From assembly GCA_903897335.1 (NCBI GenBank), contig CAIUAY010000229.1:1-55763 (forward strand): 55,763 nt of DNA, read 5' to 3'. Position numbers and translations under genes: made by a program. Under the pieces are notes generated by a model that was not told where the DNA came from, did no database searches, and saw nothing but the letters and a program-made list of their open reading frames with translations. Positions 1 through 55,763 of the stretch are shown in pieces; position 1 is the stretch's first letter; each line of letters begins with the position of its first letter. Origin of the DNA: an uncultured Chromatium sp. (GTDB taxonomy: Bacteria; Pseudomonadota; Gammaproteobacteria; Chromatiales; Chromatiaceae).

Positions 1-60
1 GATTAACTGCGTCAGCGACGAGCGTTCGTCATCGGTGAGCCGGACAACATACTTGATCAT
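1..60 (-). CDS. IS630-family transposase, N-terminal fragment (runs off the left edge)
   Basis: Only the first 20 codons are inside the window. They read MIKYVVRLTDDERSSL..., which resembles the start of the IS630-family helix-turn-helix transposases (KYxVRLTxxER). The ATG at 60 is preceded by an AGAGGTG ribosome binding site eight bases away, which supports a real start. The gene reads leftwards out of the window, so the catalytic DDE domain cannot be seen. IS630 elements insert at TA dinucleotides; a TA lies at 100-101, where the neighbouring receptor remnant begins. Family assignment rests on a short stretch and is moderate. Confidence 0.55.
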   Translation of the reverse strand, partial: MIKYVVRLTDDERSSLTQLI

Positions 61-99
61 TGGATGCACCTCTTGAGAACTTGCCTGACGAGATGTGTC

Positions 100-234
100 T
101 ACAATGAGGCTTATGCAAGATTAAACGGAAGCGCGTACTACGTTGCGGCGATCAATAGCGTGACCGGCAACGGCTCGACGTATCAATATGGTGCGCCGCG
201 CACGGTTTTTCTGGGATTGTCGGCCAATTTCTAA
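100..234 (+). pseudogene. TonB-dependent outer-membrane receptor, C-terminal remnant
   Basis: This open frame ends ...YGAPRTVFLGLSANF-stop. That is the usual last beta-strand of a TonB-dependent receptor barrel: a Y-G-x-P-R-T-V block and a terminal phenylalanine recognised by the BAM machinery. About 44 codons look receptor-like (from YNEAYARLNG onward). Just upstream the frame passes into sequence that belongs to the 5' side of the IS630-type gene and meets a stop at 4-6, so no plug or barrel is attached. I infer that an insertion sequence split or truncated the receptor gene at a TA near 100. The substrate cannot be told from this tail. Confidence 0.6.
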
Positions 235-240
235 AACAAA

Positions 241-268
241 GCCGGTTTCGGCGTGAGCTGCAACCGGC
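241..268. terminator. Hairpin between convergent genes
   Basis: GCCGGTT at 241-247 pairs with AACCGGC at 262-268 (7 bp, 14-base loop). It lies seven bases after the receptor-remnant stop and 14 bases beyond the pgsA stop on the other strand. This is the position of a bidirectional terminator, but there is no clear T run on either side, so the function is tentative. Confidence 0.4.
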
Positions 269-282
269 GCGTTCCAACCGTA

Positions 283-846
283 TTAGCGACCTGTCTGACC
301 CGAAAGGCTAGGCCAGGCGGCGATCAGATAGACCACCATCGACCAGAGTGTCAGCACGGCAGCGAGATAGAGCAGCAACAGTCCAAGATCGTACACCCAA
401 GGGCCGAAAACTGAGTCACGCAGGATTAAAAGGATGATCGACACCATCTGCGCCGTGGTTTTGATCTTGCCCAGCCCGGACACCGCCACGGTGGCGCGCG
501 CGCCAACCTCAGCCATCCATTCGCGCAGTGCCGAGACGGTAATCTCGCGTCCAACGATGACCATCACCGGCAGCGTCAGCAGGATGCGCGGATCGGCCTG
601 GAGCAGCACCACTAGCGCCACCGCCACCATCAGCTTGTCGGCAACCGGATCGAGGAAGGTTCCCAGCGGCGAGGTCTGCGACCAGCGACGCGCTAGGTGG
701 CCATCGAGCCAGTCGGTGAGCGCGGCGGCGCCAAAGACGGCGGCTGCCGCATAGGGCGCCCACCGGGCATTCACATAGAACACCACGACAAACACAGGGA
801 TCAGCGCGATTCGTAGCATCGTCAGCAGGTTTGGCAGCTTACACAT
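283..846 (-). CDS. pgsA: CDP-diacylglycerol--glycerol-3-phosphate 3-phosphatidyltransferase
   Basis: This integral inner-membrane enzyme makes phosphatidylglycerol phosphate from CDP-diacylglycerol and glycerol 3-phosphate, the committed step to phosphatidylglycerol and cardiolipin. The CDP-alcohol phosphatidyltransferase signature is complete near residues 45-70: DWLDGHLARR, then G and FLDPVADK, giving the DG-AR-G-D-D metal-binding pattern. Several hydrophobic helices follow, and the length (187 aa) is normal for PgsA. It starts three bases after the uvrC stop, so the two are probably co-transcribed, as in many gammaproteobacteria. The protein opens MCKLPNLLTMLRI, typical for the family. Confidence 0.95.
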   Translation of the reverse strand: MCKLPNLLTMLRIALIPVFVVVFYVNARWAPYAAAAVFGAAALTDWLDGHLARRWSQTSPLGTFLDPVADKLMVAVALVVLLQADPRILLTLPVMVIVGREITVSALREWMAEVGARATVAVSGLGKIKTTAQMVSIILLILRDSVFGPWVYDLGLLLLYLAAVLTLWSMVVYLIAAWPSLSGQTGR

Positions 847-849
847 CGG

Positions 850-2703
850 TCAGGATCCTGAAACATCATGATGAAAGGCATCGTAAATCTGTTGAGCTAA
901 CTGCCGACTGATGCCGTCGATTCCGGCAATCTCATCGACCCCAGCCCGTGCCAGACCGCGCAAACCGCCGAACTGCTTCAGGAGCCGCTGGCGTCGCGTC
1001 GCGCCAACCCCGCGAATATTTTCAAGCGTCGAAGTGATCCGCGCTTTCGCCCGACGCTGACGATGTGCGGTGATAGCAAAACGATGGGCTTCGTCGCGGA
1101 TCTGCACGATGAGATGCAGTGCCGGCGAATCGCCTGGCAGTATAATTGGCGCTTCGCGCCCCAACAACCAGAGCTGCTCGGTTCCAGGGCGTCGTGCCGC
1201 GCCCTTGGCCACGCCGACCAGCCGCGCTCCCGTCACCCCAATCGCCTGCAAGGCGCGGTCTGCGGCACTGAGCTGACCACGTCCACCATCAATCAAGAGT
1301 AGATCAGGGAGCGGATAGTCACCCTGCTGGACGCGGACATAGCGGCGCGTCAATGCCTGCGCGATCGCGGCATAGTCATCGCCGGGCGTCAGCCCCACGA
1401 TATTGAAACGCCGGTACTCTGACTGGCGCGACCCATCATGATCAAAGACCACGCAGGAGGCGACGGGGCATTCGCCCTGGGTATGGCTGATGTCGAAGCA
1501 CTCCATGCGGGTTGGAACCCTGTCGAGTTCAAGCGCCATGCGCAGTGCCTCCAGCCGCCGCGCATAGCCGGCCTGACTGCTCAGACGGGCGCGGATCGCG
1601 ATCCGCGCATTGTCGCAGGCCATCTCCAGCCAGCGGGCGCGGTCGTGGCGCACGCTGGACTTGATATGGACGCGATATCCAGCACGCTCGGAAAAGACCT
1701 GTTCGAGCAGTTCACGATCATCCGGCTCGATGTTCACGATCAGCGCTGGCGGAGCGTTTTTGTCGGTGTAACACTGTGCCAGAAAACCAGCCATCAGCGT
1801 TTCCAGGCTGGTCTCTTCCGGTGCCACGGGAAAAAATCCACGGTTGCCGAGATTGCGTCCGCCCCGGATGAAAAAGACCTGGACGCCATAAAGCCCGCCT
1901 TCCTGAGCACAGGCGATGATGTCCAGATCGCCGACTTCGCCATTGATTGACTGATGCGACTGGATCTGGCGCAGCGTCAGGATGCGATCACGCAGAATCG
2001 CCGCCCGCTCGAAATCCAGCGCACCGGCTGCCTGTTCCATCGCAGCACCGAGATCGTCCACCACCTCCTGCGCTCGTCCCTCAAGAAATTTGATGGTTGC
2101 GGCCACATCCTGCGCATAGTCATCCGCGCTGATCAGACCCACGCAGGGCGCATGACAGCGTTTGATCTGATACTGAAGACAGGGGCGTGACCGATTCCTG
2201 AAAAAACTGTCCTCGCACTGACGCACCGGAAACAGTTTCTGCAACAGTTGCAGGGTCTCGCGCACGGCTGACGCGCTGGGATAAGGGCCGAAAAAACGTC
2301 CCTGGCCTTTGCGTGACCCGCGATGAAAGGCCAGACGCGGGAATTCGTCCCGGGTGGTCAGAAGGATGTCGGGGTAACTTTTGTCATCGCGCAGCAGCAC
2401 ATTGAAGCGCGGTTGCAGCGCCTTGATGAGATTGCCCTCAAGTAGCAGCGCATCGGCCTCGGTGCGGGTGACAGTCACGTCGATGCTGGCGATCAGACTG
2501 ACCATGCGCTGGATACGCCCGGTCAGCGCACGGCCGAAATAGCTGCTCACTCGCCGTTTGAGGTTCTTCGCCTTGCCGACATAGAGCACCGTGCCGTCGG
2601 CATCCAGCATCCGGTAGACCCCTGGATCGAGAGGCATTCCCTTCAGCAGTTGGCGCAGAGCGGATTTCCCTGAACGATCCTCCAAAATTCCATCACTGGT
2701 CAT
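850..2703 (-). CDS. uvrC: UvrABC system protein C (excinuclease subunit)
   Basis: UvrC makes the two incisions flanking a lesion in nucleotide excision repair. In order it shows a GIY-YIG nuclease domain (PGVYRMLDADG...LYVGKAKNLKRR, near residues 26-55), a UVR helix for UvrB contact near 200-235 (LDFERAAILRDRI), an RNase H-like 3'-incision domain (ECFDISHTQGE, later LLIDGGRGQL) and two C-terminal helix-hairpin-helix motifs. I place the start at 2703 (MTSDGILED), giving 617 aa. A longer frame to 2745 exists but would overlap the rluB stop. It is followed directly by pgsA. Confidence 0.96.
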   Translation of the reverse strand: MTSDGILEDRSGKSALRQLLKGMPLDPGVYRMLDADGTVLYVGKAKNLKRRVSSYFGRALTGRIQRMVSLIASIDVTVTRTEADALLLEGNLIKALQPRFNVLLRDDKSYPDILLTTRDEFPRLAFHRGSRKGQGRFFGPYPSASAVRETLQLLQKLFPVRQCEDSFFRNRSRPCLQYQIKRCHAPCVGLISADDYAQDVAATIKFLEGRAQEVVDDLGAAMEQAAGALDFERAAILRDRILTLRQIQSHQSINGEVGDLDIIACAQEGGLYGVQVFFIRGGRNLGNRGFFPVAPEETSLETLMAGFLAQCYTDKNAPPALIVNIEPDDRELLEQVFSERAGYRVHIKSSVRHDRARWLEMACDNARIAIRARLSSQAGYARRLEALRMALELDRVPTRMECFDISHTQGECPVASCVVFDHDGSRQSEYRRFNIVGLTPGDDYAAIAQALTRRYVRVQQGDYPLPDLLLIDGGRGQLSAADRALQAIGVTGARLVGVAKGAARRPGTEQLWLLGREAPIILPGDSPALHLIVQIRDEAHRFAITAHRQRRAKARITSTLENIRGVGATRRQRLLKQFGGLRGLARAGVDEIAGIDGISRQLAQQIYDAFHHDVSGS

Positions 2704-2717
2704 GCACGGCCACCAGA

Positions 2718-3602
2718 CTACCGCGACCGCCCGCCCCTGCCCCATGTCGGTCTGCTGGTCGGCAGCGGATTGGGTGTTGCATGGCGTTTCAGCCCGACTT
2801 TGCGTGGCGAAGTCCGTCCCGGCAGCTTTAGTCCGGCGAGTGTCATCAGGTCAGACTGTTCAGTATCGGTCAGTGGACGCCAGTTGCCGGTAAAGAGTCG
2901 GCGGCCCAGTTCGATATTGCCGTAGCGGATACGGATCAGTCGGCTGACCGTGCAGCCAGCGGCTTCCCACAGCCGTCGCACCTCGCGGTTGCGGCCTTCG
3001 CGCAGCACGACGTGAAACCAGTGATTGGCTCCGGTTCCACCCTGATCAGTCACGGTGTCGAATTTGGCCGGGCCATCCTCCAGCTCAATGCCGCTGGTCA
3101 AACGCTCCAGTGTACCGGGCGGAATCTCGCCAAGAATGCGCGCCGCATATTCGCGTTCGATTTCACGCGACGGGTGCATCAGACGGTTGGCGAGTTCACC
3201 GTGAGTGGTGAACAGGATCAGACCGGAGGTATTGATGTCCAGACGGCCAACCGCAATCCAGCGCCCCTCCTTGGGTCGTGGCAGACGTCGGAAGACAGTC
3301 GGGCGTTCTTCGGGGTCGCGCCGCGTCACCAGCTCGCCTTCGGGTTTGTGGTAGGCAATGATCTGGGGTGGCGTGTCGCGCTGACGCTTGAGTTTAACAT
3401 CGCGGCCATCGATGCGAATCCGGTCGGCACTGGTCGCGCGATCACCGAGTTGGGCGAGATTCCCGTTGACCCGCACCCGGCCTTCGGTGATCCAGCCCTC
3501 GATTTCGCGGCGTGAACCGAGACCGGCTTCAGCTAGGAGTTTTTGGAGTCGCACGGGCGCTTCAGTGGAGGGTAGCGGCGGTGGACGGCGTTCATCTGTC
3601 AT
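2718..3602 (-). CDS. rluB: 23S rRNA pseudouridine synthase B
   Basis: An RsuA-family pseudouridine synthase, expected to isomerise U2605 in 23S rRNA. An S4 RNA-binding domain occupies the first ~60 residues (RLQKLLAEAGLGSRRE). The synthase core follows, with the catalytic aspartate in GRLDINTSGLILFT and the later NREVRRLWEA block. The start at 3602 (MTDERRPPP) has an AGGA site just upstream; an ATG five codons earlier lacks one. The C-terminus is a basic, Pro/Arg/Gly-rich tail, as is usual for RluB. Its usual partner scpB is not next to it here. The uvrC start lies 14 bases downstream of the stop. Confidence 0.93.
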   Translation of the reverse strand: MTDERRPPPLPSTEAPVRLQKLLAEAGLGSRREIEGWITEGRVRVNGNLAQLGDRATSADRIRIDGRDVKLKRQRDTPPQIIAYHKPEGELVTRRDPEERPTVFRRLPRPKEGRWIAVGRLDINTSGLILFTTHGELANRLMHPSREIEREYAARILGEIPPGTLERLTSGIELEDGPAKFDTVTDQGGTGANHWFHVVLREGRNREVRRLWEAAGCTVSRLIRIRYGNIELGRRLFTGNWRPLTDTEQSDLMTLAGLKLPGRTSPRKVGLKRHATPNPLPTSRPTWGRGGRSR

Positions 3603-3783
3603 GGATTGATCCTGCATAGATGGAGGGGAGGTGTCCTGCTGTGACAGGAACCGCGAATAACCGAATAACGATGGGTTTCAACCTGCCAGCGTGGCGGTCA
3701 GCCCCAGACAGAACGAATCGCCATGGCGAGCGTCCGGGTTGAGAATCCAATGCAAGTCACCGGTCTCAACAACCAGCCGCTGG

Positions 3784-4782
3784 TCACGCCATGACCAGCG
3801 CCAGCTTGCCGGTCACATGCCCCTGTTCGATCAGTCGGTGCGCGGCGGCGGCTTGTTCCAGCGGAAAAGTCTGGGAGACTTGGATACGCAGTTCACCGCG
3901 GTCGATCAGTTCGCCACAGCGTCGCAGGATGTCGCACTGATGGGCGCGCGCCTCGGACAGATCCCTGAGCATAGGCGTCAGCATCAGCTCCAGGCTTATG
4001 CGCAGATTGCGCTGACGCGCTTCTTTCAGATCCAGATCCGCGCCTGGATCGAGGATCGTTACCAGATCGCCATAGTATGCCATCGCCGGGATGGTCTGAC
4101 GAAAAACGGCGGCACCGACTGTATCCAGCGCAATCTCGACGCCCTGCCCTGCCGTCCACTCCATCACCGACTCGACGACATCGTCATCCTGATAATTGAT
4201 GCAGTGTTCCGCACCCAGTGCTTGCGCAAACGCCGCCTTTTCCGGGCTGCTCACAGTCGTGCAGACACGCGCTCCGGCGGCCTTGGCAAGCTGGATAGCC
4301 ACATGCCCGACACCGCCCGCGCCACCGTGGATCAACACGCGCTGACCGACCCTGATCCGCGCCCGGTCATGCAGCGCCTCCCAAGCCGTGATCAGCACCA
4401 GAGGTGCCGCCGCTGCCGCAATCATGTCGAGATGGCGTGGTTTGGGCTGCGCCAGCGACTGATCCAGCACCAGATACTCAGCATAGTTACCCACCGTTCC
4501 GCCAACGCCGCCGTGACAGAACCAGACCGCGTCGCCCGGCTGAAAACGGGTCACTGACGCGCCCACGGCCTCGACGACACCCGCGCCATCGCAGCCTGGA
4601 ACCGCCGGGAGACCAGCCGCGATCAACGAGCCATTGCGGCGGATTTTGGCATCGACTGGATTGATCCCGGCGGCGCTGAGCTTGACCAGCAGCGCCTGCG
4701 GCGCGGTGATGTCGGGTCGTGGACGTTCAACCCATTGCAGAACTTCCGGCTCGCCGGTCTCGCGCATCTCAATTGCTTTCAT
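3784..4782 (-). CDS. Zinc-independent MDR-family NADPH:quinone reductase-like protein
   Basis: A 332-residue medium-chain dehydrogenase/reductase. The N-terminal GroES-like domain has the quinone reductase pattern AAGINPVDAKIRRNG. A Rossmann domain follows with the nucleotide-binding motif HGGAGGVGHVAIQLAKA near residue 150. The cysteine cluster that binds structural zinc in alcohol dehydrogenases is missing, which places it with the zeta-crystallin/Qor group. It probably reduces quinones or enones with NADPH in the cytoplasm; the substrate is unknown. It is transcribed divergently from the large macroglobulin gene, with about 135 bp between the two starts. Confidence 0.85.
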   Translation of the reverse strand: MKAIEMRETGEPEVLQWVERPRPDITAPQALLVKLSAAGINPVDAKIRRNGSLIAAGLPAVPGCDGAGVVEAVGASVTRFQPGDAVWFCHGGVGGTVGNYAEYLVLDQSLAQPKPRHLDMIAAAAAPLVLITAWEALHDRARIRVGQRVLIHGGAGGVGHVAIQLAKAAGARVCTTVSSPEKAAFAQALGAEHCINYQDDDVVESVMEWTAGQGVEIALDTVGAAVFRQTIPAMAYYGDLVTILDPGADLDLKEARQRNLRISLELMLTPMLRDLSEARAHQCDILRRCGELIDRGELRIQVSQTFPLEQAAAAHRLIEQGHVTGKLALVMA

Positions 4783-4851
4783 CGGGTTCTCCGCGTGAAA
4801 TTCGTGACATCAGCGCAACGTCAAACCCAGCGACGCGGCACTGTGACGAGG

Positions 4852-4880
4852 TTTACCTTCTGGCAGGGAGGCACTAGAGT
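4852..4880 (+). promoter_or_regulatory. Possible sigma-70 promoter for the macroglobulin gene
   Basis: TTTACC (4852-4857) and TAGAGT (4875-4880) are separated by 17 bases. Each matches its consensus hexamer at four of six positions, and the pair sits 37 bases ahead of the ATG at 4918 in a divergent intergenic region. The match is weak. Confidence 0.25.
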
Positions 4881-4917
4881 TACGCCATCCGGGTTTGCCG
4901 TTCATCAGGTGATTGCC

Positions 4918-7900
4918 ATGCCAGCATCCAGATCCAGCGTGTCACTGTCCGTCTGTCGGTTTCTGTGGTTGACGCTTGCCATATCTATGTTTGGCGTGGC
5001 TTTGCCAACACTGGCCGCCCAGCGCGAGCTGACGGTCATCCCCGGCATGGATGCCTATGGTCATGACTACACCACACTGAAATCAGTGAATCTGGACGAT
5101 TGCAAAAGTGCCTGTCTCCAGGACGAACGGTGTCAGGCGTTTACCTTCAATGTCAAGGTGGAATGGTGCTTTCTGAAGGAAGGCGCAACTGAACGCCGTC
5201 CCTTTGATGGCGCGATCTCCGGCTTCATCCGGGCGGGCGGGACGCCGCTGCCGGTCGCCGACCTGAAAGCGACGCGGCTGGCTGAACTGCGCTTTTTGCC
5301 TCCGCGTGAACGGGTCGAGGCGACGGTGCTGGAGACTCGCATTGCACGGATGACGCCACCGACCGCCAAGCCACGCGAGTTGATCAGCGCGGCACGAACG
5401 GCTGCAGGCACAAGCGATCACCAGCGCGCCGCCGATCTTTATGCCGCAGCGCTGCGTCTTGATCCGGCAAACCGGTCGCTGTGGCTGGAACTGGCGCAAT
5501 CTGCGCTGACGGCGCAGTCAGAGGACTGGGAGGTTAAAAACCGTCTCAAACAGGACGCCACCTCAGCCGCCATCAATGCCTATGTGCGTTCGACGGATGT
5601 GACAGGACGTGCTGCCGCGCTCGCTCTGCTTGGCCGCGCCTTTGGCCAGCGTGAAGACTGGCGAACCGCCATCCGCGCCAGCCGTGCCGCACTGGCACTC
5701 GCCGAGTCCGCCGAGACCCGTGCTGCACTCGATCAGATGGTCGCCGAGCATGGCTTTCGCGTGACCGACCACAAGGTTGACTCGGATGCCGCAAGCCCGC
5801 GTCTCTGTGTTGAATTCAGCGACCCGCTGCCGCGAGACCGCGCTAATCTGGCCGATTTCGTGCGGGTTGAGGATCATGCCGATCTGCCGGTGGAGGTGGA
5901 AGATCGCCAGATCTGCATCGATGGCGTTCGGCACGGTGAGCGTTATGGCGTCCAGATTCGTGCCGGACTACCCGCCGCCGACGGCGAAGTGCTGGCTGAA
6001 AGCGTCGACCTGGACATTTATGTGCGCGACCGCTCGCCACTGGTGCGCTTCCTGGGTCGAGCCTATGTGTTGCCTAAAGGCGGCGCGGCGGCGCTGCCGG
6101 TAGTTTCGATCAATACGGATCTGATTGATGCCACGGTCTACCGGATCGGCGACCGTGCACTGACCCAGGCGCTGGAGAACGGCAGTTTCCGCGCCCAGCT
6201 CGATGAATGGGATGCCAGCCGGATCACTGACCAAACTGGCGAGACGATCTGGAAAGGAACGGTCGAGGTCAAGCCCGAACTGAATCGCGAGGTCACGACA
6301 GCGGTGCCGGTCGGTGCGCTGATCACTGACATCAAACCTGGCGCCTATGCCATGACCGCCAAGGCGCACAACGCAAGCGGTGAAGACAGCACCCTGGCAA
6401 CCCAGTGGTTCATCGTCACCGATCTGGGACTTGCGACCTTCTCCGGCAACGATGGCCTGCATACGCTGGTGCGTTCGCTCTCTAGCGCCGCGCCGGTGGG
6501 CAAGGTTGCCGTGAGACTGATGGCGGTCAATAACGAAATTCTAGGACGTGCGACCACTGACGCCCAGGGCTATGCCCGTTTCGAGCCGGGTCTGCTGCGC
6601 GGCACCGGTGGCAATGCCCCGGCGCTACTGGTGGCCGAGGGGCCGGATGGCGACTATGCCTTTCTGGATCTGACCCAGACCCCATTCGATCTCAGTGATC
6701 GCGGAGTCACTGGTCGCGCGCCCGCTAAGCCGCTGGATGTCTATCTGGTCAGCGAACGCGGCGCCTATCGTCCCGGCGAAATCGTCCATCTAACGGCGCT
6801 GATCCGCGACGCTACGGCAGCAGCAGTGTCCAATCTTCCCATCACGCTGATCATTAAACGCCCCGACGGAGTGGAACAGCAACGCAAACTGATTCCTGAT
6901 CAGGGCGCGGGCGGGCATCAGGCGGCCGTGACCCTGAGCCGCTCCGCCATGCGCGGCACCTGGCGGGCGCAGGTCTATACCGATCCTAAAGCTCAGCCGC
7001 TGGCCGATCTGGCGTTTCTGGTCGAAGACTTCGAGCCGGAGCGCCTGACCTTCGATTTAGCCAGTCAGACTCCGGCCATTGATCCCGACAACCTGCCCAG
7101 GATCGCGCTGGATGCCCGTTTCCTCTATGGCGCACCTGCTGCCGGGCTGGCGGTCGAGGGCGAGATCCAGGTCAAGCCAACCGACGCGCTGTCTGCTTTC
7201 CCTGGCTATCGCTTCGGCCTGGAGACTGAAGCGGTTGAGCCAGTTAGCGGCTCGCTGCCCGCCACCACCACCGACGCTCAGGGTCAGGCGACAGTCACGC
7301 CAGTGATCCCGGAGATGGCGCCTACGACCAAACCGCTGGAGGCCAGCGTTCAGGTGCAGGTGATTGACGATAACGGCCATCCGGTCGAGCGGTCAGTCGA
7401 CCTTCCTGTGCAGTCAAAACAGGTGCGTCTTGGCGTCAAGCCGCTATTTGATGGTTCGGTGGAGGAAGGCGGCAATGCGCGTTTCGAGATCATCGCGGTG
7501 GGTGCCGACGGTCAGCGCATTGCGCTCGACGGTCTGCGCTGGACGCTGTCGCGTCTGACCACCAGCTTCCAGTGGTATGCGTCGGATGGTGCCTGGGACT
7601 ATGAACCAATCACTTCCAGTCAGCGCGTCGCCGACGGGACGGTCAACACGGGCGTGATGGATGTCGGACAGATCGAGTCGCCGGTCAACTGGGGCGCCTA
7701 TCGTCTGGCGCTGGAAAGTCCAGATGGGTCGGCGCTCCCGGTCGATCTAGAATTCGAGGCGGGCTGGTATGTCAAACCGGCTGCTGTGGACACGCCGGAT
7801 CTGCTCAAGGTTTCGCTCGATAAAGCGACCTATCGGGTAGGCGAGACCATCAAGGCGCGCATCGAGCCGCGTTTTCCCGGTCTCGCGCTGGTGATGGTGG

Positions 7901-10431
7901 TCGATGATCGGGTCATCGATATGAAGACAGTCGCCGTGCCCGAAGCTGGCGCAACCGTCGAGCTACCGGTCACGGCCAAATGGGGGCCAGGCGCCTATGT
8001 GACGGCTGTGCTTTATCGTCCAATGGATCTCGCCGCCAAACGGATGCCGGCTCGCGCCATCGGTCTGACCTGGGCGGGTGTCGATCCGGGAAAACGGCGG
8101 CTTGATCTCAAATTCGACCTGCCGCCTGCGCTCACCGGTACCGTGCGCCCGCGCCAAACGATCAAGATTCCGGTTGCTGTTGGCAATCTTGCCGCCGGAC
8201 AGGAGGCGTATGTCACCGTCGCGGCGGTCGATGTCGGCATTCTCAATCTCACCCGTTATCAGCCACCCGCACCGGATGACTGGTATTTTGCCCAGCGGCG
8301 GCTGGGGATGGAGATCCGCGATTTTTATGGTCAGCTCATCGACCGGATGCAGGGCGTGCCGGGGGTCGTGCGTTCGGGCGGCGATGGTTCGCTGCTGAAA
8401 CTGGAAGGCCCGCCGCCCTCAGAACAACTGGTGGCCTACCATTCCGGCATCGTCAGGCTCGACGCATCGGGTCGGGCAAGCGTGTCATTCGACATCCCTG
8501 ATTTCAACGGCACACTGCGCATCATGGCGATGAGCTGGACGGCAAACGGGGTTGGCCACGCCGTCACCGATCTGCTAGTGCGCGATCCGGTGGTCGTCTC
8601 TGCGGCGCTGCCGCGTTTTCTGGCGCCCGGCGACCGTTCGCGTCTGCTGCTGAATCTGGCGCATGTCGAGGGTTCGGCTGGCTCAGTCGATCTGCGCGTT
8701 TCGACCGCTGGTGGCCATGCCCGCATTCCTGCCGACGCCATGACGCACAGGCTGACCCTAACCGCCGGTGGACGCACTCAGGTGACGGTGCCGATCGAGG
8801 CGCTGGGAGTCGGTGACGACAGCCTGAGCATTGATCTGCGTACCCCGGATGGCCAGGATCTCCTGAAAACGCTTACCGTGCCGGTGCGCTCCAACGCGCC
8901 GCCGACTTCGCAGAGCCAGGTCAGGGCGTTATCACCCGGCGAGACGCTGCATTTGGACACCAGCCTGCTGGCGGATCGACTACCCGGAACAGGATCATTG
9001 CTAGTGTCCATCGGTGGTGCCGGTCAGCTCGATGTCGCGGGTCTGCTGCTGGCGCTCGACCGCTATCCGTATGGCTGCACCGAACAGCTCACCAGCCGCG
9101 CATTGCCGCTGCTTTATCTGAATGACGTCGCCAGCGCGGTCGGTCTGAGCGGCGACGACAGCGTCAAGGAACGGGTGCAGTCCGCCATCACCGAGATTCT
9201 CGCCAATCAGGGCAGTGATGGCAGTTTTGGACTCTGGGGAACGGGCGGCGGCGAGGACGGCTGGCTCGATGCCTATGTCACCGATTTTCTCACCCGCGCC
9301 CGTGAGCAGGGTTATCGCGTCCCGGAGGTGGCCTTTGACACCGCGCTCGACAATCTGCGCAACCGGCTCAGCTATGCCGCTGATTTCAGCGAGGGCGGCG
9401 AACCAGTCGCCTACGCGCTCGATGTGCTGGCGCGCAATGGCCGTGCCGCCATCGGCGATCTGCGTTATTACGCCGATACCAAGCTCGATGATTTTGCAAC
9501 GCCAATGGCCAGAGCGCAGCTCGGCGCCGGTTTGGCGCTCTATGGTGATCGTCCACGCGCCGACACGGTGTTCCGCAACGCGCTGGAGATGCTCAAAACG
9601 GGCGAGGATGACGGTGGCTGGCGTGTTGATTTTGGCTCCAGTCTGCGCGATGGCGCGGCAGTGCTGACGCTCGCTACCGAAACCGGCTCTCCGGCGGTCG
9701 ATCAAGCGGCACTGGCGCGGCGGCTTCAGGAACAATGGTCAGACACCGCCCATGCCAGCACTCAGGATGATGCCTGGCTCCTGCTCGCCGCTCATGCACT
9801 GATCGCAGGTAGCGGTCAGCCGCAACTGACCCTGAATGGCGAGACCGTGACCGGCGGGTTGTATCGTCGGCTGGATGCCGCGACGCTAAAGGCACGACCG
9901 CTGACCGTCGCCAACCAGGGAACGGCGCCGCTGGAGGCGCTGGTCACGGTCACGGGCGTGCCACTGACACCGGAACCGGCAGGCGGCAGCGATTACCGCA
10001 TCGAACGCGCCTATTACGATCTCGACGGTCGGCGGATTCAGCCCTCCGGCGTCACCCAAGGCAAGCGGATGGTGGCGGTGATCACCGTGACGGCTGACAG
10101 TCCGCGTCAGGCGCGTCTGATCGTCAACGATCCACTGCCAGCCGGTTTTGAGATCGACAACCCGAACCTGATCAAGGTGGGCGACATCGCCAATATCAAC
10201 TGGCTGGGTTTGGAAGATCAGGCGGCGCATAGCGAGTTCCGCGCTGATCGTTTCATCGCCGCCGTTGACCGCAAGCCGGATGCGCCCCGCCAGTTCCAGT
10301 TGGCCTACCGTCTGCGGGCGGTCTCGCCGGGGGTCTTTGTCCATCCGGCGGCAACCGTCGAAGATATGTACCGCCCGCAACAACGCGCTTGGACGGAGAC
10401 GGGGACGGTTGCGGTGAGGGAAGCGCAATGA
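4918..10431 (+). CDS. Periplasmic alpha-2-macroglobulin-like protein with N-terminal PAN domain
   Basis: Bacterial alpha-2-macroglobulins are thought to trap proteases that enter the periplasm. The start at 4918 (MPASRSS) has AGGTG six bases upstream and opens a signal peptide ending near LAA-QREL; no lipobox follows, so the protein is probably soluble or surface-held rather than a lipoprotein. A cysteine-rich PAN/apple-like domain comes next (about residues 35-110), then a TPR-like segment, a series of macroglobulin beta-domains and the thioester motif YGCTEQ with Cys1387, followed by an alpha/alpha-toroid thioester domain. Length 1837 aa fits the large YfaS/YfhM-like type. The penicillin-binding protein PBP1C gene that often accompanies such genes is absent. 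The frame remains open upstream to 4735, but that part lacks signal-peptide character. Confidence 0.92.
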   Translation: MPASRSSVSLSVCRFLWLTLAISMFGVALPTLAAQRELTVIPGMDAYGHDYTTLKSVNLDDCKSACLQDERCQAFTFNVKVEWCFLKEGATERRPFDGAISGFIRAGGTPLPVADLKATRLAELRFLPPRERVEATVLETRIARMTPPTAKPRELISAARTAAGTSDHQRAADLYAAALRLDPANRSLWLELAQSALTAQSEDWEVKNRLKQDATSAAINAYVRSTDVTGRAAALALLGRAFGQREDWRTAIRASRAALALAESAETRAALDQMVAEHGFRVTDHKVDSDAASPRLCVEFSDPLPRDRANLADFVRVEDHADLPVEVEDRQICIDGVRHGERYGVQIRAGLPAADGEVLAESVDLDIYVRDRSPLVRFLGRAYVLPKGGAAALPVVSINTDLIDATVYRIGDRALTQALENGSFRAQLDEWDASRITDQTGETIWKGTVEVKPELNREVTTAVPVGALITDIKPGAYAMTAKAHNASGEDSTLATQWFIVTDLGLATFSGNDGLHTLVRSLSSAAPVGKVAVRLMAVNNEILGRATTDAQGYARFEPGLLRGTGGNAPALLVAEGPDGDYAFLDLTQTPFDLSDRGVTGRAPAKPLDVYLVSERGAYRPGEIVHLTALIRDATAAAVSNLPITLIIKRPDGVEQQRKLIPDQGAGGHQAAVTLSRSAMRGTWRAQVYTDPKAQPLADLAFLVEDFEPERLTFDLASQTPAIDPDNLPRIALDARFLYGAPAAGLAVEGEIQVKPTDALSAFPGYRFGLETEAVEPVSGSLPATTTDAQGQATVTPVIPEMAPTTKPLEASVQVQVIDDNGHPVERSVDLPVQSKQVRLGVKPLFDGSVEEGGNARFEIIAVGADGQRIALDGLRWTLSRLTTSFQWYASDGAWDYEPITSSQRVADGTVNTGVMDVGQIESPVNWGAYRLALESPDGSALPVDLEFEAGWYVKPAAVDTPDLLKVSLDKATYRVGETIKARIEPRFPGLALVMVVDDRVIDMKTVAVPEAGATVELPVTAKWGPGAYVTAVLYRPMDLAAKRMPARAIGLTWAGVDPGKRRLDLKFDLPPALTGTVRPRQTIKIPVAVGNLAAGQEAYVTVAAVDVGILNLTRYQPPAPDDWYFAQRRLGMEIRDFYGQLIDRMQGVPGVVRSGGDGSLLKLEGPPPSEQLVAYHSGIVRLDASGRASVSFDIPDFNGTLRIMAMSWTANGVGHAVTDLLVRDPVVVSAALPRFLAPGDRSRLLLNLAHVEGSAGSVDLRVSTAGGHARIPADAMTHRLTLTAGGRTQVTVPIEALGVGDDSLSIDLRTPDGQDLLKTLTVPVRSNAPPTSQSQVRALSPGETLHLDTSLLADRLPGTGSLLVSIGGAGQLDVAGLLLALDRYPYGCTEQLTSRALPLLYLNDVASAVGLSGDDSVKERVQSAITEILANQGSDGSFGLWGTGGGEDGWLDAYVTDFLTRAREQGYRVPEVAFDTALDNLRNRLSYAADFSEGGEPVAYALDVLARNGRAAIGDLRYYADTKLDDFATPMARAQLGAGLALYGDRPRADTVFRNALEMLKTGEDDGGWRVDFGSSLRDGAAVLTLATETGSPAVDQAALARRLQEQWSDTAHASTQDDAWLLLAAHALIAGSGQPQLTLNGETVTGGLYRRLDAATLKARPLTVANQGTAPLEALVTVTGVPLTPEPAGGSDYRIERAYYDLDGRRIQPSGVTQGKRMVAVITVTADSPRQARLIVNDPLPAGFEIDNPNLIKVGDIANINWLGLEDQAAHSEFRADRFIAAVDRKPDAPRQFQLAYRLRAVSPGVFVHPAATVEDMYRPQQRAWTETGTVAVREAQ

Positions 10432-10450
10432 GTCGGACTCGCGGCAGTTT

Positions 10451-10480
10451 CCCCCTTGTCCATCTCTCGATGGGAGGGGG
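10451..10480. terminator. GC-rich hairpin between convergent genes
   Basis: CCCCCT and AGGGGG form the outer stem and CCAT/ATGG the inner stem of a hairpin centred on a CTCTCG loop. It lies 19 bases after the macroglobulin stop and 50 bases beyond the msrAB stop on the opposite strand. It is a likely bidirectional transcription end, although the following GTTGCGTTTG is only modestly T-rich. Confidence 0.5.
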
Positions 10481-10530
10481 GTTGCGTTTGATTCAAGGCG
10501 ATGTTGGTAAGCGCGGTACCCCGAATACGC

Positions 10531-11802
10531 CTAATCCGGGACGAATCTCAGCACATTGCCATTGATGCAATAGCGTTTGCCCGATGGCGGTGGGCCGTCG
10601 TCGAAAACATGACCAAGATGGATGCCTGAACTGGCGCTGCGCACCTCGACGCGGTGCATCCCGTGCGCATTGTCTTCGTGCAAGCTGATCGCGCCGGGGA
10701 GCGGATTGAAAAAACTCGGCCAGCCGGTGCCACTGTTAAATTTGGCATCGCTACGGAACAGTGGTACGCCGGTAATCGGATCGACAAAGACTCCGGGGCG
10801 CTTTTCGTCAAGATACGAGCCGGTGAAAGGGCGCTCGGTGCCTTGCTCGAATGCAATCTTCTGCTGTTCAGGCGTCAGCAACTGAAACCCCAGCCATTTC
10901 CAGAAGCGTTCGCGGTCGCCGCTGTAACCGGTGAAACGCGAGACCTCACGGCCTTTCTCGAACAGCACGATGGTTGGCGTAGCAAAGAGCGTCTTCTCCA
11001 GTGTCCAGCCCTCCGGCAGGTTTGGGTTGAGTGTGCTGATGATCGGCGTTGCCGCCGTCCAGCCGTTGAGTACCTCGATCTGGAACTGTTCGCAGAATGG
11101 ACAGTCTGCGGCGGCGAAAACGATCAACTGCCGTTCAAACTGGAGCTGGTCAGCGGTCAATGGTGGCGGTTGCGTACGGGTTGTCGCGTCATCCTGCGAA
11201 AGATCTGGAAATTTCACGCCCGTTCCGCCCAAACCACAATAGCCGTTGGGATGTTTCAGCAGATAGTCCTGATGATCCTCTTCGGCGCGGTTGTAGTGGC
11301 GCAACGGTACAATTTCGGTGGTGATGCGGCCACGCCCAGCGGCAGTCAACGCCTGCTGATAGGCATCGCGGGTCTGGATTGCCAGTGACATCTGGGCATC
11401 GCTGTTGGTGTAGATCACACTGCGATAATTGCTGCCAAGATCATTGCCCTGACGGTCGCCCTGAGTCGGGTCATGGTTTTCCCAGAACGCGATGAGGATG
11501 GTGCGCAGGCTCACCTGCGCGGGATTGAAACTGACCTTGATGACTTCAGCATGATTGCGCGCCTTGGATACACCGCGCCGACGCTGTTTTTCCAGACCCA
11601 GCACGTCCATGTAACCCACCTGTTCGGCATCGCCACCGGCATACCCGGCCTCGACATCGATTACGCCCGGAAGCGCCGACAGGCGCTTTTCGGCACCCCA
11701 GAAACAGCCCATGCCCAGCACAATCGATTCAGTCTCTGCAACCGCGCCGAGTGGTATTGCCATGATCATGACCCCCAGTGCCATCTGTCTGAATGAAACC
11801 AT
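10531..11802 (-). CDS. msrAB: Exported MsrA - thioredoxin-like - MsrB fusion
   Basis: The enzyme should reduce both S- and R-methionine sulfoxide in oxidised proteins of the cell envelope. The start at 11802 has a strong CAGGAG site; the longer frame to 11832 does not. A signal peptide (MVSFRQMALG...AVAET) is followed by MsrA (GCFWGAEK, catalytic Cys33; Cys189 in NGYCG as resolving candidate), then a thioredoxin-like segment at about 220-305 with a CPFC pair (Cys234, Cys237) and the cis-proline block ATPTIVLF, then MsrB (FNSGTGWPSF, HLGHVF, RYCIN with catalytic Cys412). The MsrB part has no other cysteine, hence no CxxC zinc sites and no local resolving cysteine. In the known Neisseria PilB protein the thioredoxin domain comes first; here it is in the middle. 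Confidence 0.93.
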   Translation of the reverse strand: MVSFRQMALGVMIMAIPLGAVAETESIVLGMGCFWGAEKRLSALPGVIDVEAGYAGGDAEQVGYMDVLGLEKQRRRGVSKARNHAEVIKVSFNPAQVSLRTILIAFWENHDPTQGDRQGNDLGSNYRSVIYTNSDAQMSLAIQTRDAYQQALTAAGRGRITTEIVPLRHYNRAEEDHQDYLLKHPNGYCGLGGTGVKFPDLSQDDATTRTQPPPLTADQLQFERQLIVFAAADCPFCEQFQIEVLNGWTAATPIISTLNPNLPEGWTLEKTLFATPTIVLFEKGREVSRFTGYSGDRERFWKWLGFQLLTPEQQKIAFEQGTERPFTGSYLDEKRPGVFVDPITGVPLFRSDAKFNSGTGWPSFFNPLPGAISLHEDNAHGMHRVEVRSASSGIHLGHVFDDGPPPSGKRYCINGNVLRFVPD

Positions 11803-12132
11803 GTTCGCGCTCCTGAAATCCGGTGGCTGCAACCGCCAGAGCGCCGTTGCGCTGTGCGGATTGATTGCAGTTGCACCCTGAACATGGAGGCATCATCGCC
11901 CTCGGACAACTCGCCGAAGAGTCATGTTGTCGGATGGCTCGTGATCTTGATGAAGTAGGACTGGTTTTCGGTCAGCGGATTGGCAACCGCCCAAGCGGTT
12001 AATTCCTGTTTTCCAAGCTTGAGTTTGTTTGAGCGCCTAATCGGGCGCGACCCCATTTCAGACTGTGACGACTTTCCGTTCATTCCTTGACACACCCAGA
12101 ACGAACGAAAAGTTGGGTCAGGTGGCGGCTAT
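11803..12132. other. 330-bp intergenic stretch upstream of msrAB
   Basis: The part next to msrAB carries its ribosome binding site. At 11985-12000 a 6-bp hairpin (AACCGC/GCGGTT, four-base loop) is visible; it could end transcription from the small zinc-finger gene, though no T run follows on that strand. A minus-strand frame stays open from about 12080 to a TGA at 11922-11924 but has no convincing start and no similarity that I recognise. I see no RNA gene here. Confidence 0.4.
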
Positions 12133-12318
12133 TCAGTCCGTCAGGAGATAGCGGGCACCGCAATAGGGACAGGCGGCTTCCGCCTGCGGTTCGTCCTCAA
12201 AGTGTAGATAAACCCGTGGATGCTGATTCCAGACAGGCGCGCCGGGTGGCGGGCAGGAGAAAGGCAGATCCTTGCGACTGACCGGGATCAACTGCGTGGG
12301 CGCGGCGGTAGCGGACAT
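12133..12318 (-). CDS. Small zf-CHCC zinc-finger protein
   Basis: A 61-residue protein with the zf-CHCC pattern also found in the NDUFS6 subunit of complex I: Cys22, His33 (WNQHPRVYL), Cys50 and Cys53 (CPYCGARY). These four residues should hold one zinc ion. A GGAG site lies eight bases before the ATG at 12318. The bacterial versions are small soluble proteins whose exact job is unsettled. It lies just downstream of ilvE, as in many proteobacteria, but a hairpin separates them. Confidence 0.85.
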   Translation of the reverse strand: MSATAAPTQLIPVSRKDLPFSCPPPGAPVWNQHPRVYLHFEDEPQAEAACPYCGARYLLTD

Positions 12319-12346
12319 GGGCGGGGCTCCATCAGGTTCGTCTTGA

Positions 12347-12376
12347 GGCGTCTGGCCAGCCTGCCGACCAGACGCC
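12347..12376. terminator. Hairpin downstream of ilvE
   Basis: GGCGTCTGG (12347-12355) and CCAGACGCC (12368-12376) make a perfect 9-bp stem with a 12-base loop, six bases past the ilvE stop. A T5 run follows on the plus strand, so its intrinsic-terminator strength is greater for plus-strand transcription. For ilvE it may act as a weak terminator or attenuate the zinc-finger gene. Confidence 0.55.
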
Positions 12377-12381
12377 GGTTT

Positions 12382-13305
12382 TTACACGAGCGTCAGCCAT
12401 TCAGAATGCAGTTCGCGGCGTCCATGCACCTGATCGAAATAGAGTGATTGCAACCGCTCAGTGATAGAGCCACGGGTACCGGTGCCGATGGCGCGTCCAT
12501 CGACCTCGCGGATCGGCGTGATCTCGGCAGCAGTGCCACTGAAGAAGGCTTCATCGGCAATATAGACTTCATCGCGGGTGATACGCTTTTCGACGACCGG
12601 GATTGACAGTTCCGCGCACAATGCAAAGACGGTGCGGCGAGTGATGCCGTCCAGCGCGGAGGTCAGATCCGGAGTGTAGAGCGTACCATCGCGCACGATG
12701 AAAACGTTTTCACCGCTGCCTTCCATGACATAACCGGAGGCATCGAGCAGCAGCGCTTCGTCGTAGCCGTCGCGCAGTGCTTCCTGGAGCGCCAGCATGG
12801 AATTCATGTAGTTGCCGTTGGCCTTGGCGCGACACATGGTGATATTGACATGATGGCGGGTGAAGGATGACACTCGGACGCGGATGCCGTTCTTCATGTT
12901 GTCCTCGCCCAGATAGGCACCCCAAGACCAGGCGGCAACCATGCAGTGCGTCTGGAGATTGTCGGCACGCAGACCCATACCCTCTGAACCATAGAAACAC
13001 ATGGGTCGGATATAGCCTGAATCCAGATGGTTCTCGCGCACCACGTCGCGTTGCGCCTGATTGAGCGTCTCACGATCCCAGGGCATCGCCATCCCCAGGA
13101 TATGCGCGGAGTTGAAGAGACGATTGGTGTGATCATCCAGACGGAAGATCGCCGCGCCCCGTGCCGTTTTGTAGGCTCGCACCCCTTCAAAGACACCCAT
13201 CCCGTAGTGCAGGGTGTGCGTGAGGACATGGGTCTTGGCCTCGCGCCAGGGCACCATCTCTCCGTCTAGCCAGATCAGACCGTCACGGTCATCCATCGTC
13301 GCCAT
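12382..13305 (-). CDS. ilvE: Branched-chain amino acid aminotransferase
   Basis: A fold-type IV PLP enzyme for the last step of valine, leucine and isoleucine synthesis. The PLP lysine lies in CRAKANGNYMNS, and the phosphate-binding and aminotransferase signature follows (LLLDASGYVMEGSGENVFIV). The N-terminal block IWLDGEMVPW and HYGMGVFEGVRAY are typical. Start 13305 (MATMDDRDG) has a GGAG site and gives 308 aa, the usual length; upstream codons in the same frame are not family-like. It lies 41 bases after the glnE stop, so both may be read from one promoter. Confidence 0.96.
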   Translation of the reverse strand: MATMDDRDGLIWLDGEMVPWREAKTHVLTHTLHYGMGVFEGVRAYKTARGAAIFRLDDHTNRLFNSAHILGMAMPWDRETLNQAQRDVVRENHLDSGYIRPMCFYGSEGMGLRADNLQTHCMVAAWSWGAYLGEDNMKNGIRVRVSSFTRHHVNITMCRAKANGNYMNSMLALQEALRDGYDEALLLDASGYVMEGSGENVFIVRDGTLYTPDLTSALDGITRRTVFALCAELSIPVVEKRITRDEVYIADEAFFSGTAAEITPIREVDGRAIGTGTRGSITERLQSLYFDQVHGRRELHSEWLTLV

Positions 13306-13346
13306 GCTTCGTTCACTCCGCTTTATTCGGTTTTCAGTTTTCAGGA

Positions 13347-16229
13347 TCAGGACTGACAACCCATCAACACACACCAGAATTCTCGCACCCGTTCACGCTC
13401 GGACTGAAGCTGATCGATGGGGATGGTTTTTGGTTGTTCCTGAAGTGCATTGCGATGATAGACCGCCCGCAGCACTTTATAGACATCACGCAAATCACTG
13501 GCGGCCTGATCAGGCAGCAGGCCGAGCCGTTCCAGGGTTTCCAGCAGCCGGATGGTGTCCGTCCAGCGTGTCAGTTCGGGGTGCTTTGCCGCCCAGCGCA
13601 GAACAGCGTATTGAACCATAAACTCGATATCCGCAATACCGCCAGCGCCCTGCTTGAGGTCAAACTGCGTGGCATTGGTTCGATCCAGAGTGAGACGCAT
13701 CTTTTCACGCATCTCACGCACGTCAGTACGCACTGTGTCAGGATCGCGCTTACGACAGAGGATGGCATGACGCACCTCGCCAAAACGTTGCGCGAGCAGC
13801 GGATCGCCGGCGACCGGACGGGCACGCACCAACGCCTGATGCTCCCAGGTCCAGGCGTCGCTCTCCTGATAGGCGGCAAAGGCGGTGAGCGAACGCACCA
13901 GCATCCCTTTACTGCCATCGGGACGCAAGCGCATGTCGACATCATAGAGCGCGCCCGAAGCGGTGCGCGTGGTCATCATGTGAATCATGCGCTGTCCCAG
14001 GCGGGCATAGAACTGTTCGTTACTGATCGACTTTGCGCCGTCGGTCATGGCGTTAATCTGCTGGCTACCGTGGAGAAACACCAGATCCAGATCCGAACCA
14101 TAACCCAGCTCGATTCCGCCGAGCTTGCCATAGCCGATAACCAGAAATCCGCTGTCCTCGCCCAGAATCGCGGTCGGATGACCATGCTGGCGCACCAGAT
14201 GCGCAAACGCCAGACGCCAGACGCAGCCGATGGCCACCTCCGCAATCTCGGTCAGATAATCGCTAACCACCATCAACGGAATGACCCCGGTCAGATCCGC
14301 CGCCGCCACGCGCAGCATGTTGCCCTGCGCGAACTGATGCAGACGCTCCATCTGCTGTTCCAGATCATCGGCATCCACATGTGCCAGCAGTGCATCGAGT
14401 TCGGCATCCAGATCTTCGCGGCGCAACGGGGCATAGAGCCGGCGCGGGTCGATCATCTCGTCAAGCAGCAATGGATGTCGCCCGATCTTGTCGGTAAACC
14501 AGGGACTCATGCCAGCCAGACGGGCAAGTTGCGACAGGACGCCGGGAGATTCGATCAGCATCGCCAGATAGGCGGTACGTTGCACCACCGACTCCAGAAC
14601 GCGCAGCACCCGCTCCAGCGCCAGATCCGGTTGCTCGCAACCCGCGATGACCCGTAGCGCCAGCGGCATCAACTGCGCCAGACGCTCGCGTCCACGGGTG
14701 CTGAGTCCTTTGCGTGCGGCTGCGTCGCGGAACTGCTCGATACGGGTCTGCGCCATTTCGGGCGAGGTAAAACCGGCGTGTCCCAGAAAGGCGATGTTCT
14801 GGGATGGTTCCTGTCCGCCTGTCCACAGTGCCTGAAAGCCTGCCGCGTCACCTGTTTCAGACTGAACAGCGACGTCTGGCGTTGCAAAGACCTGATCGAA
14901 CTGGGTTTGCACCACCTGACGATGTGCCTCCAGCACGGTTGCAAAGTCTGGCCAGTCGGCAAATCCCATCGAACGGGCGAGCCGCAGACGAGCCAGCGCA
15001 TCATCCGGGAGCTGATGGGTCTGCTTGTCACGAAAGGCTTGCAGGCGGTTCTCGACCAGACGCAGAAACACATAGGCGGCATCGAGTTGGGAAATGGCCT
15101 CGACCGGCATCAACTGGCGCTGCGCCAGCCGCTCAAGCACCTGGCGGATCGGACGCACCTGCAAGGCCGGATCGCGCCCGCCACGCACCAATTGGAATGC
15201 CTGACCGATAAATTCAATCTCGCGGATGCCGCCGGGACCGAGCTTAATGTTGGCATCCATCCCGCGTCGGTAGAGTTCCTTGGCAATCATGCGCTTGAGA
15301 TCGCGTAGTGACTCGAATGCACCAAAATCCAGATAACGCCGATAGACGAATGGACGCAGCATGTCCATCAACTGCTGCATCGCGGCAGGATCACCGGCGA
15401 CCGGTCGCGCCTTGATCATGGCGTAGCGTTCCCACTCTCGCGCCTGCCCCTGGTAATAGCTTTCCATGGCGTCAAAGCTCATTGCCAGCGGTCCGACCTC
15501 GCCGAAAGGTCGCAGTCGTGTGTCAACCCGGAACACGAAGCCATCGACGGTCTGATTGGCCAGTGCCTGCACCAGATGCTGCGCCAGACGCACGAAAAAC
15601 TGCTCATGTGTCAGCGGGCGCGAACCGTCGCTAATCTCGCCACCGTGCTCGAAAGCAAAGATCAGATCAATGTCCGAACTGAGATTGAGTTCCCGCGCAC
15701 CGAGCTTGCCCATCGCCAGCACGACCAGATGCTGCGCCTGTCCATCAGGATCACGCGGCGTCCCAATTTCGATGCAGAGCCAGCAATACAGACGCCCCAA
15801 AGCCGCTTGAATGCAGACATCCGCCAGTTCAGACAGGTCTTCGAGGGTTTCCGGCAGGGCAGCCCAGCCCGCTAGATCGCGCCAGATGATGCGCAGCATC
15901 TCACGCCGTCTGAACTGTCGCAGAACCCGCTGAAGCTGTGGCTCGTCGACGACATCGGACAGCGCCGTCATGAGCCGCCGTACCAGTGCGCCATCCGCCG
16001 ATGATTGCTCCAGATCGCCGCTGGCCAGCAATTGTGCAAAGTCTGCCGGATGCCGTGCGGCGGTCATGGCAACGAATTCACTTGCTTCCCAGACTCGCGC
16101 CTGTGCCGCCGTGAACGCGGCATCCTCTGGCACGTCAATCCCCTGCCCGTCCGCCCAGTCCAGCCAGTCCTGCCACAGACGCTGCCACAGCGGAACGCTG
16201 GCGGGATTGCTGTCGTCGTGTTCGCTCAT
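13347..16229 (-). CDS. glnE: Bifunctional glutamine synthetase adenylyltransferase/deadenylase
   Basis: GlnE adds AMP to, and removes it from, glutamine synthetase in response to PII and glutamine, setting nitrogen assimilation. Two nucleotidyltransferase domains are visible: GKLGARELNLSSDIDLIF in the N-terminal half (deadenylase side) and GYGKLGGIELGYGSDLDLVF in the C-terminal half (adenylylase side), each with paired aspartates for metal. The linker regulatory region lies between. Length 960 aa matches the family. Its ATG overlaps the mutarotase stop by four bases (ATGA), indicating translational coupling. Confidence 0.97.
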   Translation of the reverse strand: MSEHDDSNPASVPLWQRLWQDWLDWADGQGIDVPEDAAFTAAQARVWEASEFVAMTAARHPADFAQLLASGDLEQSSADGALVRRLMTALSDVVDEPQLQRVLRQFRRREMLRIIWRDLAGWAALPETLEDLSELADVCIQAALGRLYCWLCIEIGTPRDPDGQAQHLVVLAMGKLGARELNLSSDIDLIFAFEHGGEISDGSRPLTHEQFFVRLAQHLVQALANQTVDGFVFRVDTRLRPFGEVGPLAMSFDAMESYYQGQAREWERYAMIKARPVAGDPAAMQQLMDMLRPFVYRRYLDFGAFESLRDLKRMIAKELYRRGMDANIKLGPGGIREIEFIGQAFQLVRGGRDPALQVRPIRQVLERLAQRQLMPVEAISQLDAAYVFLRLVENRLQAFRDKQTHQLPDDALARLRLARSMGFADWPDFATVLEAHRQVVQTQFDQVFATPDVAVQSETGDAAGFQALWTGGQEPSQNIAFLGHAGFTSPEMAQTRIEQFRDAAARKGLSTRGRERLAQLMPLALRVIAGCEQPDLALERVLRVLESVVQRTAYLAMLIESPGVLSQLARLAGMSPWFTDKIGRHPLLLDEMIDPRRLYAPLRREDLDAELDALLAHVDADDLEQQMERLHQFAQGNMLRVAAADLTGVIPLMVVSDYLTEIAEVAIGCVWRLAFAHLVRQHGHPTAILGEDSGFLVIGYGKLGGIELGYGSDLDLVFLHGSQQINAMTDGAKSISNEQFYARLGQRMIHMMTTRTASGALYDVDMRLRPDGSKGMLVRSLTAFAAYQESDAWTWEHQALVRARPVAGDPLLAQRFGEVRHAILCRKRDPDTVRTDVREMREKMRLTLDRTNATQFDLKQGAGGIADIEFMVQYAVLRWAAKHPELTRWTDTIRLLETLERLGLLPDQAASDLRDVYKVLRAVYHRNALQEQPKTIPIDQLQSERERVREFWCVLMGCQS

Positions 16230-17152
16230 GCGTGAGCCATCAGGGATTCAATGCGGTACTCGGCGGCGAGCCGGTAGTCGTCCTGCGGCGCAATCTCGAT
16301 GACCTCGGATGCGGTGTTGACGGTTTCAACGCAGATGAAGCGCAGATAGTCCCGGTCATCCAGATCATCCATCGCCTGCGCGGTTTCAACCCAGGGATTC
16401 CAGACTACGGCAGTCTGGCTGCATTCAGCCTTAATCAAGATGCGCCGCGACAACACCGGATCCTCAATGGTCAGCGTCGCGGGCACCTGCTCATAGATGC
16501 GGTTGACTTCGCTGGCGACCGTCACCGTGCCATCCTGACGGATCGGCGCAGCGGTGGTTGCATTTGCCGCCTTGTCGAGATAGCGACAGCCATCAAGTCC
16601 AGTCACACGAATCTCGGTGACATCACCGACCCTGAAATAAGTATGCAGACCTTGCGTGATGCGCAGCGGCGTATCCCCGGCATTGCGGGTAACCAATGCC
16701 ACGGACAGCGTTGTACCGACCGTCACCTCCAGCCATAAATTGAAAAACGCTGGCCAGATAGCGCGTGTCTCTGCCGTGTCAGCCAGACCGAGTCGTACCA
16801 GAACCGCGCCATCAGGAGCCAATTCACACGTCCGCACCTGCCACGGCCAGGCGCGCACGAACCCGTGCCCTCCCCGCCCCTTTTCTTCGGGATCCGGTCC
16901 GAACCAGGGCCAGCAGACTGGAATGCCACCCTTGATCGCCTTGCCCGGTGCGTAATAGGCACGTTCGCTGACAAAGAGCAGATCGTCGGGCGCGGATGCA
17001 GGGCGATAGGCCAGCACCTGCCCGGCATAGGGCGAGATAGTAGCTGTCGCAAGGCCGTTGTCGATCTCGATCATGGCTAGACCGCCACGACCTTCGCTAA
17101 AACGCAGCACTCCGGGGATGGCAAACTCGGCATTTAATGCAGTGATCGTCAT
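16226..17152 (-). CDS. D-hexose-6-phosphate mutarotase (YeaD-like aldose 1-epimerase)
   Basis: A galactose-mutarotase-fold enzyme that interconverts the alpha and beta anomers of glucose 6-phosphate or related sugars. Recognisable blocks are KAIKGGIPVCWPWFGPD, HGFVRAWPW (active-site His) and QGLHTYFRVGD (second His). A GAGGT site six bases before 17152 (MTITALNAEF) favours this start over an ATG 12 codons earlier. Length 308 aa is normal. It is the first gene of a probable mutarotase-glnE-ilvE transcript. Confidence 0.9.
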   Translation of the reverse strand: MTITALNAEFAIPGVLRFSEGRGGLAMIEIDNGLATATISPYAGQVLAYRPASAPDDLLFVSERAYYAPGKAIKGGIPVCWPWFGPDPEEKGRGGHGFVRAWPWQVRTCELAPDGAVLVRLGLADTAETRAIWPAFFNLWLEVTVGTTLSVALVTRNAGDTPLRITQGLHTYFRVGDVTEIRVTGLDGCRYLDKAANATTAAPIRQDGTVTVASEVNRIYEQVPATLTIEDPVLSRRILIKAECSQTAVVWNPWVETAQAMDDLDDRDYLRFICVETVNTASEVIEIAPQDDYRLAAEYRIESLMAHA

Positions 17153-17438
17153 AGCGTGACCTCGATGGGGATTAGGCGTTGGTGCCAAATGGCATATTAA
17201 ACATCTGAGTGTGCATGGAAAGGAATCGTTGCTCCCTCGGCAAACGGCGTCATCAGATGAAGACCAGACACCGCCGTCTAAAGTGCGCGATGACGGCCAT
17301 GATATGACGCGATATTCAACTTTTTGAGCGTCAATTCAATACGGCCATGGGGATCTGACCGCGTTCACCAGGAGACGGCTGCTAGTTGCTCGATATCTTC
17401 CTCTCAATGGTTCAAATCTCCAGTGTTCCCGGAGCGAT
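17153..17438. other. Intergenic stretch between mutarotase and 5'-nucleotidase
   Basis: This 286-bp gap should hold the promoter of the mutarotase-glnE-ilvE group and the transcription end of the nucleotidase gene. Apart from the GAGGT ribosome binding site next to 17152 I see no convincing promoter, hairpin, RNA or short gene. Confidence 0.35.
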
Positions 17439-18344
17439 TCAGAGGTTGGCGACGCCATGCGGGACATGGCCGGTGGCAACATGCAGACGGGCAGCGTCGC
17501 AGTGACTGGACTGGTCATCGAAAAAGATGTCCGCATCGAAAGCAGCCAGAAACTGCGCCTTGCTGAGTCCGCCGAGAAAGATGGCTTCGTCGATACGGAT
17601 GCCCCAGGCGCGCAGTGTGCGGATAACCCGCTCATGCGAGGGTGCCCCGCGTGAGGTGACGAGCGCCGTCCTCAAAGGTGACTGATGATCGTGCGGAAAC
17701 AGCGCCTGAAGCTGATGAATGGCAAACAGAAAACTCTTGAATGGACCATCTGGCAGCGGCGTGTGGGCGGACGCACTTTCGCTGGCGTTAAATACCGCCA
17801 GACCGTCCTGACGGTAGATTCGCTCGGCTTCATCTGAGAAAAGCACGGCATCGCCATCGAAGGCGATGCGCACCTGCGCATCGTCATCTCCGGCAGTCGG
17901 TAACGCGGACGGCATCAAGGTCGCGGCGGCGCAACCGGCATCCAACGCCAGACGCACGTCGAGTGGATCGGCAGACAGGAATAACTGTGCGCCAAAGGCG
18001 GCAACATAACGATAAGGACTGGTGCCGCCAGTGAACGCAGCGCGGGTGATATCGAGTCCGTGATGGTGCGCCGAGGTCAAAACCCGCAACCCGGTATCTG
18101 ACGTATTGCGCGAGAGCAGAATCACCTCGACGCACCCGCGCTCGCCCAGCAGCACATTGAGGTTCATCAGCTTTTTAGCGAGTGGAAAGGCGACGCCTGG
18201 CGCGAGAAGATCGCCTTCGTGTGCGACCTGATACGCACGGTAGGCATCGACGCCCTGGGTCTCGAAGATCCGGTGCGATTCGCTGAGATCGAAAAGTGCG
18301 CGGGACGAGATGGCGACGATCAGGCGCACCCTGTCAGCGGACAT
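17439..18344 (-). CDS. Cytosolic 5'-nucleotidase (cN-I / PF06189 type)
   Basis: Members of this family, related to vertebrate cytosolic 5'-nucleotidase I, hydrolyse nucleoside monophosphates. The N-terminal block IVAISSRALFDLSESHRIFE and the C-terminal block RIDEAIFLGGLSKAQFL...IFFDDQSSHC are characteristic, with VTSRGAPSHERVIRTLRAWG between them resembling HAD-fold motifs II and III. Length 301 aa agrees with the bacterial members. No signal peptide is present, so it is cytoplasmic. It starts five bases after the stop of the coiled-coil gene and is probably co-transcribed with it. Confidence 0.85.
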   Translation of the reverse strand: MSADRVRLIVAISSRALFDLSESHRIFETQGVDAYRAYQVAHEGDLLAPGVAFPLAKKLMNLNVLLGERGCVEVILLSRNTSDTGLRVLTSAHHHGLDITRAAFTGGTSPYRYVAAFGAQLFLSADPLDVRLALDAGCAAATLMPSALPTAGDDDAQVRIAFDGDAVLFSDEAERIYRQDGLAVFNASESASAHTPLPDGPFKSFLFAIHQLQALFPHDHQSPLRTALVTSRGAPSHERVIRTLRAWGIRIDEAIFLGGLSKAQFLAAFDADIFFDDQSSHCDAARLHVATGHVPHGVANL

Positions 18345-18349
18345 TTGGA

Positions 18350-18859
18350 CTACCAGGGCATGACTTTGTTCATGAAGTTCATGGGACGTCCAAAGGTCTG
18401 ATTCATCATCGACATATCAGTCCGCATGGAGGACATCGACAGGGTCATCTGCTGCATCGCCAGATCCATGTTCTGGATGCTGGCCAGCATCGGTTGCAGT
18501 GTCCTAACATCATGCGACATGGTGTCCACACTGGTCGACATGACGTGAACACTGCGGGTCATCTGCGTGACGTTATCGGCCATCGTTTGCATGTTGCGGG
18601 ACATGGCGGTCATGTTGGAGTCAACCGTAATGCTCAGTGCATGGACATCCTTGGCGAGACTGAAAATCAGATAAAACCCATAAGCCGCGAGAATGATAAA
18701 GGCGAAGAGTGTCGGATAGACGATCAGTTCCCAGCGTTTGGCGCTGGTCTCAAAGGCTTGGGAGAGTCGGTCGATGGCGAACGCATTGAGCCTGGAATCA
18801 GTGACCTCGCAATCCTTGATATCGAGATCAGACACCGGGTGCGCGGCGGGTTCAGTCAT
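18350..18859 (-). CDS. Unrecognised membrane-anchored Val/Met coiled-coil protein
   Basis: I do not recognise a family. The 169-residue protein has an acidic cytoplasmic-looking N-terminus, one transmembrane helix at about 46-67 (WELIVYPTLFAFIILAAYGF) and then a long helix. Residues 83-149 repeat in heptads with valine at a and methionine at d (V97/M100, V104/M107, V111/M114), later methionines spaced 4-3-4-3-4 (131, 135, 138, 142, 145, 149). Nineteen methionines fall in the last 87 residues. This predicts a methionine-packed coiled coil, probably on the periplasmic face. It lies between an IS element and the nucleotidase gene, five bases from the latter. Orientation and partner are unknown. 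Confidence 0.75.
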   Translation of the reverse strand: MTEPAAHPVSDLDIKDCEVTDSRLNAFAIDRLSQAFETSAKRWELIVYPTLFAFIILAAYGFYLIFSLAKDVHALSITVDSNMTAMSRNMQTMADNVTQMTRSVHVMSTSVDTMSHDVRTLQPMLASIQNMDLAMQQMTLSMSSMRTDMSMMNQTFGRPMNFMNKVMPW

Positions 18860-18933
18860 TATGGAATCTCATGAGTGGTGGAGCCACCTAACGTAGAGCT
18901 AACCAGGCGCGGCCACGGAAAGCTGGAAAATAA

Positions 18934-18949
18934 GGTAGTGCCCTCATCA
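18934..18949 (+). repeat. IS1-family terminal inverted repeat (left)
   Basis: GGTAGTGCCCTCATCA, the exact reverse complement of 19747-19762. It lies just beyond the transposase stop. Confidence 0.85.
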
Positions 18950-18955
18950 ATAGGT

Positions 18956-19725
18956 TCAGGTAGTTGCTGATGCGAAACGTCTTTTAAATGTTAGCGAAGC
19001 GTTATAGTGATGTACAAAATACCAAATTGCCCCGATATGATTTTCAATTTTTTTCGAGAATGAACGTGTTTGTCTGACAAGACGAGAAACGCGCTGCCGC
19101 AGTGTACGATTGAATCGTTCGATATGATTTGTTTTTCCGCTGTCCTTGCCAACAGCATCATGAGAATCCGGCGGAAAAATTGCGGCATAAGCCTTCCAGA
19201 AATCCGTATAAAATTCCCCACACTCACGGTCATCTATCGGTCATGAATCCCAAAGGGCTTGAGCTGAGGCTTCGCTCCGATCCCCAACAAAAACACCGAT
19301 GATCGTTCTTGTTTCGCGATCAAGTGCGAGCCAAACCCATTTTTTGTTAGAACGTTTTCCTACAAAAGACCACATGTCATCGCATTCCAGGATGAGCGAT
19401 CCACTATATTTTTTTTGACATGAACCGCTCTGGGCACTTCCGCATATTTTTTATTCACATCTCGCTGGAGCCACGACTCAGATACCCCAGCAACTCTTGC
19501 AATACGGGCTAAAGACATTCGCTCACAGAGCAAGCGATCAATCCGATCTTTTGTTTCATCGGAGATTGGCTCCTTGTCTGGCATCAAGATAAACTGCCGC
19601 CCGCATTGCTTGCATCGATAATTTTGCTTATTAAGCGCGTTAAAGCCGTTTTTAATTGTTCGATCGGAGTCGCAAGCTGGACAGCGCATGGGAAAAATCC
19701 GCTTAAAAAAGAAATCATATCGCAT
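18956..19725 (-). pseudogene. IS1-family InsAB' transposase, one internal stop
   Basis: The InsA part starts at 19725 (AAGGAG site seven bases upstream) with a zinc-finger segment MRCPACDSD...RCKQCGRQF and a helix-turn-helix region. In frame it stops at 19360. A -1 shift on the A8 run at 19409-19416 joins it to the InsB frame (ECDDMWSFVGKRSNKKWVW, GVFVGDRSEAS), the usual IS1 expression mode. The InsB frame then meets TGA at 19241-19243 (after ALWDS) and continues intact through EFYTDFWKAY and HIERFNRTLRQR, which carries the last catalytic acid, to the natural stop at 18956. A single base change explains the stop. Confidence 0.85.
19409..19416 (-). promoter_or_regulatory. Programmed -1 frameshift site (A8 slippery run)
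   Basis: On the coding strand the sequence is GTC followed by eight A residues and then TAT. Slipping back one base changes the reading from InsA (KKNIVDR) to InsB (KKKYSGSLILECDD). IS1-family transposases are known to be made through a -1 shift at an A-rich run, so this looks programmed rather than a mutation. Confidence 0.75.
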
Positions 19726-19746
19726 AATTCCACTCCTTCATCCTAC

Positions 19747-19762
19747 TGATGAGGGCACTACC
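19747..19762 (-). repeat. IS1-family terminal inverted repeat (right)
   Basis: TGATGAGGGCACTACC, the exact reverse complement of the left repeat at 18934-18949. It lies 22 bases upstream of the transposase start. Confidence 0.85.
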
Positions 19763-19779
19763 AAATCAGCGTCTCCTTA

Positions 19780-19807
19780 GATTAAAATCATGTCAGATGA
19801 TTTAATC
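19780..19807. terminator. AT-rich hairpin downstream of dnaN
   Basis: GATTAAAATCAT and ATGATTTAATC pair around a GTCAG loop (11 bp with one bulged base), about 20 bases beyond the dnaN stop and 17 bases from the IS end. It could end dnaN transcription, though there is no T tract on that strand. Confidence 0.4.
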
Positions 19808-19828
19808 AGTGTTTCCTAAAATCGTCGT

Positions 19829-20932
19829 TTAGAGTCGCATTGGCATCACGACATAGGTTTCATCCTCAAGATCCATGCCGCGCCAGATGGAACTACTATT
19901 AGCATCCTGAAACTTTATCTGAACCTCAGTTCCATCAATTGCGCCAAGCACATCAATCAGGTAGGAGACATTGAATCCAATGGATATTGACTCATCACCA
20001 TAATTCAGCTCAATTTCCTCTTCGGCCTCTTCCTGTTCAGGGTTATGGGCAAGCAGCCTGAGCGTTCCAGCATCAAATGTCAAGCGGACGCCGCGATATT
20101 TCTCATTTGATAAGATCGCGGTACGTGATAGCGCACGTTTTAATTCATTCTTGTTGACACTTGCTGTTTTTTCAAGTTCACGCGGAATCACACGCTCGTA
20201 TTCAGGATAGCGGCCATCAACTAATTTAGATGTCATCGTCATAGCGCCACCCATTGCAATCTGGATAAATCTCTCACCCAGGATAACGCTGACAAGTTCA
20301 TCTGAGCTGCCAAGCAAGCGTCGCAGTTCCAGAACCGTTTTACTTGGAACAATGACCTGTCTTGATTCGCCGATCCCTACGGCAATTTGACTTTGAAACC
20401 GTGCAAGACGATGGCCATCTGTTGCAACGGCTGTTAGGGTATTGGCATGAAATTCAATCAGCAGTCCATTTAAGTAATAACGGACATCCTGCTGTGCCAT
20501 GGCGAATGCTGTTTTATCTAAAAGCCGCCTAAAGATCGATTCATTGACCTTAAACTGAAATCCATCCTGCAATGAATCCATCAAAGGAAAATTGGCGGCT
20601 GGCAACACGCCAAGCGTAAAACGGGCGCGACCGGCTGTCACTAAACAGCGATCATCCTTGATGCGAAATCTGATGTCATTCGCTTCACTTAAATTTCGGC
20701 AGATATCAATCAATTTACGAGCTGGAATCGTGATTTCTCCAGCCTGATGTAATTCAATAGGAACAACCATGTTGACTTCAACTTCCAAATCCGTCCCTGT
20801 CACAGTCATCTGGTCATTATGTACAACGAGGAGCAGATTGCCGAGAATAGGCAAAGTTTGACGCCGCTCGACAACCCCGGTCACTTTTCCGAGTGCAGGT
20901 AAAAGCACTTCTCGATTAACGACAAATTCCAT
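19829..20932 (-). CDS. dnaN: DNA polymerase III beta sliding clamp, orphan copy
   Basis: The beta clamp is a ring-shaped dimer that tethers polymerases and repair factors to DNA. This copy looks intact: it opens MEFVVNREVLLPALGKV, contains NLLLVVHNDQMTVTGTDLEVEV, TAVATDGHRLA and RYPEYERVIPR, and ends ETYVVMPMRL as clamps do. Start 20932 has GGAG six bases upstream and gives 368 aa, close to the E. coli 366; a frame four codons longer exists. It is not next to dnaA, recF or gyrB but between an IS1 element and flgL. GC in four 60-base samples averages about 45%, against roughly 55-67% in flanking flagellar genes, suggesting acquisition. It could be a second clamp or, less likely, the only one, relocated. 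Confidence 0.93.
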   Translation of the reverse strand: MEFVVNREVLLPALGKVTGVVERRQTLPILGNLLLVVHNDQMTVTGTDLEVEVNMVVPIELHQAGEITIPARKLIDICRNLSEANDIRFRIKDDRCLVTAGRARFTLGVLPAANFPLMDSLQDGFQFKVNESIFRRLLDKTAFAMAQQDVRYYLNGLLIEFHANTLTAVATDGHRLARFQSQIAVGIGESRQVIVPSKTVLELRRLLGSSDELVSVILGERFIQIAMGGAMTMTSKLVDGRYPEYERVIPRELEKTASVNKNELKRALSRTAILSNEKYRGVRLTFDAGTLRLLAHNPEQEEAEEEIELNYGDESISIGFNVSYLIDVLGAIDGTEVQIKFQDANSSSIWRGMDLEDETYVVMPMRL

Positions 20933-20969
20933 CATATTCTCCATGCCAGAGTTTAAGGAAAGCTAATTA

Positions 20970-21002
20970 GTAACCATCCACGGCAGAGCCGGGGATGGTT
21001 AC
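20970..21002. repeat. Strong isolated hairpin upstream of dnaN
   Basis: GTAACCATCC (20970-20979) pairs perfectly with GGATGGTTAC (20993-21002). After one A-G mismatch, CGGC pairs with GCCG around an AGA loop. It lies 37 bases before the dnaN start, in an AT-rich 216-bp gap, and about 150 bases after the flgL stop. It could be a terminator, a 5'-leader structure of dnaN, or a REP/IS200-type end remnant. No second copy is visible in the window. Confidence 0.6.
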
Positions 21003-21148
21003 TCAGCGTTTCCATAAGAGTCATCGCTTTTTATTAAAACTAGATTTTATCTTACTATCCTATAGATTTCAGGACTACCACGGTCTGATGCGGCTAAATT
21101 CATCTTACAAGGGGAATCCTGCCCGACTGTTTCTTTATGTACCAACGC

Positions 21149-22441
21149 TTAGAGAAAATCAAACAGCGAGAGTTTGCTGACCTGGGTATAGGTCTGTTGC
21201 GCCGCTTGCAGGACAACTTCCTGGAGCTTGTACTGACTGATGGCGCCGGCATAGTCGAGATCACGCACGTCCGAGAGAGTCGATTCCAGGTTCAGGCGAC
21301 GTTCTTCGTTCAGATTGGTTTGGGTATCAATCGTGGAGAGACGCAAGCCCACTGAAGTGCGGACATCATTGAGCCGATCCAGACCCGAATCAAGATTGCG
21401 CAGCGCCATGCTGGACGATTTGGAGAACAGTTTCCTGGCTGCGTCATCACTCTGTGGCGTTTCAAGCGCCGTGGCGATGCTGTCGAGCGTCTGGAACAGG
21501 CTGACTTGAGCCACCGGACGCGAGAGAATCTCGTCTTTATCGGCAGGCGCGCCGCTCAGGGTCACGCGGCGACCGGCGAACTCGATGGGATCATTTGGAA
21601 CCGGTGTTACGAAGGTGCCGGCAGCGTCGGTTGTGCCATATGACCCGCTCAGCAGATCGCCATTCGCATCGCGTACCGAATTGCCCTTGGCATCCAGGAT
21701 CTGGTAGGACACAGCGCCTGGGTTGGCGCCGGGATAATTGAAGCGGATCCGCAACGTTTGACCGGCGCTATTGAGCGCGTCATCCAGATCGCCGGATTCG
21801 ACCTGCGTCACGTCAAGTGTGCCGGTATTGGTTGCCGCAGGCACGGCCTCAGTCAGCAGCCCGCTCTGTTCTGGAATGTTCATCAGTGCATGGGCACCGG
21901 TATCGCCAATGGCAATCCGTTGGGTGCTGGTGAGCGCCAGCTCACGCACCGCGCCTGCGCCTTCGGCGCCGATATAGGACACCCGCCCGTCATCCGCCAT
22001 CACAAAGGGCGCGGTCTGTGAACTGGTTCCGGCAAAGAGATACTCGCCGTTGGCATCCTGGGTGTTGGCAATTCCAAACAGGTCAGCACGGATCTGGCGG
22101 ATCTCGCTGGCGATGATGTTGCGGTTGCTCTGATTATAGGTATCGTTGCTGCCGCTGACGACCAGTTCGCGCACCCGCTGAATAGCGGTCTGCATGGCAT
22201 CGACCTGCGCTTCTTCCTGTTCAAGCCGGGGTTGGGCGTGATCAGCGTTGCGCTGATACTGTGCAGTCGCCTTGATCGCGCTGTCGAGCTGCACCGTCAG
22301 GGCGGCACCGCCCGGATCATCAGACGGCGTGAGAATACGCCGCCCGGTCGACATCTGAAGACTGGTGTGATTGAGCTTGGCCTGCGCAGACTGCATGGCG
22401 GCAAGACCGCTCTGAAAGATCTGGGGGGTTGAGATACGCAT
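21149..22441 (-). CDS. flgL: Flagellar hook-filament junction protein FlgL (HAP3)
   Basis: FlgL forms the second junction zone between hook and filament. The N-terminal coiled-coil region has the flagellin-like block MSTGRRILTPSDDPGGAA, and the C-terminal helix ends in the flagellin-type region (NLESTLSDVRDLDYAGAISQYKLQ...). A variable middle domain makes it longer (430 aa) than E. coli FlgL (317 aa). A CGGAG site precedes the ATG. It follows flgK by 12 bases and ends the flgBCDEFGHIJKL run. No flagellin or cap gene follows; dnaN does. Confidence 0.95.
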   Translation of the reverse strand: MRISTPQIFQSGLAAMQSAQAKLNHTSLQMSTGRRILTPSDDPGGAALTVQLDSAIKATAQYQRNADHAQPRLEQEEAQVDAMQTAIQRVRELVVSGSNDTYNQSNRNIIASEIRQIRADLFGIANTQDANGEYLFAGTSSQTAPFVMADDGRVSYIGAEGAGAVRELALTSTQRIAIGDTGAHALMNIPEQSGLLTEAVPAATNTGTLDVTQVESGDLDDALNSAGQTLRIRFNYPGANPGAVSYQILDAKGNSVRDANGDLLSGSYGTTDAAGTFVTPVPNDPIEFAGRRVTLSGAPADKDEILSRPVAQVSLFQTLDSIATALETPQSDDAARKLFSKSSSMALRNLDSGLDRLNDVRTSVGLRLSTIDTQTNLNEERRLNLESTLSDVRDLDYAGAISQYKLQEVVLQAAQQTYTQVSKLSLFDFL

Positions 22442-22453
22442 CGCCTGGCTCCG

Positions 22454-24589
22454 TTAGCGTCCGACGGCATTCAGCAGGGTATCGAACAGTGAATTGCTGA
22501 CTTCGATGACCTTCGCCGCCGCCTGATATGCCTGCTGGTAACGCATCAGGTTGGCGGCTTCTTCATCAAGGTTGACGCCCGAAACCGACTCGCGCTGTGC
22601 CTGGGCATCGGCCAGCAGGACAGCATTGGAATCACGTGAAATCTGCGCCTGACGGGTCTGGGTGCCAACCTCCGACAGAATGCTGTTGTAACTGCCCTGA
22701 AAGCTCTCGCGCCCTTGAACCAGATCCGTATTCTGGAATGCCGACATGGCCAGCAGGTTGCGGTTGTCGCCTGTGCGCCCCTGGCTGAGATCGATACTGA
22801 AAGAATCTGAAGCGTCTGGCGTACCACGCAAATCCAGTTCCCAACCGTTGCCTGCGATGATCGTGGTCGCCGGTTCAGGCGCCACGGGCGTGGGGGTGAC
22901 GCCGATCTGAAAGGCCGTGCCGTTCGTCGGTGTTCCCTGAATCTTCAGCTCCCAGCCGTTTGCCGTCAGTGTCGTCGTTCCAGATGGATCGAGCGCGAAG
23001 CGTTCGCCGTTGACATCAAATTGGTTGGTGGCGTCGTCGAATGTAATGGAGGTCGGCGTGAGCAGATTCGCATCCGCGGTATCGAGAACCTGAAAACTCT
23101 TGATGCTGGCATTGCCTGCCGCCGTGTCTGGAAGCGGGCTAATCAGGTTATAGGTATCTGCGGGTTGAACCACGATCGCGGCGGGCAGATAGAATTCTGT
23201 CGTTGGGGGTGTTGCCGTGCTACGCAGGTCAAGCGGATGTGCGGTGCCGCTGTTGTTGGCATCCGTCAGCACCCCGGATGTCGCCGCAAAGTCTTCCGGA
23301 TCGGTGATTTTGACCCCAATGCCGCTTGCAGCAAAGCGCGTGGGCTGAATCAGCCACTGATCGCCCGCCGCCGCCGTATCCAGGGCTGTCGTGTCGATGC
23401 GCAGACCATCGCCGACGAGGATATTGGAATCGGTTGCATCCGGGGTGAGTGTGACAGCGGTATTGGCAGGCTGGCGCGTTAATTGAAACGCTGCCCCGTT
23501 AAAGCGCAAGCGGTAATCACTTGGCGTCAACTGTGAGACATCGTCGATGGTGACTGTCGGCAGATCGCGTTCGGTGTTGCCCGTATCGAAAAAACTCTTG
23601 ACTGCTGGCAGGGTAAACACGTCACTACCTAGATCGCCGTTCAGATCCAGACCCAGACCATTCTGTTCATTGAAGTTGGTCGCCAGCGTTAGGCCAATGA
23701 GTCCCAGCTTGTTCTGTGCGGTGTCGAGAATGTTAGTTCGTGTATCCAGCAGACCGCCAATCTCTCCGCCACTCATGAAGCGGGTGATGTTGGCAGGCTG
23801 ACTGTTGGTTCCGGTGCTGATGCCGATGTCCAGATTCGTCGAATCGCCTGACAGATGCCCGGTTACCAGCGCATTGGCGCGACCCGCCATCACCAGCGCT
23901 TGACCATTTCCGATGAACACGTTGACCGCGCCATCATCCTGGGTGGAGAGACTGACGTCGATCTTTTCGGACAGTTTGTTCAGCAGATTGTCGCGCTGAT
24001 CGAGCAGATCATTCGGCGGCGACCCGGCGGTAAAACCAGACACGATCCGGCGATTCAGGTCGGCCAGCGACTGCGCATAGTTGTTGACCTCATCCACGGC
24101 AGTTTTGATCTGGCCGTTAACCATCGTGCGCTGTTCTGCAAGCTGACCATTGACGGCACCAAGACGATTAGTCAGCGTTTGAGCTTCGTTCAGCAGGACG
24201 GTGCGCGCCGGGATAGATGTTGGGTCATTAGCCACGTCATGCACCGCCGCGAAGTAAGTTTCCAGCACCGGCGTTACCCCAGTGCTGTCGTCAGACATCA
24301 GACTGTCGATGCGCTCGGCAAAAGCGGCACGGGTATCACTGTTGGTGCTGCGCGAAAGATTGGTGCGCAGTTGTTCGGCGACCAGATTATCCTGCATCCG
24401 TCGGATATTGGAAATCTGCACACCCTGCCCGATGTAATTGTTACCGATTTGCTGGGGATTGCGGGTATTCATCTCGACCTGCTGACGGCTGTAGCCTTCA
24501 GTGGCCGCATTGGCGATATTGTGGCTGGTCGTCGCCAGTGCGCGCTGGAAGGCCAGCAGGCCAGAGATTCCGGTTCCAAGGATGCTCAT
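22454..24589 (-). CDS. flgK: Flagellar hook-associated protein FlgK (HAP1)
   Basis: FlgK forms the first hook-filament junction ring. The start MSILGTGISGLLAFQRALATTSHNIANAATEGYSRQ carries the axial-protein ANA-T-GYSRQ signature. The C-terminus has the matching block SGVNLDEEAANLMRYQQAYQAAAKVI. At 711 aa it exceeds E. coli FlgK (547 aa); the extra length is in the Thr/Pro-rich middle (about 340-600), which should be surface-exposed and variable. It is preceded by flgJ, with 87 bases between. Confidence 0.96.
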   Translation of the reverse strand: MSILGTGISGLLAFQRALATTSHNIANAATEGYSRQQVEMNTRNPQQIGNNYIGQGVQISNIRRMQDNLVAEQLRTNLSRSTNSDTRAAFAERIDSLMSDDSTGVTPVLETYFAAVHDVANDPTSIPARTVLLNEAQTLTNRLGAVNGQLAEQRTMVNGQIKTAVDEVNNYAQSLADLNRRIVSGFTAGSPPNDLLDQRDNLLNKLSEKIDVSLSTQDDGAVNVFIGNGQALVMAGRANALVTGHLSGDSTNLDIGISTGTNSQPANITRFMSGGEIGGLLDTRTNILDTAQNKLGLIGLTLATNFNEQNGLGLDLNGDLGSDVFTLPAVKSFFDTGNTERDLPTVTIDDVSQLTPSDYRLRFNGAAFQLTRQPANTAVTLTPDATDSNILVGDGLRIDTTALDTAAAGDQWLIQPTRFAASGIGVKITDPEDFAATSGVLTDANNSGTAHPLDLRSTATPPTTEFYLPAAIVVQPADTYNLISPLPDTAAGNASIKSFQVLDTADANLLTPTSITFDDATNQFDVNGERFALDPSGTTTLTANGWELKIQGTPTNGTAFQIGVTPTPVAPEPATTIIAGNGWELDLRGTPDASDSFSIDLSQGRTGDNRNLLAMSAFQNTDLVQGRESFQGSYNSILSEVGTQTRQAQISRDSNAVLLADAQAQRESVSGVNLDEEAANLMRYQQAYQAAAKVIEVSNSLFDTLLNAVGR

Positions 24590-24676
24590 TGCACGATCCT
24601 GTCAATTGCGGTCACGCCAGCATGATGTGACGGAGATGCCAGCCACATGCGCCAAAACGTGCTTGCGACATGACTT

Positions 24677-25729
24677 TTACCCCTCGTTTTGGGTATCGGC
24701 CAGTGGAACGGTTCCTTGAGTCGTGGCGCTCATGTTGGCCAGTCGCTCACGGATCGCCAGCACCTTCGCGGCATAACGTGGATCAGTCGCATAGCCTGCC
24801 TGTTGCAGACCACGGATAAAACCCTCGGCGCTGGTGCTGGTAAGCGCCGATCTATAGCGCGGGTTGCGCCGCAGAAAAGCGACATAGTCGATAAATGACT
24901 CCGCCGGATTGGCATAGGCACGGAATCTGGCCTGTTCACGCTGGGTCACGCCATTGCGGTATTCAAGCGTCCCGACCGCGACCTTGTTGCCTTCCCAACT
25001 GCGGTCGGCCTTGATGCCGAACAGATTGAAACTGGAGCGGCCATCGGCATGGCGCGGCACATGTTTGCCCCAGCCGGTTTCCAATGCACTCTGCGCCAGC
25101 AGCACACTGGTATCCATCCCCAGCGCCTGTGCCGCCTGATCAGCATAGGGTTTGAGATAGGCCAGAAAGTCATCCGGGCTACTCGGTGGCCACTGACCTT
25201 GTGGCGAAAGCGTGGTCTTCAGTGCATCGGTTGCGACCGATATCCCAGCGGGGTCAGGATGCGGCCGCAGACTCTTCAACAGTCGATTGCGTTCAGGAAC
25301 TAGCAGGCTCGCTGGATCGACCTTTGCCGCCGCCGTGCTTGCTTTAGGTGTCAGTTGACGCAACAGCGCCTTGCGGATGCCCAGTCCACCGCCTTCGCTC
25401 AACATGCTGGCAAGCTGCTGGTCATAAAGATCCTGATAGAGCTTGCTCTGTTCTGAATCAAACAGGCCGCTCCCAGCGGAGGCCGAGCGCATCTGTTTCA
25501 GCATTTGCCCGGTCAATAATCCCTCGAAGGCGCGTGCCGCCGCATCGAGTCCAGCCTGATCACCAGCGCGGGCGGATTTGGCCAGCGCATGAAGACTGGC
25601 CGGATCGCTGGCCAGGCCGGTTCCACCCGTGACGGCTCGCTGCACCATGCCATGACGTGCCAGCACCGCGCCAGATTTGAATCCTTTGCGTGCGGAATCG
25701 AACGGCGCTGAAGGGTTGGCTGACAGCAT
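24677..25729 (-). CDS. flgJ: Flagellar rod assembly protein / peptidoglycan hydrolase FlgJ
   Basis: FlgJ caps the growing rod and opens the peptidoglycan for it. The N-terminal rod-cap domain (AARAFEGLLTGQMLKQMRSA, about 62-115) is joined by a linker to a glucosaminidase-type muramidase domain (about 185-345) with the catalytic glutamate in LLAQSALETGWGKH (Glu217). Both domains are present, as in enterobacteria; many other bacteria have only the first. It begins six bases after flgI, so the two are probably translationally linked. Confidence 0.95.
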   Translation of the reverse strand: MLSANPSAPFDSARKGFKSGAVLARHGMVQRAVTGGTGLASDPASLHALAKSARAGDQAGLDAAARAFEGLLTGQMLKQMRSASAGSGLFDSEQSKLYQDLYDQQLASMLSEGGGLGIRKALLRQLTPKASTAAAKVDPASLLVPERNRLLKSLRPHPDPAGISVATDALKTTLSPQGQWPPSSPDDFLAYLKPYADQAAQALGMDTSVLLAQSALETGWGKHVPRHADGRSSFNLFGIKADRSWEGNKVAVGTLEYRNGVTQREQARFRAYANPAESFIDYVAFLRRNPRYRSALTSTSAEGFIRGLQQAGYATDPRYAAKVLAIRERLANMSATTQGTVPLADTQNEG

Positions 25730-25735
25730 GGCGGT

Positions 25736-26881
25736 TTAGATCACGATCAGCTCGGCGCGCAGGGCACCGGCCTCACGCAGTGCTTCCAAGATGGCGACCA
25801 GATCGCCAGGCGCTGCGCCGACATCGTTGACAGCCTGGACGATCTCGCCGAGCGCGGTTCCCGGTGCAAACAGGAACATGCGGTTTGTGTCCTGCTTCAC
25901 CGCGACATTGCTGTTTGGCACGACGGCCGTCTGGCCACGCGACAGTGCTCCGGGCTGCGACACCTGCGGATTTTCGCCGATGGTCACGGTGAGATTGCCG
26001 TGCGAGACCGCCGCTGGCGTCACCTTGACGCCGGAGCCGATGACGATCGTACCGGTTCGCGCATTGATGACCACCCGCGCCGGTGGTTCGCCTGTCGCGA
26101 CGTTCAGATTTTCGAGGAGCGAGACAAACGCGACACGCTGTCCTGGATCGCTGGGTGCGCAAACCTTGACTGAAGAGCCGTCGATGGCCTGCGCGACAGC
26201 TTTGCCGAAGCTCTGGTTAATGACCTCTGACATATGGTTGGCGGTGGTGAAATCGGGATGCTTGAGATTGAGCACCAGCGCATCACCCTGGGCAAAGCCG
26301 GTTGGTACCTCGCGCTCCACCGTCGCGCCGTTAGGAATGCGTCCGACACTTGGAATATTGACGGTGATGCGGCTGCCATCGTCACCACCTGCGCCAAAAC
26401 CGCCGACCGTCAGATTGCCCTGAGCCATGGCATAGACCTGACCATCGGCACCCTTCATCGGCGTCATCAGGAGCGTCCCGCCACGCAAGCTCTTGGCCGT
26501 CCCCAGCGAGGACACCGTGATATCCATGCGTTGACCGGGCTTGGCGAAAGGCGGCAGATCCGCCGTAATCATCACTGCGGCCACATTCTTCATCTGTGGA
26601 TTGACGTTAGCTGGAATGCTCACGCCGAGTTGTCCGAGCATGTTTTTCAGGCTCTGGACGGTAAACGGCGTGCTTTGATCGCCGGTACCCGTGAGACCGA
26701 CGACCAGACCATAGCCAATCAACTGGTTGTCGCGCACCCCGGCAATATTGGCGAGATCCTTGATGCGCTCTTCGGTTCCCTGGCCATCGTCAATCAGTTC
26801 ATTGCCGGCCTGGAGGTGAGTCGCGGCGAGTCCGAGCCCCGCCAGCAGCAGGAGATGTCTCAGGACATGGATGGTGTTCAT
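25736..26881 (-). CDS. flgI: Flagellar P-ring protein FlgI
   Basis: FlgI builds the periplasmic P ring around the rod at the peptidoglycan. A Sec signal peptide ([19 protein letters not shown]...LQAGNE) precedes the mature protein. Family blocks include [31 protein letters not shown] and the late [10 protein letters not shown]. Length 381 aa is standard. A GAGGT site lies just before the ATG. It sits between flgH and flgJ, as usual. Confidence 0.97.
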
Positions 26882-26914
26882 AACAGACCTCGATTGGTTC
26901 AGGCCAAAGCTGGT

Positions 26915-27631
26915 TTACAACGGCCAGATCGGGCTATTGAAAAAGCGGGCGAGCCAGCCCTGTGCATTGCTGTCCTGAATCGCGCCGGTGCCACCATAAG
27001 AGAGTTCGGCATTGGCGATCTGGCTCGATGTGACCGAATTAGTCGCGCTGATGTCCACCGGACGAATGATGCCACGCAGCCGCACGAACTCATTACCCTG
27101 ATTGATGCCGAGCCATTTTTCGCCCTGCACCACCAGATTGCCATTGGACAGTACCTCGGCTACGGTCACGGTAATCTCGCCGCTGAGCTGATTGCTCTGA
27201 CTGGAATCCCCCGAACCGTCAAACGTGCGGTCAGTGTTATTCTTGGCAGCAAGGAGCGAGGGGCTCAGTGCGCTCAGCCCCGTGAGTTCATTCACGCCCG
27301 CAACGGTTGGAACAGCCAGATCGATGGACTGTGTGGAATTCTTGGCGGTCGATGTCACCGCCGACTTTTTGGCGTTGGTTTTTTCAACTAACTGAACTGT
27401 CACCAGATCGCCCACTCGCCGTGCTTTGTAGTCCTCAAACAGACCCTGACTCTGCGCCGCCTGGTAGATCCCGCCATGATTGGACGCTGACGGAATTGGC
27501 ACCAGCGGCGCAACTGGACGGTATTCGGGTGAGTCGCCTGGCTTGGGTGGATTGAGCGTGCTGCATCCACTGCTGCTAGCCATGACCAGAAGCGCGACCA
27601 GGAGGCGGATGAGGGTTTGGCAGGCGTTCAT
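26915..27631 (-). CDS. flgH: Flagellar L-ring lipoprotein FlgH
   Basis: FlgH forms the outer-membrane L ring. The signal peptide ends in a lipobox (ASSSGC-STLNPP), so Cys23 should be acylated. The mature part has RVGDLVTVQLVEKTNA and EKWLGINQGNEFVRLRGIIRPVDI, both diagnostic. Length 238 aa is typical. The stop codes ...FFNSPIWPL, close to the usual FlgH end. It follows flgG by 12 bases. Confidence 0.97.
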   Translation of the reverse strand: MNACQTLIRLLVALLVMASSSGCSTLNPPKPGDSPEYRPVAPLVPIPSASNHGGIYQAAQSQGLFEDYKARRVGDLVTVQLVEKTNAKKSAVTSTAKNSTQSIDLAVPTVAGVNELTGLSALSPSLLAAKNNTDRTFDGSGDSSQSNQLSGEITVTVAEVLSNGNLVVQGEKWLGINQGNEFVRLRGIIRPVDISATNSVTSSQIANAELSYGGTGAIQDSNAQGWLARFFNSPIWPL

Positions 27632-27643
27632 GATGTCAGCCGC

Positions 27644-28435
27644 TTAACGGGCGAGGTTGTTATTGACGAACTGTAACATCTGATCCGAGGTAGCGACCGC
27701 CTTGGAGTTGACCTCATAGGCGCGCTGAGTCTCGATCATGTTGACCAGCTCCTCGGCCATGTTGACGTTGCTGGTTTCCAGTGAGCCCTGCATCACGGTT
27801 CCGACGCCATTCTCGCCCGGATTGGAGACTTGTGCCGCGCCGGACGCTGAGGTTTCCTGATAGAGATTCTGGCCGACCGGCTGCAATCCGGCTGGATTGA
27901 TAAAATCGGCGAGCTGAATAGTGCCGAGGTTGGTCGAGTTGGGGCTGCCAGGCTGCTGTACCGACACCGTCCCATCCTTGCCGATGGTGATGCTCTGGGC
28001 ATCGGTAGGAACAGTGATTCCCGGTTGCAGTGCATAGCCGTTCGACATCACGATCTGGCCATCAGCATTGAGCTGGAAGGTGCCGTCACGGGTATACCCG
28101 GTTTCGCCATTGGGCAGCAGAATCTGGAAAAAACCTTTTCCTTCAACCGCCATATCCAGCGAATTTTCAGTCTGCACGAAGCCGCCCTGCGCAAACAGCT
28201 TTTCAGTGGCGACCGTGCGCACGCCGGTACCTAACATCAATCCTGACGGAAGCTGTAGATCCTGTGTCGCCTGGGCACCCGGTTGGCGGATGGTCTGATA
28301 GATGAGATCCTCGAAGACCGCCCTGTCCTTCTTATATCCCGTGGTATTGACGTTGGCTAGATTGTTCGAGACCACGGTCATGCGGGTCTGCTGCGCGTCA
28401 AGTCCGGTTTTAGCCACCCAGAGTGCTCGAAACAT
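27644..28435 (-). CDS. flgG: Flagellar distal rod protein FlgG
   Basis: FlgG forms the distal rod inside the L/P-ring bushing. The N-terminal axial motif is [29 protein letters not shown], the middle holds [10 protein letters not shown], and the C-terminus has [28 protein letters not shown]. Length 263 aa matches E. coli (260 aa). It is separated from flgF by a 90-base gap that could hold an internal ribosome entry but shows no clear promoter. Confidence 0.97.
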
Positions 28436-28525
28436 GTCAATCTCCTTGTCTGCGTTGAGACTCTAGCCCCAGGTGAGCGAGGATCAATTAAAAAACCGGG
28501 TGATCAGGATCATGCGGGCGAACGC

Positions 28526-29272
28526 TTAGCCGCCGCCGATCCCCAGCAGACGGTTGTGGTTCTGCTCGACATTGTTGGCGCTTTCCATCATCTTGATCTG
28601 CATCTCGAAATGCCGCGAAAGCTCAATCATCCGGGTCAGCGCCGAAACCGTGTTCACGTTACTGGTTTCCAACATTCCGGTCACCACCCGCACATTGGCA
28701 TCGGCAGGCTGTGCCTGACCATTTGTTGCACGAATCAGGCCATCATCACCGCGTTTGAGCGTGCGCACGTCAGGGTTAACGAGACGGATGCGCTCGACGG
28801 CAACCAGTGCATTGGCACCTGAGCCTTGAGGACGCACGGTAATGGTTCCGTCGGAACCGATCAGCAGGGTTTCATTCGGCGGGAGCGTGATGGGGCCGCC
28901 ATCGCCCAGCACCTGCAGGCCACGCGCATCCCGCAGCATCCCAAGTGAATCAATGTGAAGATCGCCGGCGCGGGTATAGGTTTCAGTGCCATCGGGTGCC
29001 CGCACCACCATAAAACCATCGCCCTCGATGGCGATGTCCAGCTCGCGCCCAGTGCTTTCGAGTGTCCCGTGAGAGAAATCAATGGCTTCGTCGCGGGTCT
29101 GGACATAATCGCGTGAATCATAGACCGGACCGCGTACCGGCACGGTATAAGCATCGCCTAATGCCTGACGAAAACCATGCGTGTTGGCATTTGCCAGGTT
29201 ATTGTTATTGATGGCCTGCGCATACTCATTCTCCTTGGCGCCGGACATCGCAAGATAGAGAAAACGATCCAT
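28526..29272 (-). CDS. flgF: Flagellar proximal rod protein FlgF
   Basis: FlgF is a proximal rod subunit. It begins MDRFLYLAMSGAKENEYAQAINNNNLANANTHGF, the FlgF form of the axial signature, and ends in a helix with LETSNVNTVSALTRMIELSRHFEMQIKMM. The F-Q/A-M-I-x-L-S-R-x-F-E-x-Q block separates it from FlgG. Length 248 aa is normal. It is co-directional with flgE upstream (81-base gap) and flgG downstream. Confidence 0.95.
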   Translation of the reverse strand: MDRFLYLAMSGAKENEYAQAINNNNLANANTHGFRQALGDAYTVPVRGPVYDSRDYVQTRDEAIDFSHGTLESTGRELDIAIEGDGFMVVRAPDGTETYTRAGDLHIDSLGMLRDARGLQVLGDGGPITLPPNETLLIGSDGTITVRPQGSGANALVAVERIRLVNPDVRTLKRGDDGLIRATNGQAQPADANVRVVTGMLETSNVNTVSALTRMIELSRHFEMQIKMMESANNVEQNHNRLLGIGGG

Positions 29273-29353
29273 GGTGTTGGCTCCTAGCAGTCTGGCCGGC
29301 GCGGGCGTCTCCTGCGAACCGGACTGACCCGCAGCGTCCTGCGTCCAGTGGCG

Positions 29354-30718
29354 TTACTGGATGTTCAGAATGGTCTGAGTGATGGTGTTGGCAGCACTAA
29401 TGGTCTGCGAATTCGCCTGATAGTTGCGCTGGGCGGTAATCAACTTGACCAGTTGCGTCGCCAGATCCACGTTTGAAGTCTCCAGGGCACCGCCCTGGAT
29501 GGTGCCCAGACTGCCGGTGCCGGGCGAGAAGATCACCGGACCACCGGAAGCCGTGGTCTCGGCCCAGGAAGTATTGCCGATCTGCTGAAGTCCTTGCGGA
29601 TTGTCGAAATCGGCCAGCGCCACCTGACCGAGCGGCAGCGCTCGTCCATTCGAATAACGGGCGAAGAGCACGCCTTTCTCGTCAGAGTCGACGCCCGTGA
29701 TGCGACCTGTGGTATAGCCGTCCTGCTCCAAACTGGTCACCGAATAGGACTGCCCATATTGGGTAGTGCCGGTGAGATCGAGCGTGATGATGTTATCGCC
29801 GGCGGTGCTGGGAGGGGGGGTCGGTATCGTGGGATCGTCCTTGCCAACCGTTGCGCCATTCACCGGATTGTAGTTGGCAATGTTGAACGTCAGAGCGGTA
29901 CTCGCGGGGGGAACCAGGAGACCGTTCGAGTCGAATGTCAGGGCAATCGGCGATCCAGTCGGAAAGATGGTGGGATCGATCGCGCCATCCATCTGCACAT
30001 GGACTTGCCATGCACCGGAACCCGTTGCGTCGTCCTTAATGAAATACATGGAGACTGGACGTGGCGTGCCCAGCGAATCATAGACCGTGGTCGAGGTCGA
30101 AAAATTGTAAGTGTCAGGATTATCAATTTCGAATCCACCCGGTCCGACAGTCGCTGGAGCGATGGCCGCGCCAGTCGCATCGAGCGGTGTCGTCGCATCC
30201 GAACGCAGATTGATCTGCGCGGCAATGTCAGCCGTCGCATTCGGTGGCGAATCGCCCAGATTGATCTGCATATCAGTCTGCAGTCCGGTGCGAAAGGGGC
30301 TTTTAGGATCGGTCGGGTCGGTCGGCGGAAACCCCTGGAGACGCAGCGGCGGCGAACCGTTATTGACGATGTACCCCTGGTTATCCACTTCAAAGGCGCC
30401 AGCGCGGGTATAGATGTTATCGTTATTGCCCTCACTGTTCAGAACGAAAAACCCGCGCCCGGTAATGGATAGATCGAGACTGTTGTCGGTGAATTCGAGC
30501 GTCCCCTGGGTGAATTGCTGGGCGTTTTCGATCAGCCGCACCCCAGCACCGATATTGGTCTTGCTGATAGTCCCATAGGAACGGGTGAAGATATCGCCGA
30601 ATTCGGCGCGCGACTGCTTGAAGCCAGTGGTGCCGACATTCGCGATATTATTGCCGGTCACTTGGAGATCGCCGGCCGCCGCGTTCAATCCGCTCAATCC
30701 GATGTTAAAAGCTGACAT
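29354..30718 (-). CDS. flgE: Flagellar hook protein FlgE
   Basis: FlgE is the hook subunit that acts as universal joint. It has the N-terminal axial motif FNIGLSGLNAAAGDLQVTGNNIANVGTTGFKQ, SITGRGFFVL, and the C-terminal block ALETSNVDLATQLVKLITAQRNYQANSQTI. The centre (about 140-330) is the variable D2-type domain. Length 454 aa compares with 402 in E. coli. It is preceded by the hook-cap gene flgD. Confidence 0.96.
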   Translation of the reverse strand: MSAFNIGLSGLNAAAGDLQVTGNNIANVGTTGFKQSRAEFGDIFTRSYGTISKTNIGAGVRLIENAQQFTQGTLEFTDNSLDLSITGRGFFVLNSEGNNDNIYTRAGAFEVDNQGYIVNNGSPPLRLQGFPPTDPTDPKSPFRTGLQTDMQINLGDSPPNATADIAAQINLRSDATTPLDATGAAIAPATVGPGGFEIDNPDTYNFSTSTTVYDSLGTPRPVSMYFIKDDATGSGAWQVHVQMDGAIDPTIFPTGSPIALTFDSNGLLVPPASTALTFNIANYNPVNGATVGKDDPTIPTPPPSTAGDNIITLDLTGTTQYGQSYSVTSLEQDGYTTGRITGVDSDEKGVLFARYSNGRALPLGQVALADFDNPQGLQQIGNTSWAETTASGGPVIFSPGTGSLGTIQGGALETSNVDLATQLVKLITAQRNYQANSQTISAANTITQTILNIQ

Positions 30719-30759
30719 GTTTGCTTCCCCTGTTGACTGTGAATTTGCCGATGATGCAA

Positions 30760-31443
30760 TTAACCAATGCGATAGACATCGCCGAACTTGATGTTGCCGA
30801 GCCCCTGCACATTGAGTGTCAAGCCGCCAGTCTGGCTGTCGGAAGCGACATTTTTAACCTGACCATTGAGCAGCGTCGTGAGCGCCTCGGTCTTGCCATC
30901 TGTTTGTGCCGTGATTTTGAACTGGTAGGTTCCTGCCGCTGCCGCTGTCCCGTCACTCTTCAAACCATCCCAGCTAAATTCCTGCAAACCTGGACTGAGT
31001 GCGCCCAAATCGAGATTACGGATCACCTGACCGCTGACATCCGTCACCTCGACAGTCACCTGTTTTGCCGACGCGCTCAGATCCGTGGCACCGGTGATGC
31101 TCTGCCCTTCGACAAGTTCTGCTGACGTGGCAGGCGCCAACACATTCTTTCCCACCAGTGCTGCGGCCTGGAGTGCCTGACCCTGATTGAGCGAGAGCGA
31201 CAGCGCACTGAATTGCTTGGTGAGATCCTCAATGCCGGTGACGGTTGAAAACTGCGCCATCTGCGCCAGAAAATCGCCGTTTTCCATTGGTTTCATCGGA
31301 TCCTGAGTGGCCAGTTGCGTGGTCATCAATTTGAGAAAGTCCGACTGTCCAAGCTTGTCGGTCTTCTTCTGAGTGGTTGTCGATGAGCCGCCATAACTGG
31401 TTAAACCAATTCCGCTTAAGTTATCTGATGTCATGTCAGTCAT
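30760..31443 (-). CDS. flgD: Flagellar hook-capping protein FlgD
   Basis: FlgD caps the growing hook and lets FlgE subunits polymerise, then is discarded. The N-terminal part has the FlgD signature DKLGQSDFLKLMTTQLATQDPMKPMENGDFLAQMAQFSTV. The C-terminal half contains the beta-rich FLG/Tudor-like region with FSWDGLKSDGTAAAAGTYQFKI. Length 227 aa is standard. It lies between flgC and flgE in the expected order. Confidence 0.96.
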   Translation of the reverse strand: MTDMTSDNLSGIGLTSYGGSSTTTQKKTDKLGQSDFLKLMTTQLATQDPMKPMENGDFLAQMAQFSTVTGIEDLTKQFSALSLSLNQGQALQAAALVGKNVLAPATSAELVEGQSITGATDLSASAKQVTVEVTDVSGQVIRNLDLGALSPGLQEFSWDGLKSDGTAAAAGTYQFKITAQTDGKTEALTTLLNGQVKNVASDSQTGGLTLNVQGLGNIKFGDVYRIG

Positions 31444-31468
31444 ACATCTTCTCCTGATTCTGCCGGTT

Positions 31469-31888
31469 TTAGCTCTGTCCGACCTGAAGTGTGCGTTGCA
31501 ATAATTGGCGCGTGGTCGTCATGACTTCCACGTTCGCTTCATAACTGCGCGACGCCGACATCATGTTGGCCATTTCCTCAACCACGCTGATCGCAGGTCG
31601 AAAAACATAGCCATTTTCATTGGCCTGAGGGTGATTGGGTTCATAAGTTGGAATCGGCAGTGCGTTTGATTCAACGATCCCGCTGACCCGTACCGGCATC
31701 GCGGCGCGATCCGGGTCTTCCTGATCAATGACGGTCTGAAAGAGCACCTGCTTCGATTTATAGGTGGCTTCCGGCGTTTTTGCGGGCGTGGTCGCGTTTG
31801 CCAGATTCGACGCCACGGTATTTAAACGCACCGACTGCGCCGTGAGCGCCGAGGCTGAGGTATTAAAAATGCTGAATAGATCGCTCAT
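31469..31888 (-). CDS. flgC: Flagellar proximal rod protein FlgC
   Basis: FlgC is a proximal rod component. It carries the axial motif SVRLNTVASNLANATT near the N-terminus, the block YKSKQVLFQTV, and the C-terminal VVEEMANMMSASRSYEANVEVMTTTRQLLQRTL. Length 139 aa is typical. It starts six bases after the flgB stop, pointing to one transcript from the promoter upstream of flgB. Confidence 0.96.
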   Translation of the reverse strand: MSDLFSIFNTSASALTAQSVRLNTVASNLANATTPAKTPEATYKSKQVLFQTVIDQEDPDRAAMPVRVSGIVESNALPIPTYEPNHPQANENGYVFRPAISVVEEMANMMSASRSYEANVEVMTTTRQLLQRTLQVGQS

Positions 31889-31894
31889 GAGCGG

Positions 31895-32296
31895 TTACTC
31901 CTTGCGCAATGCCGCACGGATACCGGATACCCGGCGATTCAAAAATTCCAGCGTACTCTGGTAATGCATGGCATTTTCGGCAAAGGCCGCCCGTTCCAGT
32001 TGTGGATCGACGGTATTGCCATCGAGCGCAGGCTGGGCAGGAATCCTGTAGAGCATGTCAGGATCGGCAATGCTGGACTGATTGAGCGGCAAATGATTGG
32101 GCTGTGTTCTGACCAGCTCAAAGCCCTTACCCATGCCTTCGAGCGCCGCAAGCGTGCCTCTGAAATTAAAATCACGAGATTTATAGTTCGGGGTATCGGC
32201 GTTAGCGAGATTGGAAGCTAACAGTTCGGTGCGTCGATCCTGGAGCTTGATCGATGCAGGCAGAATCCCAAATGCTTTATCGAGTGACAGGCTCAT
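31895..32296 (-). CDS. flgB: Flagellar proximal rod protein FlgB
   Basis: FlgB is the most basal rod subunit. Recognisable parts are LQDRRTELLASNLANADTPNYKSRDFNF near the N-terminus and the C-terminal AENAMHYQSTLEFLNRRVSGIRAALR. Length 133 aa is normal. It is the first gene of the flgBCDEFGHIJKL run, and a good sigma-54 promoter lies about 66 bases upstream. Confidence 0.96.
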   Translation of the reverse strand: MSLSLDKAFGILPASIKLQDRRTELLASNLANADTPNYKSRDFNFRGTLAALEGMGKGFELVRTQPNHLPLNQSSIADPDMLYRIPAQPALDGNTVDPQLERAAFAENAMHYQSTLEFLNRRVSGIRAALRKE

Positions 32297-32361
32297 GGTC
32301 GCAGCTCGGCAGGTGACGGATCAGGGGCACACCGCCCCATGACACTCTTTGCAGCAGAACA

Positions 32362-32377
32362 AGCAAGCCGTACGCCA
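32362..32377 (-). promoter_or_regulatory. Sigma-54 (RpoN) promoter for the flgB operon
   Basis: On the minus strand the sequence is TGGCGTACGGCTTGCT. It has GG and GC at exactly the -24/-12 spacing (ten bases between) and matches TGGC-N8-TTGCW. It lies in the 193-bp gap between cheR and flgB, 66 bases before the flgB ATG. Pseudomonad-type polar flagellar rod and hook genes are known to be RpoN-dependent, which fits. Confidence 0.7.
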
Positions 32378-32489
32378 AAAGTGGCAGGCGGGATAAAGCG
32401 CGTCGCGATCTAACAGCGTTTGGAAAACTAACGGCTGTTCAGAAACACGCGCATAGGCAGAGAAAGATGGGGAGCCGTGATAACCGCGT

Positions 32490-33302
32490 CTAGCGCCGCC
32501 GCAGTACGGCGCCGTGGGGGGTGCGCAGCATCTCAAAGGCATCGGTGTAAGAATTGACCGCCTCGGATGCGCCAACAAAAAAATAGCCACCGGCATCCAT
32601 CTGACGAGCAATGCCGTCAAAGATCCGACGCTTGGTTTCTGCCGAAAAATAGATCAGGACGTTGCGGCAGAAGACAATGTCGAACTTTCCGAGCGCAGCA
32701 TAAGACTCCATCAGATTCAGTTTCTGGAAACGCACCCGGCGCTGAATCTCAGGCTTGATGCGATGGCCATTGTCAACCGCATCAAAAAAGCGTTGCCGAC
32801 GTTCTGGCGTCAGTCCGCGCACGATGCTCAATCCGTCATATAACCCGCTGCGGGCATCCGCCAGTACGGATTCAGAGAGATCCGTCGCCAGAATGCTGAT
32901 AGTCGCTGTCCTGGATGGAACGCTTGCCTCCCATTCCGAGACGATCATGGAAATGCTGTAGGGCTCCTGTCCGCTGGAACAAGCGGCTGACCAGATGCGG
33001 ATTGGCTTTTGTCTGGCGGCCAGCTCTGGCAGAAGCAGGTGACGCAGAATTTCAAAGGGGTAGTTATCACGGAACCAGGAGGTTTCGTTGGTCGTCATCG
33101 CATCAATGACGCGGGATTTCAGCGTCGGATCGGCAGCGCGCCGCAGCGCCTTGAGCAGATCCTCAACCTTCGCGAATGAAAATTCATTGAGCAGGCGCGA
33201 CAGGCGACTGGAGACGAGATATTGACGGTTCTCTCCAAGCACCAGACCACAGCATTCGGATAAAAATCGGGAAAACTCGGCGTAATCCTGCGCATCAATC
33301 AC
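32490..33302 (-). CDS. cheR: Chemotaxis protein methyltransferase CheR
   Basis: CheR uses S-adenosylmethionine to methylate glutamates on chemoreceptors, setting adaptation with CheB. The N-terminal helical domain is followed by the SAM-binding domain with TTNETSWFRDNYPFEILRHLLLPEL, IRIWSAACSSGQEPYSISM and FDIVFCRNVLIYFS, all family blocks. Length 270 aa is standard. It lies 46 bases after cheV and before the flgB operon, an arrangement also known in pseudomonads and vibrios. Confidence 0.96.
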   Translation of the reverse strand: MIDAQDYAEFSRFLSECCGLVLGENRQYLVSSRLSRLLNEFSFAKVEDLLKALRRAADPTLKSRVIDAMTTNETSWFRDNYPFEILRHLLLPELAARQKPIRIWSAACSSGQEPYSISMIVSEWEASVPSRTATISILATDLSESVLADARSGLYDGLSIVRGLTPERRQRFFDAVDNGHRIKPEIQRRVRFQKLNLMESYAALGKFDIVFCRNVLIYFSAETKRRIFDGIARQMDAGGYFFVGASEAVNSYTDAFEMLRTPHGAVLRRR

Positions 33303-33348
33303 GGCTTAACCTTAAGAAGTGCTTAAGAAAATCAATTGAGTGCAAAAA

Positions 33349-34287
33349 TCAATGCTGGTCTTTAGATGGATGCTTCGCATGTTTCAGCACGGTTGCGGCC
33401 AGTTCATCCGGGTCGAACTTCGCCAGAAAGTCATCCGCTCCCGCCCGTTTGACCATGTCGAAATTAAACTGCCCGCTCAGGGATGAATGCAGGATCACTG
33501 GCAAATCTTTCAGTTTTCCATGTTCACGAATCCTGCGCGTCAGGGTATAGCCATCCATGCGCGGCATTTCGATATCGGCGATGACCATTTCAATTGATGC
33601 TTCGACCATGTCTGCTGCGGCAATTTCTTCCAGATAGTCGAGCGCCGCCCGTCCGTCGGAACGGGTTTCGGTGCGGAAGCCAAGCTCCAGAATCGCCCGT
33701 TCGATCTGTTTGCGCGCAACCAGTGAGTCATCGACGATCAGGATGCGGCGATCATGCGGAAGTATTTCAGCCTGTTTCTGAATGGCTTCCGAAACATCAA
33801 TCTTAAGCTGGTTGATCTGCGCAAAGACGCGCTCGACATCGATAATTTCGACCAGCTTGTGATCGACTTCGGTCACGGCGACCAGATAGCTTTCACGCTC
33901 GGTTCCACGCGGCGGTGGCTTGACGGTCTCCCAGTTGACGTTGACGATGCGATCCACGCCGGATACCCAAAATCCCTGAACCGAACGGTTGAATTCGGTG
34001 ACGATCACCTTGGCGTCGTGATCCTCTTCGGCTGGCAGGCCGGCAAAACCGATCGCCAGCGCCAGGTCGATCACGGACACTGTCCGTCCGCGAATGTTGG
34101 CGACACCACGCACGATTGGACTGGAACCCGGAAGATGGCGCAGCGTCGGTTTGGCGATGACCTCGCGCACCTTGAAAACGTTGATTCCGAACGTCTGTTT
34201 GGCACCCAGATGAAAGAGCAGCAATTCCATGCGATTCTGTCCGACCATGCGGGTGCGCTGATCGATATCGTCAATAAACTGACTCAT
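33349..34287 (-). CDS. cheV: Chemotaxis coupling protein CheV (CheW-REC)
   Basis: CheV couples receptors to CheA and may act as a phosphate sink. Residues ~17-165 are a CheW-like domain (LLLFHLGAKQTFGINVFKVREVI, VRGVANIRGRTVSVIDL). Residues ~180-305 are a response-receiver domain with the acidic pair in ILIVDDS, the phospho-acceptor Asp238 in VIADIEMPRMDGY, and a conserved lysine near the end (DFLAKFDPDEL). Length 312 aa is typical. It reads divergently from flgA and leads the cheV-cheR pair. Confidence 0.95.
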   Translation of the reverse strand: MSQFIDDIDQRTRMVGQNRMELLLFHLGAKQTFGINVFKVREVIAKPTLRHLPGSSPIVRGVANIRGRTVSVIDLALAIGFAGLPAEEDHDAKVIVTEFNRSVQGFWVSGVDRIVNVNWETVKPPPRGTERESYLVAVTEVDHKLVEIIDVERVFAQINQLKIDVSEAIQKQAEILPHDRRILIVDDSLVARKQIERAILELGFRTETRSDGRAALDYLEEIAAADMVEASIEMVIADIEMPRMDGYTLTRRIREHGKLKDLPVILHSSLSGQFNFDMVKRAGADDFLAKFDPDELAATVLKHAKHPSKDQH

Positions 34288-34355
34288 CCCACGTCTCCAG
34301 CTCGAAATGGATCATGAATTTAGGGTACCTTGACGTGACGAACGCCAGGATAAGT

Positions 34356-34370
34356 CTAACAGCATGTTAG
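34356..34370. promoter_or_regulatory. Inverted repeat in the cheV/flgA divergent region
   Basis: CTAACA-GCA-TGTTAG is a perfect 6-bp inverted repeat roughly midway between the cheV and flgA starts. It could be an operator for a dimeric regulator or simply a small hairpin. No sigma-54 or sigma-28 box with correct spacing is evident beside it. Confidence 0.25.
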
Positions 34371-34472
34371 TCTCGTCGCTGGTCGACCGGAGTTTAGCCG
34401 CCGCAGGTTTCGTGGCGCACCGGTCAAGGCGCGATTTCTGCTTGTCAATCTTGAACTCACCCAGACCGGATC

Positions 34473-35231
34473 ATGACCATGCCGAACGCCTGTTCACAGT
34501 TACCCGCTGACACCCATCAAAAACGGGTTGCCCTGGCGCTGGTCAGCTTCGCGCTCATGGTTGGCCACGTCGTCGCCACTGCCACGCCAGACGATGCCAT
34601 TGAATCACTGGAACGCATCCATGAGACCGCCCGGATATTTCTGCTCGATTCACTTAAGACCGATGACCGGGCAGCAACGCGCATCGAGCTGGGTCAGCTC
34701 GATAACCGTCTGCGGCTTGCCCGCTGCGCCCACCCGCCAACCGCGCAATTTGCGCCGGGAAACCATCAGGAAGGGAATACGACGGTCAATGTGCGCTGCT
34801 CGGAGCCTGTCGCCTGGTCGATTTTCATCCCAGCGCGGCTGGAACGCGACCGCGAAGTGCTGGTCGTCGCCAAAACGCTCTCACGTCATCAACTCATTCA
34901 GCCTGACGACGTGCGTCTTGAACGCCGGGACAGCTCCACCATCACGCACGGCTATCTCGATGATCCTACTGCCGTGATTGGCCAGCAGACAAAACGCGCG
35001 TTGAGTCCAGGAGAAGTCATGAACAGTGACCAGGTTATTCCGCCCAAACTTGTCACCCGTGGGCAGCAGGTCACGCTCTTTTCAGCCAGACCCGGACTAA
35101 CGGTCAGAATGAAGGGTGAAGCGATGGAAGACGGCGCTGAGGGGCAGCGCATCCGGGTTCGCAATCTGAGCTCAAAACGGATCGTGGAAGGGTATGTGGA
35201 ACCCTCCGGCGCCATCCGCATCGCTTTCTAA
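34473..35231 (+). CDS. flgA: Flagellar P-ring assembly chaperone FlgA
   Basis: FlgA is a periplasmic chaperone needed for FlgI polymerisation. A signal peptide (hydrophobic core RVALALVSFALMVGHVVATATP) precedes a variable region with two cysteines (LARCAHPP, NVRCSEP) and the SAF/antifreeze-like C-terminal domain (KTLSRHQLIQPDDVRLERRD, RALSPGEVMNSDQVIPPKLV, GLTVRMKGEAMEDG). An ATG two codons later (34479) is an alternative start; neither has a strong ribosome binding site. It begins the flgA-flgM-flgN-pilZ set on the plus strand. Confidence 0.94.
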   Translation: MTMPNACSQLPADTHQKRVALALVSFALMVGHVVATATPDDAIESLERIHETARIFLLDSLKTDDRAATRIELGQLDNRLRLARCAHPPTAQFAPGNHQEGNTTVNVRCSEPVAWSIFIPARLERDREVLVVAKTLSRHQLIQPDDVRLERRDSSTITHGYLDDPTAVIGQQTKRALSPGEVMNSDQVIPPKLVTRGQQVTLFSARPGLTVRMKGEAMEDGAEGQRIRVRNLSSKRIVEGYVEPSGAIRIAF

Positions 35232-35326
35232 GCGCAGATGATTTTGCGCCAGCGCCGACATCCCCCTATAGTTTCAGTGTGCTTCGCCGTTAAAGAAGAC
35301 AACTCTGCCGTGACTTGGATCTGCCC

Positions 35327-35647
35327 ATGGACATCAAGAACCTGATTGCCAATAACTTGCGCTCTGATGGAACTTCCGTGGTCAAGCCGCGCACGGCAGC
35401 AACATCTGAGACCGCATTGCCTGCGTCAAACGCCGCGATCAGCGAATCCGTGACACTGACGCAAGCCGCCAAAACCATGAGCAGCGCGCTCGATCATGCT
35501 AGCGACGTGCCTTTTGACGCAGAAAAGGTTGCCAGAATCAAGGCGGCTGTCAGCGACGGACGTTACAACATTGACAACCAGCGACTCGCTGATCGAATGC
35601 TCAGATTTGAACGACAGCTTGCTCGACCTGATGCTGGCGTGTCTTAG
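35327..35647 (+). CDS. flgM: Anti-sigma-28 factor FlgM
   Basis: FlgM binds FliA and holds late flagellar genes silent until it is exported through the finished hook-basal body. The C-terminal sigma-binding region is clear: VPFDAEKVARIKAAVSDGRYNIDNQRLADRML. The N-terminal half is Ser/Thr/Ala-rich and disordered, as usual. The start is the ATG at 35327 (MDIKNLIANN, 106 aa); an in-frame TTG at 35315 is less likely. A short GCGCA/TGCGC hairpin at 35232-35249 lies just after flgA. The target FliA is encoded in this window. Confidence 0.92.
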   Translation: MDIKNLIANNLRSDGTSVVKPRTAATSETALPASNAAISESVTLTQAAKTMSSALDHASDVPFDAEKVARIKAAVSDGRYNIDNQRLADRMLRFERQLARPDAGVS

Positions 35648-35673
35648 CCAACACGAGAGTGCCCCAGAAAAAG

Positions 35674-36189
35674 ATGAAAACAGATCGCGCACAGCACACC
35701 ACATCGCTTTGTGACATGGCCGTTCAGTTTGCCCGATCACTGGATGTCTCGGTGCGGCTGATTCAGCAACTGGAAACGACGCTGCTGGAAGAGACCCGCG
35801 CCATCGAGATACGCAATACTGATGCGCTCTTGCACAGTGTTTCCAACAAACGCGACCTGGTGGCGCAGATTGAAGCTGAAACGCTCAGTCAGAAACGAAT
35901 TGTCGAGGGTCAGCAGCAGTCGTTTACACCTGCCGGGATGACCAAATTCTTTGCCATGCTGGGCAACGATCTGCCGTTGCTCAGTCTGTGGTCTGCATTA
36001 CGTGACGCCAGCTCCCGCTGTGACCGCATGAACCGTGCGAATTCACGCCTGATCGAACGCGACCGCAAACGCATTGCAACTGCGCTACGCATTCTGAATG
36101 GTGGTGACGATGGCGCGGCGGCCACTTATAATCTTCAGGGACGCGCCGAAGCGGCAGAGTTACCAAGTCGCACCATCATCCAGGCATGA
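35674..36189 (+). CDS. flgN: Flagellar export chaperone FlgN
   Basis: FlgN escorts the hook-associated proteins FlgK and FlgL to the export gate. The protein is an almost fully alpha-helical FlgN-type coiled coil: a first long helix (VRLIQQLETTLLEETRAIEIRNTDALLHSVSNKRDLV) and a second with CDRMNRANSRLIERDRKRIATALRILNG. The ATG at 35674 (MKTDRAQH) gives 171 aa; a GTG at 35659 would add five residues. Its position directly after flgM is the standard one in this class of bacteria. Confidence 0.9.
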   Translation: MKTDRAQHTTSLCDMAVQFARSLDVSVRLIQQLETTLLEETRAIEIRNTDALLHSVSNKRDLVAQIEAETLSQKRIVEGQQQSFTPAGMTKFFAMLGNDLPLLSLWSALRDASSRCDRMNRANSRLIERDRKRIATALRILNGGDDGAAATYNLQGRAEAAELPSRTIIQA

Positions 36190-36229
36190 GATCCGGATCT
36201 TGAAACAAACGTTACTGAACCTGAAAAGC

Positions 36230-36685
36230 ATGGCAAGCCGCGCCATCAACGATTCGGTGATGCGATCAACAGACATCTCTGCCATAAAGGATGTGGAAAT
36301 CACTCCGTCGCAGCGTCGCGATGTCTTCCGCGTCTCACTTCCAGCCTATGACCGACGCACTGTGACACTCCAACACAAGTCGTCCGACGCTGAATTTAGC
36401 GGTCAGATCGTCGATATTTCAATCAAGGGCTTCTGCGTCGAATTACCTGCAATCCACGTCGATTTCATGCCGCTTGGCGAGCGTTTCAGGTATCTCGACA
36501 TGGAACTGCCGGATCAAAGGATGACCCTGTCTGGCGATGCCGTGCTGGTTAATCTGCGGCCATCCGGGAAGCCAGACGCGCTTTCGGCAGGTTTTGCCAT
36601 CACCAACCGGGATCCTTATGCCGAACGCGCCCTGATGCGCGCTGCACTGTACTATCAGCGAAGCGCGATCAGTTGGCGCGTTTAA
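36230..36685 (+). CDS. PilZ domain protein, FlgZ/YcgR-like but lacking the N-terminal domain
   Basis: PilZ domains bind cyclic di-GMP. Both binding motifs are visible: RRDVFR (RxxxR) and DISIKG (D/NxSxxG), 22 residues after the arginine motif. A gene at this place after flgMN in pseudomonads encodes the flagellar brake FlgZ, which has an N-terminal YcgR-type domain of about 110 residues. Here only about 30-40 residues precede the PilZ domain, so that domain is absent. The start is uncertain: ATG 36230 is my choice, TTG 36199 and ATG 36260 are possible, and the frame stays open back to 36098 within flgN. It probably tunes swimming in response to c-di-GMP. Confidence 0.8.
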   Translation: MASRAINDSVMRSTDISAIKDVEITPSQRRDVFRVSLPAYDRRTVTLQHKSSDAEFSGQIVDISIKGFCVELPAIHVDFMPLGERFRYLDMELPDQRMTLSGDAVLVNLRPSGKPDALSAGFAITNRDPYAERALMRAALYYQRSAISWRV

Positions 36686-36734
36686 ACTCAAGGGCGCTTG
36701 TCTGGACTGGGGCGCGGCTGCAAGGCTACTTACG

Positions 36735-37178
36735 TCAGCGCCGTTCTGCCGCTGAATCCAGTTCAAGACGCTGACCGTGCAGACTGAAAAGCAGATCAAC
36801 CTCTGCTTCCGTCAATGCACAGCGCCTGCGGACTTCTTCACGACTGTAACCCTCCTGAATAAGCTGAATCGCCTGGGGATAAAGTCCCTCGTCGACCTCG
36901 CGCAGCCGCATCTCGCTTTGCTGTTCGGTCAGCCGCTCCAACCTGCGCCTGACTGAAGATTGCGTCTGCCCGTGACTGATCACATCCTCGGCAATCACCT
37001 TCATGGCGCCATGCAGTGCCAAGAGAGAGGTATTCTGGCGTTGGGCATCGCTTCTTATCTCCCGGATCTGGCGTCTGAGAGTCGAGACTGAGCGCAGAGC
37101 CAATACCGCCAGAATGAAGGCTAGCAACGCCAGGACGCACACTGACACGACCACACCCAACAGTAAATTCCCGTTCAT
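36735..37178 (-). CDS. DUF2802 family membrane-anchored protein
   Basis: One transmembrane helix at about 6-28 (LLGVVVSVCVLALLAFILAVLAL) is followed by a coiled coil (about 30-90) and a conserved C-terminal block: LYPQAIQLIQEGYSREEVRRRCALTEAEVDLLFSLHGQ, which resembles a small helix-turn-helix fold. This is the DUF2802 pattern; such genes regularly sit next to cheW in polar flagellar clusters of gammaproteobacteria. Function is not established. It converges on the PilZ gene with 49 bases between the stops. Confidence 0.8.
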   Translation of the reverse strand: MNGNLLLGVVVSVCVLALLAFILAVLALRSVSTLRRQIREIRSDAQRQNTSLLALHGAMKVIAEDVISHGQTQSSVRRRLERLTEQQSEMRLREVDEGLYPQAIQLIQEGYSREEVRRRCALTEAEVDLLFSLHGQRLELDSAAERR

Positions 37179-37242
37179 TGCCAGAAGCTGTCATGCCCGA
37201 ACAAGGCAACATGTCCGCTGCAATCCGCAAAACCTGGACGCA

Positions 37243-37635
37243 TCAGGCATAGTCATCGACATAGCCTCTGCGTTTTCGGATTGAAGACGCGGATGACCTG
37301 CTGTTCCATGTCGCATTGCCCTGAGCCAGCGCCCCTCTTTCCGTGCGACGATCCACGGCACGGCGGTCTGCCGCACGTCGTTCGATAGCACGCCGTTCGA
37401 CAATTCGCCGCTCTTGCGGCAAGCGCACGCCGAACCGCCGCTCGTCCGAGCGCCGTTCTGACAGGCGACGCTCGATCTGACGGCGCTCGTCTGAACGGCG
37501 CTGTGATCCACCGCGAAGCTCCCGACGCACGACCAGCCGTTTACGCCAACCCAAGCGGCGACCCAGCTCCTCGCCGATTGAACGCGAAGCATCCTGCGCG
37601 TTGAGTGGTATTAAGGGCTTGATTAGATCATTCAT
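37243..37635 (-). CDS. Arginine pentad-repeat (RRxx[E/D]) protein in the chemotaxis operon
   Basis: I do not recognise a family. The 130-residue protein begins MNDLIKPLIPLNAQDASRSIGEELG at 37635, where AAGGTGAT serves as ribosome binding site. Residues 46-99 are nine to ten near-tandem copies of a five-residue unit RR-x-x-[E/D] (RRSDE RRQIE RRLSE RRSDE, an RRFGVRLPQE variant, RRIVE RRAIE RRAAD RRAVD RRTE). This should form a highly charged helix with salt bridges. No signal peptide or transmembrane segment is present. It lies between cheW and the DUF2802 gene on the same strand. The overlapping frames in this GC-rich stretch are less protein-like. Reality of the gene is likely but unproven. 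Confidence 0.65.
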   Translation of the reverse strand: MNDLIKPLIPLNAQDASRSIGEELGRRLGWRKRLVVRRELRGGSQRRSDERRQIERRLSERRSDERRFGVRLPQERRIVERRAIERRAADRRAVDRRTERGALAQGNATWNSRSSASSIRKRRGYVDDYA

Positions 37636-37701
37636 GGCGATCACCTTCAGTTCGCGCATCATCGATGCTAAAACGATGGCATCTGTTCCACTGCCACTGG
37701 A

Positions 37702-38184
37702 CTAATGTTCGCGAATTGCCGCCCATTCATCATCGGACAGCAGTTTATTGAGATCGACCAGGATCGTCAGTCCATCCTCGGTACTGCTGACGCCAAGAAT
37801 AAAACGGCTGGTCTGATCATTGCCGACCGCTGGCGCCGGATCGACCGCGTCTGGTGGAATCCGCACCACTTCGGCAACGGAGTCAACCAGGATGCCGACG
37901 TTCTGGTTATCGACATCAATGATCACAATCCGCGAGGCATCATCTGGCACCCGTTCCGGGAGCTGCATCCGTCGCCGCGCATCAATCACCGTCACGACAT
38001 CACCGCGCAGATTGATGATGCCCAGAATGTAATCGGGCACGCCAGGCACTGGCGCAATTTCAGTGATTTTCAGAACTTCCTGAACCTGCAAGACATCAAT
38101 GGCATAGGTCTCGTCCTCAAGACTGAAGGTGACGTAGGATGATGATGCGCCCCTGGTCTGGGCATTTGAATCGACTGCGGTCAT
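37702..38184 (-). CDS. cheW: Chemotaxis adaptor protein CheW
   Basis: CheW bridges chemoreceptors and CheA in the signalling array. The SH3-like double domain is clear: YVTFSLEDETYAIDVLQVQEVLKITEIAPVPGVPDYILGIINLRGDVVTVIDARRR. The end VDLNKLLSDDEW is also typical. Length 160 aa. A strong GAGGAAGT site precedes the ATG at 38184. It follows motD after 97 bases; in related clusters parC and parP lie in that place, but here there is no room for them. Confidence 0.96.
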   Translation of the reverse strand: MTAVDSNAQTRGASSSYVTFSLEDETYAIDVLQVQEVLKITEIAPVPGVPDYILGIINLRGDVVTVIDARRRMQLPERVPDDASRIVIIDVDNQNVGILVDSVAEVVRIPPDAVDPAPAVGNDQTSRFILGVSSTEDGLTILVDLNKLLSDDEWAAIREH

Positions 38185-38281
38185 GACTTCCTCACACTGT
38201 TGGCTGCATTGCTCGATATTGATTGGCGAAGACCAAACCGGTCTTCAATCCTCTTTTCAAACTCACCATCCATCGCAATCC

Positions 38282-39196
38282 TTAACGAATCTGGCCAACA
38301 CCCGATGCAAAGTCGCTGCGAAGCTGCTCCGGTTTGACGGTTACGTTCATTTGTGGGGGCAGGCCGGGTAACACGATCACTGAGACACGACGATTCTGTG
38401 CCCGACCACTTTCCGTTTCATTACTGGTTAACGGCTGAAACTCAGCATACCCGATCGCCACCATCTGTTTGGGATCAACTCCATTCTGTGCAAACAGGTT
38501 GACGACCGTGGCGGCGCGACCGGATGACAGCTCCCAATTGGAAGGATAGATTGAATTTTTGATCGGTAGATTATCGGTATGCCCTTCCACATGGATACGT
38601 GCATCGCGCTTCGCGAGAATTTTGGCGACATTCAGCAACACCGGACGCGCACCGGCATCCAGCGTTGCCGAGCCACTCTGAAAGAGCAGGTTTGAATTAA
38701 TCGTAATTTCAAGCCAGTAGGCTTTACGCTTAACCTGGATTTCATGATCCTGGATCAGCGAGCCAAAAGCAGATTCGATTTCGGCTGACATCTCGCTAAG
38801 TTCTTTCAGGATGCGCGCCCGCCCGACGCCATCGAATGAATCCAACGCCGACTCGACGGCGACATCCACAGGTGACAGGACATCCGCGATGGCAACCTGA
38901 TCCCGTCCTGATGCAGACTGGCTTGTGAATTCGCTTGGCACGAGCGCACGGGGCACGTCGTCATTCAGCAAATTGAGCGCCATGCTGGGGTCGCCAATCT
39001 GAATTGGATCGATTGGAACCCGTGAGCCAAACGCCTCAACCAGCGAATTGGATAACACGCGGTATTTTCCGGCATCCACGACAGACACCGCATACATGAC
39101 GACAAAAAAGGCCATCAGAAGCGTGACCAGATCCCCATAGGGGATTGCCCAGGCTTCGTGGTTCCGATGCTCTTCCCGCTGAAGTCTCCTCGCCAT
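38282..39196 (-). CDS. motD: Flagellar stator protein MotD (MotB-like)
   Basis: MotD is the peptidoglycan-anchored half of the second stator type found with polar flagella. A single N-terminal transmembrane helix carries the proton-binding Asp22 (YGDLVTLLMAFFVVMYAVS). A linker/plug region follows, and the C-terminal OmpA-like domain (about 180-290) has HVEGHTDNLPI and SSGRAATVVNLFAQNGVDPKQ...GYAEFQP for peptidoglycan binding. Length 304 aa. It is encoded 59 bases after motC. Confidence 0.94.
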   Translation of the reverse strand: MARRLQREEHRNHEAWAIPYGDLVTLLMAFFVVMYAVSVVDAGKYRVLSNSLVEAFGSRVPIDPIQIGDPSMALNLLNDDVPRALVPSEFTSQSASGRDQVAIADVLSPVDVAVESALDSFDGVGRARILKELSEMSAEIESAFGSLIQDHEIQVKRKAYWLEITINSNLLFQSGSATLDAGARPVLLNVAKILAKRDARIHVEGHTDNLPIKNSIYPSNWELSSGRAATVVNLFAQNGVDPKQMVAIGYAEFQPLTSNETESGRAQNRRVSVIVLPGLPPQMNVTVKPEQLRSDFASGVGQIR

Positions 39197-39255
39197 ATCA
39201 AGACATCACGTCCACCCTCGCCAGGATGCGTCAGACGCGCAGGAAACTCCGTCTC

Positions 39256-39999
39256 TCAGCCCTGAACAAAGCCGTTCAGCTTGTTTTCGATATGACGCGG
39301 GTTTTCACCCTCGGCAATCGAAATCAGCCCTTCCAGCAGCATGGTCTGATAATTCGAGCGTGCCTGCACGATCCCCTTGAGTTTATTCGAAACCGGCAAA
39401 AACAAGAGGTTTGCCAGACCGACGCCATAGATGGTCGCCACGAAGGCCGCCGCGATGCCATGTCCCAGTTTGCTGGGATCTCCCAGATTCTGCATCACCG
39501 CCATCAGTCCCATGACCGCGCCGATGATGCCCAGGGTTGGCGAATAGATGCCCATGCTCTCAAAGACCCGCGCACCCTGCATGTCAAAGGATTCACGGTT
39601 GTCGAGATCCGCTTCCAGGATTTGCCGCAGTGTCAGTGGTTCAGTGCCATCGACCAATAACTGAAGCCCCTTGCGCACGAAAGGATCGGTCTCGCTGTCC
39701 GATTGATCTTCCAGACCCAGCAGACCTTCCCGACGCGACAGATTAGACCACTCGACGATGCGTCTGATCATGGATGGCGGATCCAGACGCGGTGGCAGAA
39801 AGACCCAGGACACGATCCTGAAGGCATGCAGAAAGACCGGCGTGCGCGTCTGCACCAGGGTGGCTCCTAGCGTGCCAATCACCACAATGAGAAACGCCGC
39901 CAGATTCCAGAGTGCGCTTAAGCTGCTCCCCTTGGCGACCGCCCCACCCAGGATGGCGACAAGACCCAGCAGGATCCCCGCCATGCTCAGGATATCCAT
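39256..39999 (-). CDS. motC: Flagellar stator protein MotC (MotA-like)
   Basis: MotC forms the proton channel with MotD and pushes on FliG. Four hydrophobic helices are visible: about 1-20, 30-50, and a pair after residue 145 (YSPTLGIIGAVMGLMAVM, then GHGIAAAFVATIYGVGLANLLFLPV with the conserved proline). The cytoplasmic loop has SRREGLLGLE, matching the charged Arg/Glu pair of MotA that contacts FliG. Length 247 aa fits the MotC/PomA type rather than the longer E. coli MotA. It begins two bases after the cheB stop. Confidence 0.94.
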   Translation of the reverse strand: MDILSMAGILLGLVAILGGAVAKGSSLSALWNLAAFLIVVIGTLGATLVQTRTPVFLHAFRIVSWVFLPPRLDPPSMIRRIVEWSNLSRREGLLGLEDQSDSETDPFVRKGLQLLVDGTEPLTLRQILEADLDNRESFDMQGARVFESMGIYSPTLGIIGAVMGLMAVMQNLGDPSKLGHGIAAAFVATIYGVGLANLLFLPVSNKLKGIVQARSNYQTMLLEGLISIAEGENPRHIENKLNGFVQG

Positions 40000-40001
40000 C
40001 G

Positions 40002-41081
40002 TCAGCAGAAGCTCTTCACCAGTGACGGCCCGACATCCTTCAGCGTCAGAATCTGATCTGCAAGACCGGCGTCAATGACGGCTGCCGGCATCCCAAAGAC
40101 CACGCAGCTTGCCGCATCCTGTGCCCAGACATGTGCGCCCTGCGCTTGCAGTGCCCGCGTCCCTTCGCGTCCGTCAGCGCCCATGCCGGTCAGGATCACC
40201 GCCAGCACCTGTGATTTCAGTGCCACGACAGCCGATTGAAAGGTGATATCAACGCTTGGTTTATAGATGGTTCCAGGCGGGCTGTCCTGGATTCTGACGC
40301 GAGTCTGAGACGCCCCCTCCAAAATCATCTGGAATCCGCCCGGAGCCAGCAGTGCGCAGCCCGGTTGCAGGACATCTCCGGTAACGGCTTCACGCACTTC
40401 GATCTGACAGAGATTGTTCAGACGCTCCGCAAAGGCCGGCGTAAAACTGGCAGGCATGTGCTGGACGAGCACAATTGGTAGCGGAAAGGATTTTGGCAAA
40501 ACCTTTAACACCTCCTGAAGCGCCACCGGTCCGCCGGTCGACGTGCCGATGAGCACGGCGCGCAGCGAATGCAGCGAGACTGAACTGGCTGGCGCCCGTC
40601 GTGGCGGTACTGCCGTGGTCTCGGTTTCAGACATCCGCTCACGGGACGCCACGGAACTGGCGGGGCGGCTGATCACTTGATGCCGACTGCGCGCCAGTGC
40701 GCGTACCCGCCGCCGGAGCATCACCTTGGCGGCGTCCTCATCTTTTGCGATTTCGCTGAAACGCTTGGGCAGAAAGTCCATGGCACCCGCATCTAGCGCA
40801 TCCAGGGTTGCTTTCGCGCCTTCAGTGGTCAGGGTCGAAAACATCAGGACGGGGCGCGGGGATTCGGCCATGATCCGGCGCACTGCTGTAATCCCGTCCA
40901 TTACCGGCATTTCAATGTCCATGGTCACGACATCTGGATCCAGGCGCTTGATGACCTCGATCCCTTCGAGACCGTTCGCAGCCGTTCCAACCACTTCAAT
41001 CCCGATATCGGCATTGAGGATCTCAACGATCCGTCTGCGGAAAAACCCGGAATCATCGACCACGACAACACGCAATGCCAT
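40002..41081 (-). CDS. cheB: Chemotaxis response regulator methylesterase CheB
   Basis: CheB removes receptor methyl groups, and deamidates some glutamines, when phosphorylated by CheA. The receiver domain has VVVDDSGFF and phospho-acceptor Asp55 (VTMDIEMPVMDG). After a linker, the methylesterase domain holds the catalytic triad Ser181 (GTSTGGP), His208 (VQHMP) and Asp303 (GMGADG). Length 359 aa is standard. It lies three bases after the cheA stop. Confidence 0.97.
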   Translation of the reverse strand: MALRVVVVDDSGFFRRRIVEILNADIGIEVVGTAANGLEGIEVIKRLDPDVVTMDIEMPVMDGITAVRRIMAESPRPVLMFSTLTTEGAKATLDALDAGAMDFLPKRFSEIAKDEDAAKVMLRRRVRALARSRHQVISRPASSVASRERMSETETTAVPPRRAPASSVSLHSLRAVLIGTSTGGPVALQEVLKVLPKSFPLPIVLVQHMPASFTPAFAERLNNLCQIEVREAVTGDVLQPGCALLAPGGFQMILEGASQTRVRIQDSPPGTIYKPSVDITFQSAVVALKSQVLAVILTGMGADGREGTRALQAQGAHVWAQDAASCVVFGMPAAVIDAGLADQILTLKDVGPSLVKSFC

Positions 41082-41084
41082 CGC

Positions 41085-43211
41085 TCAGACTCCTGCCTGC
41101 GCCAAGGATCGCGCCACCCGCGAACCACGTCCGCCATATCCAGGACGCCCCATCAATCGCAGGAGTTCGGGGATATCGATAATCAGTGCAATCCCACCAT
41201 CCCCGGTAATCGTCGCGCCCGCCAACCCCGGAACGCCCTGAAGCCCACGCCCCAATGGCTTGATGACGACTTCTTCCTGACCGACCAGACCATCCACAAC
41301 CAGGCCGACCTTGCGCTGCGCCACATGCACCACGACGACATGGGCTTCGGCCTTTGGGTCGATCAGACGGTTTGGATGCAGCCAGCGGCCAATATAATAA
41401 AGTGGCAGGGCATGGCTGCGAACCATGATGGCTTCCTGATCATCGACAAAATGACTATGTGTCAGATCGAGATCGAGAATCTCCGAAACTGATGCCAACG
41501 GAATCGCAAACTGGCGTCCGTCCAGAATCACCATCAGCGCCGGCAGGATGGCCAGTGTCAGGGGCAATTTGACCATGAGCCGGGTTCCGCGCCCGACTTC
41601 CGAGTCAATCTCGACCGCCCCATTAAGCTGGGCGATGCGAGTCTTGACGACATCCATCCCCACCCCGCGCCCGGATACATCCGAGATTTCTTCCTTGGTC
41701 GAGAACCCAGCCAGAAAGATGAGATTGAAGGCATCCCGATCCGACATGCGCTCTGCCAACGTTGGCTCCAGCAGACCTTTTTCGACTGCCTTGCGGCGTA
41801 ACACGGCGGGATCCATCCCCCGTCCGTCATCCTGGATGATCAGCGAGATGTGATCGCCTTCCTGAGCCGCGCCAAGAACCACCTTCCCCTTGCGCGGCTT
41901 GCCATGCGCCTGGCGCACGTCCGGCATCTCAATGCCATGATCAACCGCGTTGCGGATCAGATGCACCAGCGGATCAGCCAGCGCCTCGACCAGGTTCTTA
42001 TCCAGATCGGTTTCTTCACCGAAGATCTCCAGATCGATTTCCTTGCCCAGACTGCGCGCCAGATCGCGCACCACGCGCGGAAAACGGCTGAAGACCTTTT
42101 TGATAGGCTGCATCCGGGTTTTCATGACCGCCGTCTGGAGATCGGCAGTCACTAGCGCCAGGGCGCCGATAGCTTTGCCCAGTTCATCATCCATGGTGCG
42201 GGTGCGCAACATGCTCATGCGGTTGCGCACCAGCACCAGTTCACCGACCAGATTCATGATTTCGTCGAGACGCTGGGTGTCGACACGCACGGATGTCTCA
42301 ACCCCGGTGTTTGCCGGGGCGTTACGTGCGCTCTTCCCGGTTATGGCGTCATCTTTGTCCGCAGGTGCCGGAGGTTGACTGACGACAGGCAGCGGCTCCC
42401 GTGCTGGCGGCGGCGTTGATGTCAACGTCGGTTCAGATGTCGGCTCAGGCTTGGATAAAGACACTGCCTCGACATCCGTCCTGACCACAGATTTGCCGTG
42501 GAGCTGGTCAAGCAGTGCGTCGAACTCTTCAGGCGTGATCAGATCACTTGATGTCGTTGTAGCGGCATCTGCCTCCTGGGGCAGCGTCGCCACCTCCGCC
42601 GCGCTCGGCTGTGGTTTCTGCGTCCCAGAAAGCGCATCCAGCAAGGCCTCGAATTCGGCTTCAGTGATGTCATCAGAGGCACTGACCGTACCCTCTGAAG
42701 CAATGGATTCAGCGTTCTTAACCGTGCTGACTGCGATGTTGTCTGGCAGTGGCTCCGACGACACCTCAGGCTCTGACGCGAGCGTGACCACTGGCGGCTC
42801 GGCTGGTCGAGGCGACATCTCGCCCGGCACTGCCAGCCGCGCCAGATCCTGAATCAGCAGTTCGGGTGCCGGCTCAGGTTCATGGCCTGATTTGAGATCC
42901 CCAAACATGACATTGAGGACATCTAGGACGCGCAGCACAGTGTCCATCAGAAAGGGTTCAATCTTGCGCTGGTTGTTGCGCAGCAGATTGAAAACGTCTT
43001 CCGCATGGTGACAGACCACGACCAATGCGTTGAGATTAAGGAAGCCTGCGCCACCCTTGATGGTGTGGAAGCTACGGAAAACCGCGTTAAGCAGATCTCG
43101 ATCCTCGGGATTCTGTTCGAGGTCGATCAACTGTTCATTGAGTGCTTCGAGCAGCTCTCCAGCTTCAACTAGAAAATCCTGGAGAATTTCATCTTGCGGA
43201 TCGATGGCCAT
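41085..43211 (-). CDS. cheA: Chemotaxis histidine kinase CheA
   Basis: CheA autophosphorylates and passes phosphate to CheY and CheB. The Hpt domain carries His49 (FRSFHTIKGGAGFLN). A long Pro/Ser/Glu-rich linker (about 108-305) replaces a folded P2 domain and contains two copies of a short motif: DITEAEFEALLDALSG (181-196) and LITPEEFDALLDQLHG (224-239). Then follow the dimerisation helices (RLDEIMNLVGELVLVRNRM), the ATPase with HLIRNAVDHGIE, DDGRGMD and GRGVGMDVVK, and a CheW-like end. Length 708 aa. The linker motifs resemble the FliM and CheZ CheY-binding ends and the array-localisation linker segments described for polar-flagellate CheA. Confidence 0.96.
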   Translation of the reverse strand: MAIDPQDEILQDFLVEAGELLEALNEQLIDLEQNPEDRDLLNAVFRSFHTIKGGAGFLNLNALVVVCHHAEDVFNLLRNNQRKIEPFLMDTVLRVLDVLNVMFGDLKSGHEPEPAPELLIQDLARLAVPGEMSPRPAEPPVVTLASEPEVSSEPLPDNIAVSTVKNAESIASEGTVSASDDITEAEFEALLDALSGTQKPQPSAAEVATLPQEADAATTTSSDLITPEEFDALLDQLHGKSVVRTDVEAVSLSKPEPTSEPTLTSTPPPAREPLPVVSQPPAPADKDDAITGKSARNAPANTGVETSVRVDTQRLDEIMNLVGELVLVRNRMSMLRTRTMDDELGKAIGALALVTADLQTAVMKTRMQPIKKVFSRFPRVVRDLARSLGKEIDLEIFGEETDLDKNLVEALADPLVHLIRNAVDHGIEMPDVRQAHGKPRKGKVVLGAAQEGDHISLIIQDDGRGMDPAVLRRKAVEKGLLEPTLAERMSDRDAFNLIFLAGFSTKEEISDVSGRGVGMDVVKTRIAQLNGAVEIDSEVGRGTRLMVKLPLTLAILPALMVILDGRQFAIPLASVSEILDLDLTHSHFVDDQEAIMVRSHALPLYYIGRWLHPNRLIDPKAEAHVVVVHVAQRKVGLVVDGLVGQEEVVIKPLGRGLQGVPGLAGATITGDGGIALIIDIPELLRLMGRPGYGGRGSRVARSLAQAGV

Positions 43212-43236
43212 GCAAAGTCACCTGATATCAGCGGGG

Positions 43237-43998
43237 CTAGAAACCCAGACTGGAAAGCAGCGCATCCACGTCGTCCTGTCCACTGACGACATCCGCGACC
43301 ACATCATGCGTATTGGGAACGATCGGCCCATGACTCGTCGCCACGGCCTCGGTGTCCGACGCTATCGGCTTGGCCTCCTTGCTAACCTCCATGCGGGCGC
43401 TGGACAGACGGACAAGTCCGACCAGATTCTCCTCGACCTCATGCACCAGACGGATGACGCGACGGATGATCTGCCCGGTGAGATCCTGAAAATCCTGCGC
43501 CATCATGATTTCAGACATCAATGAACGCAAATGCTCGGTTTCCTCGTTGCTGGCAAGAAAAAAATTGTCGAGCGCCCGGGCAAATTCACGGAATTCATCG
43601 AGCGAGAGTTCACGCTGACGAAAACGCTGCCAGATTTCGGTCAAGCTGGCTGATCGATCATGCAGCGATTCGGCAATCGGCATCGCTTCATCGACCGCAT
43701 TGAGCGTTCGATGGGTCGCCTGCTCGGTCATGGTGACCACATAGTTGAGACGTTCCTTGGCATCAGGAATTTCGTCCCGGGTGAGTTCGATCAGCCTGGA
43801 ATCACCGCGAAAGCTGTTTAGTGCCTCGTGCAGATCGCGTGTCAGTTTGCCGAGTTCTTCAAAGAGATCACGTTCGTAGGGGATGCGCAACTGACGGACG
43901 ACGGTGGCAGCGGCATCCTGCTGACCCGCTTCCAGATGTCTTACCAGTTGTTTCGCCAAATCGAGCTGTAATGCAGAATTTTCTTCGTCAGTGCCCAT
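43237..43998 (-). CDS. cheZ: CheY-P phosphatase CheZ
   Basis: CheZ hastens CheY-P dephosphorylation. The long helical hairpin carries the active block MMAQDFQDLTGQIIRRVIRLV with the conserved Asp and Gln. The extreme C-terminus, QDDVDALLSSLGF, is the amphipathic helix that docks on CheY. Length 253 aa, slightly longer than E. coli (214 aa). It precedes cheA by 25 bases and follows cheY after a 132-base gap with no clear promoter. Confidence 0.95.
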   Translation of the reverse strand: MGTDEENSALQLDLAKQLVRHLEAGQQDAAATVVRQLRIPYERDLFEELGKLTRDLHEALNSFRGDSRLIELTRDEIPDAKERLNYVVTMTEQATHRTLNAVDEAMPIAESLHDRSASLTEIWQRFRQRELSLDEFREFARALDNFFLASNEETEHLRSLMSEIMMAQDFQDLTGQIIRRVIRLVHEVEENLVGLVRLSSARMEVSKEAKPIASDTEAVATSHGPIVPNTHDVVADVVSGQDDVDALLSSLGF

Positions 43999-44130
43999 GA
44001 TGGTTCCCGGACGGATGGCTTGGCAGCACAGTCACCAAGATAACCAGTGCCGCAAAACGTTGCAGGGGTGATTGACGCCAACCACCTCACTGGGGCTGGT
44101 GATCAACCTGACTCAAGACAGTCAACGGCA

Positions 44131-44520
44131 TCAGGGCGCTTCGATACGCTCAAAGATCTTGTCGATCTTCTCTTTCAGGGTCTCAGCCGTAAAGGGTTTG
44201 ACGATATAGCCGTTGACCCCTGCCTGCGCGGCTTCGACAATCTGCTCGCGCTTGGCTTCAGCCGTGACCATCAGCACTGGCAGCGTCTTCAGCGACGGCT
44301 CAGCGCGCACCGCCCGCAGCAGATCGATACCTTCCATGTTGGGCATGTTCCAGTCGGTGACGAGAAAATCGAATCCGCCATTCTTCAGCATGGGCAGCGC
44401 TGTACTGCCATCATCTGCCTCCATGGTGTTGTTGAACCCCAATTCACGCAGCAGATTTTTAATAATGCGTCTCATGGTGGAGAAATCGTCCACGATGAGT
44501 ATTTTCATGCCTTTGTCCAC
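44131..44520 (-). CDS. cheY: Chemotaxis response regulator CheY
   Basis: CheY-P binds FliM and FliN to change motor rotation. The single receiver domain has [13 protein letters not shown], phospho-acceptor Asp56 ([11 protein letters not shown]), the conserved Thr in MVTAEA and the Lys in [10 protein letters not shown]. The start is a GTG at 44520 with GGGGGT upstream and the N-terminus [10 protein letters not shown], as in vibrio and Shewanella CheY; an ATG four codons in would lack a spaced ribosome binding site. Length 129 aa. Confidence 0.96.
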
Positions 44521-44554
44521 GCAAGACCCCCAGTGGCATTGGTCGGGTTAATAG

Positions 44555-45301
44555 TCATGAACCAGTCGCGCCCTGACCCCAGTCATTGAGGCGCACACGC
44601 AAACGATGCAGCGCCTGGCTGCGAATCTGGCTCACACGCGATTCGGTGACACCAAGGATGGCACCGATCTCTCGAAGATTCAGTTCTTCATCGTAATACA
44701 GTGACAGCACCAGACGCTCTTTTTCGGGTAAAACCGCCAGCGCCTGTGCTAGCGCATCGCGCCGCCGCTCCTGCTCGACCTGTTCGCTTGGTTCTGGATC
44801 ATGGCCGGGAAACCACCGGTCAGGTTCCATATCCTCGCTGAACAGATCCTCCAGTCCCAGAGTCTGGGCGCTCGCCGTATCCTGTAGCATGGCATGGTAA
44901 TCGTCGATCGTCACTTCCAGAACCGCCGCAATCTCTGTATCTCTGGCGGCGCGCCCCTCGCGCGACTCAACCTGGTGGATCGCCTCGGCAATCCGGCGGC
45001 TGTTGCGATGCACGGAACGCGGCGTCCAGTCGGAACGTCGCAGTTCGTCGATCATGGCGCCCCGGATACGGATGCCCGCATAGGTGGCGAAAGTCGCTCC
45101 CTGACCCGAATGAAACTGACGCGACGCATCGATCAGCCCGATCATCCCGGATTGCACCAGATCTTCGATCTGGACTGAGGCAGGCAGACGTGCCGCCAGA
45201 TGATGGGCGACCCGGCGCACCAGATCAAAATTGTCCGCGACCCGTTGCGCGGCCTGATCGACGCTATCTGAATAACCTGACATGGAACGCTTCACGGCCA
45301 T
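44555..45301 (-). CDS. fliA: Flagellar sigma factor FliA (sigma-28)
   Basis: FliA directs transcription of late flagellar and chemotaxis genes and is held in check by FlgM. Sigma region 2 is clear (LVRRVAHHLAARLPASVQIEDLVQSGMIGLIDASRQF, then ATYAGIRIRGAMIDELRRSDW), and region 4 has LPEKERLVLSLYYDEELNLREIGAILGVTESRVSQIRSQAL. Length 248 aa. Its ATG overlaps the fleN stop by one base, so translation is probably coupled; an ATG six codons later is an alternative. Confidence 0.96.
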   Translation of the reverse strand: MAVKRSMSGYSDSVDQAAQRVADNFDLVRRVAHHLAARLPASVQIEDLVQSGMIGLIDASRQFHSGQGATFATYAGIRIRGAMIDELRRSDWTPRSVHRNSRRIAEAIHQVESREGRAARDTEIAAVLEVTIDDYHAMLQDTASAQTLGLEDLFSEDMEPDRWFPGHDPEPSEQVEQERRRDALAQALAVLPEKERLVLSLYYDEELNLREIGAILGVTESRVSQIRSQALHRLRVRLNDWGQGATGS

Positions 45302-46131
45302 CAGGCACTTTGCAGCATCCGTTCGACAAAAAAGCCGATGCCGCCCAGTCCGATTTCACCCGTGCTCCAGCGGTCAGCCTGTTTGGCCAGATCAATCAGG
45401 GCGCGCCCTGACGGGCTTCCCGGATACAGACTCACGACCGGCGTGCGCTTCTGCACGGCGTGTCGCAGATGGTCATCCATCGGAATCATGGCCGATGCCT
45501 CAAGCAGCACGTCCGGCAGATATTGCAGACACACCGACGACAGTTTCTGCATCAGACGCCGTCCCGATTCCGGAGTGCGCAACATATTGCAGATCACCCG
45601 GAAACGGCGCAATCCATGTTCCTGATGCAGTACTTTGATGAGCGCATAGGCATCGGTCAGCGAAGCCGGTTCGTCGCAGACCACGATGAACACATGCTGC
45701 ACCGCCTGGCAGAAACTGGTGACGGAGTCCTGCACGCCTGCTGCCGTGTCGACGATCAGGACATCGAGCGGTTTCTCGTAGGTGCTGAAGGCTCGGATCA
45801 GTCCGGCATGTTCAACCGGACTCAGATTGGCCATGCTGCCAATCCCCGAAGCAGAGGGCACCAGCAGCAGGCCATCCGGCCCTTCGACTAAAATCTCTTC
45901 GAGACTGTCGGCTGTCCCGGTGACCAGATCGTGCAGACTTTTAGTCGGGCGCAAGCCAAGGAGCAGGTCTGCATTCGCCAGACCCAGATCGGCATCAAAA
46001 AGCATCACGCTACGCCCCATCCGTGCCAGCGACACCGAAAGATTGACCGCCACGTTCGTCTTGCCGACGCCACCTTTGCCGCTGGCAATAGCAATACTCT
46101 TAAGCGACCGATTCCTAATGGGGGGCTGCAT
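45301..46131 (-). CDS. fleN: MinD-like flagellar number regulator FleN (FlhG)
   Basis: FleN/FlhG limits the number of polar flagella by opposing FlhF and the flagellar master activator. It is a MinD/ParA-type ATPase with the deviant Walker A KGGVGKTNVAVNLS, VMLFDADLGLANADLLLG and VLIVDTAAGV. No HTH is present. Length 276 aa. Its start overlaps the flhF stop by 17 bases. The C-terminus lacks an obvious long membrane-targeting helix beyond the last 30 residues. Confidence 0.95.
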   Translation of the reverse strand: MQPPIRNRSLKSIAIASGKGGVGKTNVAVNLSVSLARMGRSVMLFDADLGLANADLLLGLRPTKSLHDLVTGTADSLEEILVEGPDGLLLVPSASGIGSMANLSPVEHAGLIRAFSTYEKPLDVLIVDTAAGVQDSVTSFCQAVQHVFIVVCDEPASLTDAYALIKVLHQEHGLRRFRVICNMLRTPESGRRLMQKLSSVCLQYLPDVLLEASAMIPMDDHLRHAVQKRTPVVSLYPGSPSGRALIDLAKQADRWSTGEIGLGGIGFFVERMLQSA

Positions 46132-47317
46132 GAACGGATTTCCTGAAAGGCACTACTGACTCCAGAACCATTGTCTCACGGGTGCGCCATGTTTGTGCGG
46201 TAAAAGGCGCTCGGTCTCCGGTTTCAACTACCTCAGTGGCGGGCGGCGCTGGGCGAACCGGTTCCTGGAGCGCGCAGGAGGTGAGAGACATCGGGTCTGC
46301 CTTATGGAAATCGTCATCGATCCGCTGTCCGTCACTATAAAACACCAGTCCCAGCGGCTGCTCAAGCAGGACTGACAGGGTTTCGGCCAATTGTTCCGCT
46401 TCGTCAACTTTCGTCAAAACTAGCGCGGTGGGTTCGCTGGCCTGAAAAGACTGCAACACCTGCTTCAGCACACTGGCCTGATGGGTCGCTGCGATCACCA
46501 GCCAGGTCTCTAGCGGGAGCTGATGGCGCACTGTCGCAAACAGTTTACGTTCGGCGGCATCGCGAGCCGCCTGACCTTCAGTGTCGATCAGGATCAATTT
46601 TCCGTCACTGGCCTGACCCGTCAGTGTCGCCAGATCGCGTTCATGCTCCAACAGCATCACAGGGATTCCAGCCATCTGGCCAAATGCCTGCAACTGTTTG
46701 TAAGCGCCGACCCGCTGCCGGTCAAACGTCACGAGACTGACTGCATCGCGCCCCATCCGGCGGATCTGACGCAGTGCCAGACGGCAGATGGTGGTGGTCT
46801 TGCCAACGCCGGTCGAACCGACCAGCGCGAGCATACCACCCTGCTCCAGCACGGTGGGTGTCGTCATCGCCAGCGATGCCGACAGACGGGTGCGTAGACG
46901 TGACCAGGCGATCTCAGCAGTCGTGTCTTCCTGAACGTTCCCGGTCAGGCTGCGCGCCAGTTTTTCGGTAAAGCCACAATGGCGCAAACGCTCCGTGAAT
47001 TCAGCCGCCAACGGATGACGCCCCGCCCATTGATCACGCTCGCTCCAGTTCTGCTGCTGGATCAGCAGCATCCGCAGATCGCTCAGTTCACGGCGCATGG
47101 CGGCTAGTTCCGGATCGACAGACGGCATGGTGATGGCTTGACGCGAGGCATTCGGAGCGCTGCGCTCTGACCCAGAAGCCGGGTCAACGGTGGCGACCAC
47201 TTCCAGGAGACCACCAACCCGGCGACTAGACAGAATGATTGCATCGGCACCCTGCTGCTCGCGTACCTGCCGCATCGCATCCCGCATGTCCCGTGCTTGA
47301 TATCGCCGTACATTCAT
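46115..47317 (-). CDS. flhF: SRP-type GTPase FlhF, polar flagellum placement
   Basis: FlhF marks the pole where the flagellum is built. The basic N-terminal B domain (MNVRRYQARDMRDAMRQVREQQGADAIILSSRRV) is followed by the NG GTPase core: ALVGSTGVGKTTTICRLA (G1), VSLVTFDRQRVGAYKQLQAF, LILIDTEGQ (G3, where the usual form is DTAG) and ALVLTKVDEA (G4). The start at 47317 has a good AGGAGT site and gives 400 aa; the frame extends nine codons further. It follows flhA by 23 bases. Confidence 0.95.
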   Translation of the reverse strand: MNVRRYQARDMRDAMRQVREQQGADAIILSSRRVGGLLEVVATVDPASGSERSAPNASRQAITMPSVDPELAAMRRELSDLRMLLIQQQNWSERDQWAGRHPLAAEFTERLRHCGFTEKLARSLTGNVQEDTTAEIAWSRLRTRLSASLAMTTPTVLEQGGMLALVGSTGVGKTTTICRLALRQIRRMGRDAVSLVTFDRQRVGAYKQLQAFGQMAGIPVMLLEHERDLATLTGQASDGKLILIDTEGQAARDAAERKLFATVRHQLPLETWLVIAATHQASVLKQVLQSFQASEPTALVLTKVDEAEQLAETLSVLLEQPLGLVFYSDGQRIDDDFHKADPMSLTSCALQEPVRPAPPATEVVETGDRAPFTAQTWRTRETMVLESVVPFRKSVHAAPH

Positions 47318-47340
47318 CTGTCTACTCCTGATGCGTTGGA

Positions 47341-49452
47341 TCATGCCCGCGCCTGCGCAGTGTCCGCCTTGCCGACTGTGGCCACCACCCGAATCCGCCG
47401 GTTATCCGGGATCTCGGTAAAGGCCATGACGGTCAGGTTGCGCACCGCCCCGCGTAACCAGCCGGCAATCCAAGAGCGGATTTCAGGTGCCACGACCAGC
47501 ACCGCTGGCGCACCTTCAGACTCCTGAACGTGCGCGGCATCGATGACTGAACGCTGCACCCGCTCCGCCAGTCCCGGCTCGATGCCAATGCTTTCACCCT
47601 GACTGCCCTGAAGCGACTTATGCAAAATCTGCTCCAAAGCCGGATCGAGTGCGATCAGCGGCAGTTCATCGTCTGGGCCGATCAGATCCTGCACGATGGA
47701 TCGCGAGAGCGCGACCCGCACGGCGGCGGTCAGCGCGGCGGGATCCTGACTCTTGACCGACCGTTCCGCCAGAATCTCGACGATGGTACGTAGATCACGG
47801 ATCGACACCTGTTCAGCTAGCAGATTCTGAAGCACCTTCAGCACTACGCCCATCGATAGTGCCTTCGAGGACAGGAGATTTTCGACCAGTTTCGGCGAGC
47901 GCCGCGCCAGTTGATCGAACAGATGCTGCACTTCTTCATAGCCGATCAGCCGATGTGCATTGTCGCGGAAGACCTGCGACAGATGGGTAGCAATCACGGT
48001 TGCCGCATCGACCACGGTATAGCCGGCGCCTTGCGCTGACTCCCGATCAGCCGGATCGATCCAGAGCGCATCCAGGTTGAAAGTCGGATCCTTGGTCGGT
48101 GTTCCCTGGATGCTGCCAAAGACCTGTCCCGGATTGATTGCCAGATCGCGGTCGGGGAAAACCTCGGATTCAGCGGCGGTCACGCCGAGGAGCGCAATCC
48201 GGTAGTGATTCGGCCCCAGTTCCAGATTGTCGCGGATATGCACCGGCTGGATCAGGAATCCGAATTCCTGCGAAAGCTTGCGGCGGATGCCTTTGATTCG
48301 TCCCATGAGCTGTCCGTCCTGGGTGCGATCCACCAGCGGAATCAGGCGATAGCCCACTTCCAGCGACACCAGATCAACCGGCGGAACATCATCCCAGGAA
48401 AGATCCCGGTCTTCTGGAGCGGACGGAAGTTCTGTGCCTGGCGGCAGGCGTTCCATCTCTTCGGGACTGGGCGCGGGTGGCTCGCGGCTGGTCAGATAGG
48501 CGCTGCCCGCCAGCATCGAGGACAGACCGATAAAGACCAGGTTGGGCATCCCCGGAATCATGCCGAGGATGCCGATGACGCCAGCGGTGATATAGAGCAC
48601 GCGGGGGTTGGTGAACAACTGCTTGAAGAGCTGCTGTCCCATGTCCTGCGCGGTGTTGGCGCGTGTCACAACGATGGCGGTCGCCGACGACAGCAGCAGC
48701 GCCGGGATCTGCGCCACCAGTCCGTCGCCGATGCTCAGCAGGACATAGTTGTTCGCGGCATCGGCCAAGGTCATGTTGTGCTGGGTGGTGCCGATGATGA
48801 TGCCGCCCAGGATATTGATGAAAAGAATCAGAATGCCCGCAACCGCGTCGCCACGCACGAATTTGCTGGCGCCATCCATCGAGCCATAGAAATCCGCCTC
48901 CTGCGCCACGTCAGCGCGCCGGGTGCGGGCGTCTTCCTGCGAAATCAGGCCGGCATTGAGATCGGCGTCGATTGCCATCTGCTTGCCAGGCATGGCATCC
49001 AGCGTAAAGCGGGCGCTGACCTCAGAGACTCGCCCAGCACCTTTGGTGACGACCACGAAGTTGATGATCACCAGGATCGTGAACACCACCAGACCGATGG
49101 CAAAATTGCCGCCCAACACGAACGTGCCGAAGGCTTCGATCACATGACCGGCGGCATCGGTTCCCTCCCCGCCATAGAGCAGGATCACGCGGGTCGAGGC
49201 CACGTTCAGCGCCAGACGCAGCAGCGTCGCCAGCAGCAGCACCGTGGGAAAGGCCGCAAACTCAACCGGGCGTGGCGTATACACGGCGACCATCACCACG
49301 ATCAGCGACAACGCGATATTGAACGTAAACAGCAGGTCGAGCGCCAGCGGTGGCAGCGGTAGCACCAGCATCGCAAGCAGCGCCATCAGCATGATGGGCG
49401 CACCCAAACCCAGGCGGCTCAGTCCACCGAGACGTTCGCCCATCGTGGTCAT
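47341..49452 (-). CDS. flhA: Flagellar export gate protein FlhA
   Basis: FlhA forms the nonameric ring of the flagellar type III export gate and docks substrates and chaperones. About eight transmembrane helices occupy residues 20-330, including LFTFNIALSLIVVMVAVYTPRPVEFAAFPTVLLLATLLRLALNVASTR and the FHIPEP-type block (GAGRVSEVSARFTLDAMPGKQMAIDADLNAGLI). The cytoplasmic domain follows. Length 703 aa is standard. It starts six bases after flhB. Confidence 0.97.
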   Translation of the reverse strand: MTTMGERLGGLSRLGLGAPIMLMALLAMLVLPLPPLALDLLFTFNIALSLIVVMVAVYTPRPVEFAAFPTVLLLATLLRLALNVASTRVILLYGGEGTDAAGHVIEAFGTFVLGGNFAIGLVVFTILVIINFVVVTKGAGRVSEVSARFTLDAMPGKQMAIDADLNAGLISQEDARTRRADVAQEADFYGSMDGASKFVRGDAVAGILILFINILGGIIIGTTQHNMTLADAANNYVLLSIGDGLVAQIPALLLSSATAIVVTRANTAQDMGQQLFKQLFTNPRVLYITAGVIGILGMIPGMPNLVFIGLSSMLAGSAYLTSREPPAPSPEEMERLPPGTELPSAPEDRDLSWDDVPPVDLVSLEVGYRLIPLVDRTQDGQLMGRIKGIRRKLSQEFGFLIQPVHIRDNLELGPNHYRIALLGVTAAESEVFPDRDLAINPGQVFGSIQGTPTKDPTFNLDALWIDPADRESAQGAGYTVVDAATVIATHLSQVFRDNAHRLIGYEEVQHLFDQLARRSPKLVENLLSSKALSMGVVLKVLQNLLAEQVSIRDLRTIVEILAERSVKSQDPAALTAAVRVALSRSIVQDLIGPDDELPLIALDPALEQILHKSLQGSQGESIGIEPGLAERVQRSVIDAAHVQESEGAPAVLVVAPEIRSWIAGWLRGAVRNLTVMAFTEIPDNRRIRVVATVGKADTAQARA

Positions 49453-49458
49453 CAGGGA

Positions 49459-50604
49459 TTACCTGCGCGCCCGGCGCGCCGTGCGCGGATCGAGATAGTC
49501 TTCGGGAACCGGCAGGTCATCGGGGAGCGTGACCTCGGCGTCCTCGCGCTGAAGCTGATACACATAGGCCAGCAGCCGCGCCACGGCAACGAACAGCCCG
49601 GACGGGATCTCCTGGCCGATTTCTGTGGTGAAATAGATCGCACGCGCCACCTTTGGCGCTTCAACCCGCGTGATGTGATGCTCGTCGGCCAGATCGCGGA
49701 TCACTTTGGCAACCTCGTCACTGCCTTTGGCCAGGAGCTTCGGCGCCTGCATGGTCATGGATTGATAGGCGATGGCTACCGCATAGTGCGTCGGGTTGGT
49801 GATCACCACATCCGCCTGCGGCACGTCAGACATCATCCGCCGCCGCGCCATCTCCTGCTGCAACTGACGGATTCGCCCCTTGACCTCGGGCTTGCCATCG
49901 CTTTCCTTGTATTCGTCCTTGACTTCCTGAAGCGTCATTTTTAACTGCTTGTTGTGATTCCAGAGCTGATACGGGACATCGATGATCGCAACCAGAATCA
50001 GTGCGGCTGACGCGACCAGAAACAGATGCACCGCCATCCGTCCGGTCTGGACGATTGCCGCTTCGACTGACATTTCACCAAGATTCATCAGAGTGTCCCA
50101 GAGACCACTGATCACTGTCCAGGACACTACGGCCACCAGGATGAATTTCGTGAACGCCTTGATTAGTTCGAGCAATCCCTGTACCGAAAACAGCCGTTTT
50201 ATCCCGCTGACGGGATTAAGTTTGGAAAACTTGGGTGAAAACGCCTGTGCGGAAAAATTCGCGCCACCAATCAGCACCGGCCCCAGCACCGCGATCACCA
50301 TCATCAACACGAACAGTGGCGCCAGAATCAGGATGGCGCGACTGATCTCTTCGCGCAGATAGGGCAGCAGCAGACCCGGATCGAAGATCAGACTGCGGTC
50401 AAGGGTCAGCGCGTCCGTCAGCAACGCCAACAGGCGTCCAGCAAAATCGCTCCCCATGAACTGGAAATAGGCGCCGCCAGCGACCAGGATGACCAGCGTA
50501 TTGAACTCACGCGAGCGTGCCACCTGACCCTTTTCGCGGGCTTCGCGCAAACGCTTCGAGGTCGGCTGTTCGCTCTGTTCCTGGCCATTTTCATTTTCAG
50601 CCAT
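49459..50604 (-). CDS. flhB: Flagellar export gate protein FlhB
   Basis: FlhB switches export from rod/hook to filament substrates by self-cleavage. The N-terminus (EQSEQPTSKRLREAREKGQVARSREF) and four transmembrane helices precede the cytoplasmic domain with the cleavage site ITN-PTHYAVAIAY; cleavage is expected after Asn270. Length 381 aa is normal. It begins one base after the fliR stop and partners FliK, whose C-terminal part is also in the window. Confidence 0.97.
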   Translation of the reverse strand: MAENENGQEQSEQPTSKRLREAREKGQVARSREFNTLVILVAGGAYFQFMGSDFAGRLLALLTDALTLDRSLIFDPGLLLPYLREEISRAILILAPLFVLMMVIAVLGPVLIGGANFSAQAFSPKFSKLNPVSGIKRLFSVQGLLELIKAFTKFILVAVVSWTVISGLWDTLMNLGEMSVEAAIVQTGRMAVHLFLVASAALILVAIIDVPYQLWNHNKQLKMTLQEVKDEYKESDGKPEVKGRIRQLQQEMARRRMMSDVPQADVVITNPTHYAVAIAYQSMTMQAPKLLAKGSDEVAKVIRDLADEHHITRVEAPKVARAIYFTTEIGQEIPSGLFVAVARLLAYVYQLQREDAEVTLPDDLPVPEDYLDPRTARRARR

Positions 50605-50605
50605 G

Positions 50606-51394
50606 TCACGCCCTCGTGATATGCCGGATCACGGCGAAGGCGCTGAACAGCAGTTCGCCAATCCGGGTCGACAATCCCGGAAGCGTCAGGATCAGAATCA
50701 CAAAACCGGCCAGCAGTGTCAGCGGAAAGCCTACGGCAAAAATATTCAATTGCGGTGCCGCCCGTGTCACCACGCCCATCGCCAGGTTGACCAGCAGCAG
50801 CGACGCCATCGCGGGCAGAGCGATCAAAACCGCACCGGCAAACATGTCGCTGCCAAAACGAATCAATGCCCAGAGATCATCGGAAGTCAGGCCATCCGCT
50901 GTCACCGGCAATGTTGCAAAACTGCGCAGCAGCAGCTCGATCAGTACCAGATGGCCGTTTAGCGCCAGAAAGATCAGGGTCGCCAGGATGGTTAGAAACT
51001 GCGAGACCATCGGCACCTGCACGCCGCCCACCGGATCAATTGCCGAGGCAAAACCCAGCCCCATCGACAACGCGATATATTCGCCGGATTGCGTCAGCGC
51101 CGAAAAGACCATCTGCAGGATCAGACCCATGGCAATGCCAATCAGCACTTGACGCATGGCGACCACGATTCCGGCCAGACTGAGTGGATCGATCTGGGGT
51201 GCCTGCGCCACTTGCGGCGCGATCATGAGCGCCAGCAGCAGACCCAGCCCAATGCGGGCGCGGACATTCACCATGCGCGCACCGAAGACGGGTGCAACCA
51301 GCAAGGTGGCGCTGATCCGCACGAACGGCCACATCAAACCGCCCACCCAGCGCACGATATCGTCTGCGGCAATGATCACGCCTAGCTTAATCAC
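50606..51394 (-). CDS. fliR: Flagellar export apparatus protein FliR
   Basis: FliR joins FliP and FliQ in the export channel at the centre of the MS ring. The protein is very hydrophobic with about six membrane segments. Typical blocks are RISATLLVAPVFGARMVNVRARIGLGLLLALMIAPQV and FLTILATLIFLALNGHLVLIELLLRSF. Length 262 aa is standard. It starts three bases after the fliQ stop, inside the fliLMNOPQR-flhB set. Confidence 0.96.
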   Translation of the reverse strand: MIKLGVIIAADDIVRWVGGLMWPFVRISATLLVAPVFGARMVNVRARIGLGLLLALMIAPQVAQAPQIDPLSLAGIVVAMRQVLIGIAMGLILQMVFSALTQSGEYIALSMGLGFASAIDPVGGVQVPMVSQFLTILATLIFLALNGHLVLIELLLRSFATLPVTADGLTSDDLWALIRFGSDMFAGAVLIALPAMASLLLVNLAMGVVTRAAPQLNIFAVGFPLTLLAGFVILILTLPGLSTRIGELLFSAFAVIRHITRA

Positions 51395-51397
51395 GCA

Positions 51398-51667
51398 TCA
51401 TCCAATCAGATTGGGAATCGAGTGATACAGACGCACGATGTAATCCGTGATCAACGTCAGCATCCAGTGACCCGCAAAGATCAGCGACGCACCGACACCC
51501 AGCAGCTTGGGGATGAAACTGAGCGTCATCTCTTGGATCTGAGTGGCGGCCTGGATCATGCTGACGATCAGGCCAATGATCAGGCCGGCGAGCAACGGCG
51601 GCGCGGACAGCAGAATGATGATCTCGCCAGCCTCTTTGCCAACATCCATCACCATTTCGGGTGTCAT
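51398..51667 (-). CDS. fliQ: Flagellar export apparatus protein FliQ
   Basis: A small 89-residue protein with two transmembrane helices (IIILLSAPPLLAGLIIGLIVSMIQAATQIQEMTLSFIPK and a second at about 53-73). The Q-A-x-T-Q-I-Q-E-x-T-L-S-F-I-P-K signature is diagnostic for FliQ. It forms the lower part of the FliPQR export channel. It lies 13 bases after fliP and directly ahead of fliR. Confidence 0.96.
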   Translation of the reverse strand: MTPEMVMDVGKEAGEIIILLSAPPLLAGLIIGLIVSMIQAATQIQEMTLSFIPKLLGVGASLIFAGHWMLTLITDYIVRLYHSIPNLIG

Positions 51668-51680
51668 CGCACGTCTCCTT

Positions 51681-52430
51681 TTAGGAAAAAAAACTTTGAG
51701 CCAGCGTTCCCATCACCAGCGACCAGCCATCGACGAGCACGAACAGCATGATCTTGAATGGCAGTGAAATGATCATTGGTGACAGCATCATCATTCCCAT
51801 CGACATCAGGACGCTAGCCACCACCAGATCAATGATCAGAAAAGGAATCAGGATCAGGAAGCCAATCTGGAAAGCGGTCTTCAGCTCGCTGATCACAAAG
51901 GCAGGCACCAGCAGATCCAGTGGAATGCTATCGGGTGACTCAAAGCCATCGATCCCACGGATTTCGGCAAAGATTGACAGATCCGTCTCGCGGGTCTGAG
52001 CCAGCATGAATGTGCGCAATGGCTTGACTGCCTTCGCCAGCGCCTCCTCAGTGCCAAGCTTTTCACCCATGTACGGCACCACTGCCGTGTCATAGATGTC
52101 CTGGAACACCGGCGCCATGATGAACAGGGTCAGAAATAACGCCAGACCCAGCAGGATCTGATTGGATGGTGTCTGGGAGGTTCCCAGACCCTGGCGCAGG
52201 ATCGACAGGACGATGATGATGCGCGTAAAGGAAGTCAGCATGATGAGTGCTGACGGCAGCAGCGTCAGCAGGGTCATGAACAACAGGATTTGCAGGGTCA
52301 GCGCATAGACCTTCCCACCATCCGCCGCCGTGGTGACAGTCACGGCGTTAAGCCCGCCGATCTGAGCCAGAACCAGACCCGGCAACAGACTGAGTGCCAG
52401 CACCAATCCAATGCGCCACCATCCTGTCAT
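51681..52430 (-). CDS. fliP: Flagellar export apparatus protein FliP
   Basis: FliP forms the core of the export channel. A cleavable signal peptide ([20 protein letters not shown]) is followed by membrane helices with [40 protein letters not shown] and [43 protein letters not shown], both classic FliP blocks. Length 249 aa. Its ATG overlaps the fliO stop by four bases (ATGA), indicating coupled translation. Confidence 0.97.
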
Positions 52431-52888
52431 GGTTCTACGTCCCGTTGCTTCGCGTCTGGTCGTCCCATCACCGCTTGAGCGCGTCTGAAAAGATCGGCAA
52501 ACTCAACAGCCTGCGAGACCTGCGCCAGCACCACATTTTCGCGCAGCGTGTGCAGATGGCACATCCCGGTCGGCGTCACGCCAATCAGGATCTGTTCCGC
52601 GCCAACCTGCACCAGCAGCAGACTTTCACGCGATCCGACAGCACGAACGGCCAGAATCTCGATGACCTGCGATCCCTGGCCGGGGATGCCTGGCAAACGC
52701 CGCAGAATCCAGGCCAGCATCAGGATCACCAGGATCACCAGCACCAGTCCACCAACCAGTTGGGTCAGATAACCGGCGGCCTGAGCCGATGCCGCCGCTT
52801 CAGCAAACGCGGGCAGCGCCATCAGAACCAGCAGCGGCGCAATCATGCCAGCGATTCTCCGGCGCGGACGTCCTGGCTGGATTGTCAT
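52427..52888 (-). CDS. fliO: Flagellar assembly protein FliO
   Basis: FliO helps FliP assemble. The start at 52888 ([10 protein letters not shown]) follows the fliN stop by four bases with AGGT upstream; the open frame continues 15 codons into fliN. A signal/first hydrophobic segment ([17 protein letters not shown]) is followed by a transmembrane helix ([22 protein letters not shown]) and the FliO cytoplasmic block [31 protein letters not shown]. Length 154 aa. Confidence 0.9.
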
Positions 52889-52892
52889 CAGG

Positions 52893-53393
52893 CTACCTAA
52901 GCTTGCGTACCCGTTCGCTGGGGCTGATGACATCGGTCAGACGGATACCGAACTTTTCGTTGACCACCACTACCTCACCATGAGCAATCAGCGTGCCATT
53001 CACCAGCACATCCAGCGGTTCGCCGGCCAGCCGATCCAGCTCGACCACTGAGCCCTGATTCAGTTGCAGCAGATTGCGGATCGTGATCCGGGTGCGACCA
53101 ATCTCCATGGCAATGGTGACCGGTACATCCAGAAGCATATTGAGGTTGATATCATCGTGACTGGACGACTGCCAGCCGGAGAAATCTTCTGGACTGTGTG
53201 GCTGCGCCTGCAATGCGTCTGAACTGGTACCAAAACCACGCGATCCGACAGCCGGAATGACCCGCTCCTCGCCTCCCCGTTTGGGTGGCTCATGGGCTTT
53301 TGATGGCGTCTCGGCTTCTTTCTGCTCTTCAAGCGCCGCAGCCCAGTCATCCGCAATAGCATCATTCGGATCGATATCGGTGTCGGTACTCAT
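52893..53393 (-). CDS. fliN: Flagellar motor switch protein FliN
   Basis: FliN forms the lower ring of the C ring and binds CheY-P and the export ATPase complex. The SpoA domain at the C-terminus is complete: INLNMLLDVPVTIAMEIGRTRITIRNLLQLNQGSVVELDRLAGEPLDVLVNGTLIAHGEVVVVNEKFGIRLTDVISP. The N-terminal ~80 residues are acidic and disordered, giving 166 aa against 137 in E. coli. It follows fliM by 11 bases. Confidence 0.96.
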   Translation of the reverse strand: MSTDTDIDPNDAIADDWAAALEEQKEAETPSKAHEPPKRGGEERVIPAVGSRGFGTSSDALQAQPHSPEDFSGWQSSSHDDINLNMLLDVPVTIAMEIGRTRITIRNLLQLNQGSVVELDRLAGEPLDVLVNGTLIAHGEVVVVNEKFGIRLTDVISPSERVRKLR

Positions 53394-53404
53394 GTCACAA
53401 TCCG

Positions 53405-54382
53405 CTAATGTTTGATGTATTCAGCGATCTTGATTGCATTGGAGCCGTTGGCAACGCCAAACTTGCCGCGAAAGAGCGGAATGTCCTCGACGTTGAGGAT
53501 GACGGTTTCAGGCAGGTTGACCGGAATAATGTCGCCGGCACGCATGTCCAGCAACTGTTCAACCGTCAGCGTGGCTTCAGCCAGGATCGAACTGATTTCA
53601 ACCTGTGCCGACGGGATTTCATCCTGAAGGGCGCGCAGCCAGCGCTCATCGACCCCGGAACGATCCGACTGCAAACCGGTATCAAGCTGTTCACGGATAG
53701 GCTCGATCATCGCGTAGGGCAGCGTGACATGCAGATTGCCGCCGCCGCCATCGAGTTCAATATGGAAATCGTTGACGACCACGATCTCGGTTGGACTCAC
53801 GATATTGGCGAACTGCGGATTGACTTCTGAATTAATGAATTCGAACTGCAAATGCATGACCGGTTCCCATGCTTTCTGCATGTCCTCAAAGGCCGCATCG
53901 AGCAGATTTTTGATAACGCGCAGCTCCATCGGCGTGAAATCGCGCCCCTCGATACGCGAGTAATACCGTCCATCACCACCGAAAAAATTATCCACCAGAC
54001 TGAATACTAGCTTGGGATCAAACACGAAGAGTCCAGTGCCATGCAGCGGAATTACGCGCACTAGATTCAGGCTCGTTGGCACATAGAGTCCGTGGAGATA
54101 TTCCGAGAATTTCGTGACCCGTGAGCCAATCACCGAGATTTCAGATGAACGGCGCAGCAGATTGAACAGATGGATGCGCAAGTAACGCGCAAAACGCTCA
54201 TTGATCATGTCGAGCGTCGGCATCCGTCCGCGAACGATCCGTTCCTGGGTGGCAAAGTCAAACGGTCGTGCATTGCCGTCTGCGGGAAAGGGATTGGCAT
54301 CGGTATCGATATCGCCATCGTCGACGCCATGCAGGAGCGCGTCGATTTCATCCTGGCTGAGGATATCGGTTTGCTGTGCCAT
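53405..54382 (-). CDS. fliM: Flagellar motor switch protein FliM
   Basis: FliM receives CheY-P and passes the signal to FliG. The N-terminal CheY-binding segment is intact (DILSQDEIDALLHGV, residues 6-20). A CheC-like middle domain follows (MINERFARYLRIHLFNLLRRSSEI, then FDPKLVFSLVDNFFGG), and the C-terminal SpoA domain (SSILAEATLTVEQLLDMRAGDIIPVNL) contacts FliN. Length 325 aa is standard. It starts 11 bases after the fliL stop. Confidence 0.97.
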   Translation of the reverse strand: MAQQTDILSQDEIDALLHGVDDGDIDTDANPFPADGNARPFDFATQERIVRGRMPTLDMINERFARYLRIHLFNLLRRSSEISVIGSRVTKFSEYLHGLYVPTSLNLVRVIPLHGTGLFVFDPKLVFSLVDNFFGGDGRYYSRIEGRDFTPMELRVIKNLLDAAFEDMQKAWEPVMHLQFEFINSEVNPQFANIVSPTEIVVVNDFHIELDGGGGNLHVTLPYAMIEPIREQLDTGLQSDRSGVDERWLRALQDEIPSAQVEISSILAEATLTVEQLLDMRAGDIIPVNLPETVILNVEDIPLFRGKFGVANGSNAIKIAEYIKH

Positions 54383-54393
54383 GCGGGCTGACC

Positions 54394-54948
54394 TTACTGC
54401 ATGACTAAATCAGTGAAGAGTAGATTCTGGATGTCGGCTGGCTCGTGCGCCTTCACCAGAAGATCATAAAACATCTTCTTGAGTTCCTCACGCAGTGCAT
54501 TTTTGCCTTCCGGCGTATTGATCATCGCGTAAGTCTGACCCGACAGACGGGTGAGCAAATCATTGCGGATCATTGGCATGTGTTTATCGAGAGCCGCCAC
54601 GACGCGCTCGTCACGGGTCACGACCGTGATACTGAGCTTAAGAAAACGCGCCGGTCCGGGAGCGGCGATATTGACCGTTACTGGCGCCAGCGCATGGTAA
54701 ATCAGAGGTGCATGTTCGGGTTCTTGAACAGGCGCTGACTCATGTTCCGGCTTGGCCGGTTCGGGCGCGGGCGCCTCTGCTTTTTCCTCCGGCTGTCCGG
54801 CCTGGTCAGGCGGTGTGCGCAGCAGGAAATACCAGGCCGCGCCAGCGCCCGCCGCGAGAATCAACAGCACGATCAAGATCAGCAGGATCAGCTTGAGCTT
54901 GCCACCAGAACCCTTGGCAACCTTGGGTTCAGTTTTTTTCTCGGCCAT
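54394..54948 (-). CDS. fliL: Flagellar basal body-associated protein FliL
   Basis: FliL surrounds and stabilises the stator. A basic cytoplasmic start (MAEKKTEPKVAKGSGGKLK) precedes one transmembrane helix (LILLILIVLLILAAGAGAAWYFLL), a Pro/Glu/Ala-rich linker and the periplasmic stomatin-like domain with VTVNIAAPGPARFLKLSITVVT. The end (EPADIQNLLFTDLVMQ) is typical. Length 184 aa. It opens the fliLMNOPQR-flhBA run; a sigma-54-like site lies 34 bases upstream. Confidence 0.94.
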   Translation of the reverse strand: MAEKKTEPKVAKGSGGKLKLILLILIVLLILAAGAGAAWYFLLRTPPDQAGQPEEKAEAPAPEPAKPEHESAPVQEPEHAPLIYHALAPVTVNIAAPGPARFLKLSITVVTRDERVVAALDKHMPMIRNDLLTRLSGQTYAMINTPEGKNALREELKKMFYDLLVKAHEPADIQNLLFTDLVMQ

Positions 54949-54981
54949 GTTGCACCCTGACAGATGGATTAAATGACAGTC

Positions 54982-54997
54982 AGCATACCAGATACCA
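54982..54997 (-). promoter_or_regulatory. Possible sigma-54 promoter for fliL
   Basis: On the minus strand TGGTATCTGGTATGCT has GG and GC at the exact -24/-12 spacing of ten bases. It departs from consensus in the C after GG and in TTGC (ATGC here). It lies in the 103-bp gap between fliK and fliL, 34 bases before the fliL ATG. The fliL set is RpoN-dependent in pseudomonads, which supports it. Confidence 0.4.
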
Positions 54998-55051
54998 TGT
55001 TCATCCAGTTGCTTGCAGGATTCGCATGACGGCCTTCAGGGTAACGCTAAC

Positions 55052-55763
55052 TTAAATGAAATAATCCAGCCTTCCAGCCAGTGCCGACAGAGTGCTGCGC
55101 GGAGGCTCAAGTACCTCGATGCTATCAGGGTCATCGTCGAGTCGTCCGTCAAACCTCCGGCGATCCATGCCGGCGCCAGGATCATGGCGTCTTTCAGACG
55201 CCTGATCAGAAATCGACACATTCCCCAGCGACAGGCCATCCTGCGCCAGACTGTCCCGCAAGCGCGGCAAGGCGGCTTCCAACACGTCGCGGACAGCCGG
55301 GTGGGGAGACAGGAACTGGACGCTGATTTTGTCGGCATCCAGCGTCATGCGCACGTCCATCGTTCCCAGACTCTGCGGATGCAATTTTAATTCTGCGGTT
55401 CCGATGCCCGCCTGCATCATCCATTTCATCTGTTCCGTTAATGGATTATCACCACCAGGGCGCAGTAATTGCGCCAGATCGAGCGTCGGGGTTGGGCGCA
55501 GCGCGTTTTGCGGACTTGCCGACAGTGAATCCGTTGCTGACATGCCCGGAAGCGGCGTCTCTGGCTTCGTAGAAAAATCTTTAACCAGCGTCCTCACCTC
55601 ATCTGAACCACCAAGAGCAGACAAACTCCCGGTTGTCTCAGCACCAACATCGTGGAACGAACGCAACCACTGCTGCACCATCGCAGCGGACAGGGACGGG
55701 GTCTGAGTGGAAGCCTCGGCGGTCACGGCCGTCTGTGCTGTCGGTGCATTCATGGCGCCAGCC
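55052..55763 (-). CDS. fliK: Flagellar hook-length control protein FliK, C-terminal part (cut by window end)
   Basis: FliK measures the hook and triggers the FlhB substrate switch. The visible part contains a disordered Thr/Ser/Pro-rich region and the conserved Flg_hook domain: GIGTAELKLHPQSLGTMDVRMTLDADKISVQF, then PAVRDVLEAALPRLRDSLAQDGLSLGNVSIS. An ATG occurs at 55753, but the frame stays open to the window edge without a stop. FliK proteins are usually longer than the 233 residues counted from that ATG, so the real start probably lies outside. It is followed by fliL after 103 bases. Confidence 0.9.
   Translation of the reverse strand, partial: AGAMNAPTAQTAVTAEASTQTPSLSAAMVQQWLRSFHDVGAETTGSLSALGGSDEVRTLVKDFSTKPETPLPGMSATDSLSASPQNALRPTPTLDLAQLLRPGGDNPLTEQMKWMMQAGIGTAELKLHPQSLGTMDVRMTLDADKISVQFLSPHPAVRDVLEAALPRLRDSLAQDGLSLGNVSISDQASERRHDPGAGMDRRRFDGRLDDDPDSIEVLEPPRSTLSALAGRLDYFI

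Follow-up and report, generated by a model that had tools for sequence, protein, structure and literature searches.

Repeated FliM- and CheZ-like helices in the CheA linker of an uncultured Chromatium, a candidate dock for CheY in a kinase with no detectable P2 domain

We report that the flagellar CheA encoded by an uncultured Chromatium sp. carries, in the linker where a P2 domain would be expected, two copies of a short repeat that resembles the CheY-binding segments of FliM and CheZ, and that at least one copy of this repeat is kept in every flagellar-type CheA that we compared. The explanation that we favour, and consider probable, is that the repeats form a multivalent FliM/CheZ-like docking site, for CheY and perhaps also for CheB, that replaces P2 in this type of gammaproteobacterial flagellar CheA; the binding of CheY itself is what we infer. 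No description of the repeat motif was found in the open-licence papers that were searched. The whole stretch of DNA analysed, 55,763 nucleotides long, is called the window below.

The cheA gene of the window (41085-43211, minus strand) encodes a protein of 708 residues in which, from the Pfam matches and the AlphaFold2 model, P1 (the Hpt domain, residues 8-96), a linker of about residues 106-305, P3 (306-365), P4 (413-552) and P5 (558-685) follow one another. On the minus strand the gene order is fliA-cheY-cheZ-cheA-cheB-two motor genes-cheW, with cheZ at 43237-43998 and cheY, the proposed partner, at 44131-44520; cheA, cheZ and a CheW-receiver gene were identified by Pfam, cheW and FliM were also identified by search, and the other genes of the window, cheY among them, were named by eye. 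The earlier note on this DNA had stated that this CheA has no folded P2, and this is borne out in two ways. No P2 (PF07194 or PF09078) was found by Pfam at E<=1, in a scan where the Salmonella CheA, taken as the positive control, gave PF09078 at 5.3e-21, and the AlphaFold2 model contains no folded alpha/beta domain between P1 and P3. It is noted that P2 lies in the same place between P1 and P3 as the repeats and has the same role as is proposed for them, but P2 is a folded domain, whereas the window CheA has there a low-confidence linker with two predicted helices of 11 residues.

The two repeats, each of 16 residues, are DITEAEFEALLDALSG (42624-42671, minus strand, CheA residues 181-196) and LITPEEFDALLDQLHG (42495-42542, minus strand, residues 224-239), and the positions and translations given before for both are correct, as are those for the start of FliM, MAQQTDILSQDEIDALLHGV (54308-54382, minus strand), and the end of CheZ, QDDVDALLSSLGF (43240-43278, minus strand). 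The segments of the window that were taken as comparison ligands are this CheZ tail and the FliM N-terminal segment ILSQDEIDALLHGV (54323-54364, minus strand, in the ORF 53405-54382). The AlphaFold2 model was computed from 40 sequences, and most of the stretch 136-307 is predicted there with low confidence. Between residues 127 and 311 it contains two helices and no others, 184-194 and 227-237; these are the two repeats, with block pLDDT of 75 and 62-69. Both repeats contain the FliM/CheZ-type core [ED][IVF][DE]xLL. The longer pattern [LID][ST]xx[ED][FIV][DE]ALL that had been ascribed to all four segments is present in FliM and in both CheA segments but not in CheZ, which has S and G at -4 and -3 (SGQDDVDALL), and the core common to all four is only [ED][FIV][DE]ALL; among the relatives, the CheZ C-termini that were listed mostly have the form V-D-D-L-L.

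The likeness was evaluated with a profile built from FliM N-termini alone (30 loci and the window), with which the ORFs of all the loci were scored. The median score is 13.7 for 96 CheA and likewise 13.7 for 87 CheZ C-termini, as compared with 6.1 for 1305 other ORFs from which CheA, CheZ and FliM had been taken out; the window CheA scores 14.9. A score of at least 13 is reached by 68 of the 96 CheA and 59 of the 87 CheZ C-termini, and by 8 of the 1305 other ORFs, two of which resemble CheZ tails by eye. With the same profile, the linker of 94 of the 96 CheA outscores no fewer than 95% of 200 shuffled sequences of its own composition, and none of the 200 shuffles reaches the score of the window linker. 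The best match lies in the repeat with the Glu-Phe pair (the EF repeat) in 94/96. With a profile derived from CheZ, by comparison, CheA scores from 13.2 down to 5.6 and CheZ about 24-25 (a comparison of CheA with CheZ only), and since CheA thus ranks clearly below CheZ, which counts against CheY docking, the repeat is like FliM first. Three further observations concern segments of similar appearance. The N-termini of ParP (YLDALL) look FliM-like by eye and were tried as the same motif, but were set aside with 14 of them scoring 0.8-9.4. An ORF of the window near cheW (36735-37178, of the DUF2802 type by eye) holds ALTEAEVDLLFSLHG and scores 11.5. At L133:2504-2995 a 163-residue ORF beside cheA, without a match to the CheZ query, ends in the FliM/CheZ-like tail NQDEVDALLSELGL.

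In published work, EIDALL is given as the conserved site at which FliM and FliY bind CheY (PMC9126983) and the C-terminus of CheZ as a CheY-binding peptide (PMC12270135). With the FliM segment the repeats share Ser/Thr-x-x-E-hydrophobic-D/E-A-L-L as well as the profile match, while they differ from it in being internal, in occurring in 1-8 copies and in running on into D-x-L-H-G. With the CheZ peptide they share the run D/E-hydrophobic-D/E-x-L-L-x-x-L-G, while that peptide is C-terminal and single, has Val at +1 and lacks Ser/Thr at -3. A consistent difference is at +1, where FliM and CheZ have Ile or Val and the best match of 94/96 CheA has Phe, as do both repeats of the window. This counts against CheY docking, and the Phe may point to another partner or pocket. 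The [ST]xx[DE] part is a common helix cap, which also counts against a specific CheY reading.

The repeat is a constant feature of this type of CheA. A CheA-like match at E<=1e-60 is present in 169 of 274 genomes of the class. Among the 112 best places listed, which reach down to E 2.4e-102 with the window apart, 100 were taken and 12, many of them partial matches, were left; of the resulting 101 CheA, the window included, 96 are counted as the flagellar type, with L085 (truncated) and L135-L138 (distant CheA) set aside. All 96 linkers contain at least one copy of the repeat and at most eight: one copy in 10 CheA, two in 30, three in 44, four in 11 and eight in one, at a median spacing of 41 residues. 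The consensus of 247 copies, collected with Phe required, is D-[ED]-I-[TS]-[DE]-[DE]-E-F-[ED]-A-L-L-D-x-L-H-G, and in the alignment of 101 rows E229, F230, L234 and D235 of the window CheA are nearly invariant. The pattern [ILVMF][ST].[DEAQ][ED]F[ED].LL, which was devised after the repeats had been seen, occurs 191 times in 92 of the 101 CheA, and the remaining ORFs of these loci, 397,150 residues in all, do not contain it at all. At L078 the reading of the sequence gives two copies. A 1068-residue CheA frame at L101:9047-12253 (genome G033) has eight or nine. Across all bacteria the EF repeat is present in 43 of 80 named loci, the carriers including Allochromatium, Thioalkalivibrio, Marinobacter, Shewanella, Vibrio, Photobacterium and Pseudomonas; the remaining 37 hold a CheA of another kind or one that is cut.

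In another explanation the repeats are SHOCT-like, or generic capped amphipathic helices, that bind some other partner or space the linker. The ITxxEFE half of the SHOCT helix is shared with the repeats, and SHOCT (PF09851) matches 65 of the 101 CheA at E<=0.01, the best at 9.2e-11, a likeness that also tells against the CheY reading. The window CheA, however, scores 18.1 bits, under the curated cut-off of 27 bits, and matches only positions 14-27 of the 28 in the profile; moreover, since only 8 of the 1305 other ORFs come to 13 with the FliM profile, unrelated helices rarely score so high. We give this explanation only a slim chance. For SHOCT itself the function is described as unknown, the first test having given no support for oligomerisation (PMC3581485).

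The occurrence of P2 bears on the proposal that the repeats replace it. In the Pfam scan of the N-terminal parts of the 101 CheA, PF09078 was found in 1 and PF07194 was not among the 22 families listed; P. aeruginosa CheA has four repeats and no P2 at E<=1, three Vibrionaceae CheA (L192, L208 and L210) have three repeats each, and a search of three CheA of this family found no P2. Conversely, the Salmonella CheA has P2 and no EF repeat, and in one set of 10 CheA from outside the class, 8 have a Pfam P2 and 0 of these 8 the EF repeat in the first 420 residues. On the other side, the CheA of L244 (Aquificota) has neither a Pfam P2 nor the EF repeat, which counts against a repeat standing in for P2. 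In six further CheA (L230, L235, L241, L215, L218 and L247), covered by the repeat scan only, the EF repeat is absent. According to a survey, P2 is lacking in over half of CheA proteins, which have an unstructured stretch there instead (PMC10542144). The same source reports that in E. coli the removal of P2 from CheA slows phosphotransfer but does not abolish it; CheY may therefore reach P1 without any dock, which counts against the explanation.

In a second set of 10 CheA, Pfam found P2 in 0/10, and other linker segments are seen in CheA of these groups. Six Campylobacterota CheA (L209, L212, L223, L225, L243 and L251, four of which belong to the set without a Pfam P2) have one or two copies of a DYxxMSxEEVEAEIERLL-like segment, which is the clearest island of the linker there and is missing in L214. 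In an AlphaFold2 model of a Sulfurimonas CheA-receiver fusion with the EIERLL segment and a receiver, computed from six sequences and of low confidence (57.7), the segment lies inside a helix of 30 residues, and the model is not taken as evidence on docking within the chain. A DW-x-x-L/M-H/F/Y segment is common to the linkers of the betaproteobacterial CheA L238, L246, L248 and L254, all without a Pfam P2. Judged from the sequences, these segments may be independent solutions. A wider explanation can then be put forward, namely that arrays of helices mimicking FliM and CheZ are a widespread alternative to P2, through which CheY docks on the flagellar CheA in this class, that they have arisen more than once (as in Campylobacterota and in some Betaproteobacteria) and that the copy number tunes the recruitment of CheY; this we regard as possible yet doubtful.

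A different role for the repeats is suggested by Vibrio, where a segment before P3, the LID, is described as binding ParP and is said to occur only together with ParC and ParP (PMC5706961, PMC7534058), one of the two sources placing the LID after P2 (PMC7534058). The earlier note had offered array localisation through ParP as a function of the repeats, alone or beside CheY recruitment. The repeats would then be the LID itself, a handle for the AIF domain of ParP as in Vibrio, and their likeness to CheY ligands would be coincidental. The repeats of the window do lie in the corresponding region (compared as a region), since they precede P3 in the linker of a CheA of this kind; the Vibrionaceae CheA hold repeats, as given above, and at least one is present in each of the 69 CheA whose genomes, among those searched, are ParC-positive. 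But what defines the LID is that it binds ParP and that ParC and ParP accompany it, and neither protein was found in the window genome: nothing matches ParC at E<=1e-40, where a true ParC scores at least 308 bits, and the best match to ParP, at 34 bits, is the cheW of the window. Between the motor gene (38282-39196) and cheW (37702-38184) there is a gap of 97 bases (38185-38281, minus strand), where parC and parP lie in many relatives.

The searches for ParC and ParP covered 80 of the 101 genomes. Ten of the 80, the window genome among them, lack ParC, and ParP is undetected in 9 of these 10; the tenth, G179 (L068), has a ParP-like gene of 92 bits and two repeats. The ParP model found ParP in 59 of the 70 ParC-positive genomes, and because it misses some, the absence is argued also from ParC and from gene order (the motD-cheW gap). 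In the order, a CheA at E<=1e-150 is present in 55 of 79 genomes and ParC is missing in 17 of these 55. In the clade of the window ParP is undetected in 17/17 genomes and ParC in 15/17, and the mean identity to the window (the window itself taken in) is 0.81 and 0.77 for the repeats, against 0.26 elsewhere in the linker, 0.90 for P1 and 0.87 for P3-P5. At least one repeat, with the same consensus, is kept in 27/27 genomes without detected ParP; this count and the 69/69 are made without 17 unsearched loci, L085, L135-L138 and L068. With the repeats kept under strong constraint where ParP is undetected, ParP can hardly be the sole reason for them. A role with ParP only is unlikely, and the proposal of a localisation handle is weakened for the window organism, although in organisms that have ParP the repeats may serve it as an additional function. 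For the explanation by the LID with coincidental likeness to CheY ligands, we see a small chance. The one-contig genome G034 (L081), which has neither FliM nor FlhA, keeps cheY, cheZ, cheA with three repeats, parC, parP and cheW; as CheZ, ParC and ParP are all kept together with the repeats, this fits either partner. Its cheB reads as two separate ORFs. On a Photobacterium toruni plasmid (L142:4818-9390), cheY-cheZ-cheA-cheW and a CheV-like gene stand with no parC or parP alongside, and the CheA keeps one repeat. We class the repeats of the window as a putative CheY-docking variant, neither a P2 nor, in this genome, a LID, though they lie in the region of the Vibrio LID.

The CheY side is consistent with docking. 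The positions R92, Q94 and V103 (E. coli numbering) are reported to face P2 in the E. coli complex and to be changed when F6 CheY is recruited to F7 CheA (PMC7184735). The window CheY carries all three, and among 145 CheY-like ORFs, picked by regex from all the loci and possibly including non-flagellar receivers and duplicates from one genome (the named and unnamed sets seem to overlap, e.g. in L181 and the G007 locus), R92 is present in 122, Q94 in 134 and V103 in 138. In CheA without P2, another element of CheA probably meets this surface of CheY. CheY is reported to be enriched in a pull-down with P. putida CheA (PMC11978298) and to cluster with CheA in P. aeruginosa (PMC12410967), the Pseudomonas CheA examined here for P2 being that of P. 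aeruginosa. The suggestion of the earlier note that the repeats substitute for P2 gains support from the lack of P2, from a FliM-profile match equal to that of the CheZ C-termini, from the repeats being the only linker helices in the model and from the residues retained on CheY, while CheY docking itself stays at the level of a probable reading.

The repeats could instead bind another array protein with a receiver or CheW fold (the receiver of CheB or CheV, CheW, or P5), or dock within CheA and restrain P1. P2 is reported to dock CheB as well as CheY (PMC10542144), and a CheV-type gene, the CheW-receiver gene noted above, is present in the window at 33349-34287. As for docking within CheA, the low confidence of the linker around the helices in the AlphaFold2 model does not suggest a fixed place there, which is a weak point against it. 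We consider this explanation improbable.

Based on the explanation that the repeats dock CheY, the following pathway is proposed. Each copy would be an amphipathic helix, capped by Ser/Thr as judged from sequence, in the disordered linker between P1 and P3, and its place on CheY, and perhaps on the CheB receiver too, would be the alpha4-beta5-alpha5 groove, where FliM and CheZ bind. The repeats would hold unphosphorylated CheY near P1, and after the phosphotransfer CheY would be released and become available to FliM and CheZ. With several copies, each of them weak, CheY would be concentrated locally while CheY-P would not be trapped.

The repeat thus gives a specific candidate for CheY docking in kinases without P2, and one that is common to Pseudomonas, Shewanella, Vibrio and the purple sulfur bacteria. 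If the explanation is true, the motor, the phosphatase and the kinase would be linked in that their ligands compete for a single surface of CheY.
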